Of a stretch of DNA of 46,536 nucleotides, positions 1 to 46,536 are shown in pieces. The notes beneath the pieces are model-generated. The model had not been told where the DNA came from. It worked only from the letters and a program-made list of their open reading frames with translations, and searched no databases. Position 1 is the stretch's first letter; each line of letters opens with the position of its first letter. Made by a program: the position numbers and the translations under genes. Source of the stretch: Anaerolineales bacterium (GTDB lineage Bacteria > Chloroflexota > Anaerolineae > Anaerolineales > Villigracilaceae); contig JAFGSI010000075.1 in assembly GCA_016934715.1 (NCBI GenBank), positions 1 through 46,536 of the forward strand, read 5' to 3'.

Positions 1-2
1 GC

Positions 3-15
3 GCATCCCCTTGCT
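3..15. repeat. Left arm of 13-bp inverted repeat
   Basis: GCATCCCCTTGCT here is the exact reverse complement of AGCAAGGGGATGC at 441-453. The arms enclose the LIPVTG-tail remnant. The left flank is cut by the window edge, so a target-site duplication cannot be tested. Confidence 0.6.
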
Positions 16-440
16 CGATGCACCTGGCCCGGTAGTTTCCGCAGCCTTGTCTGCTAGGCTTCTTCGTTTCGGCGGCGGGTCACACCGTGCAGCACCAGAC
101 CCAGCCCGAAGAAGCCCAATCCCAGGTTCAGGAAGAACCGCGGCCTCACGCTCGCCAGATCGTCCGCCAGACCCGTCACCGGGATCAGCACCAGGTCCCC
201 ACCACCACCGGTCGGCGGAGGCGGCGAGTTCCAGACAAAAGGAAAAAAGAGGATCCTGGCGTCACGGCAGAAGAATCCTTTGAAAAAGGTGCCTGTGCCT
301 GCCCACCTGTTTCCAGGCGTTTGCGCGTTTTTCCGCGCAGTTCGCTGGCCGCACTGATCAGCGCCGGTTGTTGGTACCTGGCGTTTTCCTGAACACTACG
401 CGGTCGATGATCCGACGATTCTCTTCTACAAGCAGTCTCC

Positions 441-453
441 AGCAAGGGGATGC
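441..453. repeat. Right arm of 13-bp inverted repeat
   Basis: This is the exact reverse complement of 3-15. It begins directly after the stop codon (454-456) of the minus-strand response regulator gene. It could be a transposon-like end, a recombination footprint, or an assembly fold-back at a contig edge. Confidence 0.6.
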
Positions 454-1230
454 TCACCTGGTGCGCGTGGCGAGTTGGTAACCCACGCTGCGATAATTGA
501 CGACCAGTGAAGGCGCGGCCGGATCATCTTCCAATTTCTGGCGCAGCGAGAAGACAACCGTTTTCAGGTGACCACGGTTCTTGGGATTATCTTCCCCCCA
601 GATGTGCCCCGTGATGACTTCATAGGGCACATTGCGCGGTGCATGCTTGGCGAGGATGGAAAGCAGTTCGAACTCGCGCTGATGCAGGCGCACCTCCCTA
701 CCCCGGATGGTCACCTCGTGGGATTGGTGGTCAATGCGCAGGTCGATCTCCGGGAAGACTTTGACTCGCGCCGTGCTGCTGCTCTGCGTTTGACGCAGGA
801 CCTTCTTGATGCGAGAGATGATTTCAGGGTTGTAGAAGGGCTTGAAAATGTACTCATCCAGCCCCATCTCCAGGCCGCGGACCGCGTTCTCGCGATTGGC
901 ACTCGCCGTGACCATGATCACGGGCGCGCTGGTGATGCCACGCAGGAGCTGGTACACCTCCCACCCGTCCACGTCTGGCATCATCAGGTCAAGCAGGATC
1001 ACATCGGGGCTGAGTTCGGCACACTTCTCCAGGGCCGCCCGGTGGTCACCGGCGCCAGCGACATCGAAGCCGGACTTACGCAGGAGCAACTTGATCATGT
1101 TCAGATAATCAAGATTGTCATCAATAATCAAAATGCGCGGCCGGACATTCTCGGATTTCATATCCAGATCGACGCCAGAAACGGATATCTCAGAACCGCC
1201 GGCTGAGAATGCAGGATTCATGGTTGCCAT
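454..1230 (-). CDS. Orphan response regulator with winged-helix output domain
   Basis: OmpR-type transcription regulator, 258 aa. The receiver domain (about residues 32-150) has the acidic pair D37/D38, phosphoacceptor D81 in LLDLMMPDVDG, switch T108 and K130 in FKPF. The C-terminal winged helix (about 160-255) carries the GHLKTVVFSLRQKLEDD recognition region and ends in the typical NYRSVGYQL hairpin. No sensor kinase is adjacent, so its partner is unknown. The start at 1230 follows AGGTGG by about 7 nt. A second ATG at residue 24 (MKSENVRPRILII) lies closer to the usual receiver N-terminus and is a possible alternative. A consensus promoter sits at 1306-1333. Confidence 0.93.
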   Translation of the reverse strand: MATMNPAFSAGGSEISVSGVDLDMKSENVRPRILIIDDNLDYLNMIKLLLRKSGFDVAGAGDHRAALEKCAELSPDVILLDLMMPDVDGWEVYQLLRGITSAPVIMVTASANRENAVRGLEMGLDEYIFKPFYNPEIISRIKKVLRQTQSSSTARVKVFPEIDLRIDHQSHEVTIRGREVRLHQREFELLSILAKHAPRNVPYEVITGHIWGEDNPKNRGHLKTVVFSLRQKLEDDPAAPSLVVNYRSVGYQLATRTR

Positions 1231-1305
1231 ATTCTTTCCACCTCAGGTACAATAGAAAACAGTCATAAAAGGTTATTATACGATTATTTAGATATTATTG
1301 GTCGT

Positions 1306-1333
1306 ATTATAGGTATTTTTTCCGATTTGTCAA
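1306..1333 (-). promoter_or_regulatory. Consensus sigma-70 promoter of the response regulator
   Basis: Minus strand: TTGACA (1333-1328), 16-bp spacer, TATAAT (1311-1306). Both hexamers match consensus exactly. Predicted transcription start near 1299 gives a leader of about 70 nt. Confidence 0.85.
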
Positions 1334-1355
1334 GTGCTCATTTTGAGAAGCGGCC

Positions 1356-1613
1356 ATGACCATTCCCCCTGAGATCATCCTATACGCTACCCGCTGGTGC
1401 AGCGACTGCCGCCGGGCGCGCGCCTTCCTGGACCGCCACCAGGTCCCCTACCGCTGGATCGACATCGACCGCGACCAGGCGGCGGAGAAGATCGTGATCG
1501 AGATCAACCGCGGCATGCGCAGCGTGCCCACACTGGTATGGCCGGACGGCTCCACGATGGTGGAGCCGTCCGAGAGCGAACTTGCCGAAAAGTTGAGATT
1601 CACGCGGGTCTAA
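1356..1613 (+). CDS. Glutaredoxin-like (mycoredoxin-type) protein
   Basis: Small thiol-disulfide oxidoreductase of 85 aa with a full glutaredoxin fold. The active site is WCSDC near residue 13, at the start of helix 1 after strand ILYATRW. RSVPTLVWPDGSTMVEPS supplies the cis-proline and the glutathione/mycothiol-facing loop. The CxxC with Ser-Asp in the middle resembles actinobacterial and Chloroflexi mycoredoxin/NrdH-like proteins more than classical CPYC glutaredoxins. It starts with ATG after GAGAAG and is divergent from the response regulator. A cytosolic disulfide-reduction role follows from the family. The actual low-molecular-weight thiol partner is not known. Confidence 0.85.
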   Translation: MTIPPEIILYATRWCSDCRRARAFLDRHQVPYRWIDIDRDQAAEKIVIEINRGMRSVPTLVWPDGSTMVEPSESELAEKLRFTRV

Positions 1614-1627
1614 GCTACAGCCCGCGC

Positions 1628-1894
1628 TCAGATCTGCGGCTGGCTTTCAGAGCGAACTTCGAACAACGCGATCAGCTTACGGGCGATCACTGCCAGGGTC
1701 ACCCCCATGGACAGCACCCCTGCCAGGACGAAAAGAAGGAACCGCCAATCGAGGTAATTGACGATTGCGGGAGGCCGGCTTTCGATGCGATGTCCCAGTG
1801 TGTCAACGAACTCGCGGCGCGGCGCCAGAGGACGCAGGACATTTTCCAGGCGTCCTTCCAACACTTCTTCATTCACATTACGTTCGGCTTTCAT
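1628..1894 (-). CDS. Small single-pass membrane protein, third gene of a sigma-factor operon
   Basis: 88 aa. The N-terminal half is soluble and charged, with RPLAPRREFVDTLGHRIESRP. One membrane helix follows at about residues 50-71 (FLLFVLAGVLSMGVTLAVIA), then a short tail. The gene begins 3 nt after the DegV stop, with GGAG ahead of its ATG, so it is the last gene of the sigma-degV operon. Its size, single helix and position behind an ECF sigma gene suggest a minimal membrane partner of the sigma factor, but there is no zinc motif and no firm homology. Function is therefore inferred only from context. Confidence 0.7.
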   Translation of the reverse strand: MKAERNVNEEVLEGRLENVLRPLAPRREFVDTLGHRIESRPPAIVNYLDWRFLLFVLAGVLSMGVTLAVIARKLIALFEVRSESQPQI

Positions 1895-1897
1895 GTC

Positions 1898-2743
1898 TCA
1901 TTCTCCTGCAGGGTAGATCACCAGACCGACCGTCCCGGGCCCCAAATTGGCAGCCACGGCAATGGAGAGGTCGGTCAGGATCGCCTCACGGACATTGAAC
2001 AATTTTCGGGCCCGGATCAGCAGGTCCTCGGCGGCACGAGGATCACGGGCATGGACGGCCGCCACGTTGACCGGCTGCCGGTCGAAGCGGGCCTGGAGAA
2101 GTTCCACCAGGCGGTTGATGGCCCGCCCCCGGGTCCGAACCCTCTCGGCCATCTCGAGCACGCCATCACACAAGACAACGATCGGTTTGACGTCCAGCAT
2201 CGAGGCCAGAGCGGCCTGGAGGGTGCCCACCCGACCGCTCATGCGGGCATAGCGCAGGCTCCCGAGCGTCAGGACGATCGAGACGTTTCGTCGGATTTCT
2301 TCCATCCGTTCCAGGATCTTGTGGATACTGGCCCCGGCCTGGTCAAGCAGGCGTGCTTCGCGGCACATCATCCCCAGGGCGGCCGAACCAGATCCCGAAT
2401 CGAATGGATAAAGGCGGAACTTCTCTCCCAGATCGCGCGCCGCGCTGACAGCCGAGTCGAAGGTCCCGGAGAGTCTGCTGGTCACATGCAGGGACAGGAT
2501 CGTATCCCCGGCCCGGGCAATCCGTTTGTACAAGGCCTTGAACTGGAACGGCGTCGGCTGGGAGGTCTTGGGGATCGTGCCACTTTCGTCGACCAGGCGA
2601 TAGAACCCCTCGTTCGACAGATCCACACCCTGGAGATAGGTGTGCTCTCTAAAGTGGATATTGATGGGCACGACCTGGATGTCGTACTCCTGCTCCCAGC
2701 CGGGCGGCATGTCGGCAGCGCCGTCGGTGACAATGCGAAGCAT
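1898..2743 (-). CDS. DegV family fatty-acid-binding protein
   Basis: 281 aa, the full length of the DegV/FakB family, which binds a fatty acid between two domains and presents it to a fatty-acid kinase. Family signatures seen are MLRIVTDGAADMP at the N-terminus, TSQPTPFQF near residue 62, LHVTSRLSGTFDSA near residue 84 (ligand carboxylate contact) and the later RMSGRVGTLQAALASMLDVKP. It starts 7 nt after the sigma-factor stop, and the AAGGAG lies inside the end of that gene, so the two are co-transcribed and probably translationally coupled. No fatty-acid kinase is in this window. Pairing a DegV with an ECF sigma factor hints at envelope or lipid stress, which is inference. Confidence 0.9.
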   Translation of the reverse strand: MLRIVTDGAADMPPGWEQEYDIQVVPINIHFREHTYLQGVDLSNEGFYRLVDESGTIPKTSQPTPFQFKALYKRIARAGDTILSLHVTSRLSGTFDSAVSAARDLGEKFRLYPFDSGSGSAALGMMCREARLLDQAGASIHKILERMEEIRRNVSIVLTLGSLRYARMSGRVGTLQAALASMLDVKPIVVLCDGVLEMAERVRTRGRAINRLVELLQARFDRQPVNVAAVHARDPRAAEDLLIRARKLFNVREAILTDLSIAVAANLGPGTVGLVIYPAGE

Positions 2744-2750
2744 ACTCGAT

Positions 2751-3323
2751 CTAATCTCCTTCGGTCAGGTCGGTTTCGTCGACCTGGTCACGGAGTGCCA
2801 GAAGCGTGCGGTGATACAGGCTCTTGACGGCGCCCTCACTGCGGCCCATGATCTGGCCGACCTCGGCATTCGAGAGGTGCTCGACGAACTTCAGGATCAG
2901 CAGCTGTTGACGTTCAGCCGGCAGGCGGCGGATCAGGCGCAGGAGTGACTCACGTTCCTGGGTAACCATCAGGCTGACCTCGGGCGCGGCACCCTTGTAG
3001 TGAAGTGTGGGTGCATCGGAGAGCGGAATCTCCTGCCGACGGCTGCGGTCACGGTGCCAGTTGGCCACCAGGTTGTGAGCAATCCGGTACAGCCAGGCCG
3101 AAAAGGGCACCCCGCGATCAGTGTAATTCTGGATGTGATTCAACGCCCGGTAGAAGACACGCGCGGTCAAATCCTCGGCGTCGTGGACGTTGCCGGTGCG
3201 ATAGTAGACGTAGTTGAAAATGCGATCTACATAGCGCTCGTACAACTCCCCAAACGCATCCTGATCACCTCGCGAGGCACGCCGCAAGACTTCTACTTCT
3301 TGGTACTCCGGCACAGGGCTCAC
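2751..3323 (-). CDS. ECF-type RNA polymerase sigma factor
   Basis: 190 aa sigma-70 family protein with regions 2 and 4 only. Region 2 spans about residues 17-88 (FGELYERYVDRIFNYVYYRTG, then DAEDLTARVF and the FSAWLYRIAHNLVANWHR core). Region 4 spans about 125-180 and has the helix-turn-helix SNAEVGQIMGRSEGAVKSLYHR. The start is GTG at 3323. It heads the operon with DegV and a small membrane protein. The promoter at 3380-3408 interleaves with that of ssrA on the other strand. The target regulon is unknown, and no classical zinc anti-sigma factor follows it. Confidence 0.92.
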   Translation of the reverse strand: MSPVPEYQEVEVLRRASRGDQDAFGELYERYVDRIFNYVYYRTGNVHDAEDLTARVFYRALNHIQNYTDRGVPFSAWLYRIAHNLVANWHRDRSRRQEIPLSDAPTLHYKGAAPEVSLMVTQERESLLRLIRRLPAERQQLLILKFVEHLSNAEVGQIMGRSEGAVKSLYHRTLLALRDQVDETDLTEGD

Positions 3324-3379
3324 CTTACCGGAGAGGTTTGCAATGCTTAACCCCTCCGGGTTTCAGAAGTTTCCGATCG

Positions 3380-3408
3380 AGTATATCATGATTGAGTTTT
3401 CATCCCAA
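3380..3408 (-). promoter_or_regulatory. Promoter of the sigma-degV operon
   Basis: Minus strand TTGGGA (3408-3403), 17-bp spacer, TATACT (3385-3380). It overlaps the ssrA promoter on the plus strand. Confidence 0.6.
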
Positions 3409-3420
3409 ACGCATTATAAT
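3392..3420 (+). promoter_or_regulatory. ssrA promoter
   Basis: TTGAGT (3392-3397), 17-bp spacer, TATAAT (3415-3420). Predicted start near 3427, about 24 nt ahead of the mature tmRNA 5' end. Confidence 0.7.
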
Positions 3421-3450
3421 GGATACGCAACGGGCCACACCCGTCAGCCC

Positions 3451-3849
3451 GGGGATGAAAGGTTTCGACGGAAGAGGCTGGTCCCGGAATGCGAGCCGAG
3501 AGGCGCCGAGCTCGTTAAACCAGCGCAAACAATCAAGTGCCAACCGCACTTCCTACACCGCTATGCCCCTCGCTGCGTAAGCAGTAGAGAGTAAAACGGT
3601 CGGTCTCCTTCGATGAGGCCGCGTCCACCTGTCCCGTGCTCCACCCGGTGATGGGACTGGGCGTCACAATGGTGGAGTGCCGCACACGATGCCGCTAAGG
3701 GTGCGAAAGAGGGCTTTCGGGTCCGAGCGGCTGGCCGCAGGTCGATTTTGCCGGCCGAATGACCTGTGGTGACGAACCTCAACCGGCTACGCTCGTAGAT
3801 TTCCGTGGGTCGAGTCTTTCGGACGCGGGTTCGATTCCCGCCATCTCCA
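3451..3849 (+). ncRNA. ssrA: Transfer-messenger RNA (tmRNA)
   Basis: About 399 nt. The 5' end GGGGATGAAAGGTTTCGACGG is the standard tmRNA start, and the acceptor strand pairs with CATCTCC at 3842-3848. The T arm GCGGGTTCGATTCCCGC lies just before it. CCA is not encoded. The tag reading frame ends ...TSYTAMPLAA with TAA at 3578-3580. The LAA end is the usual proteolysis signal. The resume codon should lie near 3525-3530 (around CAGCGCAAACAA) but I could not fix it. GCA there is out of frame with the LAA end, so CGC or AAA is more likely. tmRNA works with SmpB to release stalled ribosomes. Antisense ORFs across this gene are spurious. Confidence 0.95.
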
Positions 3850-3859
3850 CTCTTGAAAG

Positions 3860-3881
3860 CGCGCCTGCCCGGGCGCGTTTT
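3860..3881 (+). terminator. ssrA terminator
   Basis: CGCGCC (3860-3865) pairs with GGCGCG (3872-3877) around a 6-nt loop, followed by TTTT. It starts 11 nt after the tmRNA 3' end. Confidence 0.7.
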
Positions 3882-4149
3882 CGATTCGGCCCGTCTGACT
3901 GTGGCTGTCGCCATCCGCTCCGGTCGCCTGGGGTTTGGGCGCCATCGAGACCCACCTGGGTCCTCCGTTTTTCTCCGCGGCCTCTGGGTCTCCCGTTCAG
4001 ACGGCTGTGGATTGGTTGGAGGGGATAAAAAACCATCCCCAACTGGCGCACGGATTCAAACAATCTGTGCTATATTTCACTTTAATGATTCCTGGTCATG
4101 ATGGAGCCGATTCTTTTCTGACCCAATTTTTTCTCGAGGAGAAAATCCC

Positions 4150-4950
4150 ATGAAGCATCGTGCAGTTTTGATCGTATGGTCCCTGCTTGCATTGGCCCTC
4201 CTGAACGCAGGCTGCAATTCCCCGGCCGAACTCCTGCCCTTCCTGAACGCAGCCACCGAAACCCCCACAAACACTCCAACCCCCGTCCCGACCGCCACGA
4301 ACACCCCGATGCCAACCGCCACCAGTACGCCAGACCACGCCGCGACCCGGGCCGCGCAATCTACGGCACGGGCCGTACAAATCCTGGAGGAATTCAAAGA
4401 GGCGATGGATGATCTCGATATCGCCACCGATACTGGCCAACTCGGTTGGGCGCAGGAAGAGCCCATTACGATCAGGTTGAGCGGAGCTTCTGATCTCGCC
4501 TACGAGAGACTTGCGGATGGCCTGGAGGCCTCCGATTTCATCATCCAGACAGACATCGTCTGGAGTACCGAAAGCATGATCCAGTGCGGGATCATCTTCC
4601 GGGCCGATGCACGCTTCGACCGGGGGAAGCACTACGAGTTCTGGTTCCTGCGATTCTCAGGACTGCCGCTGTGGGAGATCTCGTTTTGGGAGGGGTTCGA
4701 ATACATCGCATCGAGCAGCAACGGTGCCCGTTCCTCCAGTGCCATCGACCAGCGGAACAATGCGAACAACCAGATCACGATTGTCGCTGTCGACAATGAG
4801 TTCACGGTCTACATAAATGAAATCAGACAGGGACGCTATTTCGACTACAGCGACCTGGCCGATACCGGCACGTTCGGGGTCGCCGGGTTCCAGGATGCGC
4901 GTCGCTCCACCTGCGTGTACGAAAACACGGTGATTTGGGTCTATCGTTAG
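4150..4950 (+). CDS. Lipoprotein with Thr/Pro linker and a laminin-G-like C-terminal domain
   Basis: 266 aa. The type II signal peptide ends in a lipobox (LNAGC, Cys at residue 22). A low-complexity Thr/Pro linker spans about 33-60, a short helical stretch about 62-85, and a beta-rich domain about 90-266. That domain (SDFIIQTDIVWS, CGIIFRADARF, YEFWFLRFSG, ITIVAVDNEFTVYINE, GTFGVAGFQ) looks like the concanavalin/3-keto-disaccharide-hydrolase sandwich found in many Chloroflexi lipoproteins. No catalytic residues can be named, so a binding role at the cell surface is only inferred. GAGGAG precedes the ATG and a strong terminator follows at 4970. It appears monocistronic. Confidence 0.85.
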   Translation: MKHRAVLIVWSLLALALLNAGCNSPAELLPFLNAATETPTNTPTPVPTATNTPMPTATSTPDHAATRAAQSTARAVQILEEFKEAMDDLDIATDTGQLGWAQEEPITIRLSGASDLAYERLADGLEASDFIIQTDIVWSTESMIQCGIIFRADARFDRGKHYEFWFLRFSGLPLWEISFWEGFEYIASSSNGARSSSAIDQRNNANNQITIVAVDNEFTVYINEIRQGRYFDYSDLADTGTFGVAGFQDARRSTCVYENTVIWVYR

Positions 4951-4969
4951 GATGCCATTCCTGCGATCG

Positions 4970-5005
4970 AACGGCCGCCTTCCCAGGCGGCCGTTTACTT
5001 TTTTT
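4970..5005 (+). terminator. Terminator of the 4150 lipoprotein gene
   Basis: AACGGCCGCC (4970-4979) pairs perfectly with GGCGGCCGTT (4986-4995) around a 6-nt loop, followed by a run of T to 5005. Confidence 0.9.
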
Positions 5006-5110
5006 CTACCCGACGTTAACGTAATTCTTGCATCCATCGGTTATCCTAGGAACATCTGAAATCTTCAGCGCCCTCAGGCGCGTTGCCACATTAAATTCAA
5101 GGAGTATCAC

Positions 5111-7012
<1,902 letters not shown>

Positions 7013-7022
7013 TCGACATCCC

Positions 7023-7056
7023 CCTCCCGCAGGTTCCGGACCTGCGGGAGGATTTT
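7023..7056 (+). terminator. dnaK terminator
   Basis: CCTCCCGCAGG (7023-7033) and CCTGCGGGAGG (7041-7051) form an 11-bp perfect stem with a 7-nt loop, then ATTTT. Confidence 0.85.
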
Positions 7057-7060
7057 GATA

Positions 7061-7066
7061 TATAAT
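7061..7066 (+). promoter_or_regulatory. -10 box of a leaderless promoter
   Basis: TATAAT is followed by 7 nt and then the ATG at 7074. No Shine-Dalgarno fits between them. No good -35 is visible because that position lies in the dnaK terminator stem. Confidence 0.65.
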
Positions 7067-7073
7067 CATCCCC

Positions 7074-8408
7074 ATGCGCAAAAAACCGACCAAAATCAAA
7101 CCCCTGTATATCGTCCTGGCCTGCCTGGTGCTGGCCTTGATCATCTACAACCTGCCCCCGGTTCACGATCGATTGGGCTGGCGGGTGGAGGAATTCTGGA
7201 CCGACGTGCGCTTCTTCTTCAATCCGCCCGATGAAGCCCTCTTCGTCCCAACCCAGCAGACCGGTGCAGACGCCATCAACACCCCGGCTCTGACAACGCT
7301 CGAGCCCACCGCCACGCACACCCCGCTGCCGACCGACCTGGCCACCCCCACTCTGACCCCGACCCCCCTGCCGCTCTACGTGCGCCTGTCGGGTGTGGTC
7401 TACGTCGACCAGGCCAACCGCTGGAACTACTGCGGCCCGGCCAACCTGACCATGGCGCTCAACTTCTGGGGCTGGAGCGGGAACCGTGATGACGTCGCCG
7501 CGGTGATCAAGCCCGGGCGCAACGAACCCGGCGACGACTTCATCGAGCGCGGCAAGTATGACGTCAACGTCATGCCCTACGAGCTGGTCGACTTCGTCAA
7601 CGACGAGACCGAGTTCCGGGCCCTTTGGCGCTACGGCGGGACCATGGAACTGCTCAGACACCTGGTGGCCAACGGCTACCCGGTGGTGGTCGAGAAGGGC
7701 CACTTCGACACCGACTCGACCGGCGCCTACACCTGGATGGGCCACTACCAGTTCGTCACCGGCTACGACGACGCCGACGGCACCTTCCTGGTCCAGGACA
7801 CCTATCACAACGGGCCCAATCACCTGATCGCCTATGAGGAGTTCGAGCAGAACTGGCGGGCCTTCAACTTCCTGTTCTACATCGTCTACCCGCCCGAGCG
7901 GGAGGTGCAACTCTATGCCCTGCTGGGCAGCTGGGGTGATCCGACCTGGGCCAACCGCCAGGCCCTCGACCGCGCCATCCAGGACACCCAGACCCTGACC
8001 GACACCTGGGCCCTGTACTTCGCCTGGTTCAACGTCGGCACCGGCCACAACCTGTTCTACGAATACGCCGACGCCGCCAGCGCCTACGACCAGGCCTTCC
8101 AGATCTATGCCACCCTGGGCGATGACAACACCCGGCGGCCCTACCGCATGCTCTGGTACCAGACCGGCCCCTACCGGGCTTACTACTACTCTGGCCGCTA
8201 CCAGGATGTGATCAACCTGGCCACGATCACCCTCGACAGTGTCCGCTATGGCCCGGTGCTGGAGGAGAGCCTGTACTGGCGGGCCCTGGCCGAATACGCC
8301 CTCGGCGATTTCGTCAACGCCTACGCCGACATCCGCCGGACGGTGTACCTCAACTCCAGCTTCGACCCTGGCTGGGCCACCATGCAGGAGTGGGGGATCA
8401 CACCCTAA
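7074..8408 (+). CDS. Membrane-anchored C39-like cysteine peptidase with TPR-like tail
   Basis: 444 aa. A signal anchor spans residues 10-26, then a Thr/Pro-rich linker about 70-100. A papain-like C39_2 domain spans about 105-285, with C120 in WNYCGPANL, H224 in MGHYQFVTGYDD and D242 in VQDTYHN, in the order and spacing of the catalytic triad. The last 150 residues are helical with TPR-like A/Y-rich repeats. These proteins are exported, and the substrate is unknown. No ABC transporter or bacteriocin precursor is nearby, so it is unlikely to be a leader peptidase of an exporter. It is the first gene of an operon with a methyltransferase (15-nt gap) and sbcD. Confidence 0.85.
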   Translation: MRKKPTKIKPLYIVLACLVLALIIYNLPPVHDRLGWRVEEFWTDVRFFFNPPDEALFVPTQQTGADAINTPALTTLEPTATHTPLPTDLATPTLTPTPLPLYVRLSGVVYVDQANRWNYCGPANLTMALNFWGWSGNRDDVAAVIKPGRNEPGDDFIERGKYDVNVMPYELVDFVNDETEFRALWRYGGTMELLRHLVANGYPVVVEKGHFDTDSTGAYTWMGHYQFVTGYDDADGTFLVQDTYHNGPNHLIAYEEFEQNWRAFNFLFYIVYPPEREVQLYALLGSWGDPTWANRQALDRAIQDTQTLTDTWALYFAWFNVGTGHNLFYEYADAASAYDQAFQIYATLGDDNTRRPYRMLWYQTGPYRAYYYSGRYQDVINLATITLDSVRYGPVLEESLYWRALAEYALGDFVNAYADIRRTVYLNSSFDPGWATMQEWGITP

Positions 8409-8423
8409 CGACAAAGGCATACG

Positions 8424-9296
8424 ATGACCACCCAACCCGCCCAGACCGCCAACGGGCCCATCGGCCATGTCGTCCTGGAGCAATACCTGCCCGAAGGGCA
8501 GCGCATCCTCAGCGACCCGCTGGCCCGGCAATTCTCGCCAGCCAGCACCCGCTTCCTGGTTGCTTTGCTTGCGCTCAGACCACTCCGCAGCTTGTTGTTC
8601 AACATTGCCAATAGAGTCGCCCCAGGCATCTCGGGCGGGATCCTTTGCCGCAAACGCTTCATCGATGAGAAACTGGCTGCCGCGCTCGACGCCGGCATCC
8701 AAACAGTCGTGATCCTCGGGGCCGGGCTTGATACCCGTCCCTACCGCCAGATGGAAGCACCCGGGGTCCGGTTCTTTGAAGTCGATCTGCCCGAAAACAT
8801 TGCCTCTACACGTGACCGGATCACGCTGTTGTTCGGCGCCATCCCGGCGCATGTCACCCTGCTGCCGGTCGACTTCGACAGGGATGACCTGGATACCATT
8901 CTGGCCCGAGCCGGATACACCCCGGACAAGCCGGCCTTTTTCATCTGGGAAGGTGTCACCCAGTACATCAGCGAAAAGGCGCTCCACAAAAGCCTCGCAT
9001 TTCTATCCAGGGCGGCGAAAGGCAGCCAGGTTGTCTTCACGTACATTCGCAAGGACTTCATCGCGGGTGAACATTTTTACGGGCTGGAGATCCCCTACAA
9101 ACAGCTGCGGGGCAGGCAGCAACTCTGGCGCTTCGGTATGGACCCTGAAGCGGTTGCCTCCAGCCTGGAGGCCTACCGCTTGAGGGTCCTTGAACACGTC
9201 GGCAGCCAGGAATTCCAGACCCGGTATGTCGCACCGACCGGCCGAACCCTGCCGGTGATGGAGATCGAACGCAGCGTCCACGCGGTCAGAACATGA
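8424..9296 (+). CDS. Class I SAM-dependent methyltransferase, LCM/PPM family
   Basis: 290 aa. It matches the leucine carboxyl methyltransferase-like family (TIGR00027-type). The SAM-binding strand-loop VVILGAGLDTRPYR lies near residue 93, FFEVDLPE supplies the acidic ribose contact, and FFIWEGVTQYIS matches the conserved post-motif region. The N-terminal helical part (ILSDPLARQF) is also typical. Family members methylate carboxyl or hydroxyl groups on small molecules. The substrate here cannot be told. It lies 15 nt after the C39 peptidase gene and its last codons overlap sbcD by the ATGA pattern, so all three are co-transcribed. I see no functional link to DNA repair. Confidence 0.85.
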   Translation: MTTQPAQTANGPIGHVVLEQYLPEGQRILSDPLARQFSPASTRFLVALLALRPLRSLLFNIANRVAPGISGGILCRKRFIDEKLAAALDAGIQTVVILGAGLDTRPYRQMEAPGVRFFEVDLPENIASTRDRITLLFGAIPAHVTLLPVDFDRDDLDTILARAGYTPDKPAFFIWEGVTQYISEKALHKSLAFLSRAAKGSQVVFTYIRKDFIAGEHFYGLEIPYKQLRGRQQLWRFGMDPEAVASSLEAYRLRVLEHVGSQEFQTRYVAPTGRTLPVMEIERSVHAVRT

Positions 9297-10540
9297 AAAT
9301 CCTGCACTTTGCTGACGCCCACATCGACATGGCCAACTACGGTCGCCACGATCCTGAGACCGGGCTGCCGTTGCGCGTGCTCGACTTTCTCAAGTCGCTC
9401 GACGCGATCGTCGAGGCGGCAATTGCGGAGAAAGTCGACCTGGTCCTTTTTGCCGGGGACGCCTACAAGGACCGCGCCCCGGCCCCGACCTTCCAGCGCG
9501 AGTGGGGCCGGCGCATCATGCGCCTCTCGCGTGCCGGGGTCCGGACCCTGCTGCTGGTCGGCAACCACGATCTTTCCCCGGCCCTGGGCCGGGCCCATGC
9601 CATCCAGGAGTTCGAGACCCTCGAAATTCCACATGTCCGCGTGCTGGCCAAACCGGTCTTCCTGACAGCCGCTGACCTCGGCCTGCCGCTGCAGGTGATG
9701 GCCCTGCCATGGGTCTCTCGCTCGGGGCTGGTCGCCGCCCTGGATGTCAGCGGTACCGCAAAAGAGGCGGTCTTTGACCAGATCGAGAACCGCCTGGCCG
9801 ATCTGATTGCCGGCTGGTTCGAGCAGGTCGATCCCGGTCTTCCGACGATCCTGACCGCCCACGCCTCGGTCCAGGGAGCCAGTTACGGCTCCGAGCGGAC
9901 CGTTATGCTGGGCGCTGACCTGGTCCTGTCGGGCTCGCTGGTGCGCGACCCGCGCTTCGATTACGTGGCCCTTGGACATATCCACAAGCCGCAGAACCTG
10001 AACCAGGATGCCCACCCGCCGGTGATCTACCCGGGCTCGATCGAACGAGTCGACTTCGGCGAGGCCGGCGACGACAAGTTCTTCGTCATCGCCGAGGTCA
10101 CCAAGGGCCAAACCCGGGTCGAGTGGCGCAAGCTGGAAGGCATCCGCCCGTTCATCGACCGGCGGGTCGAGCTCGAATCGGCCGAGGGCGTGACCGCGGC
10201 CCTCACCGCCGCCCTGCCCGAATCGGCCAGCATGGATGGGGCGATCATCCGGCTGACGGTCAGCTACCCGCGCGAGTGGGAGACGCTGATCGACGAGCCG
10301 GCCCTGCGGGCCCACGCTGCCGGGGCCTTCGAGTTCCATCTCATCAAGCGCCCGCAGGTCGAGGCCCGCATCCGCCTGCCCGCTGACCAGACCGTCAGCA
10401 GCCTGAGCCCGCTGGAACTGCTCGATCAGTACTGGCATGCCGTCCATGCCGACGAAAACGACGAAGAAATGGCCGCCCTCAACAAGTTGGCCGCCGAGAT
10501 CGTCACCGGCGACGAGGATGCGCCCTCTGATTTGCCATGA
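9293..10540 (+). CDS. sbcD: DNA repair exonuclease SbcD (Mre11 family)
   Basis: 415 aa metallophosphoesterase nuclease. The five phosphoesterase motifs are in order: FADAHID (D8, H10), FAGDAYKD, LLVGNHDLS, LTAHAS and VALGHIHKPQ. Family knowledge: with SbcC it trims hairpins and processes double-strand breaks as an ATP-dependent endo/exonuclease. It overlaps the methyltransferase gene by 4 nt. Its partner gene sbcC is not adjacent but lies 19 kb away on the other strand (29478-32057), whereas the two usually form one operon. The C-terminal 120 residues are the capping and SbcC-binding region. Confidence 0.94.
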   Translation: MKILHFADAHIDMANYGRHDPETGLPLRVLDFLKSLDAIVEAAIAEKVDLVLFAGDAYKDRAPAPTFQREWGRRIMRLSRAGVRTLLLVGNHDLSPALGRAHAIQEFETLEIPHVRVLAKPVFLTAADLGLPLQVMALPWVSRSGLVAALDVSGTAKEAVFDQIENRLADLIAGWFEQVDPGLPTILTAHASVQGASYGSERTVMLGADLVLSGSLVRDPRFDYVALGHIHKPQNLNQDAHPPVIYPGSIERVDFGEAGDDKFFVIAEVTKGQTRVEWRKLEGIRPFIDRRVELESAEGVTAALTAALPESASMDGAIIRLTVSYPREWETLIDEPALRAHAAGAFEFHLIKRPQVEARIRLPADQTVSSLSPLELLDQYWHAVHADENDEEMAALNKLAAEIVTGDEDAPSDLP

Positions 10541-10771
10541 GCCTCCGCCGCCTCCCCACCGCGTTCCTGCTCCTACCAACCACTGGCTGCATCGCCCCAC
10601 CTTCCTCCACCCTCTCGCCTGTATCCACAGGAAATCTGTCCACTCTCTCTTCCGAACAGGCCGCGACCTGGCGGAGCCTGCAAAAATTGAATGCTTCCCC
10701 GTTGTTAGGGCTGTGGTCAGGATCCACGCAGCTGTTCATTCCAGCCTGCACTCGCCGGGGCAAAAATCAGA

Positions 10772-10777
10772 TACACT
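10772..10777 (+). promoter_or_regulatory. -10 box of a leaderless promoter (PIG-L gene)
   Basis: TACACT is followed by 7 nt and then the ATG at 10785. There is no Shine-Dalgarno. The 244 bp between sbcD and this gene hold nothing else that I can support. Confidence 0.5.
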
Positions 10778-10784
10778 CGGACCC

Positions 10785-11516
10785 ATGCGCCATATTTACA
10801 TCTCCCCCCACTTCGACGATGCCGTGCTGTCCTGCGGCGGGCTGATCTCCGCCCAGGCCCGCCAGGGGAGCCCGGTAGAGATCTGGACCGTCTTCGCCGG
10901 CAACCCACCCCCTGGCCCGCTCTCAGCCTTTGCCCTGGAAATCCACGCCCTGTGGGGCACCGGCAACGGCGAGGAGACGATCGCCCTGCGCAAGGACGAG
11001 GATCGCCTCGCGGCGGCGCGGGTCGGAGCCAAGGTGGTCCATTTCGAGTTCCAGGACTGCATCTACCGCCGCGGCCCGGACGGGGAGCCACTCTATCCTG
11101 AAAGCGTCTTCGTCGCCCCCCACCCCATCGACACCGGTCTGCCTGTGAGAATTGCCGCCGCCCTGGCGTCCGAACTGCTGCCCGGTGATATGCTGGTCGG
11201 TCCACTGGCCCTCGGTGCCCATGTCGACCACCTCCTGGCGCGCCAGGCGCTCGAAAGCCTCGGCCGTCCGCTGCTGCAATACTATGCCGACTTCCCCTAC
11301 CTGGTCAACTACCCGGAAGCGCTGTCCCTGACCGTCGGAGAGCTGAGCGAAGAGTTCTTCGCCATCGGCGAAGAGAGCCTGGAGGCCTGGCTCGAGGGGG
11401 TGGCTGCCTACGCCTCGCAGTTGAGTTCATTGCTGCACGAGAAGGAAGGCAGCCTGGAGGAGGCCCTCCGCCTTTACTGGGCCGAACGCCGGGGGATCTG
11501 TCTATGGCGGGCATGA
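10785..11516 (+). CDS. PIG-L family deacetylase
   Basis: 243 aa zinc hydrolase of the LmbE/PIG-L family. The metal motif SPHFDDAVLSCGG lies at residues 7-19 (H then DD) and the second metal histidine is in GAHVDHLLAR. Family members remove an N-acetyl group from GlcNAc-containing molecules such as mycothiol or bacillithiol precursors, or glycolipids. The exact substrate here is unknown, though a thiol pathway would fit the mycoredoxin-like gene at 1356. I chose the ATG at 10785 because the motif always sits at the extreme N-terminus and a -10 box lies 7 nt upstream. The open frame extends much further 5' but that part is not protein-like. Confidence 0.88.
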   Translation: MRHIYISPHFDDAVLSCGGLISAQARQGSPVEIWTVFAGNPPPGPLSAFALEIHALWGTGNGEETIALRKDEDRLAAARVGAKVVHFEFQDCIYRRGPDGEPLYPESVFVAPHPIDTGLPVRIAAALASELLPGDMLVGPLALGAHVDHLLARQALESLGRPLLQYYADFPYLVNYPEALSLTVGELSEEFFAIGEESLEAWLEGVAAYASQLSSLLHEKEGSLEEALRLYWAERRGICLWRA

Positions 11517-11940
11517 TCATGCATTGACCCAACCACCCATTGTCGATCGAAGACCAGAACCTGTTAATCGACAGATTTCACTTTCCTCTCTCCGGTGGGG
11601 ATGTTCCATAGGGGCAGGCGCTCTTGACAGAAGAATACATCTCCAACAATCGCGTTTCCGCTCCAGTCATCATCGTTCTCCTCCCCCTTGTAATCGGGTT
11701 CCGTAGTACGGGGCACGGACATGCACCCATGCACAGGAGCATGCCATCGCAGGGACCAGAACGGGGTGTTGCCCGATGGCACCGCCAACAGGAATGGGGG
11801 TAGATTCGGATGCGACTTCCCTGCAAAGTGACACCAGCAAGGCTATTTTCTCCCACGAATCGAAAAACCCAGCGCGTCTGGTACAGACCCAGGTGACGGA
11901 TGATCGATGAGGCAGAGAATCGTGATGCCGCAAAGTCAAC
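11517..11940. other. Intergenic stretch without a supported gene
   Basis: Several short overlapping ORFs occur here on the minus strand (11564-11788, 11578-11856, 11670-11939). None has a ribosome site, a recognisable domain or a composition like its neighbours. I see no RNA gene. It may be decayed sequence. Confidence 0.5.
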
Positions 11941-11941
11941 T

Positions 11942-11956
11942 GTTCCTGTCAGGAAC
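11942..11956. promoter_or_regulatory. Perfect palindrome abutting the greA promoter
   Basis: GTTCCTGTCAGGAAC is a 7-1-7 perfect inverted repeat ending directly at the greA -35 box. The shape and position are those of an operator, but no regulator can be assigned. Confidence 0.5.
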
Positions 11957-11984
11957 TTGCTTTTCGAACAAAATCATGTATAAT
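11957..11984 (+). promoter_or_regulatory. greA promoter
   Basis: TTGCTT (11957-11962), 16-bp spacer, TATAAT (11979-11984), followed by a GC-rich discriminator (AGCGGCGCGG). Predicted start near 11991 and leader of about 64 nt. Confidence 0.75.
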
Positions 11985-12008
11985 AGCGGCGCGGATCGGA
12001 AGCCAAAC

Positions 12009-12039
12009 GCATCTCTTTTACAGAGATGCTTGATTTTTT
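12009..12039 (+). promoter_or_regulatory. Terminator-like hairpin in the greA leader
   Basis: GCATCTC (12009-12015) and GAGATGC (12023-12029) form a 7-bp stem with a 7-nt loop, followed by TTGA and six T (12034-12039). It lies between the promoter and the start codon, 15 nt before the ATG. The arrangement fits an attenuator that yields a short leader RNA. Confidence 0.65.
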
Positions 12040-12054
12040 ACCAGGAAGAAGAAT

Positions 12055-12525
12055 ATGCCACCCACATTCCTGACCAAAGAAGGTTTTCAAAAACTGCAGG
12101 ATGAGCTCGAATACCTGCGTACGATCAAACGCCAGGAAGTCGCCAACCGCCTGCACGAGGCGATGGAGGGCGGTGAGCTGATCGAGAATGCTGAATATGA
12201 GGCTGCCAAGAACGAGCAGGCCTTCGTCGAAGGTCGCATCCAGGAACTGGAAACGATCCTGGCTTTGGCGCGCATTATTGACGAGAACGACAAGAAAGAC
12301 AACAACGGCCTGATCCAGGTCGGCTCGACGGTGGTCATCAAAGAAGGCAATGCCAAGCCCGAGAAATATACCATCGTCGGGGCAGCCGAAGCCAGCCCGC
12401 GCGACGGGCGCATCTCGAACGAATCGCCGATCGGCAAGGCCATCCTCGGCCACCGCGCCGGTGATGAGGTCACCGTCGACGCGCCCGGCGGCACGTTCAA
12501 AGTCAAAATCACCAAGGTCGAATAG
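12055..12525 (+). CDS. greA: Transcription elongation factor GreA
   Basis: 156 aa, the standard Gre length. The N-terminal coiled coil (about 1-75) ends in the acidic tip (NRLHEAMEGGELIENAEYEAAKNEQAFVE region) that enters the RNA polymerase secondary channel. The C-terminal FKBP-like domain (about 80-156) has IVGAAEASPRDGRISNESPIGKAILGH and VDAPGGTFKVKITKVE. It stimulates transcript cleavage in backtracked polymerase. The ATG follows AGGAAGAAG. Its leader holds a terminator-like hairpin and its promoter abuts a palindrome, so its level is probably controlled. A strong terminator follows at 12547. Confidence 0.97.
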   Translation: MPPTFLTKEGFQKLQDELEYLRTIKRQEVANRLHEAMEGGELIENAEYEAAKNEQAFVEGRIQELETILALARIIDENDKKDNNGLIQVGSTVVIKEGNAKPEKYTIVGAAEASPRDGRISNESPIGKAILGHRAGDEVTVDAPGGTFKVKITKVE

Positions 12526-12546
12526 GCCCGGGGCAAGCCCGTTCAG

Positions 12547-12585
12547 GCCCCGCGCATCCTGCCTGGGAAGCGCGGGGCTTTTTTT
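12547..12585 (+). terminator. greA terminator
   Basis: GCCCCGCGC (12547-12555) pairs with GCGCGGGGC (12570-12578), followed by seven T. Confidence 0.9.
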
Positions 12586-12658
12586 ATTCCACCCTCACTC
12601 AGCTCCACTCGTCCTGCGGTCAATATCAGGTAAAATAACGCACAGAAAGGTCGTTCTT

Positions 12659-14188
<1,530 letters not shown>

Positions 14189-14192
14189 TCGG

Positions 14193-14223
14193 AAAAACAC
14201 GGAGGAGGGCCCTCCGTGTTTTT
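14193..14223 (+). terminator. lysS terminator
   Basis: AAAAACACGGAGG (14193-14205) pairs with CCTCCGTGTTTTT (14211-14223). It is A/T-symmetric and so could act in both directions. Confidence 0.85.
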
Positions 14224-14242
14224 CTTTCCTCGAGGGGGGAAC

Positions 14243-14760
14243 ATGCCCGAAGCCCTTTCCTGTCCGTCATGCGGCACGCCGCCGGGAAGCTGGCCCGGCA
14301 AGACGATCCTGCGCTGCAGGTTCTGCGGACGACCGTCAGCCTGCCCGAGAACCAGACCGTGACCAGCCCGGCGCTGGCGGCTGGCCTGCCAGCAGGCAGG
14401 CTCCCTTCAGCGGCGATCCCGACCAGATCGGGCGGCAGGTCGAGGACCTGTTGCGCCGGGACCAGAAGAGCGAAGCCATGCGGGTCTGGCGCGGGGCGAG
14501 CTACCTCAGCCGGAAGGAAGCCAAGGATGCCATGGCGCGGGTGGAGGCCGGCCTGGCGTTCGCCTTGCCCTCCGCGGATACCCCGTCCGGGCCGGCGCTG
14601 GGCCCCAATCCGGTCAAGAAAAGCCCCACCAAACGAGTGCAGCAACGAGGCATGTTGGCCTGCGTCGTGGCAGTCGCGGTGACCCTGGCGACACCTGGTT
14701 GCATGCTGGCAGCCTGGTTCGTCCCGGGAGAGGTGAAATTCTTCGAGAATCACTCGGGCT
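14243..14760 (+). pseudogene. Frameshifted zinc-ribbon protein with L7/L12-like domain
   Basis: The ATG at 14243 follows GGGGGGA and opens a zinc ribbon (CPSCG ... CRFCG), but this frame stops at 14360-14362. A second frame continues with TVSLPENQT. A third frame (from about 14380) reads GDPDQIGRQVEDLLRRDQ, then a helix pair like the C-terminal domain of ribosomal L7/L12 (AMRVWRGASYLSRKEAKDAM), then one membrane helix (about 14655-14715). Zinc ribbon plus L7/L12-like helices is a known arrangement of small bacterial proteins. Two successive shifts of the same sign break it. The cause may be real decay or sequencing error. The 3' end is uncertain because the last frame runs on into the antisense of the next gene. 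Confidence 0.6.
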
Positions 14761-14766
14761 ATCAGA

Positions 14767-14798
14767 AATTTGCCCCGCGAAGACCCGCGGGGCAAATT
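14767..14798 (-). terminator. Terminator of the 14817 gene
   Basis: AATTTGCCCCGCG (14767-14779) and CGCGGGGCAAATT (14786-14798) form a 13-bp perfect stem. The symmetric A/T ends make it potentially bidirectional. The T tract is short. Confidence 0.65.
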
Positions 14799-14816
14799 GA
14801 ATCTTGCGGGAGGACA

Positions 14817-15434
14817 TCATTCGCCCGCGCGCACATAATACGCGTATACCTGGCAATACAGTTCCCCGGCCAACAGATCCTGTTCCTCAACGTACAACCT
14901 GTCATCCGGTTGCAGTTGCAGGGTCAAGAGCAGGGACTGGTTGATCTCGACCATCGTGTGCGTATCCACGATGCGCATGGCATCCAGGTCGAGCGCCAGT
15001 TGTTGCGAGGCGATGTGCTCGTGCAATCCCTCGACAATCACCAGCGCCGGGTCGCCGGTATCACGGAGGATCAATTCAGGCGGCCAGAAACTGGCATCCG
15101 GGACACACATCTCGCCAGGCGGGGGGTTGTTGAACAGCGCCGTGACCGTCCCCGGGTCGATCACCCATCGACCGTAGATGGACAGGCCTGGGGTAGCCGT
15201 CGCGGTGGGGGACGGCTCCAGCGTAGCGGTCGGAGCCGGGGTCGGAGATGGTAGGCTGGTTGGCTCCACAGCCGCAGACGTCGCTGCCGGAGGGATACTG
15301 GTGGCTGTCGGCGAGGGCGTCGGTGTGGCCAGATTGATAACCACGAGAGTGGCCGCCGTCCCAGCGGCTGCAGTGAACATCCAGGTTGCAGCCCGCGCCA
15401 CCGATCTGCTAGGAACGATCTTCTTTCTACTCAT
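14817..15434 (-). CDS. Membrane-anchored protein with Thr/Pro linker, unknown function
   Basis: 205 aa from the ATG at 15434 (MSRKKIVPS). An upstream TTG in the same frame is less likely because it precludes the GAGAGGAG ribosome site. An N-terminal helix (about 14-36) anchors the protein, a Thr/Pro/Ala linker follows (about 38-85), and then an extracytoplasmic domain of about 120 residues (SIYGRWVIDPGT ... YCQVYAYYVRAGE). I do not recognise this domain. A possible promoter, TTGGAT-16-TAAACT, lies at 15462-15489. Gene order gives no functional clue. Confidence 0.75.
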   Translation of the reverse strand: MSRKKIVPSRSVARAATWMFTAAAGTAATLVVINLATPTPSPTATSIPPAATSAAVEPTSLPSPTPAPTATLEPSPTATATPGLSIYGRWVIDPGTVTALFNNPPPGEMCVPDASFWPPELILRDTGDPALVIVEGLHEHIASQQLALDLDAMRIVDTHTMVEINQSLLLTLQLQPDDRLYVEEQDLLAGELYCQVYAYYVRAGE

Positions 15435-15461
15435 CCTCACTCCTCTCAATGATTTTGATTC

Positions 15462-15489
15462 AGTTTACTCCCGCGGGCGAAAGATCCAA
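15462..15489 (-). promoter_or_regulatory. Possible promoter of the 14817 gene
   Basis: Minus strand TTGGAT (15489-15484), 16-bp spacer, TAAACT (15467-15462). Confidence 0.45.
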
Positions 15490-15559
15490 CCTTTCAAACC
15501 CATTACACTTCCAGGCATTCCCCGCCACGAAAAACACGCCGCAAGCCACCTTCGTGGTG

Positions 15560-15565
15560 TAAAAT
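15560..15565 (+). promoter_or_regulatory. -10 box of a leaderless promoter (sigma gene)
   Basis: TAAAAT is followed by 7 nt and then the ATG at 15573. No Shine-Dalgarno is present. Confidence 0.55.
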
Positions 15566-15572
15566 ATCAGCG

Positions 15573-16181
15573 ATGGACGAAATCGCCCTCATCCAACTGG
15601 CCCAGAAAGGCGACCTGGATTCCTTCAACCGCCTGGTGCTGGCCTACCAGGACGCCCTCTTCAACACCACCCTGCGCATCCTGGGCGACGAGGACCTGGC
15701 CGCCGACGCGACCCAGGAGGCCTTCCTTTCAGCCTTCCGGGCGATCAACACCTACCGGGGCGGCTCCTTCAAAGCCTGGCTGCTGCGCATCGCCACCAAT
15801 GCCTGCTACGACGAACTGCGCCGCAAGCAGCGCCGCCCGACGACCCCGCTCGAGCCCGAGACCGACGACGGGGAGGAGATGGAATCCCCGCGCTGGCTGG
15901 CCGACCCGTCGGACTCGCCGGAAGAGGAGCTCGAACGCGAGGAACTCGAACACGCCATCCAGCACTGCCTGAACGACCTGCCGGCCGACTTCCGTTCGGT
16001 GGTCGTCCTGGCCGACATCCAGGGTCTCGACTACAGGGAAGTCGCCACTGCCCTGCGCAAGCCGCTCGGCACGATCAAGAGCCGCCTGGCACGCGCCCGC
16101 CTGCGTCTGCGTGAATGCCTGCAGGGCTTCCGGGAACTTTTACCTGCCGCGTTCCGTCTGGAAGAGGAACGTGCCACATGA
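15573..16181 (+). CDS. ECF-type RNA polymerase sigma factor
   Basis: 202 aa, the second ECF sigma factor of the window. Region 2 covers about residues 15-85 (FNRLVLAYQDALFNTTLRILG, AADATQEAFLSAF, SFKAWLLRIATNACYDELRR). Region 4 covers about 125-190 with YREVATALRKPLGTIKSRLARARLRLRE as the DNA-binding helix-turn-helix. An acidic linker of about 35 residues separates them. It overlaps the anti-sigma gene by ATGA, a standard translationally coupled sigma/anti-sigma pair. The stimulus and regulon are unknown. Confidence 0.95.
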   Translation: MDEIALIQLAQKGDLDSFNRLVLAYQDALFNTTLRILGDEDLAADATQEAFLSAFRAINTYRGGSFKAWLLRIATNACYDELRRKQRRPTTPLEPETDDGEEMESPRWLADPSDSPEEELEREELEHAIQHCLNDLPADFRSVVVLADIQGLDYREVATALRKPLGTIKSRLARARLRLRECLQGFRELLPAAFRLEEERAT

Positions 16182-16948
16182 AATCACCCACTCTGCGCGA
16201 CCTGGATCTACTTTCGGCCTACCTGGATGGAGAACTCCCCCCGGCGGAACGAACGCGCCTGCTGACCCGCATCGAGTCGGACCCCGCTCTGCGGGCCGCC
16301 CTGGACGATCTGCGCCAGGTACGGACCGTGCTGCGCCGCACACCGCAGCGCCGGGCCCCGCGCAACTTCACCCTGTCGGCGAAGATGGCGCGGATCAGGC
16401 CGCCGGTGCCGCGCCTGGTGCCGGTCCTGTCGTGGGTTTCGGCCGTGGCCACGCTGCTTTTCGTCTGCACCTTCGCCGCCAACCTGTTGCCGATCCTCGC
16501 AGGCCCGCTGGCCGCGGCCGAACGGCCGCTGCCCGGCGTCGGCGGCGGATACGGCGGCGGAGACGGGAACGCGCCCGAGGCAGCCTACCTCGAGGAAGAG
16601 GCTGCCACGGAAGCACCCGCCGAGATGGAGACCTTTGTCATGGAAGCCCCCATGGCGCCCGAGCCCACGGCCGGCACCGAGCAGATGGCCGATTCTGGTA
16701 TCCCCGACCAGACGGCAACCGCCGCCCCGGCAGCCCTGGCCCCGGCGCCCGAACCGACAGCGGCCGAGCGCCAGAGCGATGATCAGGCCAACGGCGCTGT
16801 GGAGGAAATGCCTTCTCTGAAAGAGCCCGAGCCGCGGCTGACACCGCTGCAGACCGGACTGCTGGCTCTGGCGCTGATCCTGGGCGCCGTCGCCCTGCTG
16901 GTCCGCGGGGGGCGGATCTGGCAGTTCAAGCGCCGTAGCCGTAAGTAA
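16178..16948 (+). CDS. Membrane anti-sigma factor
   Basis: 256 aa. The N-terminal 60 residues (LLSAYLDGELPPAERTRLLTRIESDPALRAALDDL) have the fold pattern of the anti-sigma zinc-finger domain, but the HxxxCxxC metal residues are absent, so it is a zinc-less version. One membrane helix follows (about 88-110), then an extracytoplasmic Ala/Pro/Glu-rich region with GGGYGGGDG, and a second hydrophobic helix near the C-terminus (LLALALILGAVALLV) before a basic end. The start at 16178 overlaps the sigma stop and fits better than the upstream GTG/ATG codons in frame. It should hold the upstream sigma factor at the membrane. The signal for release is unknown. Confidence 0.88.
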   Translation: MKSPTLRDLDLLSAYLDGELPPAERTRLLTRIESDPALRAALDDLRQVRTVLRRTPQRRAPRNFTLSAKMARIRPPVPRLVPVLSWVSAVATLLFVCTFAANLLPILAGPLAAAERPLPGVGGGYGGGDGNAPEAAYLEEEAATEAPAEMETFVMEAPMAPEPTAGTEQMADSGIPDQTATAAPAALAPAPEPTAAERQSDDQANGAVEEMPSLKEPEPRLTPLQTGLLALALILGAVALLVRGGRIWQFKRRSRK

Positions 16949-16965
16949 TCCAACCCTCGATGCGC

Positions 16966-16994
16966 AAAGACGCCGGCCTTCCCGCGTCTTTCTT
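16966..16994 (+). terminator. Terminator of the sigma/anti-sigma operon
   Basis: AAAGACGC (16966-16973) pairs with GCGTCTTT (16984-16991), followed by CTTG. The T tract is weak. Confidence 0.55.
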
Positions 16995-17087
16995 GTTGGC
17001 CCGCGGGGGAGGCCGGCGAGTGCGGTCTCTCGCAGCGCGAGTCTGGACCCGGCGCGGCCTGCGTTGATCCGCATCCGGTCGATTATG

Positions 17088-17096
17088 TGGTTTAAT
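17088..17096 (+). promoter_or_regulatory. Extended -10 of a leaderless promoter (GNAT gene)
   Basis: TGG-TTTAAT (extended -10) is followed by 6 nt and then the ATG at 17103. Confidence 0.6.
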
Positions 17097-17102
17097 CCCG
17101 GC

Positions 17103-17567
17103 ATGACTTCCACCATCCGCCCTGCTCGAGAATCCGATGTCCCCGCCTTGACCGATCTGTGCACCCAGCTCGGTTACCCGTCCACACCGGAGCAGGTCAC
17201 CCACCGCCTGACCGAAATCCTGCCCCGCCCCGACCACATCGTCTTCGTAGCCGAGATCGCTGGCAAACCGGTCGGGTGGGCCCATGTCAACCTGGTTCCG
17301 GTCATGGTGCTGGACCGGCTGGCTGAACTGGCCGGGCTGGTCGTGGACAAGAACTGCCGCCGGTCGGGGGTCGGGCGAGCCCTGCTGAGCGCCGCCGAGG
17401 ACTGGGCCCGCCAGCGGGGCTGTGCCGAGCTCTGGCTGCGCTCGAACGTCATCCGCACCCAGGCCCACCAGTTCTACGAATCGCTCGGCTACCAGCGGAT
17501 CAAGTCGCAATTCACCTTCGTCAAGATCCTGGCCCAGCCCTGGAACGATCAGCAGCCAGGCCCTTGA
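17103..17567 (+). CDS. GNAT family N-acetyltransferase
   Basis: 154 aa single GNAT domain. Motifs in order: IRPARESDVPALTDLCTQLGYP, VFVAEIAGKPVGWAHV, AELAGLVVDKNCRRSGVGRALLSAAEDWARQRG (motif A with the R-x-G-V-G acetyl-CoA loop) and HQFYESLGYQRIKSQFTFVK. It transfers an acetyl group from acetyl-CoA to an amine, and the substrate cannot be inferred. The ATG at 17103 starts exactly where the fold begins and lies 6 nt after an extended -10, so the mRNA is probably leaderless. The next gene (17605) follows 37 nt later. Confidence 0.9.
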   Translation: MTSTIRPARESDVPALTDLCTQLGYPSTPEQVTHRLTEILPRPDHIVFVAEIAGKPVGWAHVNLVPVMVLDRLAELAGLVVDKNCRRSGVGRALLSAAEDWARQRGCAELWLRSNVIRTQAHQFYESLGYQRIKSQFTFVKILAQPWNDQQPGP

Positions 17568-17604
17568 CCAGCGTGCTACAATAGAAACAGGGAAAGGAGA
17601 TGCC

Positions 17605-18453
17605 ATGACCTCGATTGCTCCTGTCCGCCCGTCACCGATCGCCGGGACGTGGTATGAGGGCAATGCCTCCGCCCTGGCGCGGCGGGTCGACGAATACCTG
17701 GACCAGGCCGAACTACCCGAACTGCCTGGAGAGGTCGTCGCCGTCATCGCCCCGCATGCCGGGTACACGTACTCCGGGCCGGTGGCTGGCTACGCCTTCG
17801 CCGCCGTGCGCGGCCGCCGCGTCGACCTGGCAGTGGTCGTCTCACCGATGCACCAGCCCTACGCTGAGCCGCTCCTGACCAGCGCCCACGCCTCCTACGC
17901 CACTCCCCTGGGTGAAGTCCCCCTGGACAAAGAGGCCCTGGCGGCCCTCGACGCTGCCCTGCAGGCTGACCTGGGCCAGGGCCTGACGCCGGTGGCCTAC
18001 GATCGCGAGCATTCGCTCGAGATCGAACTGCCCTTCCTGCAGCGTGCCCTGGAAGGCGATTTCAAGCTCCTGCCGCTGATGCTGCGGGCCCAATCGGCGC
18101 AGATCTCACAGGGCGTCGGCGCCGCCCTGGCCGAGGTGCTGCGCGGCAGGAACTTCCTGCTGGTCGCCAGCACCGATCTGTCGCACTTCTATTGCCAAGC
18201 GGAGGCTGTGGCCTACGATCAGGAGATGCTGCGCAGGGTGGAGGCCTTCGACCCCACAGCGGTCTTCGCCGCCGAGGTCGAAGGCAAGGGCTATGCCTGC
18301 GGTCTGGGCGCCCTGACCGCCGTCCTGTGGGCCGCCCAGGGTCTGGGCGCCGACACGGTCAGGGTGCTGCGACACGCCACCTCCGGCGATGTGACCGGCG
18401 ATAACGCATCGGTTGTCGGGTATGGGGCAGCGGTGGTTTTGAAGAGCAGGTGA
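17605..18453 (+). CDS. amrB: MEMO1 / AmmeMemoRadiSam system protein B family
   Basis: 282 aa, one whole MEMO domain. Signatures are RPSPIAGTWYEG at the N-terminus, VIAPHAGYTYSGPVAGYAFA, DREHSLEIELPFLQ, LVASTDLSHFYCQAEAVAYDQ and the final GDNASVVGYGAAVV. The conserved His and Cys positions match the metal-binding pocket of this family. In bacteria it is often fused to or clustered with AMMECR1 and a radical SAM protein. Neither is adjacent here. Its reaction is not settled, so the name is a family label. GGAAAGGAG gives a clear ribosome site. Confidence 0.88.
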   Translation: MTSIAPVRPSPIAGTWYEGNASALARRVDEYLDQAELPELPGEVVAVIAPHAGYTYSGPVAGYAFAAVRGRRVDLAVVVSPMHQPYAEPLLTSAHASYATPLGEVPLDKEALAALDAALQADLGQGLTPVAYDREHSLEIELPFLQRALEGDFKLLPLMLRAQSAQISQGVGAALAEVLRGRNFLLVASTDLSHFYCQAEAVAYDQEMLRRVEAFDPTAVFAAEVEGKGYACGLGALTAVLWAAQGLGADTVRVLRHATSGDVTGDNASVVGYGAAVVLKSR

Positions 18454-18563
18454 ACCAGAAGAAACGGAAATGCTCCATCCTGCAGAAACCGCAGGGCCGC
18501 ATCGCCCTGGCGGGGTTGAAAGGGTGCATCCGGGCTGGCCTGCACAATTTCATCAACAGGACG

Positions 18564-19139
18564 CTACGGCCTGTTGACCGGCCGAAGGGTCGAAACGATC
18601 CCCTGCAAGAGGTCGTACCCCGCCGGACTCGAGAACTCGAGATAGCGCTCCCCGACAGGCGCGTAGGCGACGAACCAATAGGAGCCATCCTGAACCTGGA
18701 GGATGAAGCTGGCTCCCGGCCAGCCACCGGCCAGGGTCAGGCTCTCCTCCACCAGCACCGTCGATCCAGAAGCCTCCCAGGCAAGCCTGCGCTGGGTCAA
18801 ATAGGCCGGCAGATCGCCGACCGGCTCCCAGCGGTACAGCACCAGGGACAGGACCTGCCCTTCGGGAGCGGTGAATTCGAGCAAATCGGCCCGATCGCCG
18901 AGGGTCTGCAGGCCTGAGGACGTCCAGCGAACCGGATAATCGAACTCGAAACCGATGGCCTCATCCCGGTAAGGGACCGTCTCGAAGGAATACACCAGCC
19001 GGGAAGCAGGCGTCTCGGTCGGGATGGTCGTTGGGATCTCGATCGGGAGGCCAGGTGCTTCCGTCGCGGTCGCAGCGGCCCCACAGGCCGAGAGCACCAC
19101 CAGCAGAGCCAGGGACAGTATCACGGGATTGCGAAACAT
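18564..19139 (-). CDS. Lipoprotein with PsbP-like domain
   Basis: 191 aa. The type II signal peptide ends at lipobox LSAC (Cys 19), then a short Thr/Pro linker (about 30-45). The rest (GFEFDYPVRWTSSG ... VLSLVLYRW ... GASFILQVQDGSYWFVAYAPVGERYLEFSSPAGYDLLQGIVSTLRP) has the pattern of PsbP/Mog1-like lipoprotein domains: Y-P-x-x-W near the start, a central beta sheet and a C-terminal helix. A surface binding role is possible but not shown. AAGGAG precedes the ATG. It is divergent from priA. Confidence 0.82.
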   Translation of the reverse strand: MFRNPVILSLALLVVLSACGAAATATEAPGLPIEIPTTIPTETPASRLVYSFETVPYRDEAIGFEFDYPVRWTSSGLQTLGDRADLLEFTAPEGQVLSLVLYRWEPVGDLPAYLTQRRLAWEASGSTVLVEESLTLAGGWPGASFILQVQDGSYWFVAYAPVGERYLEFSSPAGYDLLQGIVSTLRPVNRP

Positions 19140-19261
19140 GGGAATCTCCTTGTGGCGTGAATGCTTGCGGGATCCAGACGCCGGAGTCTACCACATTGTT
19201 CCCGAATCGGACACATATACTCCCATTAGCGCCTCCCCCCGGCAAATCCCGGCCGAGCAGT

Positions 19262-19267
19262 TATAAT
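19262..19267 (+). promoter_or_regulatory. -10 box of a leaderless promoter (priA)
   Basis: TATAAT is followed by 6 nt and then the ATG at 19274. No Shine-Dalgarno is present. Confidence 0.65.
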
Positions 19268-19273
19268 CCATCC

Positions 19274-21712
19274 ATGGTCTATGCGCGCGTGGCGGTCAAC
19301 GTACCTGCCGTAACGGGGGAATTCGACTATTACCTGCCCGACGATCTGGCAGGGCGGGTCGGTGCCGGTTGCCTGGTGAGCGTGCCCTTCGGGGCCCAGA
19401 CCGTCCAGGGCGTCGTCCTGGACCTGGTCCCGTCGGCGGCGGTAGCCGAGACCAAGCCGGTCAGCGACCTGCTGGACCCCCAGCCGGCCCTCAACGCGAC
19501 CCAGATCGCCCTGGCACGCTGGATGGCAGACTACTACCTGGCCCCCCTGGCAGCCATGGTCGGCCTGATGCTGCCCCCCGGGCTGGCCCAGCAGGCTGAC
19601 AGCCAGTATGCAGTCAGCAGCCACCCGCTGTCAGCGGCCGCTGGTACAGGTCCAACGGCGAAAAGATTGTTGGCATTGCTCACCGAACGCGGCCCGCTAC
19701 GCGGCCGGCAGATCGACCGGCACTTCAAAAACGTCGACTGGCGCAAGTCGGCCGAAGCGCTGGTGCGCCGCGGGGCGCTGACCCGCACCTCGCTCCTACC
19801 ACCGCCGTCTGTTCGGCCCAAGACCGTGCGCACCGCCCAGCTCTCCGTCCCACCGGCCGAGGCCGAGGCCGCCCTGCCTGACCTGGGCCGGACAGGGGCC
19901 ACCCTGATCCGCCGCCAGGCTGCGCTGCGCTTTCTGGTCCGCGAGCCGCAGGCCGTCAACGTGGCCTGGGTCTACGCCGAGAGCGGTTGTAACCTGGCGG
20001 ACCTGCACGAACTGGCCGAGCGTGGGCTGGTCGTGCTGGGCGAGACCGAGATCTGGCGCAATCCGCTGGAGAAGTTGGAGAGCGACCTGGAGAAGAGCAC
20101 CCCGCCGGACCTGACCCCCGACCAGCAACGAAACTGGCAGGTGATCCAATCGGCCATCGCCGACTCGCCAAATCGCCCAACCCGCCCCTTGCTCCTGCAC
20201 GGTGTGACCGGCTCGGGCAAGACCGAGCTCTACCTGCGGGCAGTTGCCGAGGTTATCCGGCGCGGGAAGCAGGCCCTCGTCCTGGTCCCCGAGATCGCCA
20301 TCACCCCCCAGATCGTACGCCGCTTTCTGAGGCGCTTCCCCGGGCAGGTCGGGCTGGTACACTCCAGGCTCTCACCTGGCGAGCGCTACGACACCTGGCG
20401 GCGGGCACGGGCCGGGCTGCTCAAGGTCGTCATCGGACCGCGCAGCGCCCTGTTCACGCCCCTGCCAGACGTGGATCTGATCGTCCTGGACGAGTGTCAT
20501 GACGGGGCATATTCCCAGTCCGAGCCGCCATTCTATCACGCCGTAACGGCCGCCCGCCAGTACGCCCGCCTGTGCGGGGCAGTCTGCATTCTCGGCTCGG
20601 CAACGCCGTCGCTCGTGCAACGCTATCAGGCCGAGAGCGGCGAGAGCCTGCGCCTGGTCCTGCCCAGGCGGATCGCCAACCCCGCCCTGCCGCCCGTCCA
20701 GGTGGTTGACATGCGCCTCGAGCTGAAGTCCGGCAACCGGGGCATCTTCAGCCAGGCCCTGGTCGATGCCCTGGGCGAGGTGCTCAAGAAGGATCAGCAG
20801 GCAATCCTGTACCTCAACCGGCGCGGCACGGCCACCTACGTCTTCTGCCGCGACTGTGGCTATACGGCCAGGTGCCCACAGTGCGACACGCCGTTGACGT
20901 TGCACGTCGAAGCGACCCACCGCCTGACCTGCCACCGCTGCGGCTACAGCCGCCAGATGCTTGTGACCTGCCCGGCCTGCGGCAAGACCCAGATCCGCGC
21001 CTACGGATTGGGCAGCGAAAAGGTCGAGACCGAGGTCGCGGCGCTCTTCCCCAATGCCCGAACCCTGCGCTGGGACTGGGAGACCACCCGTCAGAAGGAG
21101 GCCCACGAGATCATCCTGGGCCACTTTGCCGCCCAGCGTGCCGATGTGCTGATCGGGACTCAGATGCTGGCCAAGGGTCTCGACCTGCCACTGGTGACCC
21201 TGGTGGGTGTGGTGCTGGCCGATGTGGGCCTCAACCTGCCCGACCCCTTCGCCGCCGAACGGACCTTCAACCTGCTGACCCAGGTCGCCGGGCGGGCCGG
21301 GCGCTCGGCACTCGGCGGGCGGGTCATCCTGCAAACCTTTCAGCCCGAGAACGAGGTCATCCGGGCCGCGGCGCACCACGACGTGGACGGCTTCTACGCC
21401 ACCGAACTGGAGGCCCGCCGCCAGCTCGGCTACCCGCCCTTCTGCCGCCTGGTACGCCTGGAATACCGCACCCTGGATCCGGCAAAGGCCGAGGCAGAGG
21501 CGCGCCAGATGGCCGGCAGGCTGGGATCCTGGCTGGCAGCCGACGATCGGAGACAGACGACTCTCATCGGCCCAGTACCCTGTTTCTTCAGCCGGATCGA
21601 CCGCTGGTACCGCTGGCAGGTCGTCCTGCGTGGCCCCGACCCGGCCTCGCTCCTGCGCGGCAGGAGGCTGGACGGTTGGCGGGTGGAAGTCGATCCGCTG
21701 AGTCTGCTTTAG
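19274..21712 (+). CDS. priA: Primosomal protein N', replication restart helicase PriA
   Basis: 812 aa. The N-terminal 3'-DNA-binding domain (VAVNVPAVTGEFDYYLPD) is followed by a winged helix, the helicase core with Walker A GVTGSGKTELYLRA and box II LDECHDG, and the zinc-binding insertion with eight cysteines (CRDCG, CPQC, CHRCG, CPACG). Conserved TQMLAKGLDLPLVTLVGVV and QVAGRAGR motifs come next. It reloads the replicative helicase at stalled forks. The start at 19274 is the natural N-terminus. The longer open frame upstream is not coding. Two short repeat-like insertions (SQYAVSSHPLSAA about residue 113, and AADDRRQTT near the C-terminus) lie in variable loops. Confidence 0.95.
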   Translation: MVYARVAVNVPAVTGEFDYYLPDDLAGRVGAGCLVSVPFGAQTVQGVVLDLVPSAAVAETKPVSDLLDPQPALNATQIALARWMADYYLAPLAAMVGLMLPPGLAQQADSQYAVSSHPLSAAAGTGPTAKRLLALLTERGPLRGRQIDRHFKNVDWRKSAEALVRRGALTRTSLLPPPSVRPKTVRTAQLSVPPAEAEAALPDLGRTGATLIRRQAALRFLVREPQAVNVAWVYAESGCNLADLHELAERGLVVLGETEIWRNPLEKLESDLEKSTPPDLTPDQQRNWQVIQSAIADSPNRPTRPLLLHGVTGSGKTELYLRAVAEVIRRGKQALVLVPEIAITPQIVRRFLRRFPGQVGLVHSRLSPGERYDTWRRARAGLLKVVIGPRSALFTPLPDVDLIVLDECHDGAYSQSEPPFYHAVTAARQYARLCGAVCILGSATPSLVQRYQAESGESLRLVLPRRIANPALPPVQVVDMRLELKSGNRGIFSQALVDALGEVLKKDQQAILYLNRRGTATYVFCRDCGYTARCPQCDTPLTLHVEATHRLTCHRCGYSRQMLVTCPACGKTQIRAYGLGSEKVETEVAALFPNARTLRWDWETTRQKEAHEIILGHFAAQRADVLIGTQMLAKGLDLPLVTLVGVVLADVGLNLPDPFAAERTFNLLTQVAGRAGRSALGGRVILQTFQPENEVIRAAAHHDVDGFYATELEARRQLGYPPFCRLVRLEYRTLDPAKAEAEARQMAGRLGSWLAADDRRQTTLIGPVPCFFSRIDRWYRWQVVLRGPDPASLLRGRRLDGWRVEVDPLSLL
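19594..19644 (+). repeat. GTCAGC-type repeat embedded in priA
   Basis: Includes GCTGTCAGCGGCCG (19628-19641), identical to 39194-39207 before serS, preceded by other GTCAGC/CTGACAGC units. It encodes a linker between conserved PriA domains. Confidence 0.4.
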
Positions 21713-21931
21713 CCAAATACGCACCCGGCGTATTCCGCCAACCCGGTCGCAGCGGCTCGCCTCCTGCTGGCCGGCGCAGGCTCCTGCCTGAGGCGCACCT
21801 GCCGCTGGGCTTTCTCAGCCTGACCGGCGATATCCGCGTGATCCTCTTGTCTACTCGCCCGAACAATTCCTCAACCGGACCTGGTAGACCTGGATGAAAG
21901 TCAGAAGAAAAACAACTGGTGAAGATAACCA

Positions 21932-21961
21932 TTGAAGTGGAACCGGCAAGTTTGCTATAAT
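21932..21961 (+). promoter_or_regulatory. Promoter of the 21994 operon
   Basis: TTGAAG (21932-21937), 18-bp spacer, TATAAT (21956-21961) with an extended TGC just upstream. The ATG has a CCGGAGG ribosome site. Confidence 0.7.
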
Positions 21962-21993
21962 CACTTCATCACTGATGATCCGGAGGTCTCCCC

Positions 21994-22890
21994 ATGCAAT
22001 CCTTCTCGCGCGGTTGGTCGTTCCTCAAGCAGGCCTGGCAGATGGCGGTCAAGGACCGCGATCTGATCAAGCCTTCCATCTACTCGCTGATCGTCGGTTT
22101 CATCGTCTCGATCGTCTTCATCGTCCCGCTGGTGGGTGCCGGGTTCCTGTTCGGCGCCGAGAGCACTGTGGGCAACGTGGTGATGTTCATCATCGGGGCA
22201 GCGATGATCTTCGCCCAATACTCGGTCGGCTACATCTTCTCGGCCATGACCGTCTACCTGATCTTCGGCTTCCTGGCTGAAGGCGACGGCCGGATGGACA
22301 AGGCCTGGGCGGTGGTCAAGCGCGATTGGTTGGACATCCTCAGCCTGGCCGGGGCCTCGACCGTCGTCAACCTGATCAGCAGCGCCGTGCGGGGCAAGAA
22401 TCGGAACAGCGGCGTGCGCAACTTCCTGGCCGGGACAATCAACGTCGTCTGGACCGAAGCCGCCTTCCTGCTCCTGCCGGCCATGGTCATCGAGGACATC
22501 AATCTGAAGGATGCTCTCAAGCGGATCTACCACATCATCAAGAACAACCTGCTGCTGGTCGGCATCAGCACGATCGGGGTCAAGGCCGTCAACGGGCTGA
22601 TCGGCTTCCTGCTCGGGGCAGTTGGCATTGGCCTGGGCTTCGGCGTTGGGCTGGGAATCGTCTCCTTGGCCGGGACCGAGCAGGTCTTCGGCTGGGTGGC
22701 TGGCATCAGCCTGGGCGTGATCATCGCCGGGACCTTCATCATGGTCGCCACCGTGGTCACCTCCTATACTGCCACTGCCTATCACACCTGCCTGTACCTG
22801 TGGGCCCGGGAGGCCGAAAAGGCCCAGGAAAGCGGGCAGCCGATCCAGGTCGAGGCGCCCGCTCCGCTGCGGGCCGTCCTGGGAGATTGA
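21994..22890 (+). CDS. DUF6159-like multi-pass membrane protein
   Basis: 298 aa. It starts MQSFSRGWSFLKQAWQMAVKDRDLIKPSIYSL, the hallmark of the DUF6159 family (N-terminal F-S-R-G-W followed by K-D). Five to six membrane helices follow: about 31-55, 62-92, a re-entrant or short helix near 115, about 186-200 and 205-225, and 238-262. Cytosolic tails are charged. The function of the family is unknown. It is the first gene of an operon with a phosphoribosyltransferase (ATGA overlap) and a Crp-type regulator (10-nt gap). Confidence 0.85.
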   Translation: MQSFSRGWSFLKQAWQMAVKDRDLIKPSIYSLIVGFIVSIVFIVPLVGAGFLFGAESTVGNVVMFIIGAAMIFAQYSVGYIFSAMTVYLIFGFLAEGDGRMDKAWAVVKRDWLDILSLAGASTVVNLISSAVRGKNRNSGVRNFLAGTINVVWTEAAFLLLPAMVIEDINLKDALKRIYHIIKNNLLLVGISTIGVKAVNGLIGFLLGAVGIGLGFGVGLGIVSLAGTEQVFGWVAGISLGVIIAGTFIMVATVVTSYTATAYHTCLYLWAREAEKAQESGQPIQVEAPAPLRAVLGD

Positions 22891-23402
22891 TGCAGCCGGG
22901 TCCGCACAACATCGTCCTCTCCTGGGACGACGTCGACCGCCTGATCGACGCGCTTCTACCCAAGTTCCGCGGCGAGTTCGACAGCCTGCTGATGGTGACC
23001 CGCGGTGGGATCATCCCCGGCGGGATGCTGGCCGAACGGACCGGCATGACCATCCTGCTGACCGCGGCGGTCGATTTCCCGGCCCTGATGCAGGCCGAAC
23101 GGACCTCGATGCTGGCCTGGCCGACCTTCCTGCAGTTCCCGGCCGACGACCTGCTGACCGGCCGCCGGGTCCTGTGCGTGGACGACGTTTGGGGCTCCGG
23201 GCGGACAATGACGGCGGTCAAGAACCGGGTCTCGGCTGCCGGCGGCTTCCCCGAGACCTGCGTGCTGCACTTCAACCCCTACCGGTCCCTGTTCGGCAGC
23301 ACGCGCCCAGATCATTACGCCGATGTGACCGAGGCCTACGTCATCTACCCCTGGGAGATCGACCGCGGCGCCGACAAGATCCTGACCGGGACGATCGAGT
23401 AG
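22890..23402 (+). CDS. Phosphoribosyltransferase, type I fold
   Basis: 170 aa. The PRPP-binding motif is VLCVDDVWGSGRTM (about residues 91-104), preceded by LMVTRGGIIPGGMLAE, the pyrophosphate loop region. The rest matches the compact xanthine/hypoxanthine-type phosphoribosyltransferases of purine salvage. The exact base is not determinable, and some relatives are regulatory. The start overlaps the upstream stop (ATGA), which indicates coupling. It could salvage purines or act on an unknown nucleobase. Confidence 0.85.
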   Translation: MQPGPHNIVLSWDDVDRLIDALLPKFRGEFDSLLMVTRGGIIPGGMLAERTGMTILLTAAVDFPALMQAERTSMLAWPTFLQFPADDLLTGRRVLCVDDVWGSGRTMTAVKNRVSAAGGFPETCVLHFNPYRSLFGSTRPDHYADVTEAYVIYPWEIDRGADKILTGTIE

Positions 23403-23412
23403 GGTTGAAATT

Positions 23413-24105
23413 ATGCGCCTGTTGAGAGTCGAAACCACGGAAAAGCTGGCCGCCCTGCGCCAGAACATCTACTTCGATCACCTGGACGAGGAGAGCCTGG
23501 CGCGGGTGGCTGATTGCGTCAGCCTGCGCCTTTACGAGCGCGGCGAGATGCTCTTCATGGAATCCGGCCCCAGTGCCGGGTTGTACATCGTACAGGAGGG
23601 CTGCATCAAGCTCTACCGTCTCTCCCTGCAGGGCCGCCAGTACATCGTCCGGCTGTGCCAGGAGACCGACACCTTCAACGAGGTCTCGGTCTTCGACCAG
23701 GGGGGCAATCCGGTCAACGCCGAGGCGCTCGAGGCCAGCCGGGTGTGGACAATGGAACCGGGGTGCATTCGCGGCATGGTGGGGATCAATCCCGATTTCG
23801 CCCAGAAGGTGATCGACAACCTGTGCCAGAACCTGCGCCACCTGGTGCAGACGGTCAGCGAGATGGCCTTCTACCAGGTGACTCACCGCCTGGCACGCTT
23901 GATCGTCCAGCTGCCGCCTGAAGAACCGGGCGGGACCCACCTGACCCAGGACCAGATCGCCGCCCGCCTGGGAACGGTGCGCGAGGTCGTCGCCCGCTCG
24001 CTGCGTGAACTGGAACGCTCCGGTGCCATCCGGACCGAGAACCGGCGCATCACCATCTCCGACCCGGTCGTGCTGGAACAGTGGATCCAGGGACCCTGGA
24101 ATTGA
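23413..24105 (+). CDS. Crp/Fnr family transcriptional regulator with CRP-like recognition helix
   Basis: 230 aa. The N-terminal cyclic-nucleotide-binding fold spans about residues 20-115 (YERGEMLFMESGPSAGLYIVQEGCIKLY), then a dimer helix (about 125-155) and a C-terminal winged helix (LTQDQIAARLGTVREVVARSLRELE). R190, E191 and R195 match E. coli CRP R180, E181 and R185, which read GTGA. It lacks the N-terminal cysteine cluster of FNR, so it is not an obvious iron-sulfur oxygen sensor. The effector is unknown. It is the last gene of the 21994 operon. A perfect TGTGA-N6-TCACA site lies 3 kb away ahead of nrfH and is its most likely local target. Confidence 0.92.
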   Translation: MRLLRVETTEKLAALRQNIYFDHLDEESLARVADCVSLRLYERGEMLFMESGPSAGLYIVQEGCIKLYRLSLQGRQYIVRLCQETDTFNEVSVFDQGGNPVNAEALEASRVWTMEPGCIRGMVGINPDFAQKVIDNLCQNLRHLVQTVSEMAFYQVTHRLARLIVQLPPEEPGGTHLTQDQIAARLGTVREVVARSLRELERSGAIRTENRRITISDPVVLEQWIQGPWN

Positions 24106-24113
24106 ATCGGGCA

Positions 24114-24135
24114 GCAGGACCTGGCCCCGTCCTGC
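24114..24135 (+). terminator. Hairpin after the Crp gene
   Basis: GCAGGAC (24114-24120) pairs with GTCCTGC (24129-24135). No T tract follows, so termination is uncertain. Confidence 0.35.
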
Positions 24136-24299
24136 ACTCACGCCGCTGGACATGTGCAGCTGCATCCGGCGGTTCGGCCAGTGCCAGGGGAATGAAGCGG
24201 GCCATGGTTGGCGGTCTGTGCCAGGATCCGTCCAGAATCCCGCCAGGCGTGGAACTGGATTCCCTGATCAAATCCGTCTTTTCTCGAAACGGTCACCCT

Positions 24300-24989
24300 T
24301 CATGGTGCGGCCGGCCGGCGGCCCCGCTGCAGCTGCCAGCCCATATCCACGAGGGGAACGGTGAGCAGGGCCAGGGCCAGGCCGAAGAGCGGCCAGTTGA
24401 ACCAGGCGGGCAGCGCCTGACGGACGGCCTGTTCCCCCCTTAGCAACACCTGCAGGGCGGTCGCCATGAAAGTGAACAGCGCCAGCCCGACCCCGACAAG
24501 ATTCAAGATCCACGCCCACCAGTGCGGCCAGGCAGGATCCCGGGAGTGCTCGCCCAGGGCGGCCAGCACCCCCCCGATGATCAGCAGGAGGGCAATGAGC
24601 ACCGGGGCCAGCACCGGGCCCCACCAGGGCAGCGGCACCAGGAAGAGCACATCCCAGTCCAGCACGGAGGTCGGCCAGCCGCTCAACGGGACCAGGAAGA
24701 TGTAGTAGAAGATATCCCACGTGCCGAAGGCGATCAGTGAATAACCCGCCCGGCCGCGCCAGGTGCGGCCCGCCAACCAGCCGACCGCCCACAGCATCAC
24801 CAGGGTCGCCACTTCCCGGCCCACCTCGATCCCGCCCAGACCTGCTGAGACAGGCAAGGGATCGGCCTGGTAGGGGTCCAGGCGCCCGATCAGCACCCGG
24901 AGATACACGACGACCGCCGATTCGACCCAGGCCATGGCAATGGCATAGGCAGCGACAGTGCCAAGACGTTTGAGCAAGTCACGCATCAT
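24300..24989 (-). CDS. Multi-pass membrane protein, unknown function
   Basis: 229 aa from the first of two consecutive ATGs at 24989, with AAAGGAAG 5 nt upstream. A longer frame exists but its extra residues are not protein-like. Six hydrophobic segments are visible: about 10-28, 60-78, 85-105 (SLIAFGTWDIFYYIFLVPL), 120-145, 160-182 and 197-215. The family resembles small uncharacterised Chloroflexi integral membrane proteins. I do not recognise it. It lies downstream of nrfHA but behind a strong terminator, so it is probably a separate unit. Confidence 0.8.
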   Translation of the reverse strand: MMRDLLKRLGTVAAYAIAMAWVESAVVVYLRVLIGRLDPYQADPLPVSAGLGGIEVGREVATLVMLWAVGWLAGRTWRGRAGYSLIAFGTWDIFYYIFLVPLSGWPTSVLDWDVLFLVPLPWWGPVLAPVLIALLLIIGGVLAALGEHSRDPAWPHWWAWILNLVGVGLALFTFMATALQVLLRGEQAVRQALPAWFNWPLFGLALALLTVPLVDMGWQLQRGRRPAAP

Positions 24990-25201
24990 GAAACTTCCTT
25001 TCGTGATAACAGAGGATGGTGGAACTGCAGCCAGAGGAAGCTCCGGGGAAAAAATCTGCACTGGCCAGCATTATCAGGGGGGAAGGGTGTCAAATTCTCT
25101 GCTCCCGGTATCAATTCCTATCAATCTGCTCACCGGATCTCCTTCCGGCGTCGATCCGGGTCGTACCCCCTTTCGTCAACGCCCCCACCAGGCACACCCA
25201 A

Positions 25202-25231
25202 AGAAGGGGCGACCGGCTGGTCGCCCCTTCT
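25202..25231 (-). terminator. Terminator of the nrfHA operon
   Basis: AGAAGGGGCGACC (25202-25214) and GGTCGCCCCTTCT (25219-25231) form a 13-bp perfect stem with a 4-nt loop. Confidence 0.85.
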
Positions 25232-25253
25232 GTACTGGGTTGTGGAGGATTCT

Positions 25254-26588
25254 TTATGGCACCGGGGTCGGAACCGGGTCGAGGGTGTAATAGACACCGG
25301 TTTGCAACAGGTCCGGATGACCGCTGGCCTGGGCAGCCAGCATCTGGGCCTGGCGGGCCAGGTTGGTCGCTTCGGCCAGGATGGAAAGGGCATACTCAGG
25401 GTTGTGGAAACCCATGCTGTTCTCGGCCGAGACGAAATCCCACAGGAACTGGGCCTGGCGGTGTAAGGCCCGGGCCTCTTCGAGCAGGACCGGGTCGGCG
25501 TTCGGATCGGCGGCGGCAGCCAGCAGGGCGGTGATGGCGTCGATGATGGCATCCTCGGCGGCGATCTTGGCTGTGAAAACCTGGGTCTGGATTGCGGCCA
25601 CCCGCCCGGTGACGTATTCGACGTCAGTGTGGCACTGGCCGCAGGCCAGTTCAGGATTCAACAGCGGGGAATGGATATCGTGGCTGGAGTACTTCATCGC
25701 CCCATCGCTGACATAGGGCATATGGCAGTCAGCACAGGCCACGCCCGCGTTGGAATGCGTGCTGGCGGCGGTGAAGAATTCGAACTCGGGATGCTGGGCC
25801 TTGAGCAGCGGCGTGCCGGTGCCTGGGTAGGTCCAGTCGCTGAATGCAAGCTCCTGGTAGTAGGCATAGATCTGGTCGATACGCGTGCCATTGGCCCACG
25901 GGAAGGTCAGGATCCTGTCATCCCCGACCATGTAGTACTCGACGTGACAGTTGGCGCACACCACGGTGCGCATCTCCTGGCGGGAAAAGTCGCGCCAGTC
26001 AATCCCCTGGACTTCGAAGGCCGCCTCAAGGGAAGGGTTGGTGACCACCAAGCGCATACTCTCAGCATCATGGCAGTTGGCACAGCCAATGGTCTGGTCG
26101 ATCTGCTGGCCCAGTTCGGCGAAAGGCATGCTGTCAAAGGCGGCCAGGCCCAGGTCATTCCACAGGTCGGGATTGTTGGAACTCTTGCAGGAATAACAGG
26201 AGCCGGGGGTCGTCGCATCGACGCGGGCGATGGCACGCACGTCGGTCAGGGCGAACTCGTGACCGCGGTCATCATTGTATTCGCGGCTGAAGGAGTAGCC
26301 GGTGAACAGGATCACCTGGCGCGGGTCGCGCTCGAGGTGCGAGAAGCCGCTCGAACCGCCGTAGACGGTGTCGGTGTTGTTCTGGCCGGTCAGCAGGAAA
26401 CTGGCATACTGGTTGGGAAAATTTAATCCCCACTGGGACGAATCCGGCTCGAGGGGAGCAATCGTGACGATCGGCTGGAAGGCGCGCTCCTGGGGCGGCT
26501 GGTTCTTCAAGTAGACCAGGGTCCCGATCAGCACCGCCGCCAGAACGATGATGATGCCAACGAGAATGAACGTGGTGTATTTCTTCAT
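25254..26588 (-). CDS. nrfA: Ammonia-forming cytochrome c nitrite reductase, catalytic subunit
   Basis: 444 aa pentahaem NrfA. An N-terminal helix (8-26) exports or anchors it. Haem sites in order are CYSCK (131-135), the lysine-ligated active-site haem that defines NrfA, then CANCH (169-173), CANCH (211-215), CADCH (285-289) and CGQCH (316-320). Y218 and H266 sit where the catalytic tyrosine and histidine are found. It reduces nitrite to ammonium by six electrons outside the membrane, with electrons from the quinone pool through NrfH. Its start overlaps nrfH by 4 nt. This supports dissimilatory nitrite ammonification or nitrite detoxification. Confidence 0.96.
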   Translation of the reverse strand: MKKYTTFILVGIIIVLAAVLIGTLVYLKNQPPQERAFQPIVTIAPLEPDSSQWGLNFPNQYASFLLTGQNNTDTVYGGSSGFSHLERDPRQVILFTGYSFSREYNDDRGHEFALTDVRAIARVDATTPGSCYSCKSSNNPDLWNDLGLAAFDSMPFAELGQQIDQTIGCANCHDAESMRLVVTNPSLEAAFEVQGIDWRDFSRQEMRTVVCANCHVEYYMVGDDRILTFPWANGTRIDQIYAYYQELAFSDWTYPGTGTPLLKAQHPEFEFFTAASTHSNAGVACADCHMPYVSDGAMKYSSHDIHSPLLNPELACGQCHTDVEYVTGRVAAIQTQVFTAKIAAEDAIIDAITALLAAAADPNADPVLLEEARALHRQAQFLWDFVSAENSMGFHNPEYALSILAEATNLARQAQMLAAQASGHPDLLQTGVYYTLDPVPTPVP

Positions 26589-27079
26589 GGATAGATCTCC
26601 TTATCGTGATAAGGAACCAGGGACATGCCGCGCTCGCCGTGGGCGACGCTGCGATGACAGTCCCAGCAATGACGCTCGAAATCCTGTGCCCCGACCATGA
26701 TCCCCTCGACCGTGCCGCTGTGACAGCGAACACAGTTGTCCTGGATGATGGTCTGGCTGTGCCCGGTAGCCCGGATGCGAGCCGGATAGGTACCGGTCGA
26801 AAAGACGAAGACATCGTGCATGCCCGAACGACCCTTCTCGTACCAGTAGGACAGGAAGTTGTCGTGCGGCAGGTGACAGTCGGTGCAGGCCGCCCAGGAC
26901 TGATGCCCGGCATGAAACCAGCCTTCATACTGGGCGTCCATGACATGGCAGTTGTTGCAGGTGGCCGGCTCGTGGGCCATATAGGCCGGCGCGTCGGTCG
27001 CCCAGGCGAAGACGCCCAGAGCAGCAAACAGGACCGCGATCCCGGCGATCAACGGCCAGTGAGAGGACAACGTTTTCAT
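26585..27079 (-). CDS. nrfH: Cytochrome c nitrite reductase, NrfH quinol-oxidising subunit
   Basis: 164 aa NapC/NirT-family tetrahaem protein. One membrane helix at about 8-27 anchors it. Haem motifs are CNNCH (41-45), CTDCH (65-69), CVRCH (116-120) and CWDCH (138-142). It passes electrons from menaquinol to NrfA. I choose the ATG at 27079 (MKTLSSHW). An upstream in-frame ATG would place the -10 box inside the gene. The -10 lies 7 nt before 27079, so the transcript is probably leaderless. A perfect CRP-type palindrome lies at 27113-27128. It overlaps nrfA by ATGA. Confidence 0.93.
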   Translation of the reverse strand: MKTLSSHWPLIAGIAVLFAALGVFAWATDAPAYMAHEPATCNNCHVMDAQYEGWFHAGHQSWAACTDCHLPHDNFLSYWYEKGRSGMHDVFVFSTGTYPARIRATGHSQTIIQDNCVRCHSGTVEGIMVGAQDFERHCWDCHRSVAHGERGMSLVPYHDKEIYP

Positions 27080-27086
27080 CAGGTAC

Positions 27087-27095
27087 ATTGTAGCA
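27087..27095 (-). promoter_or_regulatory. Extended -10 of the nrfHA promoter
   Basis: Minus strand TGC-TACAAT, with TACAAT at 27092-27087, followed by 7 nt and the nrfH ATG. No good -35 is seen, which suits an activator-dependent promoter. Confidence 0.7.
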
Positions 27096-27112
27096 AAAAA
27101 AAGCCGCATGGT

Positions 27113-27128
27113 TGTGACTTAGGTCACA
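27113..27128. promoter_or_regulatory. CRP-type operator of nrfHA
   Basis: TGTGA-CTTAGG-TCACA on the plus strand is a perfect match to the CRP consensus TGTGA-N6-TCACA. Its centre (27120.5) is about 40.5 bp upstream of the predicted transcription start near 27080, the class II activator position. It overlaps the stop codon of the glycosyltransferase gene. Confidence 0.75.
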
Positions 27129-28306
27129 CTCCCCTGATAACGCCGCCCCTTCCAGGTGACGCCCCGACCAGAGAGCACCTTCCAGGTCGAGGCGAACATC
27201 ATCGCCGCGAAGACCGCCGCCCCGAGCGGGACCGTCAGGGCGTAGCCGCCCGGGAGGTGCATATCCTTCAAGACCAGGATCCGCCAGAAGATCAGGGTAG
27301 CCCACAGGGCGGCCGCTTCGGCCGCGACCAGCGCCCCGGCCCCCGGGCCCGCACCGAACAGCGTGATCCCGCCCAGCCACCAGGCCAGGCCGCTCGCCAG
27401 CCAGACCGGCAGCACCAGGGCGGCCATCAAGCTCAGGAAGGCCCCCAGGGCCCCCAACAGGAGCATCCCGGCCGAGCCCTTCAGGCCAAGGAAGATGTTC
27501 TTGGTCCAGCCCTCCCACATCTCGGGCAGCGAGGTGTACATGCGTGTGCGGGCCACCTGGCGCCCATCGGCCACCACCAGCCGGTAGCCAGCGCGTTTGA
27601 GCAGCACGGCCAGGTCCTTGTCCTCAACGATCGAGTCGCGGATGGCCGCGTGCCCGCCGATGGCGACATAGATCTGACGGCGGATGAAGATGAACTGGCC
27701 ATTGGCAATTGCATCCGGCTTGGACGGGTCGTTGGCCCTGCGCGGGGTGAACCCGACCGACAGGGCGGTGAAGACCAGCGGCAGGACGACCCGCTCCCAG
27801 AAAGTCTTCATCTCCTGGGCGGTCATGATCGTGAACAGATCGGCACCGGTCTCGTCGGCGCTGTTGTGGACTGCAGCCAGCGCCTCGGGGGCCGCAAAGG
27901 TATCGGCGTCGATGAAGCACAGCCACTCGCCGCGTGCCTTAGCAACAGCCTGGTGCAGGGCGTGGGGTTTTCCGGCCCAACCCGGGGGCAGGTCCACTCC
28001 CGCAAGGACCTGCAGGCGCGAGTCTCCGGCGGCCAGTTCGGCCAGGATCGCCGGTGTGGCGTCCGTTGAGCGGTCGTCCAGGACCAGCACCTCGAAATCC
28101 TGCCAGGTCTGGGACAGCAGGGCCTCCACGCAGCGCCGAATGTTGCGTTCCTCGTCGCGAGCCGGGACGATGACCGAGATCAGCGGACCCTGCGCCGGCG
28201 GTGGGACCGGGGTGACAACCACATCCAGATGGTGCCGGGTGTGCAGCCAGGTGATGATCACCACACCGGCCAGGCAGGCCAGGGTTGATAACGCCAGGAT
28301 GAGCAT
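27119..28306 (-). CDS. Family 2 glycosyltransferase, CrtQ/HpnB-like
   Basis: 395 aa from the ATG at 28306 (MLILALSTLACLAGVVIITW), which has GGAG 9 nt upstream. The N-terminal extension in the open frame is ignored. An N-terminal helix, then a GT2 catalytic domain (about 40-260): SVIVPARDEERNIRRCVEAL, VLVLDDRSTD, FIDADT (the DxD motif) and DSIVEDKDLAVLLKRAGY. Three to four C-terminal helices follow. The overall plan matches glycosyltransferases of carotenoid or hopanoid tailoring and lipid glycosylation. The acceptor is unknown. The gene ends inside the nrfHA operator region. Confidence 0.85.
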   Translation of the reverse strand: MLILALSTLACLAGVVIITWLHTRHHLDVVVTPVPPPAQGPLISVIVPARDEERNIRRCVEALLSQTWQDFEVLVLDDRSTDATPAILAELAAGDSRLQVLAGVDLPPGWAGKPHALHQAVAKARGEWLCFIDADTFAAPEALAAVHNSADETGADLFTIMTAQEMKTFWERVVLPLVFTALSVGFTPRRANDPSKPDAIANGQFIFIRRQIYVAIGGHAAIRDSIVEDKDLAVLLKRAGYRLVVADGRQVARTRMYTSLPEMWEGWTKNIFLGLKGSAGMLLLGALGAFLSLMAALVLPVWLASGLAWWLGGITLFGAGPGAGALVAAEAAALWATLIFWRILVLKDMHLPGGYALTVPLGAAVFAAMMFASTWKVLSGRGVTWKGRRYQGSVT

Positions 28307-28363
28307 CAGCTTATCTCCATGATCACCAGGGGTTCTGGCATGCGCGTTCAAAGGCGCTCAGGC

Positions 28364-29431
28364 TCATGGCAGGCTCCACTGACGTACTGCAGCATCGAGC
28401 CCGCCCGAGAGCAACTCCCCGTCCGGGCCGAAGGCCAGCGCGGTAACCGGCCCGCCGTGCTGGAAAACTGCCACCTGTTCGGCGGAGAACGGGTCCCACA
28501 GGCGGATGCTCCCATCGCTCGAGCCGGCCGCCAGCCAGCGGCCGTCGGGGCTGAAGGTGACCGCCCAGGTGTAGGCCGTGGGGTTGGCGGTGTCCGGGCT
28601 CAGCAGACGACCGGTCGGGGTGGATCGGTCCTGCAGATCCCACAGGCGGACGGCGGCGCCCATCTCGGCCGCAGCCAGAAGGGTATCGTCTGGGCTGAAG
28701 GCCAGGGCGAAAATAGAGGCATCGCCATCCAGGAAGGCCATCAGGCGGCGAGTCGCGGGGTCGCGCAGGCGGATGTCCTGCTGGTCGACCAGGGCCAGCA
28801 GGTCGCCCCGGGCCGAGAAGGCCACCGCCGAGGATGTGTAGGCCCGGCCGATCATCGCCCCAACCTGCGCGACCTGGCAGCCGCCCGTCAGGACGGAGGA
28901 CACATCCCACAGCCAGACAATCGCGTCGTTACCGGCCGAGGCCAGCCAGGTCCCGACGGGGTGAAAGGCCAGGCTGTTGACTCCCTGGGGGTGGGCATCT
29001 TCGACGACACAAACCCGTGCACCGTTCCGGTAATTCCAGAACTGGAGCGAGCCATCCTTGACCGCCAGGGCTAGCAGCGGCCGGGTCGGGTGGAAGACCA
29101 GCCGGTTGGTCCAGGCCCCAACCGGCAGGCGGGCCACCACCTCCCTGGCATCGTAGACGAACACATCGTTCCCGGCAACGACCGCCAGCAGGGCCCCATC
29201 CGGCGAGAAGGCCAGATCGAGAACCAGGGCCTGGGCTGGGTACTGCAGGATGGCCGCGCCGTCGGGAATCGAGGTTGGGGAAGGGATTGCGGTTGGTGGC
29301 GAGGTCGGCGTCGGGGAGGGAAGAGGGGAGGATCGAGGCAAGGGATCAACTGCAGAGCCGGCACAGCCAGCAGGAATCAGGAAGATGAGCAATGCAAGAA
29401 AGAGCCCCGCATGGTTCCTCACCAGGTTCAT
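28364..29431 (-). CDS. WD40-repeat lipoprotein
   Basis: 355 aa from the ATG at 29431 (MNLVRNHAGLF). The signal peptide ends at lipobox IPAGC, then a Pro/Ser/Thr linker, then seven WD40-like blades (for example VNSLAFHPVGTWLASAGN...WLWDV and TWAVTFSPDGRWLAAGSSDGSIRLWDP), enough for one complete propeller. It is probably an outer-face protein-binding scaffold. No enzymatic site is seen. It lies 46 nt after the sbcC stop on the same strand and may be co-transcribed with it, though functional linkage is doubtful. Confidence 0.88.
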   Translation of the reverse strand: MNLVRNHAGLFLALLIFLIPAGCAGSAVDPLPRSSPLPSPTPTSPPTAIPSPTSIPDGAAILQYPAQALVLDLAFSPDGALLAVVAGNDVFVYDAREVVARLPVGAWTNRLVFHPTRPLLALAVKDGSLQFWNYRNGARVCVVEDAHPQGVNSLAFHPVGTWLASAGNDAIVWLWDVSSVLTGGCQVAQVGAMIGRAYTSSAVAFSARGDLLALVDQQDIRLRDPATRRLMAFLDGDASIFALAFSPDDTLLAAAEMGAAVRLWDLQDRSTPTGRLLSPDTANPTAYTWAVTFSPDGRWLAAGSSDGSIRLWDPFSAEQVAVFQHGGPVTALAFGPDGELLSGGLDAAVRQWSLP

Positions 29432-29477
29432 CCTGGCCCTTCTTTCCAGGGGCTGAAACACCCGACTTTGCATTCCT

Positions 29478-32057
29478 TCACATCACCCGGACCGTCGAAT
29501 TGCCCCCCCCCTTTTCGACCTCGATCCGGTTCGGGAAGGCATCCTTCAACTCGTCCATGTGGGTAATGACCAGGATCTTGGCAAAGTCGCTGCGCACGGC
29601 ATTGATGGCCTCGATCAAACGCTGGCGGCCCTGGGTATCCTGCGAGCCGAAGCCCTCGTCAATGACCAGGGTCTGCAGGCGGGCCCCCTTACGACCGGCC
29701 AGGACCCGGGCAAGCGCCAGGCGGATGGCAAAGTTGACCCGAAAGGCCTCCCCGCCCGAGAACATCTCATAGTCGCGCGCCCCGGCCCCATCGCTGATCT
29801 GGATGTCGAGGGTCTCGCGCAGGTCGTCACGCTTCCTATCCCTATACTCAGCCTGGGTGACGAAACGCACCGACATCGTCCCGTCGGAGAGCCGGTCGAG
29901 CAGTTCGTTGGCCCGGGCCTCGATCTCGGGCAGGGCCTGTTCGATCAGGAGTGCCGGGACGCCATCCCGTCCGAAGGCCCGCTCGAGCGACTTGTGGCGG
30001 CCGACGGCCAGGGCCAGTTCCTGGCGGTCGGTTTCCAGGCGGGTCCTGCGGGACCGCAGGTCGTCGAGCACGCTGACCTTCTGGCGGGCCGCGCCGACTT
30101 CCTGATCGAGACGATTCTCCTGTTCCTGCAGGTCGAACAGGGCCCGCTCGGAAGACTCCAGCTCGGGCGCCGCCAGGTCGGCGGCCGCCAGGGAGGCAGC
30201 TGCCTCGGCATGCTCGGCCTGCTGACGATCGATCTCCACCTTCAGGTCCCTGATCTGCGACTGCAGGTTAGCAATCTCATCCTCGAGGGGTTTGAGCGCC
30301 GCCCGGGCCGATTCGAGCCGCCGGAACTGCTCCTCGGCACTGCGGGCTTCCCGCTCGGACTGCCGGGCCGCCTCGTGGGCCGCGATGTTGTAACCGATGG
30401 CGGCCAGTTCTTTGTCGACTTTGGCCAGCTGCTTGCGCGCTTCGGCGGCATATTTTTCCTTTTCGAGCAACTTCTCGATCCCGGCCAGGCGTTTGGCGCC
30501 GACTGTCTGCCATTCCTTCTCCAGCCGTTGGAGCGCCTCCAGCCGTTCCGTCAGCTGGGAGACGACCGCCGACTGGGCCAGGCGCACATTTTCGGCATCG
30601 CTGAGCGCCCCACTCTGGGCCTCAAGCTCCTTGAGCTTCCCGACCAGCATCTCAACCGCAGACTTGTTGGCCCGCCAGCGGTCTCCCATCTCCTTGCCCT
30701 CGGCCTCGATCTGGGTGATGGTGCTCTGGCGGTGCTCGGGGCTGAGCGTCTGCCCGCACAAAGGACAGACGGCACCGTTGGCCTCCTTCAAGCGGTCGAG
30801 ACGGGTCTTGACCGTGTCCATCTCGGTTTTCAGGCGCTCGTTCTCCAGGCGCAGTTCGGTCTGGCGATCGCGCCCGGCCTGGAGCTGGACTTCCAGGTCG
30901 AGGCGCCGGGCGAGGGTCACCTCGGCCTCGGCCAGGGAAGCCCTGGCCGTCTCCAGTTCGGCCAGCAGACCGTTGACCGCAGCCTGCTGGCTGCTGACCG
31001 CCTCCGCATCCGAGCGCAGCCGGCGCCCCTCCTCTTCCAGGCGGGCCCGCTCGACAGCGATCTCCGCCAGCAGGGGCAGGCGCTCCTGCTCGTGCTCGCG
31101 GAACTGCCCGGCGGTCGCCTCCCAGCGTTCGAGTTCTGCCCGGGCGGCCTGCCAGCCCTGGTAGGCTGCCTCGACCTCGGCAGCATGCGCCTGCAGGTCA
31201 GCGTATGAGTCCCGCTCGGCCTCCCGCCCGGCGAGGCGCTGGCGCAAACCGGCGAGGCCGGCGTTCGAGCGGTCCAGCCCATCGGTCAGCTTGCGCACCA
31301 GTTCGCGCTGCGCTTCCAGGACGGCGTGCACCTGCTTGACACTTGCCAGGGCGGCCTCCTGCGCCTTGCGGCTGTCGCGCAAACCCGCCAGCTGCTGCTC
31401 CAACGCCTCCAGGTGGGACTTGCGCTGCGGCTCCTCGGCCAGCTCAGCCTCGATCTCTCCCAGGCGCCCGTCGATACCATCCAGGTCGCGCTCAATGGCT
31501 TTGCGACGCCCGGCTGTGCGCTCCCGGTAGACCTCCCAGGCTTCCAGGCCGAGGATATTGCCCAGAATGTCCTTGCGCCGGCCAGGTGACTGCTGGGTGA
31601 ACTGGTCGGCCTTGCCCTGCAGGAAGAAGGCCGCGTTGACGAAGGTTTCGTAGTCCAGGCGCAGGACCGCCTCAATGCGGGCCTGGGTCTCGCGCAGGGT
31701 CCGTTCGCTGAGCGGACGCCACTCGGCTGGCTGATCGTTGCGCGCTGTTTGCTGGATCTGAAATTCAAGCTGGGTGGTCCTGCCGCGCGGCAGGGTCCGG
31801 ATCACACGGTAGAGATTGTCTTCGTACTGGAAGGTGAAGGCCACCTCGGCGGATTTGACATCCGGATGGGTATTGATCAGCGAATCGTCGCGTTTGCGGG
31901 CCTGGCCGAAGAGCGCCCAGGTGATGGCATCGAGCAGCGACGACTTGCCGGCCCCGTTTGGGCCTGAGATGCAGGCCAGGTCGAAGGAACGGAAATCGAC
32001 CTCGGCCGAGTCGCGGTAGGAAAGGAAGCCGGAGAGTTTCAGGTGGATCGGGATCAC
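29478..32057 (-). CDS. sbcC: DNA double-strand break repair ATPase SbcC (Rad50 family)
   Basis: 859 aa SMC-like ATPase. Walker A is GPNGAGKSS (residues 32-40), two long coiled coils flank a zinc hook CPLCGQ (C431 and C434), and the C-terminal head has the signature SGGEAFRVNFAIRLAL and Walker B LVIDEGFGSQD. It pairs with SbcD to process hairpins and DNA ends. The start is GTG at 32057 (MIPIHLKLSGFLSYRDS). A TAAAAT box lies 6 nt upstream, so translation is probably leaderless. sbcD is 19 kb away on the opposite strand. Confidence 0.95.
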   Translation of the reverse strand: MIPIHLKLSGFLSYRDSAEVDFRSFDLACISGPNGAGKSSLLDAITWALFGQARKRDDSLINTHPDVKSAEVAFTFQYEDNLYRVIRTLPRGRTTQLEFQIQQTARNDQPAEWRPLSERTLRETQARIEAVLRLDYETFVNAAFFLQGKADQFTQQSPGRRKDILGNILGLEAWEVYRERTAGRRKAIERDLDGIDGRLGEIEAELAEEPQRKSHLEALEQQLAGLRDSRKAQEAALASVKQVHAVLEAQRELVRKLTDGLDRSNAGLAGLRQRLAGREAERDSYADLQAHAAEVEAAYQGWQAARAELERWEATAGQFREHEQERLPLLAEIAVERARLEEEGRRLRSDAEAVSSQQAAVNGLLAELETARASLAEAEVTLARRLDLEVQLQAGRDRQTELRLENERLKTEMDTVKTRLDRLKEANGAVCPLCGQTLSPEHRQSTITQIEAEGKEMGDRWRANKSAVEMLVGKLKELEAQSGALSDAENVRLAQSAVVSQLTERLEALQRLEKEWQTVGAKRLAGIEKLLEKEKYAAEARKQLAKVDKELAAIGYNIAAHEAARQSEREARSAEEQFRRLESARAALKPLEDEIANLQSQIRDLKVEIDRQQAEHAEAAASLAAADLAAPELESSERALFDLQEQENRLDQEVGAARQKVSVLDDLRSRRTRLETDRQELALAVGRHKSLERAFGRDGVPALLIEQALPEIEARANELLDRLSDGTMSVRFVTQAEYRDRKRDDLRETLDIQISDGAGARDYEMFSGGEAFRVNFAIRLALARVLAGRKGARLQTLVIDEGFGSQDTQGRQRLIEAINAVRSDFAKILVITHMDELKDAFPNRIEVEKGGGNSTVRVM

Positions 32058-32063
32058 AACACT

Positions 32064-32069
32064 ATTTTA
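32064..32069 (-). promoter_or_regulatory. -10 box of a leaderless promoter (sbcC)
   Basis: Minus strand TAAAAT (32069-32064) is followed by 6 nt and then the GTG at 32057. There is no Shine-Dalgarno. Confidence 0.5.
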
Positions 32070-32324
32070 CTGCCTCTTGGTCCATTCGGCGAACCCCCTG
32101 GGCCGGTTGCAGGAAATCGCTCCCCCGGCACCACGCAGGAATAGTATCGATCCACAGCAACCATACGACAACCCCTGCCAACCGGGCCGGTACACCCACC
32201 GGCTGCAATGGGATGTCAACGAACATTTCGAAGAAGGCCCGCCGTCCGACGCACCGGACGACACGAACCTTTCCATTTCTCGGATTCGCCGATCCGCAGC
32301 GTGCTTGCCCATCCATCCAAGTGA

Positions 32325-32333
32325 TGTTATCAT
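32325..32333 (+). promoter_or_regulatory. Extended -10 of a leaderless promoter
   Basis: TGT-TATCAT is followed by 6 nt and then the GTG at 32340. Confidence 0.5.
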
Positions 32334-32339
32334 ATCGCG

Positions 32340-32777
32340 GTGCTCCAATCCGATAAACGCCTGCGCACCCGCTTCATCCTGACCATCATCGCCGTGGCGA
32401 CCATCCCGTGCTATTGCACCGGCTTCGTCGCCGTCGCCCTGGCGCCTGGAGATTCCACCCCCACGTCCACTCCGACCGTCACGCCGACGATCACCGAGAC
32501 CCCGCTCACGCCCGAGGTCACCGGGACAGCCACCGCCACCGTGACGCTCAGCCCAACCGGCACGCTGACCGAAACCCCGACCCCCAGCCTGACCCCCACC
32601 CCAACTATCACCCTGACCCCCTTCCAGCCAGCCACGTCGACGTTTACGCCCACCTACACGCTGATCCCCACACAGACCTTCACGCCATCCTACACGCCCT
32701 CGAACACACCGACGGATACCCCCACGAATCCACCTACCAACACCCCCTCTCCAACGGAGACACCGGTGACCCCGTAA
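32340..32777 (+). CDS. Membrane-anchored Thr/Pro-repeat protein
   Basis: 145 aa. The GTG start lies 6 nt after an extended -10, so the mRNA is probably leaderless. A basic N-terminus and one hydrophobic helix (about 12-34, with CYC in it) are followed by a purely Thr/Pro-rich tail of about 105 residues built of TPT, TETP and TNTP units, with no folded domain. It resembles the linkers of the other envelope proteins here without their cargo domain. It may be a cell-wall spacer, a glycosylated stalk, or a truncated gene. No lipobox in the usual position is seen. Confidence 0.65.
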
Positions 32778-32796
32778 TCCAACCTGACCAACCATT

Positions 32797-33873
32797 ATGC
32801 CTGAACTGCTTCCCTTCCTTAAAGACCTGCTCAGCCTGCCCGGCCTGTCCTCCTATGAGGAACCGGTCGCCAAGGCCATCCGCACCCACTGGGCGCCGCT
32901 GGTGGACGAGGTCGGCCTCAGCCGTCTCGGCTCCCTGCACGGCCTGCGCAAAGGGACGGCCAAGTCGCCGCGCCCGGCGCTGATGATCTGCACCCACATG
33001 GACGCCATCGGCCTGATGGTGACCGGCATCACCTCCGGCGGCTTCCTGCACATCACCCAGGTCGGCGGGGTTGATCCCCGGGTTCTGCCCGGCCAACTGG
33101 TCGAGGTCCACGCCAGCGGCGAAGGCGGGACCAAGATTCTGCCAGGCGTGGTCGCCCAGCCGCCAGGCCGGCTGCTGCCGCCCGAGCTCGACGACGGTCC
33201 GGTCCCGCTCGAGCACCTGCTGGTCGACACCGGCCTGCCCGAAAGACAGGTCAAGGCCGTGGTGCGGGTCGGCGATCTAGTTTCGTTCGCCAGCCGGCCG
33301 GTCGAACTGGCCGGCGAGACGATCGCCGGACACACCCTCGACAACCGGGCCTCGGTCGCCGCCCTGACCGTCTGTCTGGAGGAACTCCAGGGGCGCTCCC
33401 ACGCCTGGGACCTATGGGCGGTTGCATCGGTCCAGGAGGAAGTCGGTCTGATCGGAGCCCAGACCTCGGCCTACGCCCTGCAGCCGTCCCTGGCTCTGGT
33501 GGTCGACGTCACCTTCGCCAAGGGCCCCGGGGCCAACGACTGGGAGACCTTCCCGCTCGGTAAGGGTCCAACCCTGGTGATGGGTCCCAACATCCATCCA
33601 GCAGCCCACAAGGCGCTCAAGGACCTGGCTGACAGACTAGAGATCCCCTACGCCATCGAATACGCCCCGCGCCACACTGGCACCGATGCCCACGCCACCC
33701 AGGTCGCCGCCGATGGCATCCCCACCGCCCTGTTGTGCATCCCGCTGCGCTACATGCACACGCCTGTCGAAGTGGTGGCACTTAAGGACATCCAGCGGGT
33801 TGGCCGGCTGATGGCCGAATTCACCGCCGGGTTGGCACCGGACTTCATGGATACGATCACCTGGGATAATTGA
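32797..33873 (+). CDS. M42 family metallopeptidase (first of three)
   Basis: 358 aa TET-type aminopeptidase. The dinuclear metal and catalytic residues are present: H in CTHMDAIGL, D in AGHTLDNRAS, the EE pair in VQEEVGLIGA, D in VVDVTFA and H in YMHTPVE. Family knowledge: M42 enzymes form dodecameric tetrahedra that trim peptides released by proteases. It has a longer segment before the second metal motif than the other two copies. The next gene starts 2 nt after its stop, so the two are co-transcribed. Specificity cannot be inferred. Confidence 0.92.
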   Translation: MPELLPFLKDLLSLPGLSSYEEPVAKAIRTHWAPLVDEVGLSRLGSLHGLRKGTAKSPRPALMICTHMDAIGLMVTGITSGGFLHITQVGGVDPRVLPGQLVEVHASGEGGTKILPGVVAQPPGRLLPPELDDGPVPLEHLLVDTGLPERQVKAVVRVGDLVSFASRPVELAGETIAGHTLDNRASVAALTVCLEELQGRSHAWDLWAVASVQEEVGLIGAQTSAYALQPSLALVVDVTFAKGPGANDWETFPLGKGPTLVMGPNIHPAAHKALKDLADRLEIPYAIEYAPRHTGTDAHATQVAADGIPTALLCIPLRYMHTPVEVVALKDIQRVGRLMAEFTAGLAPDFMDTITWDN

Positions 33874-33875
33874 AC

Positions 33876-34931
33876 ATGCCCGCGATTGGAACCCCGCAAC
33901 TCAAACTGCTCGAGAAGCTGTGCAACGCCGTGGCCGTCTCCGGCGACGAGGGCGAAGTGCGCCAGATCGTCCTGGAAGAGATCAAGGGCCACGTAGAGGA
34001 TATTAAAGTGGATGCCCTGGGAAACGTCCTGGTAACGAAGAAGGGCACCACCGCCAAACGCCTGCGGGTGATGGTCTCGGCCCATATGGACGAGGTCGGT
34101 TTCATGCTGGTCGCCGACGACGGCGAGGGCATCTACCGCTTCGAACCTGTCGGCGGGCTGGACATCCGCCAGCTGGTCGGCAAGCCGATCTGGGTAGGCA
34201 GGGAACATACTCCCGGCGTGATCGGGGCGCGCCCGATCCACCTGACCACCGCGGAGGAGCGCAAGCGCAAGATCCCGCTCGACAACCTGCGCATCGACCT
34301 GGGCCCGACCGGCAAGGCCAAACTCGGCGACCGGGCGACCTTTGCCACTCAATTCCAGCGCAACGGGCCGGTGCTGATCGCCAAGGCCCTCGACAACCGC
34401 TTCGGCGTGGTCACGCTGATCGAACTGCTCAAGCATGCGCCCCCGAACATCGACCTGCTGGCCGCCTTCACCGTCCAGGAGGAGGTCGGGCTGCGCGGTG
34501 CCAAAGTGGCGGCCCATGCCCTCAACCCCGACCTGGCGATCGCAGTCGACTCGACCCCGGCCTTTGACCTGCCCGCCTGGGATGACGAGCCGAGCTCCTT
34601 CTACAACACTCGCCTTGGCCTCGGCCCGGCGATCTACATCGCCGACGGGGCCACGCTCTCCGATCCGCGCCTGGTCCGTCACCTGACCGCGACCGGCGAC
34701 GCCGGGAAGATCCCCTACCAGTTCCGCCAACCGGGTGGCGGCGGGACCGACGCCGGGGCAATTCACAGGGCGCGGGCCGGCATCCCATCGGTCTCGGTCT
34801 CCGTGCCACACCGCTACGCCCACACCGCAGCCTTGATCGCGCGGCTCGACGACTGGAAGAACACCCTGACCCTGCTGCATGCCGCCCTGGCCCACCTGAC
34901 CCCCTCCGTGCTGGCCGGGGAACGGGCCTGA
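33876..34931 (+). CDS. M42 family metallopeptidase (second of three)
   Basis: 351 aa from the ATG at 33876, and an upstream in-frame TTG is rejected. Active-site residues: H in AHMDEVGFM, D in AKALDNRFGV, EE in VQEEVGLRGA, D in AVDSTPAFD, H in HRYAHTAAL. It is clearly paralogous to its neighbours but diverged, so the three copies are an old family rather than a recent duplication. Members of different M42 types can co-assemble into mixed complexes in archaea. Whether these do is unknown. Expected to be cytosolic, in peptide turnover. Confidence 0.92.
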   Translation: MPAIGTPQLKLLEKLCNAVAVSGDEGEVRQIVLEEIKGHVEDIKVDALGNVLVTKKGTTAKRLRVMVSAHMDEVGFMLVADDGEGIYRFEPVGGLDIRQLVGKPIWVGREHTPGVIGARPIHLTTAEERKRKIPLDNLRIDLGPTGKAKLGDRATFATQFQRNGPVLIAKALDNRFGVVTLIELLKHAPPNIDLLAAFTVQEEVGLRGAKVAAHALNPDLAIAVDSTPAFDLPAWDDEPSSFYNTRLGLGPAIYIADGATLSDPRLVRHLTATGDAGKIPYQFRQPGGGGTDAGAIHRARAGIPSVSVSVPHRYAHTAALIARLDDWKNTLTLLHAALAHLTPSVLAGERA

Positions 34932-35053
34932 GAACCTAGACAAGGAATGGATTGATCGCCCTGGTCGGGTCGGGTGCGTACTTGCCCGGCATGGACTCCG
35001 TCGACCGCCACCTGCTGGCGAACTGCTGTGCGGACGGCCACCAGCCGAATGTG

Positions 35054-35079
35054 GCCTGCCTGCCGACTGCCGCTGACAA
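35054..35079 (-). repeat. GTCAGC-type repeat between M42 genes
   Basis: On the minus strand it reads GTCAGCGGCAGTCGGCAGG, similar to the motifs at 39191-39210, 46225-46251 and 19628-19641. It lies in the 205-bp gap between the second and third M42 genes. Confidence 0.35.
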
Positions 35080-35136
35080 TGAAGGCGAGAGCCTTACCCT
35101 TCCAGTGTAGCACTCATCTTCTTCAAGGAGATTTCC

Positions 35137-36126
35137 ATGAAACGACTGATCCAGACACTGACCGAGACCTTCTCCCCCTCTGGCTACGAGGGCGCCATTC
35201 GCGATGTGATCCGCAAAGAAGTCAAGCCGCTGGCCGCTGAACTGCGCGTCGATGCTCTGGGCAACCTGATCGCCCGCAAGGGCACCAAGGGCGGCAAGCG
35301 CATCATGATCGCCGGCCACATGGACGAGATCGGCCTGATCGTCAACCACGTGGACGAGAATGGCTTCCTGCGCTTCACCACCATCGGCGGCATCCGTCCA
35401 CACACCCTGACGGGCGGGCGAGTCCGCTTCATGGACGGCACCCCGGGCGTGATCGGCACCGACTTCAGCAAAGATGCCGGCAGACTCCCTGCAGTCGACC
35501 AGTGCTTCATCGACATCGGGGCGACCAGCGCCGGGGACTGCCCGATCAAGGTCGGCGACGTGTGCGCCTTCGAGCGCCCTTTCCTTGACCTGGGCAAGCG
35601 CCTGGTGGCCAAGTCAATGGATGACCGCATTGGCTGCGCGGTGATGATCGAGACCATGCGGGCCCTGAAATCCAGCCCCCACGAGGTCTATTTCGTCTTC
35701 AGCACTCAGGAGGAGGTCGGGCTGCGCGGCGCCCAGACGGCGACCTTCGGCCTGGACCCCGAGATCGGCATCTCGATCGACGTCACCCTCACCGGAGACA
35801 CCCCCAAGGCACGTCAGATGGCCGTCAGCCTGGGCCGGGGACCGGCAATCAAGATCCGTGACGGCGGTATGCTGGCCGATCCACGCGTCGTCGATTGGAT
35901 GATCCGCAGCGCCGAAAAGGCCCGCCTGCCCTACCAGCGTGAGGTCCTGGAAGGCGGGACGACCGACGCCAAGGCGATGCAGGTGAGTCGCGCCGGGGTC
36001 CCCGCCGGCTGCATCTCGATCCCCAGCCGCTACGTCCACTCCCCGTCGGAGATGGTCGACCACGACGATGTGCAGAACGCCGTCAAGCTGCTGACGACCA
36101 TGTTGAGCAAGCCGGTCGAACTCTAA
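35137..36126 (+). CDS. M42 family metallopeptidase (third of three)
   Basis: 329 aa, the shortest copy. Active-site residues: H in GHMDEIGLI, D in AKSMDDRIGC, EE in TQEEVGLRGA, D in SIDVTLTGD, H in SRYVHSPSEM. AAGGAGA lies 7 nt before the ATG. The 205-bp gap upstream holds repeat-like sequence and probably its own weak promoter, so it may be transcribed separately from the first two copies. A strong terminator follows at 36143. Broad peptide trimming is expected from the family. Confidence 0.92.
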   Translation: MKRLIQTLTETFSPSGYEGAIRDVIRKEVKPLAAELRVDALGNLIARKGTKGGKRIMIAGHMDEIGLIVNHVDENGFLRFTTIGGIRPHTLTGGRVRFMDGTPGVIGTDFSKDAGRLPAVDQCFIDIGATSAGDCPIKVGDVCAFERPFLDLGKRLVAKSMDDRIGCAVMIETMRALKSSPHEVYFVFSTQEEVGLRGAQTATFGLDPEIGISIDVTLTGDTPKARQMAVSLGRGPAIKIRDGGMLADPRVVDWMIRSAEKARLPYQREVLEGGTTDAKAMQVSRAGVPAGCISIPSRYVHSPSEMVDHDDVQNAVKLLTTMLSKPVEL

Positions 36127-36142
36127 CGACTCTCACAGAATG

Positions 36143-36181
36143 AAAAACAGCAGAGGCTTCAAAGCGCTCTGCTGTTTTTTT
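36143..36181 (+). terminator. Terminator after the third M42 gene
   Basis: AACAGCAGAG (36146-36155) pairs with CTCTGCTGTT (36167-36176) and is followed by a T run. It is flanked by A on the 5' side. Confidence 0.85.
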
Positions 36182-36196
36182 GTCACGGTTTCTCCA

Positions 36197-36877
36197 TCAA
36201 GGCAGGATTGTTATCTGGTAAATATCCCCGTAATCCCCGGCCGGGTAATCACTCCAGCCATCGTTGATCTCCTCTTCGATGAGCAAGATCGTGATGATCT
36301 CATGAGCCTGCAAGGACCATTCCCAGATGATCCCGTAATAGCCTTCGCAGACGTTATCAGCATTCGAGTATCGAATCTGGGCCAGGTTCTCCTTGAACAC
36401 CCGGTACCCGTCGACATACAGGTCGAAATCCATGTGTTGCAGGTTCTGGTCCAGGACCGTCTCGGTGGTCGTACACCACCCAACCGTAATAACCACCGGC
36501 TGGTCGCGGGGAATGGTCGCCTCCCAGAGCAGCACACCGGGAGTCTCGGAGCCATGCCAATCAGGAACGAATGCGATCAGGTGGGGATAATCACCTCCCC
36601 GCCGGGGGTCGAAAGCCTCAACCACCAGCCCGAAGGGTTGCTCAGGGACTGTCGGGATCTCGGTGGGTAATGGGGCCATAGTCGGTTCCTCGCGGACCGA
36701 GGTCTCGGTGGGTGCCTGGGTTGGAGGCGCAGAAACGAGCGGGCCCGGCTGGAAGTAAAAGATCAGGCCGCTGCTCAGGGCGAGCAGGACACCGCACAGG
36801 CAGAGCACAATGACTGCGCCGAGGATCCAGAGCCAGCGCTGGCTCCGGGCGGGCGAGGAAAGCATAGAAGCGTTCAT
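36197..36877 (-). CDS. Membrane-anchored protein with Thr/Pro linker, unknown function
   Basis: 226 aa from the ATG at 36877 (MNASMLSSP), which has CGGAG 9 nt upstream. A signal anchor (about 16-43), a Pro/Thr linker (about 48-80) and an extracytoplasmic domain of about 145 residues follow. The domain has beta-sandwich character (LLWEATIPRDQPVVITVGW, MDFDLYVDGYRVF, EGYYGIIWEWSLQAHEIITILLI). It is similar in spirit to C-terminal pre-peptidase domains but I cannot assign it. It is convergent with the M42 genes. Confidence 0.78.
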   Translation of the reverse strand: MNASMLSSPARSQRWLWILGAVIVLCLCGVLLALSSGLIFYFQPGPLVSAPPTQAPTETSVREEPTMAPLPTEIPTVPEQPFGLVVEAFDPRRGGDYPHLIAFVPDWHGSETPGVLLWEATIPRDQPVVITVGWCTTTETVLDQNLQHMDFDLYVDGYRVFKENLAQIRYSNADNVCEGYYGIIWEWSLQAHEIITILLIEEEINDGWSDYPAGDYGDIYQITILP

Positions 36878-36974
36878 AGCTTTTCTCCGTGGAAATTTTG
36901 TCGTTGTCATTTACGAACGACTGATGATCGAAACCAAATCCAAGAGACAGTCACTTCCCCGGGGGCCGCTCCAT

Positions 36975-37003
36975 AAAAAAACAGGCCCCGCTCGGGAGCC
37001 TGT
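36975..37003 (-). terminator. Terminator of the serS operon
   Basis: Minus strand ACAGGC (37003-36998) pairs with GCCTGT (36986-36981), followed by a T run (36980-36975). Confidence 0.8.
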
Positions 37004-37018
37004 CTGCGATCGACGTTC

Positions 37019-37321
37019 TTATTTCGTCTTTTCTTCTTCGTCGTCCTTCTTGGGCTTCTTCATGCCCCAGACGAGCACGGCCACGACCAGGCCGATGCCG
37101 AACAGGCCCAAGGCCGAGGGGGCATACGGCAGGAAATAGGCCAGCGCCACTACCAGGCCGATGATGCCCAGGTAGACAGCGATCTGCAGTTGCCAGGCCT
37201 GCTGACCCTTGCGCAGGAACTCAAGGGTCAGCCAGCCAGCCGCCACACCGATCGCGGCCAGGCCGAGCATGCGCAGCAGGGCGCCAAACAGGTCGATGAT
37301 TTCGTAAATGATTGGATCCAT
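37019..37321 (-). CDS. Small membrane protein, last gene of the serS operon
   Basis: 100 aa. Three hydrophobic segments (about 10-32, 47-66 and 70-86) and a highly charged C-terminus (KKPKKDDEEEKTK). GAGGAG precedes the ATG. It lies 31 nt after the DUF456 stop and before a strong terminator, so it is the last gene of the serS-DUF456 operon. I do not recognise the family. Confidence 0.75.
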   Translation of the reverse strand: MDPIIYEIIDLFGALLRMLGLAAIGVAAGWLTLEFLRKGQQAWQLQIAVYLGIIGLVVALAYFLPYAPSALGLFGIGLVVAVLVWGMKKPKKDDEEEKTK

Positions 37322-37352
37322 TGGTTTTCTCCTCTTCTATCTAGTTGGTTGG

Positions 37353-37859
37353 TTAGGTCCAGGCCCAGATCATCCACAGGCCTATCATCACTAGCCCTAT
37401 TATAAACCGAATCACAAAAGCCCACCCGCATCCGACCATCATGCCTTTCATGGTCGTGAACGCCTTCTGGCTGTCCTTCAGGCGGACCCATTCAGCCAGG
37501 TAAAGGGTCCCGATTGCCGCCAGGATGCCGCCCAGGATCGGAAAGAGGAAGTTCCCCAGCAGGGCCGCCAGCAGCGCCAGTCCGATCGAAAGCCAGGAGG
37601 CCCCCTGCTTGCGGCTCTGGGTGGCCATCAGCAGGTTGTCGGCGAAAGATCCGGCGATCATCAGCACGGTCATGATCGCGAACATGATCCAGCCCAGGGT
37701 TCCGAAGCCGGCGTAGATCCCGTAGCCCAACGCCGCGGCCCAGATGATCACCAGCCCCGGCAGGATCGGGACCACCAGCACCCCCAGTCCGAGAAACATG
37801 AACGTCAGGACCATCGCGTAGACCAGGGTATCGGAGGTCAATTTCAACCATTCAGGCAT
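37353..37859 (-). CDS. DUF456 family membrane protein
   Basis: 168 aa with four to five membrane helices. The conserved N-terminal part VVPILPGLVIIWAAALGYGI and the Gly-rich centre (GNFLFPILGGILAAIGTLYLAEW) match the DUF456 family. Function is unknown. GAGGAG lies 8 nt before the ATG. It starts 45 nt after serS, with no terminator between, so it is under the same T-box control. Confidence 0.85.
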   Translation of the reverse strand: MPEWLKLTSDTLVYAMVLTFMFLGLGVLVVPILPGLVIIWAAALGYGIYAGFGTLGWIMFAIMTVLMIAGSFADNLLMATQSRKQGASWLSIGLALLAALLGNFLFPILGGILAAIGTLYLAEWVRLKDSQKAFTTMKGMMVGCGWAFVIRFIIGLVMIGLWMIWAWT

Positions 37860-37904
37860 GCAAGTGTCTCCTCATCATCATCGAACCCATCGAAGCAAGC
37901 TTGG

Positions 37905-39176
37905 TTACGCCCGGATCACATCAATCCCGCCCATCCACGGGCGCAGGACCTCCGGTACGACCACCGAACCGTCGGCCTGCTGGTAGTTCTCCAGGACAGC
38001 GATCAGGGTGCGCGGCATCCCCAGCCCCGAGCCGTTGAGGGTGTGCACGAAGCGGATTTTCGACCCATCGGCCGGGCGATACTTAATGTTCGCCCGCCGG
38101 GCCTGGAAATCGGTCACGTTCGAGACCGACGAGACCTCCAGCCACTCCTCCAGCCCGGGCGCCCAGACCTCGATGTCGTAGGTGATGCTGGAACCGAAGC
38201 CCAGGTCACCGGTGCACAGCTGCTTGACCCGGTAGGTGAATCCCAACTGGGCGCAGGTCTCCTCGGCATGCGCGCGCATCTTTTCGAGCATGTCATTCGA
38301 CTCTTCCGGCTTGCAGAGCACATACATCTCGACCTTGTCGAACTGGTGGCCGCGCTTGATCCCGCGCACGTCGCGCCCGGCGCTCATCTTCTCGCGCCGG
38401 AAGCAGGGCGTGTAAGCGGTGTAAAGGAACGGCAGGTTGGACTCGTCAAGAATCTCGTCCATGTGCAGCCCGGTCAGCGGGACCTCGGCCGTCGGGACCA
38501 TCCACAGGTCGTCTTCGACATCGTGGTACAGGTTGTCGACGAACTTGGGCAGCTGCCCGGCCCCAAACAGGGTCGCCTCCTTGACCATGAAGGGCGTGTA
38601 CTGCTCGGTGTAGCCCTGACGGCTGTGCAGGTCGAGCATGAAAGCGATCAGCGCCCGCTGCAGGCGCGCCCCGGCGCCGGTGAGGACGTAAAAGCGCGAG
38701 CCGGTGATCTTGACCCCGCGCTCGAAATCCAGGATCCCGAGCGCCGGCCCGAGGTCCCAGTGGACCTGAGGTTTGAAGTCGTACTCGGCGAGTTGGCCGA
38801 CTGTGCGCAGGACGACGTTCTCGTCCTCGCTCTTACCGAACGGGGTGCGCGGGTCGGGCAGGTTGGGTAGCGGGGCAACCAGGGCCTGCAGTTCGGCTTC
38901 TACCGCAGTCACGTCCTTGTCGAGGAGGACGATCCGGTCACCCACTTCCCGCATGGCATCGATTTTTGCCTGGCGGTCGGCGGCGTCTTTCATCCTGCCG
39001 ATTTCCTTCGAAACGGAGTTGCGCTCGGCCTTGAGGGCCTCCACCTGGGCCAGCAGGTCGCGGCGGCGACCGTCCAACTCCAGGATGCGGTCCACCGGAG
39101 AGGGGTCCATCTGGCGGTCGCGCAGCGACTTACGCACCAGGTCAGGTTGTTCGCGGATGAGAGTCATGTCCAACAT
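37905..39176 (-). CDS. serS: Seryl-tRNA synthetase
   Basis: 423 aa, the usual length. The N-terminal long coiled-coil arm (about 1-105) grips the long variable arm of tRNA-Ser. The class II core has [16 protein letters not shown], motif 2 [29 protein letters not shown] and motif 3 [20 protein letters not shown]. It charges tRNA-Ser. GGAGGTG lies just before the ATG. A T-box leader lies upstream (about 39210-39560), so expression rises when uncharged tRNA-Ser accumulates. Two small membrane protein genes follow in the same operon. Confidence 0.97.
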
Positions 39177-39190
39177 TGTGCACCTCCAAA

Positions 39191-39210
39191 GGCAGCTGTC
39201 AGCGGCCGGC
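39191..39210 (+). repeat. GTCAGC-type repeat between the T-box and serS
   Basis: GGCAGCTGTCAGCGGCCGGC differs at two positions from GGCAGCCGTCAGCGGTCGGC at 46225-46244 in ligA, and shares 14 bp with priA (19628-19641). Confidence 0.4.
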
Positions 39211-39560
39211 TTAATGATGAACGCCCCTCCATGTTGCAGGACGAGGGGCGTCTCGTGGTGCCACCTGCTTTTGCCCCTCAGGTCCTTCGGACCGCCTCCC
39301 GCATTTCTCCGGAACAGGGGAGGCCAAATGGGGCCTCGGTCTACGCGCTAACGGGCGCTCCCGTCCCTCTTACGGCCGCAATGCGCAGACGGGTGTCCGC
39401 GCAACGGCCCCTGCGAGGGCGACTGCCTGCGAAGCGGATCGCATCCCGCTGACAGGCGACCGGAGCGGATTTCGCCGCTCTTCCGCCTGCCTCGCACCGG
39501 CCAGCAGGTCTCTGGACAGAGGTCGACGGCTACTCATCTCCGGGTGGGTCGTTGATGGCA
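39210..39560 (-). promoter_or_regulatory. T-box riboswitch controlling serS (serine, UCC specifier)
   Basis: Stem I base CCGGAG (39543-39538) pairs with CUCCGG (39465-39460). The specifier loop has AGUA on the 5' side (39534-39531) and GAAAUCCG on the 3' side, with UCC (Ser) at 39469-39467. The distal part has AGAGA (39513-39509) and GGUGCGA (39498-39492). The T-box AGGUGGCACCACG lies at 39266-39254. Its UGGC pairs with the GCCA end of tRNA-Ser (discriminator G). The competing stem ACGCCCCTC/GAGGGGCGT lies at 39221-39251, with a poor U tract. An extended -10 lies at 39563. Confidence 0.92.
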
Positions 39561-39562
39561 TG

Positions 39563-39571
39563 ATTATACCA
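39563..39571 (-). promoter_or_regulatory. Extended -10 of the serS T-box transcript
   Basis: Minus strand TGG-TATAAT, TATAAT at 39568-39563. Predicted start near 39556, just before stem I. No good -35 is seen. Confidence 0.65.
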
Positions 39572-39727
39572 AACCCAGGCCCTCTCCCCGGCCTGACTTT
39601 TCGGTTCAAGATTGCCTGGGTGGACCCGGCGGTGAATAACCAGGATCTTTTTTAAGAAGCGGAAATTGGTTGGCGCAAGTCACAACCGTTCTCCTCAGGC
39701 CGCAGGCCTTAAGGCAGGATGCATGAC

Positions 39728-40342
39728 TCACTCGTTGCCCATGAACTCCTCGGCCGTGGCATGGCCCGGCTGGCTGATGCCCTCACGCTTGAGAGCCTTC
39801 CACACGGTCAGGAGGATGATCTTGATGTCCAGCCAGAGCGACCAGTTTTCCACGTACCAGACGTCCAGGGAGAATTTCTGAATCCAACTCAGGGTGTTGC
39901 GTCCGTTGACCTGGGCCCAACCGGTGATGCCGGGCAGGACGTCGTGGCGGCGCATCTGCTCGGGGGAATAGCGTTCCAGGTACTGCATCAACAGCGGGCG
40001 CGGCCCAACTATGCTCATCTCACCACGCAACACGTTGAACAGTTCGGGCAGTTCGTCCAGGCTGGAGGCGCGCAGGAACCGCCCGAAGCGGGTCAGGCGT
40101 TCAGCGTCGCCCAACAGGGACCCGTCGGGGGCGCGGCGGTCATTCATCGTACGGAACTTGAAGAGGGTGAATGGCACCCCCCGGTACCCCGGGCGGACCT
40201 GGCGGAACAGGACCGGGGTCCCGTGGGCAAGGCGCACCATCATGGCCAGGACGAGCAGCAGCGGCGAGAGGCCGAGCAGGCAAAGGGTTGTCCCGAGCAG
40301 GTCGAACAGGCGCTTGGAGGGCGGGATGCCGGTGGGGAACAT
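39728..40342 (-). CDS. Bacterial sugar transferase (undecaprenyl-phosphate sugar phosphotransferase)
   Basis: 204 aa. The catalytic core of the polyprenol-phosphate hexose-1-phosphate transferase family is present: KRLFDLLGTTLCLLGLSPLLLVLA (membrane helix), FRQVRPGYRGVPFTLFKFRTM, GRFLRASSLDELPELFNVLRGEMSIVGPRPLL and VLPGITGWAQVNGRN. It lacks the large N-terminal membrane part of WcaJ-type enzymes, so it is the short form. It starts exopolysaccharide or glycan synthesis on the lipid carrier. The -10 box lies 6 nt before the ATG, so it is probably leaderless. No other polysaccharide genes are close by. Confidence 0.92.
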   Translation of the reverse strand: MFPTGIPPSKRLFDLLGTTLCLLGLSPLLLVLAMMVRLAHGTPVLFRQVRPGYRGVPFTLFKFRTMNDRRAPDGSLLGDAERLTRFGRFLRASSLDELPELFNVLRGEMSIVGPRPLLMQYLERYSPEQMRRHDVLPGITGWAQVNGRNTLSWIQKFSLDVWYVENWSLWLDIKIILLTVWKALKREGISQPGHATAEEFMGNE

Positions 40343-40348
40343 GCAATC

Positions 40349-40357
40349 ATTCTACCA
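40349..40357 (-). promoter_or_regulatory. Extended -10 of a leaderless promoter (sugar transferase)
   Basis: Minus strand TGG-TAGAAT, TAGAAT at 40354-40349, followed by 6 nt and the ATG at 40342. Confidence 0.6.
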
Positions 40358-40405
40358 AATGTTTGCCTTTGTGGTATATTCTGGTAGCGGAGGAGAGTGT
40401 CAACT

Positions 40406-40531
40406 ACTACCGACTGGACGCCGGTAGCTTGCAGCCAGACCATAGGCCTGCGGAAGGCTTCGCCTGCCGCCATCGGCTGGTTAGAAAAGCCCGACCGGCA
40501 CCCGGCCGGCATCTCAATTCAAGGCTGCAAG
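40406..40531. other. Candidate structured RNA or hairpin-rich element
   Basis: In the 338-bp gap before the two-component genes. Hairpin CTACCG (40407-40412)/CGGTAG (40422-40427). Then CTTGCAGCC (40428-40436) pairs with GGCTGCAAG (40523-40531) and encloses a UUCG-capped hairpin (GCGGAAGGC-TTCG-CC near 40450-40470) and CCGGC/GCCGG near 40494-40508. I could not match it to a known riboswitch. No promoter was identified. It could also be a small palindromic mobile remnant. Confidence 0.35.
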
Positions 40532-40680
40532 GGATTCACGGAACAGCAAGGATGACAAATCGAATTGCAAACGACGAGGTCCATTCTTGTGGCTGAAAGC
40601 CCGTCCTTGTGCGGCTCCTCCCTCGGCCGAAAGCCGGTGGCGTCCGCCGCCTGGTCTTCCAGGCAATGAGGAAAGAGACC

Positions 40681-41358
40681 ATGAACGAGCGCATCCTGAT
40701 CATCGAGGACGATCCCGCCATCCTGAAAGTTCTGCAACGCGGACTGGCCTACGAGGGCTACACGGTCGACATCGCCACCGACGGACGCATGGGTCTTAAC
40801 CTGGCGCGCGATCGGCGCCCGGACCTGGTCATCCTGGACTGGATGCTCCCCGGTTTGGACGGGCTGGAAGTCTGCCGCCGGCTGCGCACCGGGGGCGGTC
40901 TGCCGATCCTGATGCTGACCGCCAAGGACACCGTTCAAGACCGCGTCCAGGGGCTTGACGCCGGGGCCGATGATTACCTGGTCAAGCCGTTCAATCTCGA
41001 CGAGTTGACCGCCCGGATGCGGGCCCTGTTGCGCCGCACCCAAACTGAGCGTGTCCAGGTCTACCAGTTCGGCGACCTGACCATGGACAGCTCCTCCCGC
41101 CAGGTGACCCGCAACGGCCGCCAGATCCAGTTGACCGCCAAGGAATACGAACTGCTCGAACTATTCCTGCGCCACCCGCGCCAGGTGCTCACCCGCGAGG
41201 TCATCTTCGATCGCGTCTGGGGGTACGACTTCGGCGGCGAGAGCAATGTGCTCGAAGTCTACATCCGCTACCTGCGTCAGAAACTCGAAGCCGAAGGAGA
41301 GCCGCGTCTGATCCACACCGTGCGCGGGGTGGGCTACGTCCTGCGAGAGAACCCCTAG
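40681..41358 (+). CDS. OmpR-family response regulator
   Basis: 225 aa. The receiver domain has D10/D11, phosphoacceptor D53 in [12 protein letters not shown], and switch residues in LMLTAKD and LVKPF. The winged helix (about 130-222) has [34 protein letters not shown] and ends [28 protein letters not shown] precedes the ATG at 40681. The in-frame upstream stretch is not coding. Its stop is immediately followed by the kinase ATG, so the pair is translated together. The layout resembles MprA/MprB-type envelope-responsive systems but the signal is unknown. Confidence 0.95.
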
Positions 41359-42765
41359 ATGTCGCTGCGTGTCCGTCTGACGATCCTCTACTCGGCGCTG
41401 ACCGGGGGAATCCTGCTGTTGTTCGGCGTGCTGATCTATGTGCTGGTCAGCATGTTGTTGATTAACCAGGTGGAAGACAACCTGCTCCAGACCTTCAACG
41501 ACATCATCGAGAACACCCGGGTTGACTCGGTCGGCGACCTGAACGTGGTCACCCTGCCACAGCTCGATCTGACCGCCAACGTTTACGTCCAGATCTGGGA
41601 TGCCAACGGACGGCTGCACAGTTCCTCGGCCGGGATCAGTCGCTTGCAGCAGCCGCTCGACCCACAGGGCTTCCAGTCGCGGACCCCGCTCTATCGGGAC
41701 AGTTACATCCAGGCGGCCCACCTGCGGGTTCTGACCGTCCCACTGGTGGTCGGCGCGGAACGGAGGTCAGCCGGTGTCATCCAGCTGGCCGCCAACCTGA
41801 ACGTCGTCGACGCCGCCCGGACGGCACTGCTCCAGATCATCGCTGTGATCGCCATCGTCTCCATGACTGTGGCGGCGGTGGCATCCTGGTTCACCATCGG
41901 GCGAGCCCTGGCCCCGATAAGTGCCGTGACCGAGATGGCTCTCAACATCGCCCGCGCCGACGATCTGTCCAACCGCATCCCCTACCAGGGCACTGCGGAC
42001 GACGAGATCGGCCAGTTGATCACCGCCTTCAACGACACCCTCGAACGGCTCGAGCGCCTGTTCACCTCCCAGCAGCGCTTCCTGGCCGATGTCAGCCACG
42101 AACTGCGCACCCCGCTGACGGTCGTCAAGGGCAACGTCGACCTGCTGCGCAAGATGGGCTGCGCCGACGAGGAATCGCTCTCCAGTATCGAGGACGAAGC
42201 TGACCGCCTGAGCCGCCTGGTCGGTGACCTGCTGCTGGAGGCGCAGGCCGAATCGGGCAAGCTGCCGCTCAAATTCACCGATGTCGAACTTGACACCCTG
42301 CTGCTCGACGTCTACAGGGAGATGCGCATCCTGGCCCGTGACCGGGTCAAGTTGAAGGTCAGCCAGATCGACCAGGTTCCGGTCCTGGGCGACCCCGACC
42401 GGCTCAAACAGGTGTTGATCAACCTGGTCTCGAACGCCATCAAATATACTCCACCCGGCGGTGAGATCATCCTCAGCCTGGGCAAGGTCGGAGAGCAGGC
42501 CCGCCTGATCGTGCGCGACACCGGCCCGGGCATCCCGGCCGAGGACATGCCGCACATCTTCGAGCGCTTCTACCGTGCTGAAAAATCCCGCACCCGGTCC
42601 AAGGCTGGTGGGTTCGGGCTGGGACTGTCAATCGCTTACTGGATCATTACCAATCACGGGGGACAGATCGAAGTCGCTTCGCAGGAGGGCGAAGGCACAA
42701 CCTTCTGCATCTGGCTGCCTTTGTTGCGCAGTCAGCGATCGGAAAGCAGCATTCCGTCAGAGTAA
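41359..42765 (+). CDS. Membrane sensor histidine kinase
   Basis: 468 aa. TM1 at about 8-34, an extracytoplasmic sensor loop (35-156), TM2 about 157-180, HAMP (181-235), HisKA with H247 in FLADVSHELRTPLT, then HATPase_c with NLVSNAIKYTPPGG (N box), VRDTGPGIPAEDMPHIFERFYR (G1 and F boxes) and GGFGLGLSIAYWI (G2). It phosphorylates the response regulator encoded directly upstream. Its start directly follows the upstream stop. It is convergent with the lytic transglycosylase gene 12 nt away. Confidence 0.95.
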   Translation: MSLRVRLTILYSALTGGILLLFGVLIYVLVSMLLINQVEDNLLQTFNDIIENTRVDSVGDLNVVTLPQLDLTANVYVQIWDANGRLHSSSAGISRLQQPLDPQGFQSRTPLYRDSYIQAAHLRVLTVPLVVGAERRSAGVIQLAANLNVVDAARTALLQIIAVIAIVSMTVAAVASWFTIGRALAPISAVTEMALNIARADDLSNRIPYQGTADDEIGQLITAFNDTLERLERLFTSQQRFLADVSHELRTPLTVVKGNVDLLRKMGCADEESLSSIEDEADRLSRLVGDLLLEAQAESGKLPLKFTDVELDTLLLDVYREMRILARDRVKLKVSQIDQVPVLGDPDRLKQVLINLVSNAIKYTPPGGEIILSLGKVGEQARLIVRDTGPGIPAEDMPHIFERFYRAEKSRTRSKAGGFGLGLSIAYWIITNHGGQIEVASQEGEGTTFCIWLPLLRSQRSESSIPSE

Positions 42766-42777
42766 CAAGAGAGAGTT

Positions 42778-43485
42778 TCAGGGCAGGCCCAGACGCGCGC
42801 GCGCCTGGACGCACAGGCTGGTTCCTCCAGCAGAGAGCCATTCCTGCAGCCGGTCGCTCGATTCCGCCCCGCTGGCAGCCTCGGCATAGATGCCATTGCC
42901 CCAGTAGGTGTAACGCTGTGTCTCGGAGGCCCAGCTGGACTCCCAGCGCCCGATCACCCCGATCCCGCCGTTGTACCCGGCGAAGGCCAGGCGCGGGTCC
43001 CCGCCGGCAGTCGCCAGCGAACGGCGCAAATAATCCAACCCGCGCAATGCATTGGTGGCAGGGTCGTAGGGATTCTCCCCGGCGGCGAAATGGTAGGGCA
43101 TCACCTGGAACAACCCTGCCGCCCCGGCGCGCGAACGGGCCTGCGGATCACCGCAGGATTCGATCTGCATCACCGTGGCGGCCAGGTTCGGATCCAGCCC
43201 GGCCGCGGCCGCCCAGACAACAATGCGGTCAGCCCAGAATTGGATCTCGGGAGTGAAGACCGGCGACAGTCCGCCCTCCCCCGGGACGATGGCAGGTGTC
43301 GCCTCCACAGCAGCTGCCAGGTCGCCCGGAGCGGTCGTGCCGGACAGGTCGAAGGTCAGGACGGCCATCAGCAGCCCCACCAGCAGGACAGCCAGCGGGG
43401 GCAGCAGGAAGCCAGACAGACAACCGCCTCCGGTGGAGGAGGCGGCTGCCCGAGCGGAAGGAGGGACGGAGCGGGGCGAAGACAT
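42778..43485 (-). CDS. Membrane-anchored SLT-type lytic transglycosylase
   Basis: 235 aa. An N-terminal helix (about 24-46) anchors it. The SLT lysozyme-like domain spans about 80-205: VMQIESCGDPQARSRAGAAGLFQVMPYHF has the catalytic Glu of the family (ES motif), then NPYDPATNALRGLDYLRR and AFAGYNGGIGVI. Such enzymes cleave peptidoglycan glycan strands and are used for wall remodelling or by conjugation/secretion systems. It begins 15 nt after the 43501 gene, with TGGAG before the ATG, and is probably co-transcribed under the LexA-type promoter. Confidence 0.9.
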   Translation of the reverse strand: MSSPRSVPPSARAAASSTGGGCLSGFLLPPLAVLLVGLLMAVLTFDLSGTTAPGDLAAAVEATPAIVPGEGGLSPVFTPEIQFWADRIVVWAAAAGLDPNLAATVMQIESCGDPQARSRAGAAGLFQVMPYHFAAGENPYDPATNALRGLDYLRRSLATAGGDPRLAFAGYNGGIGVIGRWESSWASETQRYTYWGNGIYAEAASGAESSDRLQEWLSAGGTSLCVQARARLGLP

Positions 43486-43500
43486 GGCTCCAGCAACAGG

Positions 43501-44238
43501 CTAGGAATGGCGCGGGTTGTCGACGTACTCAGCCTCGCGGGCAGAGCGGGCATTCATCGACAGGTTATGATAGGTCGGCTCGGGGCGGGCCGCATAGGAG
43601 GGCTCCGGGCGGGCCTTGGGCGCCGGGCGGAAGGCGTTGTTGACAGCCGGACGGCGACTGGGATTCAACTGGCTGGCCGGACGCAGGGCTGGCGTGGTGG
43701 CGTTGCGCGGGCGCGACTGGGAGGTCTCCAACTGGCTGAAAAGGCGCTCCCCGGCGATCGAGAAGGTGCCAATGATCAGGACCCGGATCAGCCAGACCAT
43801 GACTGCCACGAAGACCGGCACGACCTTGATCAGGGTCTCATGGGAAATCACAGCGGAGTTGACGGTCGCATTGTTGACAATGGCTGCCTTGACCCCCCAC
43901 CAGGTCAGCAGGGCGTTCATCCCCGCGGCCAGCAGCCAGGCTCCGAAGAGGTACCAGACCTCGGCGGGCTCGTCGCGGCCCTTTTCAGGAGTGAACAGGC
44001 GGGCAATGCCGGCGAAGTCGATCCCGCAGAAGGCGATCGCCAGGATGGCGGCCCAGCGGATGCCAGCAAACCTGAGGTCGCCGAGTACATCGGTAAGTGC
44101 GAACTCGGTCGTGCTGTAGTTGAAGATCTCGAAGGCCAGCAGGGCACCGATAATGATCAGCCCCCAGGCCAGCCCGCGGCGCAGGCTGAAGCCCTTGAAC
44201 ATGCTGCTTACCCGATTCTTACGAAAGAGTGTGTTCAT
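43501..44238 (-). CDS. Multi-pass membrane protein with Arg/Pro-rich tail, unknown function
   Basis: 245 aa. Four membrane helices (about 22-42, 58-78, 90-115 and 133-160), then a positively charged, Pro/Arg/Ala-rich cytosolic tail of about 80 residues with RPEPSYAARPEPTYHN-type repeats. I do not recognise the family. The promoter is TTGACA-17-TATACT (44314-44286), with a GAAC-N4-GTTC palindrome at 44263-44274, and AAAGGAGG before the ATG. With the SLT gene behind it, it could belong to a conjugation-like or wall-stress module. Both readings are inference. Confidence 0.78.
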   Translation of the reverse strand: MNTLFRKNRVSSMFKGFSLRRGLAWGLIIIGALLAFEIFNYSTTEFALTDVLGDLRFAGIRWAAILAIAFCGIDFAGIARLFTPEKGRDEPAEVWYLFGAWLLAAGMNALLTWWGVKAAIVNNATVNSAVISHETLIKVVPVFVAVMVWLIRVLIIGTFSIAGERLFSQLETSQSRPRNATTPALRPASQLNPSRRPAVNNAFRPAPKARPEPSYAARPEPTYHNLSMNARSAREAEYVDNPRHS

Positions 44239-44261
44239 AACGACCTCCTTTTCTATCGTTC

Positions 44262-44275
44262 AGAACAAACGTTCT
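44262..44275. promoter_or_regulatory. LexA-type (Cheo box) operator
   Basis: AGAACAAACGTTCT is a near-perfect palindrome with the GAAC-N4-GTTC core of Gram-positive-type LexA sites. It lies just downstream of the minus-strand -10, a blocking position for the 44238 gene. Confidence 0.6.
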
Positions 44276-44285
44276 ATCTGCCAAC

Positions 44286-44314
44286 AGTATAGAACATTTG
44301 TGCAGGTTTGTCAA
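44286..44314 (-). promoter_or_regulatory. Promoter of the 44238 gene, with a second LexA-like half site
   Basis: Minus strand TTGACA (44314-44309), 17-bp spacer, TATACT (44291-44286). GAACATTTGTGC at 44292-44303 inside the spacer matches the operator core with one mismatch. Confidence 0.8.
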
Positions 44315-44337
44315 GTACCCAATTCCTGGAATATAAT
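44308..44337 (+). promoter_or_regulatory. ligA promoter
   Basis: TTGTCA (44308-44313), 18-bp spacer, TATAAT (44332-44337). Its -35 shares bases with the -35 of the divergent promoter. Leader of about 32 nt. Confidence 0.75.
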
Positions 44338-44339
44338 GA

Positions 44340-46517
<2,178 letters not shown>

Positions 46518-46536
46518 CAGTGTTCCCAACGTACGC

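Follow-up and report, generated by a model that had tools for sequence, protein, structure and literature searches.

The locus described here raises the question of why sequences of the form bound by LexA should stand ahead of a membrane protein and a cell wall enzyme, and what such a pair would do for a cell with damaged DNA. It lies in a 46,536-nt stretch of the genome of an Anaerolineales bacterium (Chloroflexota; GenBank contig JAFGSI010000075.1), the whole of which we call the window, and consists of a gene for a four-helix membrane protein, named M, and a gene on the same strand for an SLT enzyme, named S. Knowledge of SOS responses comes mainly from a small number of phyla, and a search of open-licence literature by title found none on LexA control in Chloroflexota or Anaerolineae. 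The locus offers an apparent SOS target in Anaerolineae that is readable from sequence, with a conserved operator, and this target is an envelope pair, not a repair gene.

The promoter assigned to M and S is on the minus strand, with TTGACA (44314–44309) as its −35 and TATACT (44291–44286) as its −10 element, separated by a spacer of 17 bp. Two LexA-type operators accompany it: operator 1, GAACAAACGTTC (44263–44274), is an exact match to GAACN4GTTC that begins ∼11 bp past the −10 element, and operator 2, GAACATTTGTGC (44292–44303), has one mismatch and lies within the spacer, 29 bp from operator 1, start to start. Both boxes and the promoter are as they had been claimed in a preliminary description of this DNA, which also had the promoter of the divergent gene ligA sharing the −35 region; that overlap, too, is real. 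The ligA gene (NAD-dependent DNA ligase; 44376–46517, plus strand) has a −35-like TTGTCA (44308–44313) that overlaps the −35 of M, and a −10-like TATAAT (44332–44337) after a spacer of 18. We nonetheless rejected co-regulation of ligA, because both boxes lie upstream of its −35, with neither overlapping its −35 or −10, and because ligA is the divergent neighbor of M in only 8 of 80 named loci, placing it outside the conserved module. By eye, a Shine-Dalgarno-like stretch, GAAAAGGAGGT (44243–44253, minus strand), precedes M.

Whether the boxes are what they appear to be is best judged from the genes at the center of the SOS response. The LexA box known from Gram-positive bacteria is GAACN4GTTC. 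The genome encodes one clear LexA, on another contig, where neither M nor S adjoins lexA, and its lexA promoter reads TTGACA, an exact box (GAACGGATGTTC), and TATGAT. Among 30 lexA loci from relatives, 28 have an exact box and 2 a box with one mismatch, in every case within the promoter spacer, while a reversed control pattern is matched with up to one mismatch in 4/30. At recA a one-mismatch site, GAACATCTGTGC, sits between TTGACG and TATACT; among the 29 usable recA loci of relatives (a 30th was too short), 25 have the box with up to one mismatch, 21 of them in the spacer, as against 6/29 for the control. The box in the M spacer, GAACATTTGTGC, is the recA form, and the form GAACNNNNGTGC fills the recA promoter spacer of relatives. 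The box at M and S is very probably a LexA operator, because the same motif occupies the lexA and recA promoters. The preliminary description had allowed that the host LexA might recognize a different motif and had proposed a search for the box ahead of recA and lexA; the box was found at both, in this genome and in its relatives, which favors the original claim. Most relatives' lexA promoters (L159–L188) also have a conserved half-box, AGCACAAATG, soon after the −10 element, resembling the M-promoter box GCACAAATGTTC.

Box counts alone say little in the window, where 13 sites with up to one mismatch compare with 16.1 expected, which is at chance level; in the whole genome the exact motif occurs 71 times and its reversed control 37 times, an excess of about twofold. 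The boxes are above chance because they are conserved upstream of M in relatives, not because of the window count. A survey of exact sites covered 50 of the 71 in the genome, with 47 stretches read around the 48 that belong to neither lexA nor M–S. By a strict test, among these 50 only lexA and M–S had a promoter-like pair together with a gene start, and just five of the other 48 sites fell outside long open frames.

Upstream of M the box is nearly constant. Of 88 main M matches 70 were read and 18 left aside; at 68 of these 70 related loci a box with up to one mismatch lies within 250 bp upstream of M (50 exact, 18 with one mismatch, 2 with none), as compared to 4–7 of 70 when nine control palindromes or reversed patterns were sought at the same loci; control stretches at the gene start itself and after it gave 8 and 5. 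The two misses are L047 and L069, the former owing to a wrong choice of start, with an exact box actually 61 bp upstream. Among named loci the box is present in 78/80 (63 exact, 15 with one mismatch, 2 with none, one of the latter, L233, having masked bases upstream), with eight controls at 1–10/80; the 54 named loci absent from the earlier set comprise 39 exact, 13 with one mismatch, and 2 with none. A further set of 24 loci, two of which were left out for want of a usable M start (L089 and L098), has the box at all 22 readable M loci, 18 of them from outside the order; these 18 of 18 include 12 exact boxes, and eight of them come from a family whose M is ∼38–41% identical. A promoter-like pair occurs at 66/70 M loci and overlaps a box at 64/70. 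Two or more boxes occur at 21/70 loci, and box spacing in the named set is mostly 25–34 bp, about three helix turns. LexA control of the M–S pair, the central claim of the preliminary description, is thus strongly supported, as far as sequence can speak to it: 68/70 and 78/80 loci are boxed, with the same box at lexA and recA. LexA would be expected to bind these sites, and the pair to be induced by damage.

Closest to the M locus among named sequences (75% identity) are metagenome genomes labelled Anaerolineales or Chloroflexi. Of 61 related genomes 56 carry M, mostly in two copies; a class-wide set of 199 genomes has it in 31, and a phylum sample of 301 in 26, every one of which belongs to the same class, Anaerolineae. 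S follows M in 63/80 named and 42/70 related loci, with M occurring without S in 28/70. The M–S operon looks vertically kept, since M is present in 56/61 relatives and S adjoins it in 63/80 named loci. On a tree of M loci, those with S and those without cluster (7 changes, compared with a mean of 22 when shuffled), which points to an S-linked and a solitary form of M. The solitary second copy has its own LexA-type box in many genomes (L035–L068), in unrelated surroundings; genes seen by eye near solitary M include radC, a lipoate ligase-like gene, and epimerase-like genes. Conversely, S occurs without M in three families, where five loci have an exact box 112 bp upstream (one locus), a one-mismatch box 55 bp upstream (one), or none near (three). 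Since M is often without S, and S sometimes without M, the partnership is not obligatory. L363 and L365 belong to a family in which no M turned up; there the orthologue of S has its own LexA-type box, 55 or 112 bp upstream.

Downstream of S in the window, and convergent with it, is a histidine kinase gene (41359–42765, plus strand), a conserved neighbor that is probably not co-regulated, paired with a gene for an OmpR-type response regulator (40609–41358, plus strand; the longest frame, whose true start is probably further in). A convergent kinase/regulator pair beside M–S recurs in several families, being seen in G000, G001, G005, G010, G012, G016, and G057.

The preliminary description had also suggested a conjugation-like module, and this part of it did not hold as the main reading. 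A scan for the VirB4-type ATPase family PF03135 found nothing in the genome, which is 97.8% complete; this family is one marker of transfer ATPases and in a control set matches only Caulobacter (1/14). The proposed search for the pair beside conjugation genes, made by eye in 13 M neighborhoods (L100, in which no M was identified, was dropped), recognized no transfer gene among ordinary housekeeping neighbors, although a fold resemblance to SpdB2/DUF2637, taken up below, keeps the idea of DNA transfer alive. The arrangement recalls VirB1 and VirB6 of type IV secretion, in that an SLT enzyme adjoins a polytopic membrane protein; the difference is that the M–S genome lacks the VirB4 family and that M–S lies outside transfer genes in the neighborhoods read.

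M (43501–44238, minus strand) has 245 aa, with four predicted membrane helices and a basic, proline-rich tail of net charge +5, in keeping with the four-helix protein with basic tail of the preliminary description. It has no match in Pfam, NCBIfam, or PHROGs and none in a PDB sequence search; it is a membrane family that no library names, and we place it in no known family. Across 32 diverse M sequences 17 columns are invariant, including E37, N40, D74, N108, W113, W114, P141, and R152, and conservation is very strong inside the membrane helices, charged and polar residues included; such invariant residues in helices argue for a specific partner or site. The tails of 70 homologues are also basic, their net charge running from 1 to 11 with a median of +5; they are 16% proline, and 59 of the 70 have the motif EP[TSG]Y[HNQ]. 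The basic N-terminus of M suggests that both ends may be inside the cell. A model of the M core (pLDDT 85, pTM 0.73) has four long helices; a Foldseek search of PDB structures gave nothing at E ≤ 0.001, and the best VIA-align Z scores against PDB, 7.3 and 6.9 for two M models, are within the stated noise for helical bundles.

S (42778–43485, minus strand) has 235 aa and starts 15 bp after the end of M. It had been named as the partner gene even though it lies outside the segment then described, and the assignment stands: by its PF01464 match (E 9.2e-19) and its motifs it is an SLT lytic transglycosylase. The catalytic motifs QIESCG, GLFQVMP, and AGYNGG are kept in at least 90% of 41 sequences, with catalytic E109 followed by S110. 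Several sequences with stop codons were excluded from one of the alignments (A4). There is a single N-terminal hydrophobic anchor, and two cysteines, C111 and C225, are conserved.

As the best explanation for these features we tentatively favor, at somewhat less than an even chance, that M–S is a LexA-repressed SOS operon acting as a checkpoint on division or the wall, in the manner of YneA or ChiZ. In the undamaged cell LexA would occupy both operators, that in the promoter spacer and that shortly past the −10 element, and so block transcription; upon DNA damage, RecA-triggered cleavage of LexA would lift the repression. M would insert in the cytoplasmic membrane with its four helices, its basic tail probably cytoplasmic, and S would be anchored beside it with the wall-cutting domain outside. 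M might then contact a conserved partner in the membrane, possibly the machinery for division or wall synthesis, and S would trim peptidoglycan nearby, holding back septation or wall growth until repair. The boxes, their position in the promoter, their counterparts at lexA and recA, their conservation, the protein families, and the intact SLT motifs are read from sequence; we infer the function of the pair, along with its topology, its partnership, and its division or wall target. The damage-induced wall module of the preliminary description is plausible.

The checkpoint is preferred because in other phyla division is inhibited by SOS-induced membrane proteins whose wall domain lies outside the cell. 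YneA is described as SOS-induced and as blocking septal wall synthesis through FtsW (PMC13396833), and ChiZ as a cell wall hydrolase that is induced by damage and restrains division (PMC3989709). Both ChiZ (Rv2719c), of Mycobacterium, and YneA, of Bacillus subtilis, are reported to be membrane proteins that respond to damage and hold a wall-directed domain on the outer side. S likewise carries a single membrane anchor and a wall enzyme domain predicted to lie outside the cell, but that domain is SLT, not LysM, and S is paired with a separate four-helix protein. Among the features of SOS division inhibitors of the YneA/ChiZ/SosA type, SOS control and a membrane anchor are supported by sequence; family libraries gave no sequence relation between M and such inhibitors. 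Strict conservation of M, together with its frequent solitary copy, suits a regulatory contact better than a lysis pore. Against the checkpoint, M has four helices, as opposed to the single helix of YneA; a homologue of M beside a phage holin favors lysis, and the SpdB2/DUF2637-like predicted fold favors a DNA-linked role. Were the checkpoint true, it would be a new solution for halting division after DNA damage; lysis or DNA passage, if true, would reveal a novel route by which the damage response of these bacteria extends to the wall.

Controlled lysis, an unlikely contender, would make M holin-like and S its wall enzyme, a tamed phage cassette with which SOS bursts part of the cells and releases DNA and vesicles. 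Explosive lysis through a cryptic prophage endolysin is described for Pseudomonas aeruginosa (PMC4834629). Like phage holin–endolysin cassettes, the locus sets a small membrane protein beside a wall enzyme, and S matches the phage endolysin profile phrog_669 (E 1.6e-20). Searching phage protein records with M gave nothing better than E 2, and IMG/VR yielded one viral M relative among 65 pattern matches, a second scan with that phage M returning to the same contig (IMGVR_UViG_3300027917_002087; L299:4927–6146). This relative, a tail-less protein of 166 aa and 52% identity, directly follows a Holin_LLH gene (PF09682, E 2.2e-12; phrog_608, E 1.6e-12) and is followed by an HNH endonuclease gene, with a portal gene downstream. 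Yet this phage already has a holin, its 32.4-kb record has no SLT match, and there is no box near its M. The tandem boxes at 21/70 loci would suit a gene needing tight silence. Holins are usually far less conserved than M, which keeps charged and polar residues in its helices, and this counts against lysis. M of the window matches no holin family in Pfam or PHROGs, and the single weak holin match, Phage_holin_3_1 at E 0.063, comes from one of 32 diverse homologues other than the window protein. An S with its own anchor, again different from those cassettes, would presumably need no holin, and the presence in a genome of two copies of M, of which one usually lacks S, is hard to square with lysis. 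Rather less likely is that M is a chromosomal analogue of SpdB2, an oligomer whose basic tail would bind DNA at septa, with S opening the wall there and allowing DNA to pass or be held during repair in filamentous cells. In Foldseek searches of viral models, DUF2637-type actinophage proteins took top ranks with probability 1.0 for both M models, among them the DUF2637 protein of Gordonia phage Jace and phiC31 gp25 (TM 0.55 by query, with the pLDDT 85 model); E-values of DUF2637-type matches were 6.4e-4 with the weaker model and 4.8e-3 to 0.13 with the better one, whose best value is thus only 4.8e-3, and four-helix bundles match easily.

SpdB2 of pSVH1 is described as an oligomeric membrane protein with non-specific DNA binding (PMC4170104), and DUF2637 genes adjoin traA or traB on the Streptomyces plasmids pWTY27 and pSN22. 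M shares with these plasmid and actinophage proteins four predicted helices and a polar disordered tail, and a search of viral models with its predicted fold places such proteins first, at modest E-values; the M tails are basic (median +5 over 70). It differs in showing no significant sequence relation, in being chromosomal and LexA-boxed, and in having no DNA pump beside it: no DNA-pump gene was seen next to M, and the genome has no VirB4 family. An hhalign profile comparison of M with 13 DUF2637-type plasmid and phage proteins was not significant (P 0.18 and 0.25), nor was one with phiC31 gp25 alone, the reference set being loose (of six proteins scanned one passes PF10935, and gp25 does not); none of 32 diverse M homologues matches PF10935 at E up to 10. 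Sequence kinship of M with DUF2637/SpdB2 was rejected on these grounds. The fuller version, in which M would be a new SOS effector family, an SpdB2-like septal protein of filamentous Anaerolineae, with S opening the septal wall and DNA held or passed between neighboring cells for repair, we consider highly improbable; if true, a multicellular bacterial lineage would possess its own device for sharing DNA in response to damage. Dormancy by membrane leak, which we judge very unlikely, would make M by itself an SOS-induced channel, one that slows the cell by lowering its membrane potential, with S a side component. TisB, a small toxin under LexA control, acts in this way. The occurrence of M alone behind a box in 28/70 loci and its conserved charged and polar residues within helices would fit, but M, being large, highly conserved, chromosomal, and vertically inherited, is unlike toxins, and the adjacency of S would be left unexplained. 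Least credible of all, in our estimation, is that the operator matches are accidental and M–S an ordinary wall-maintenance operon: the window count alone is at chance level, but boxes at 68/70 and 78/80 loci far exceed the controls (4–7/70 and 1–10/80), and the promoter layout is the same as at lexA and recA.

A distant genome has mutS immediately after S and in the same orientation (L110:3234–6704), possibly co-transcribed under the LexA box. Elsewhere in the window are a gene for an SbcC-type AAA ATPase with a Rad50 zinc hook (29478–32057) and three M42-family aminopeptidase genes close together on the plus strand (32797–36126).
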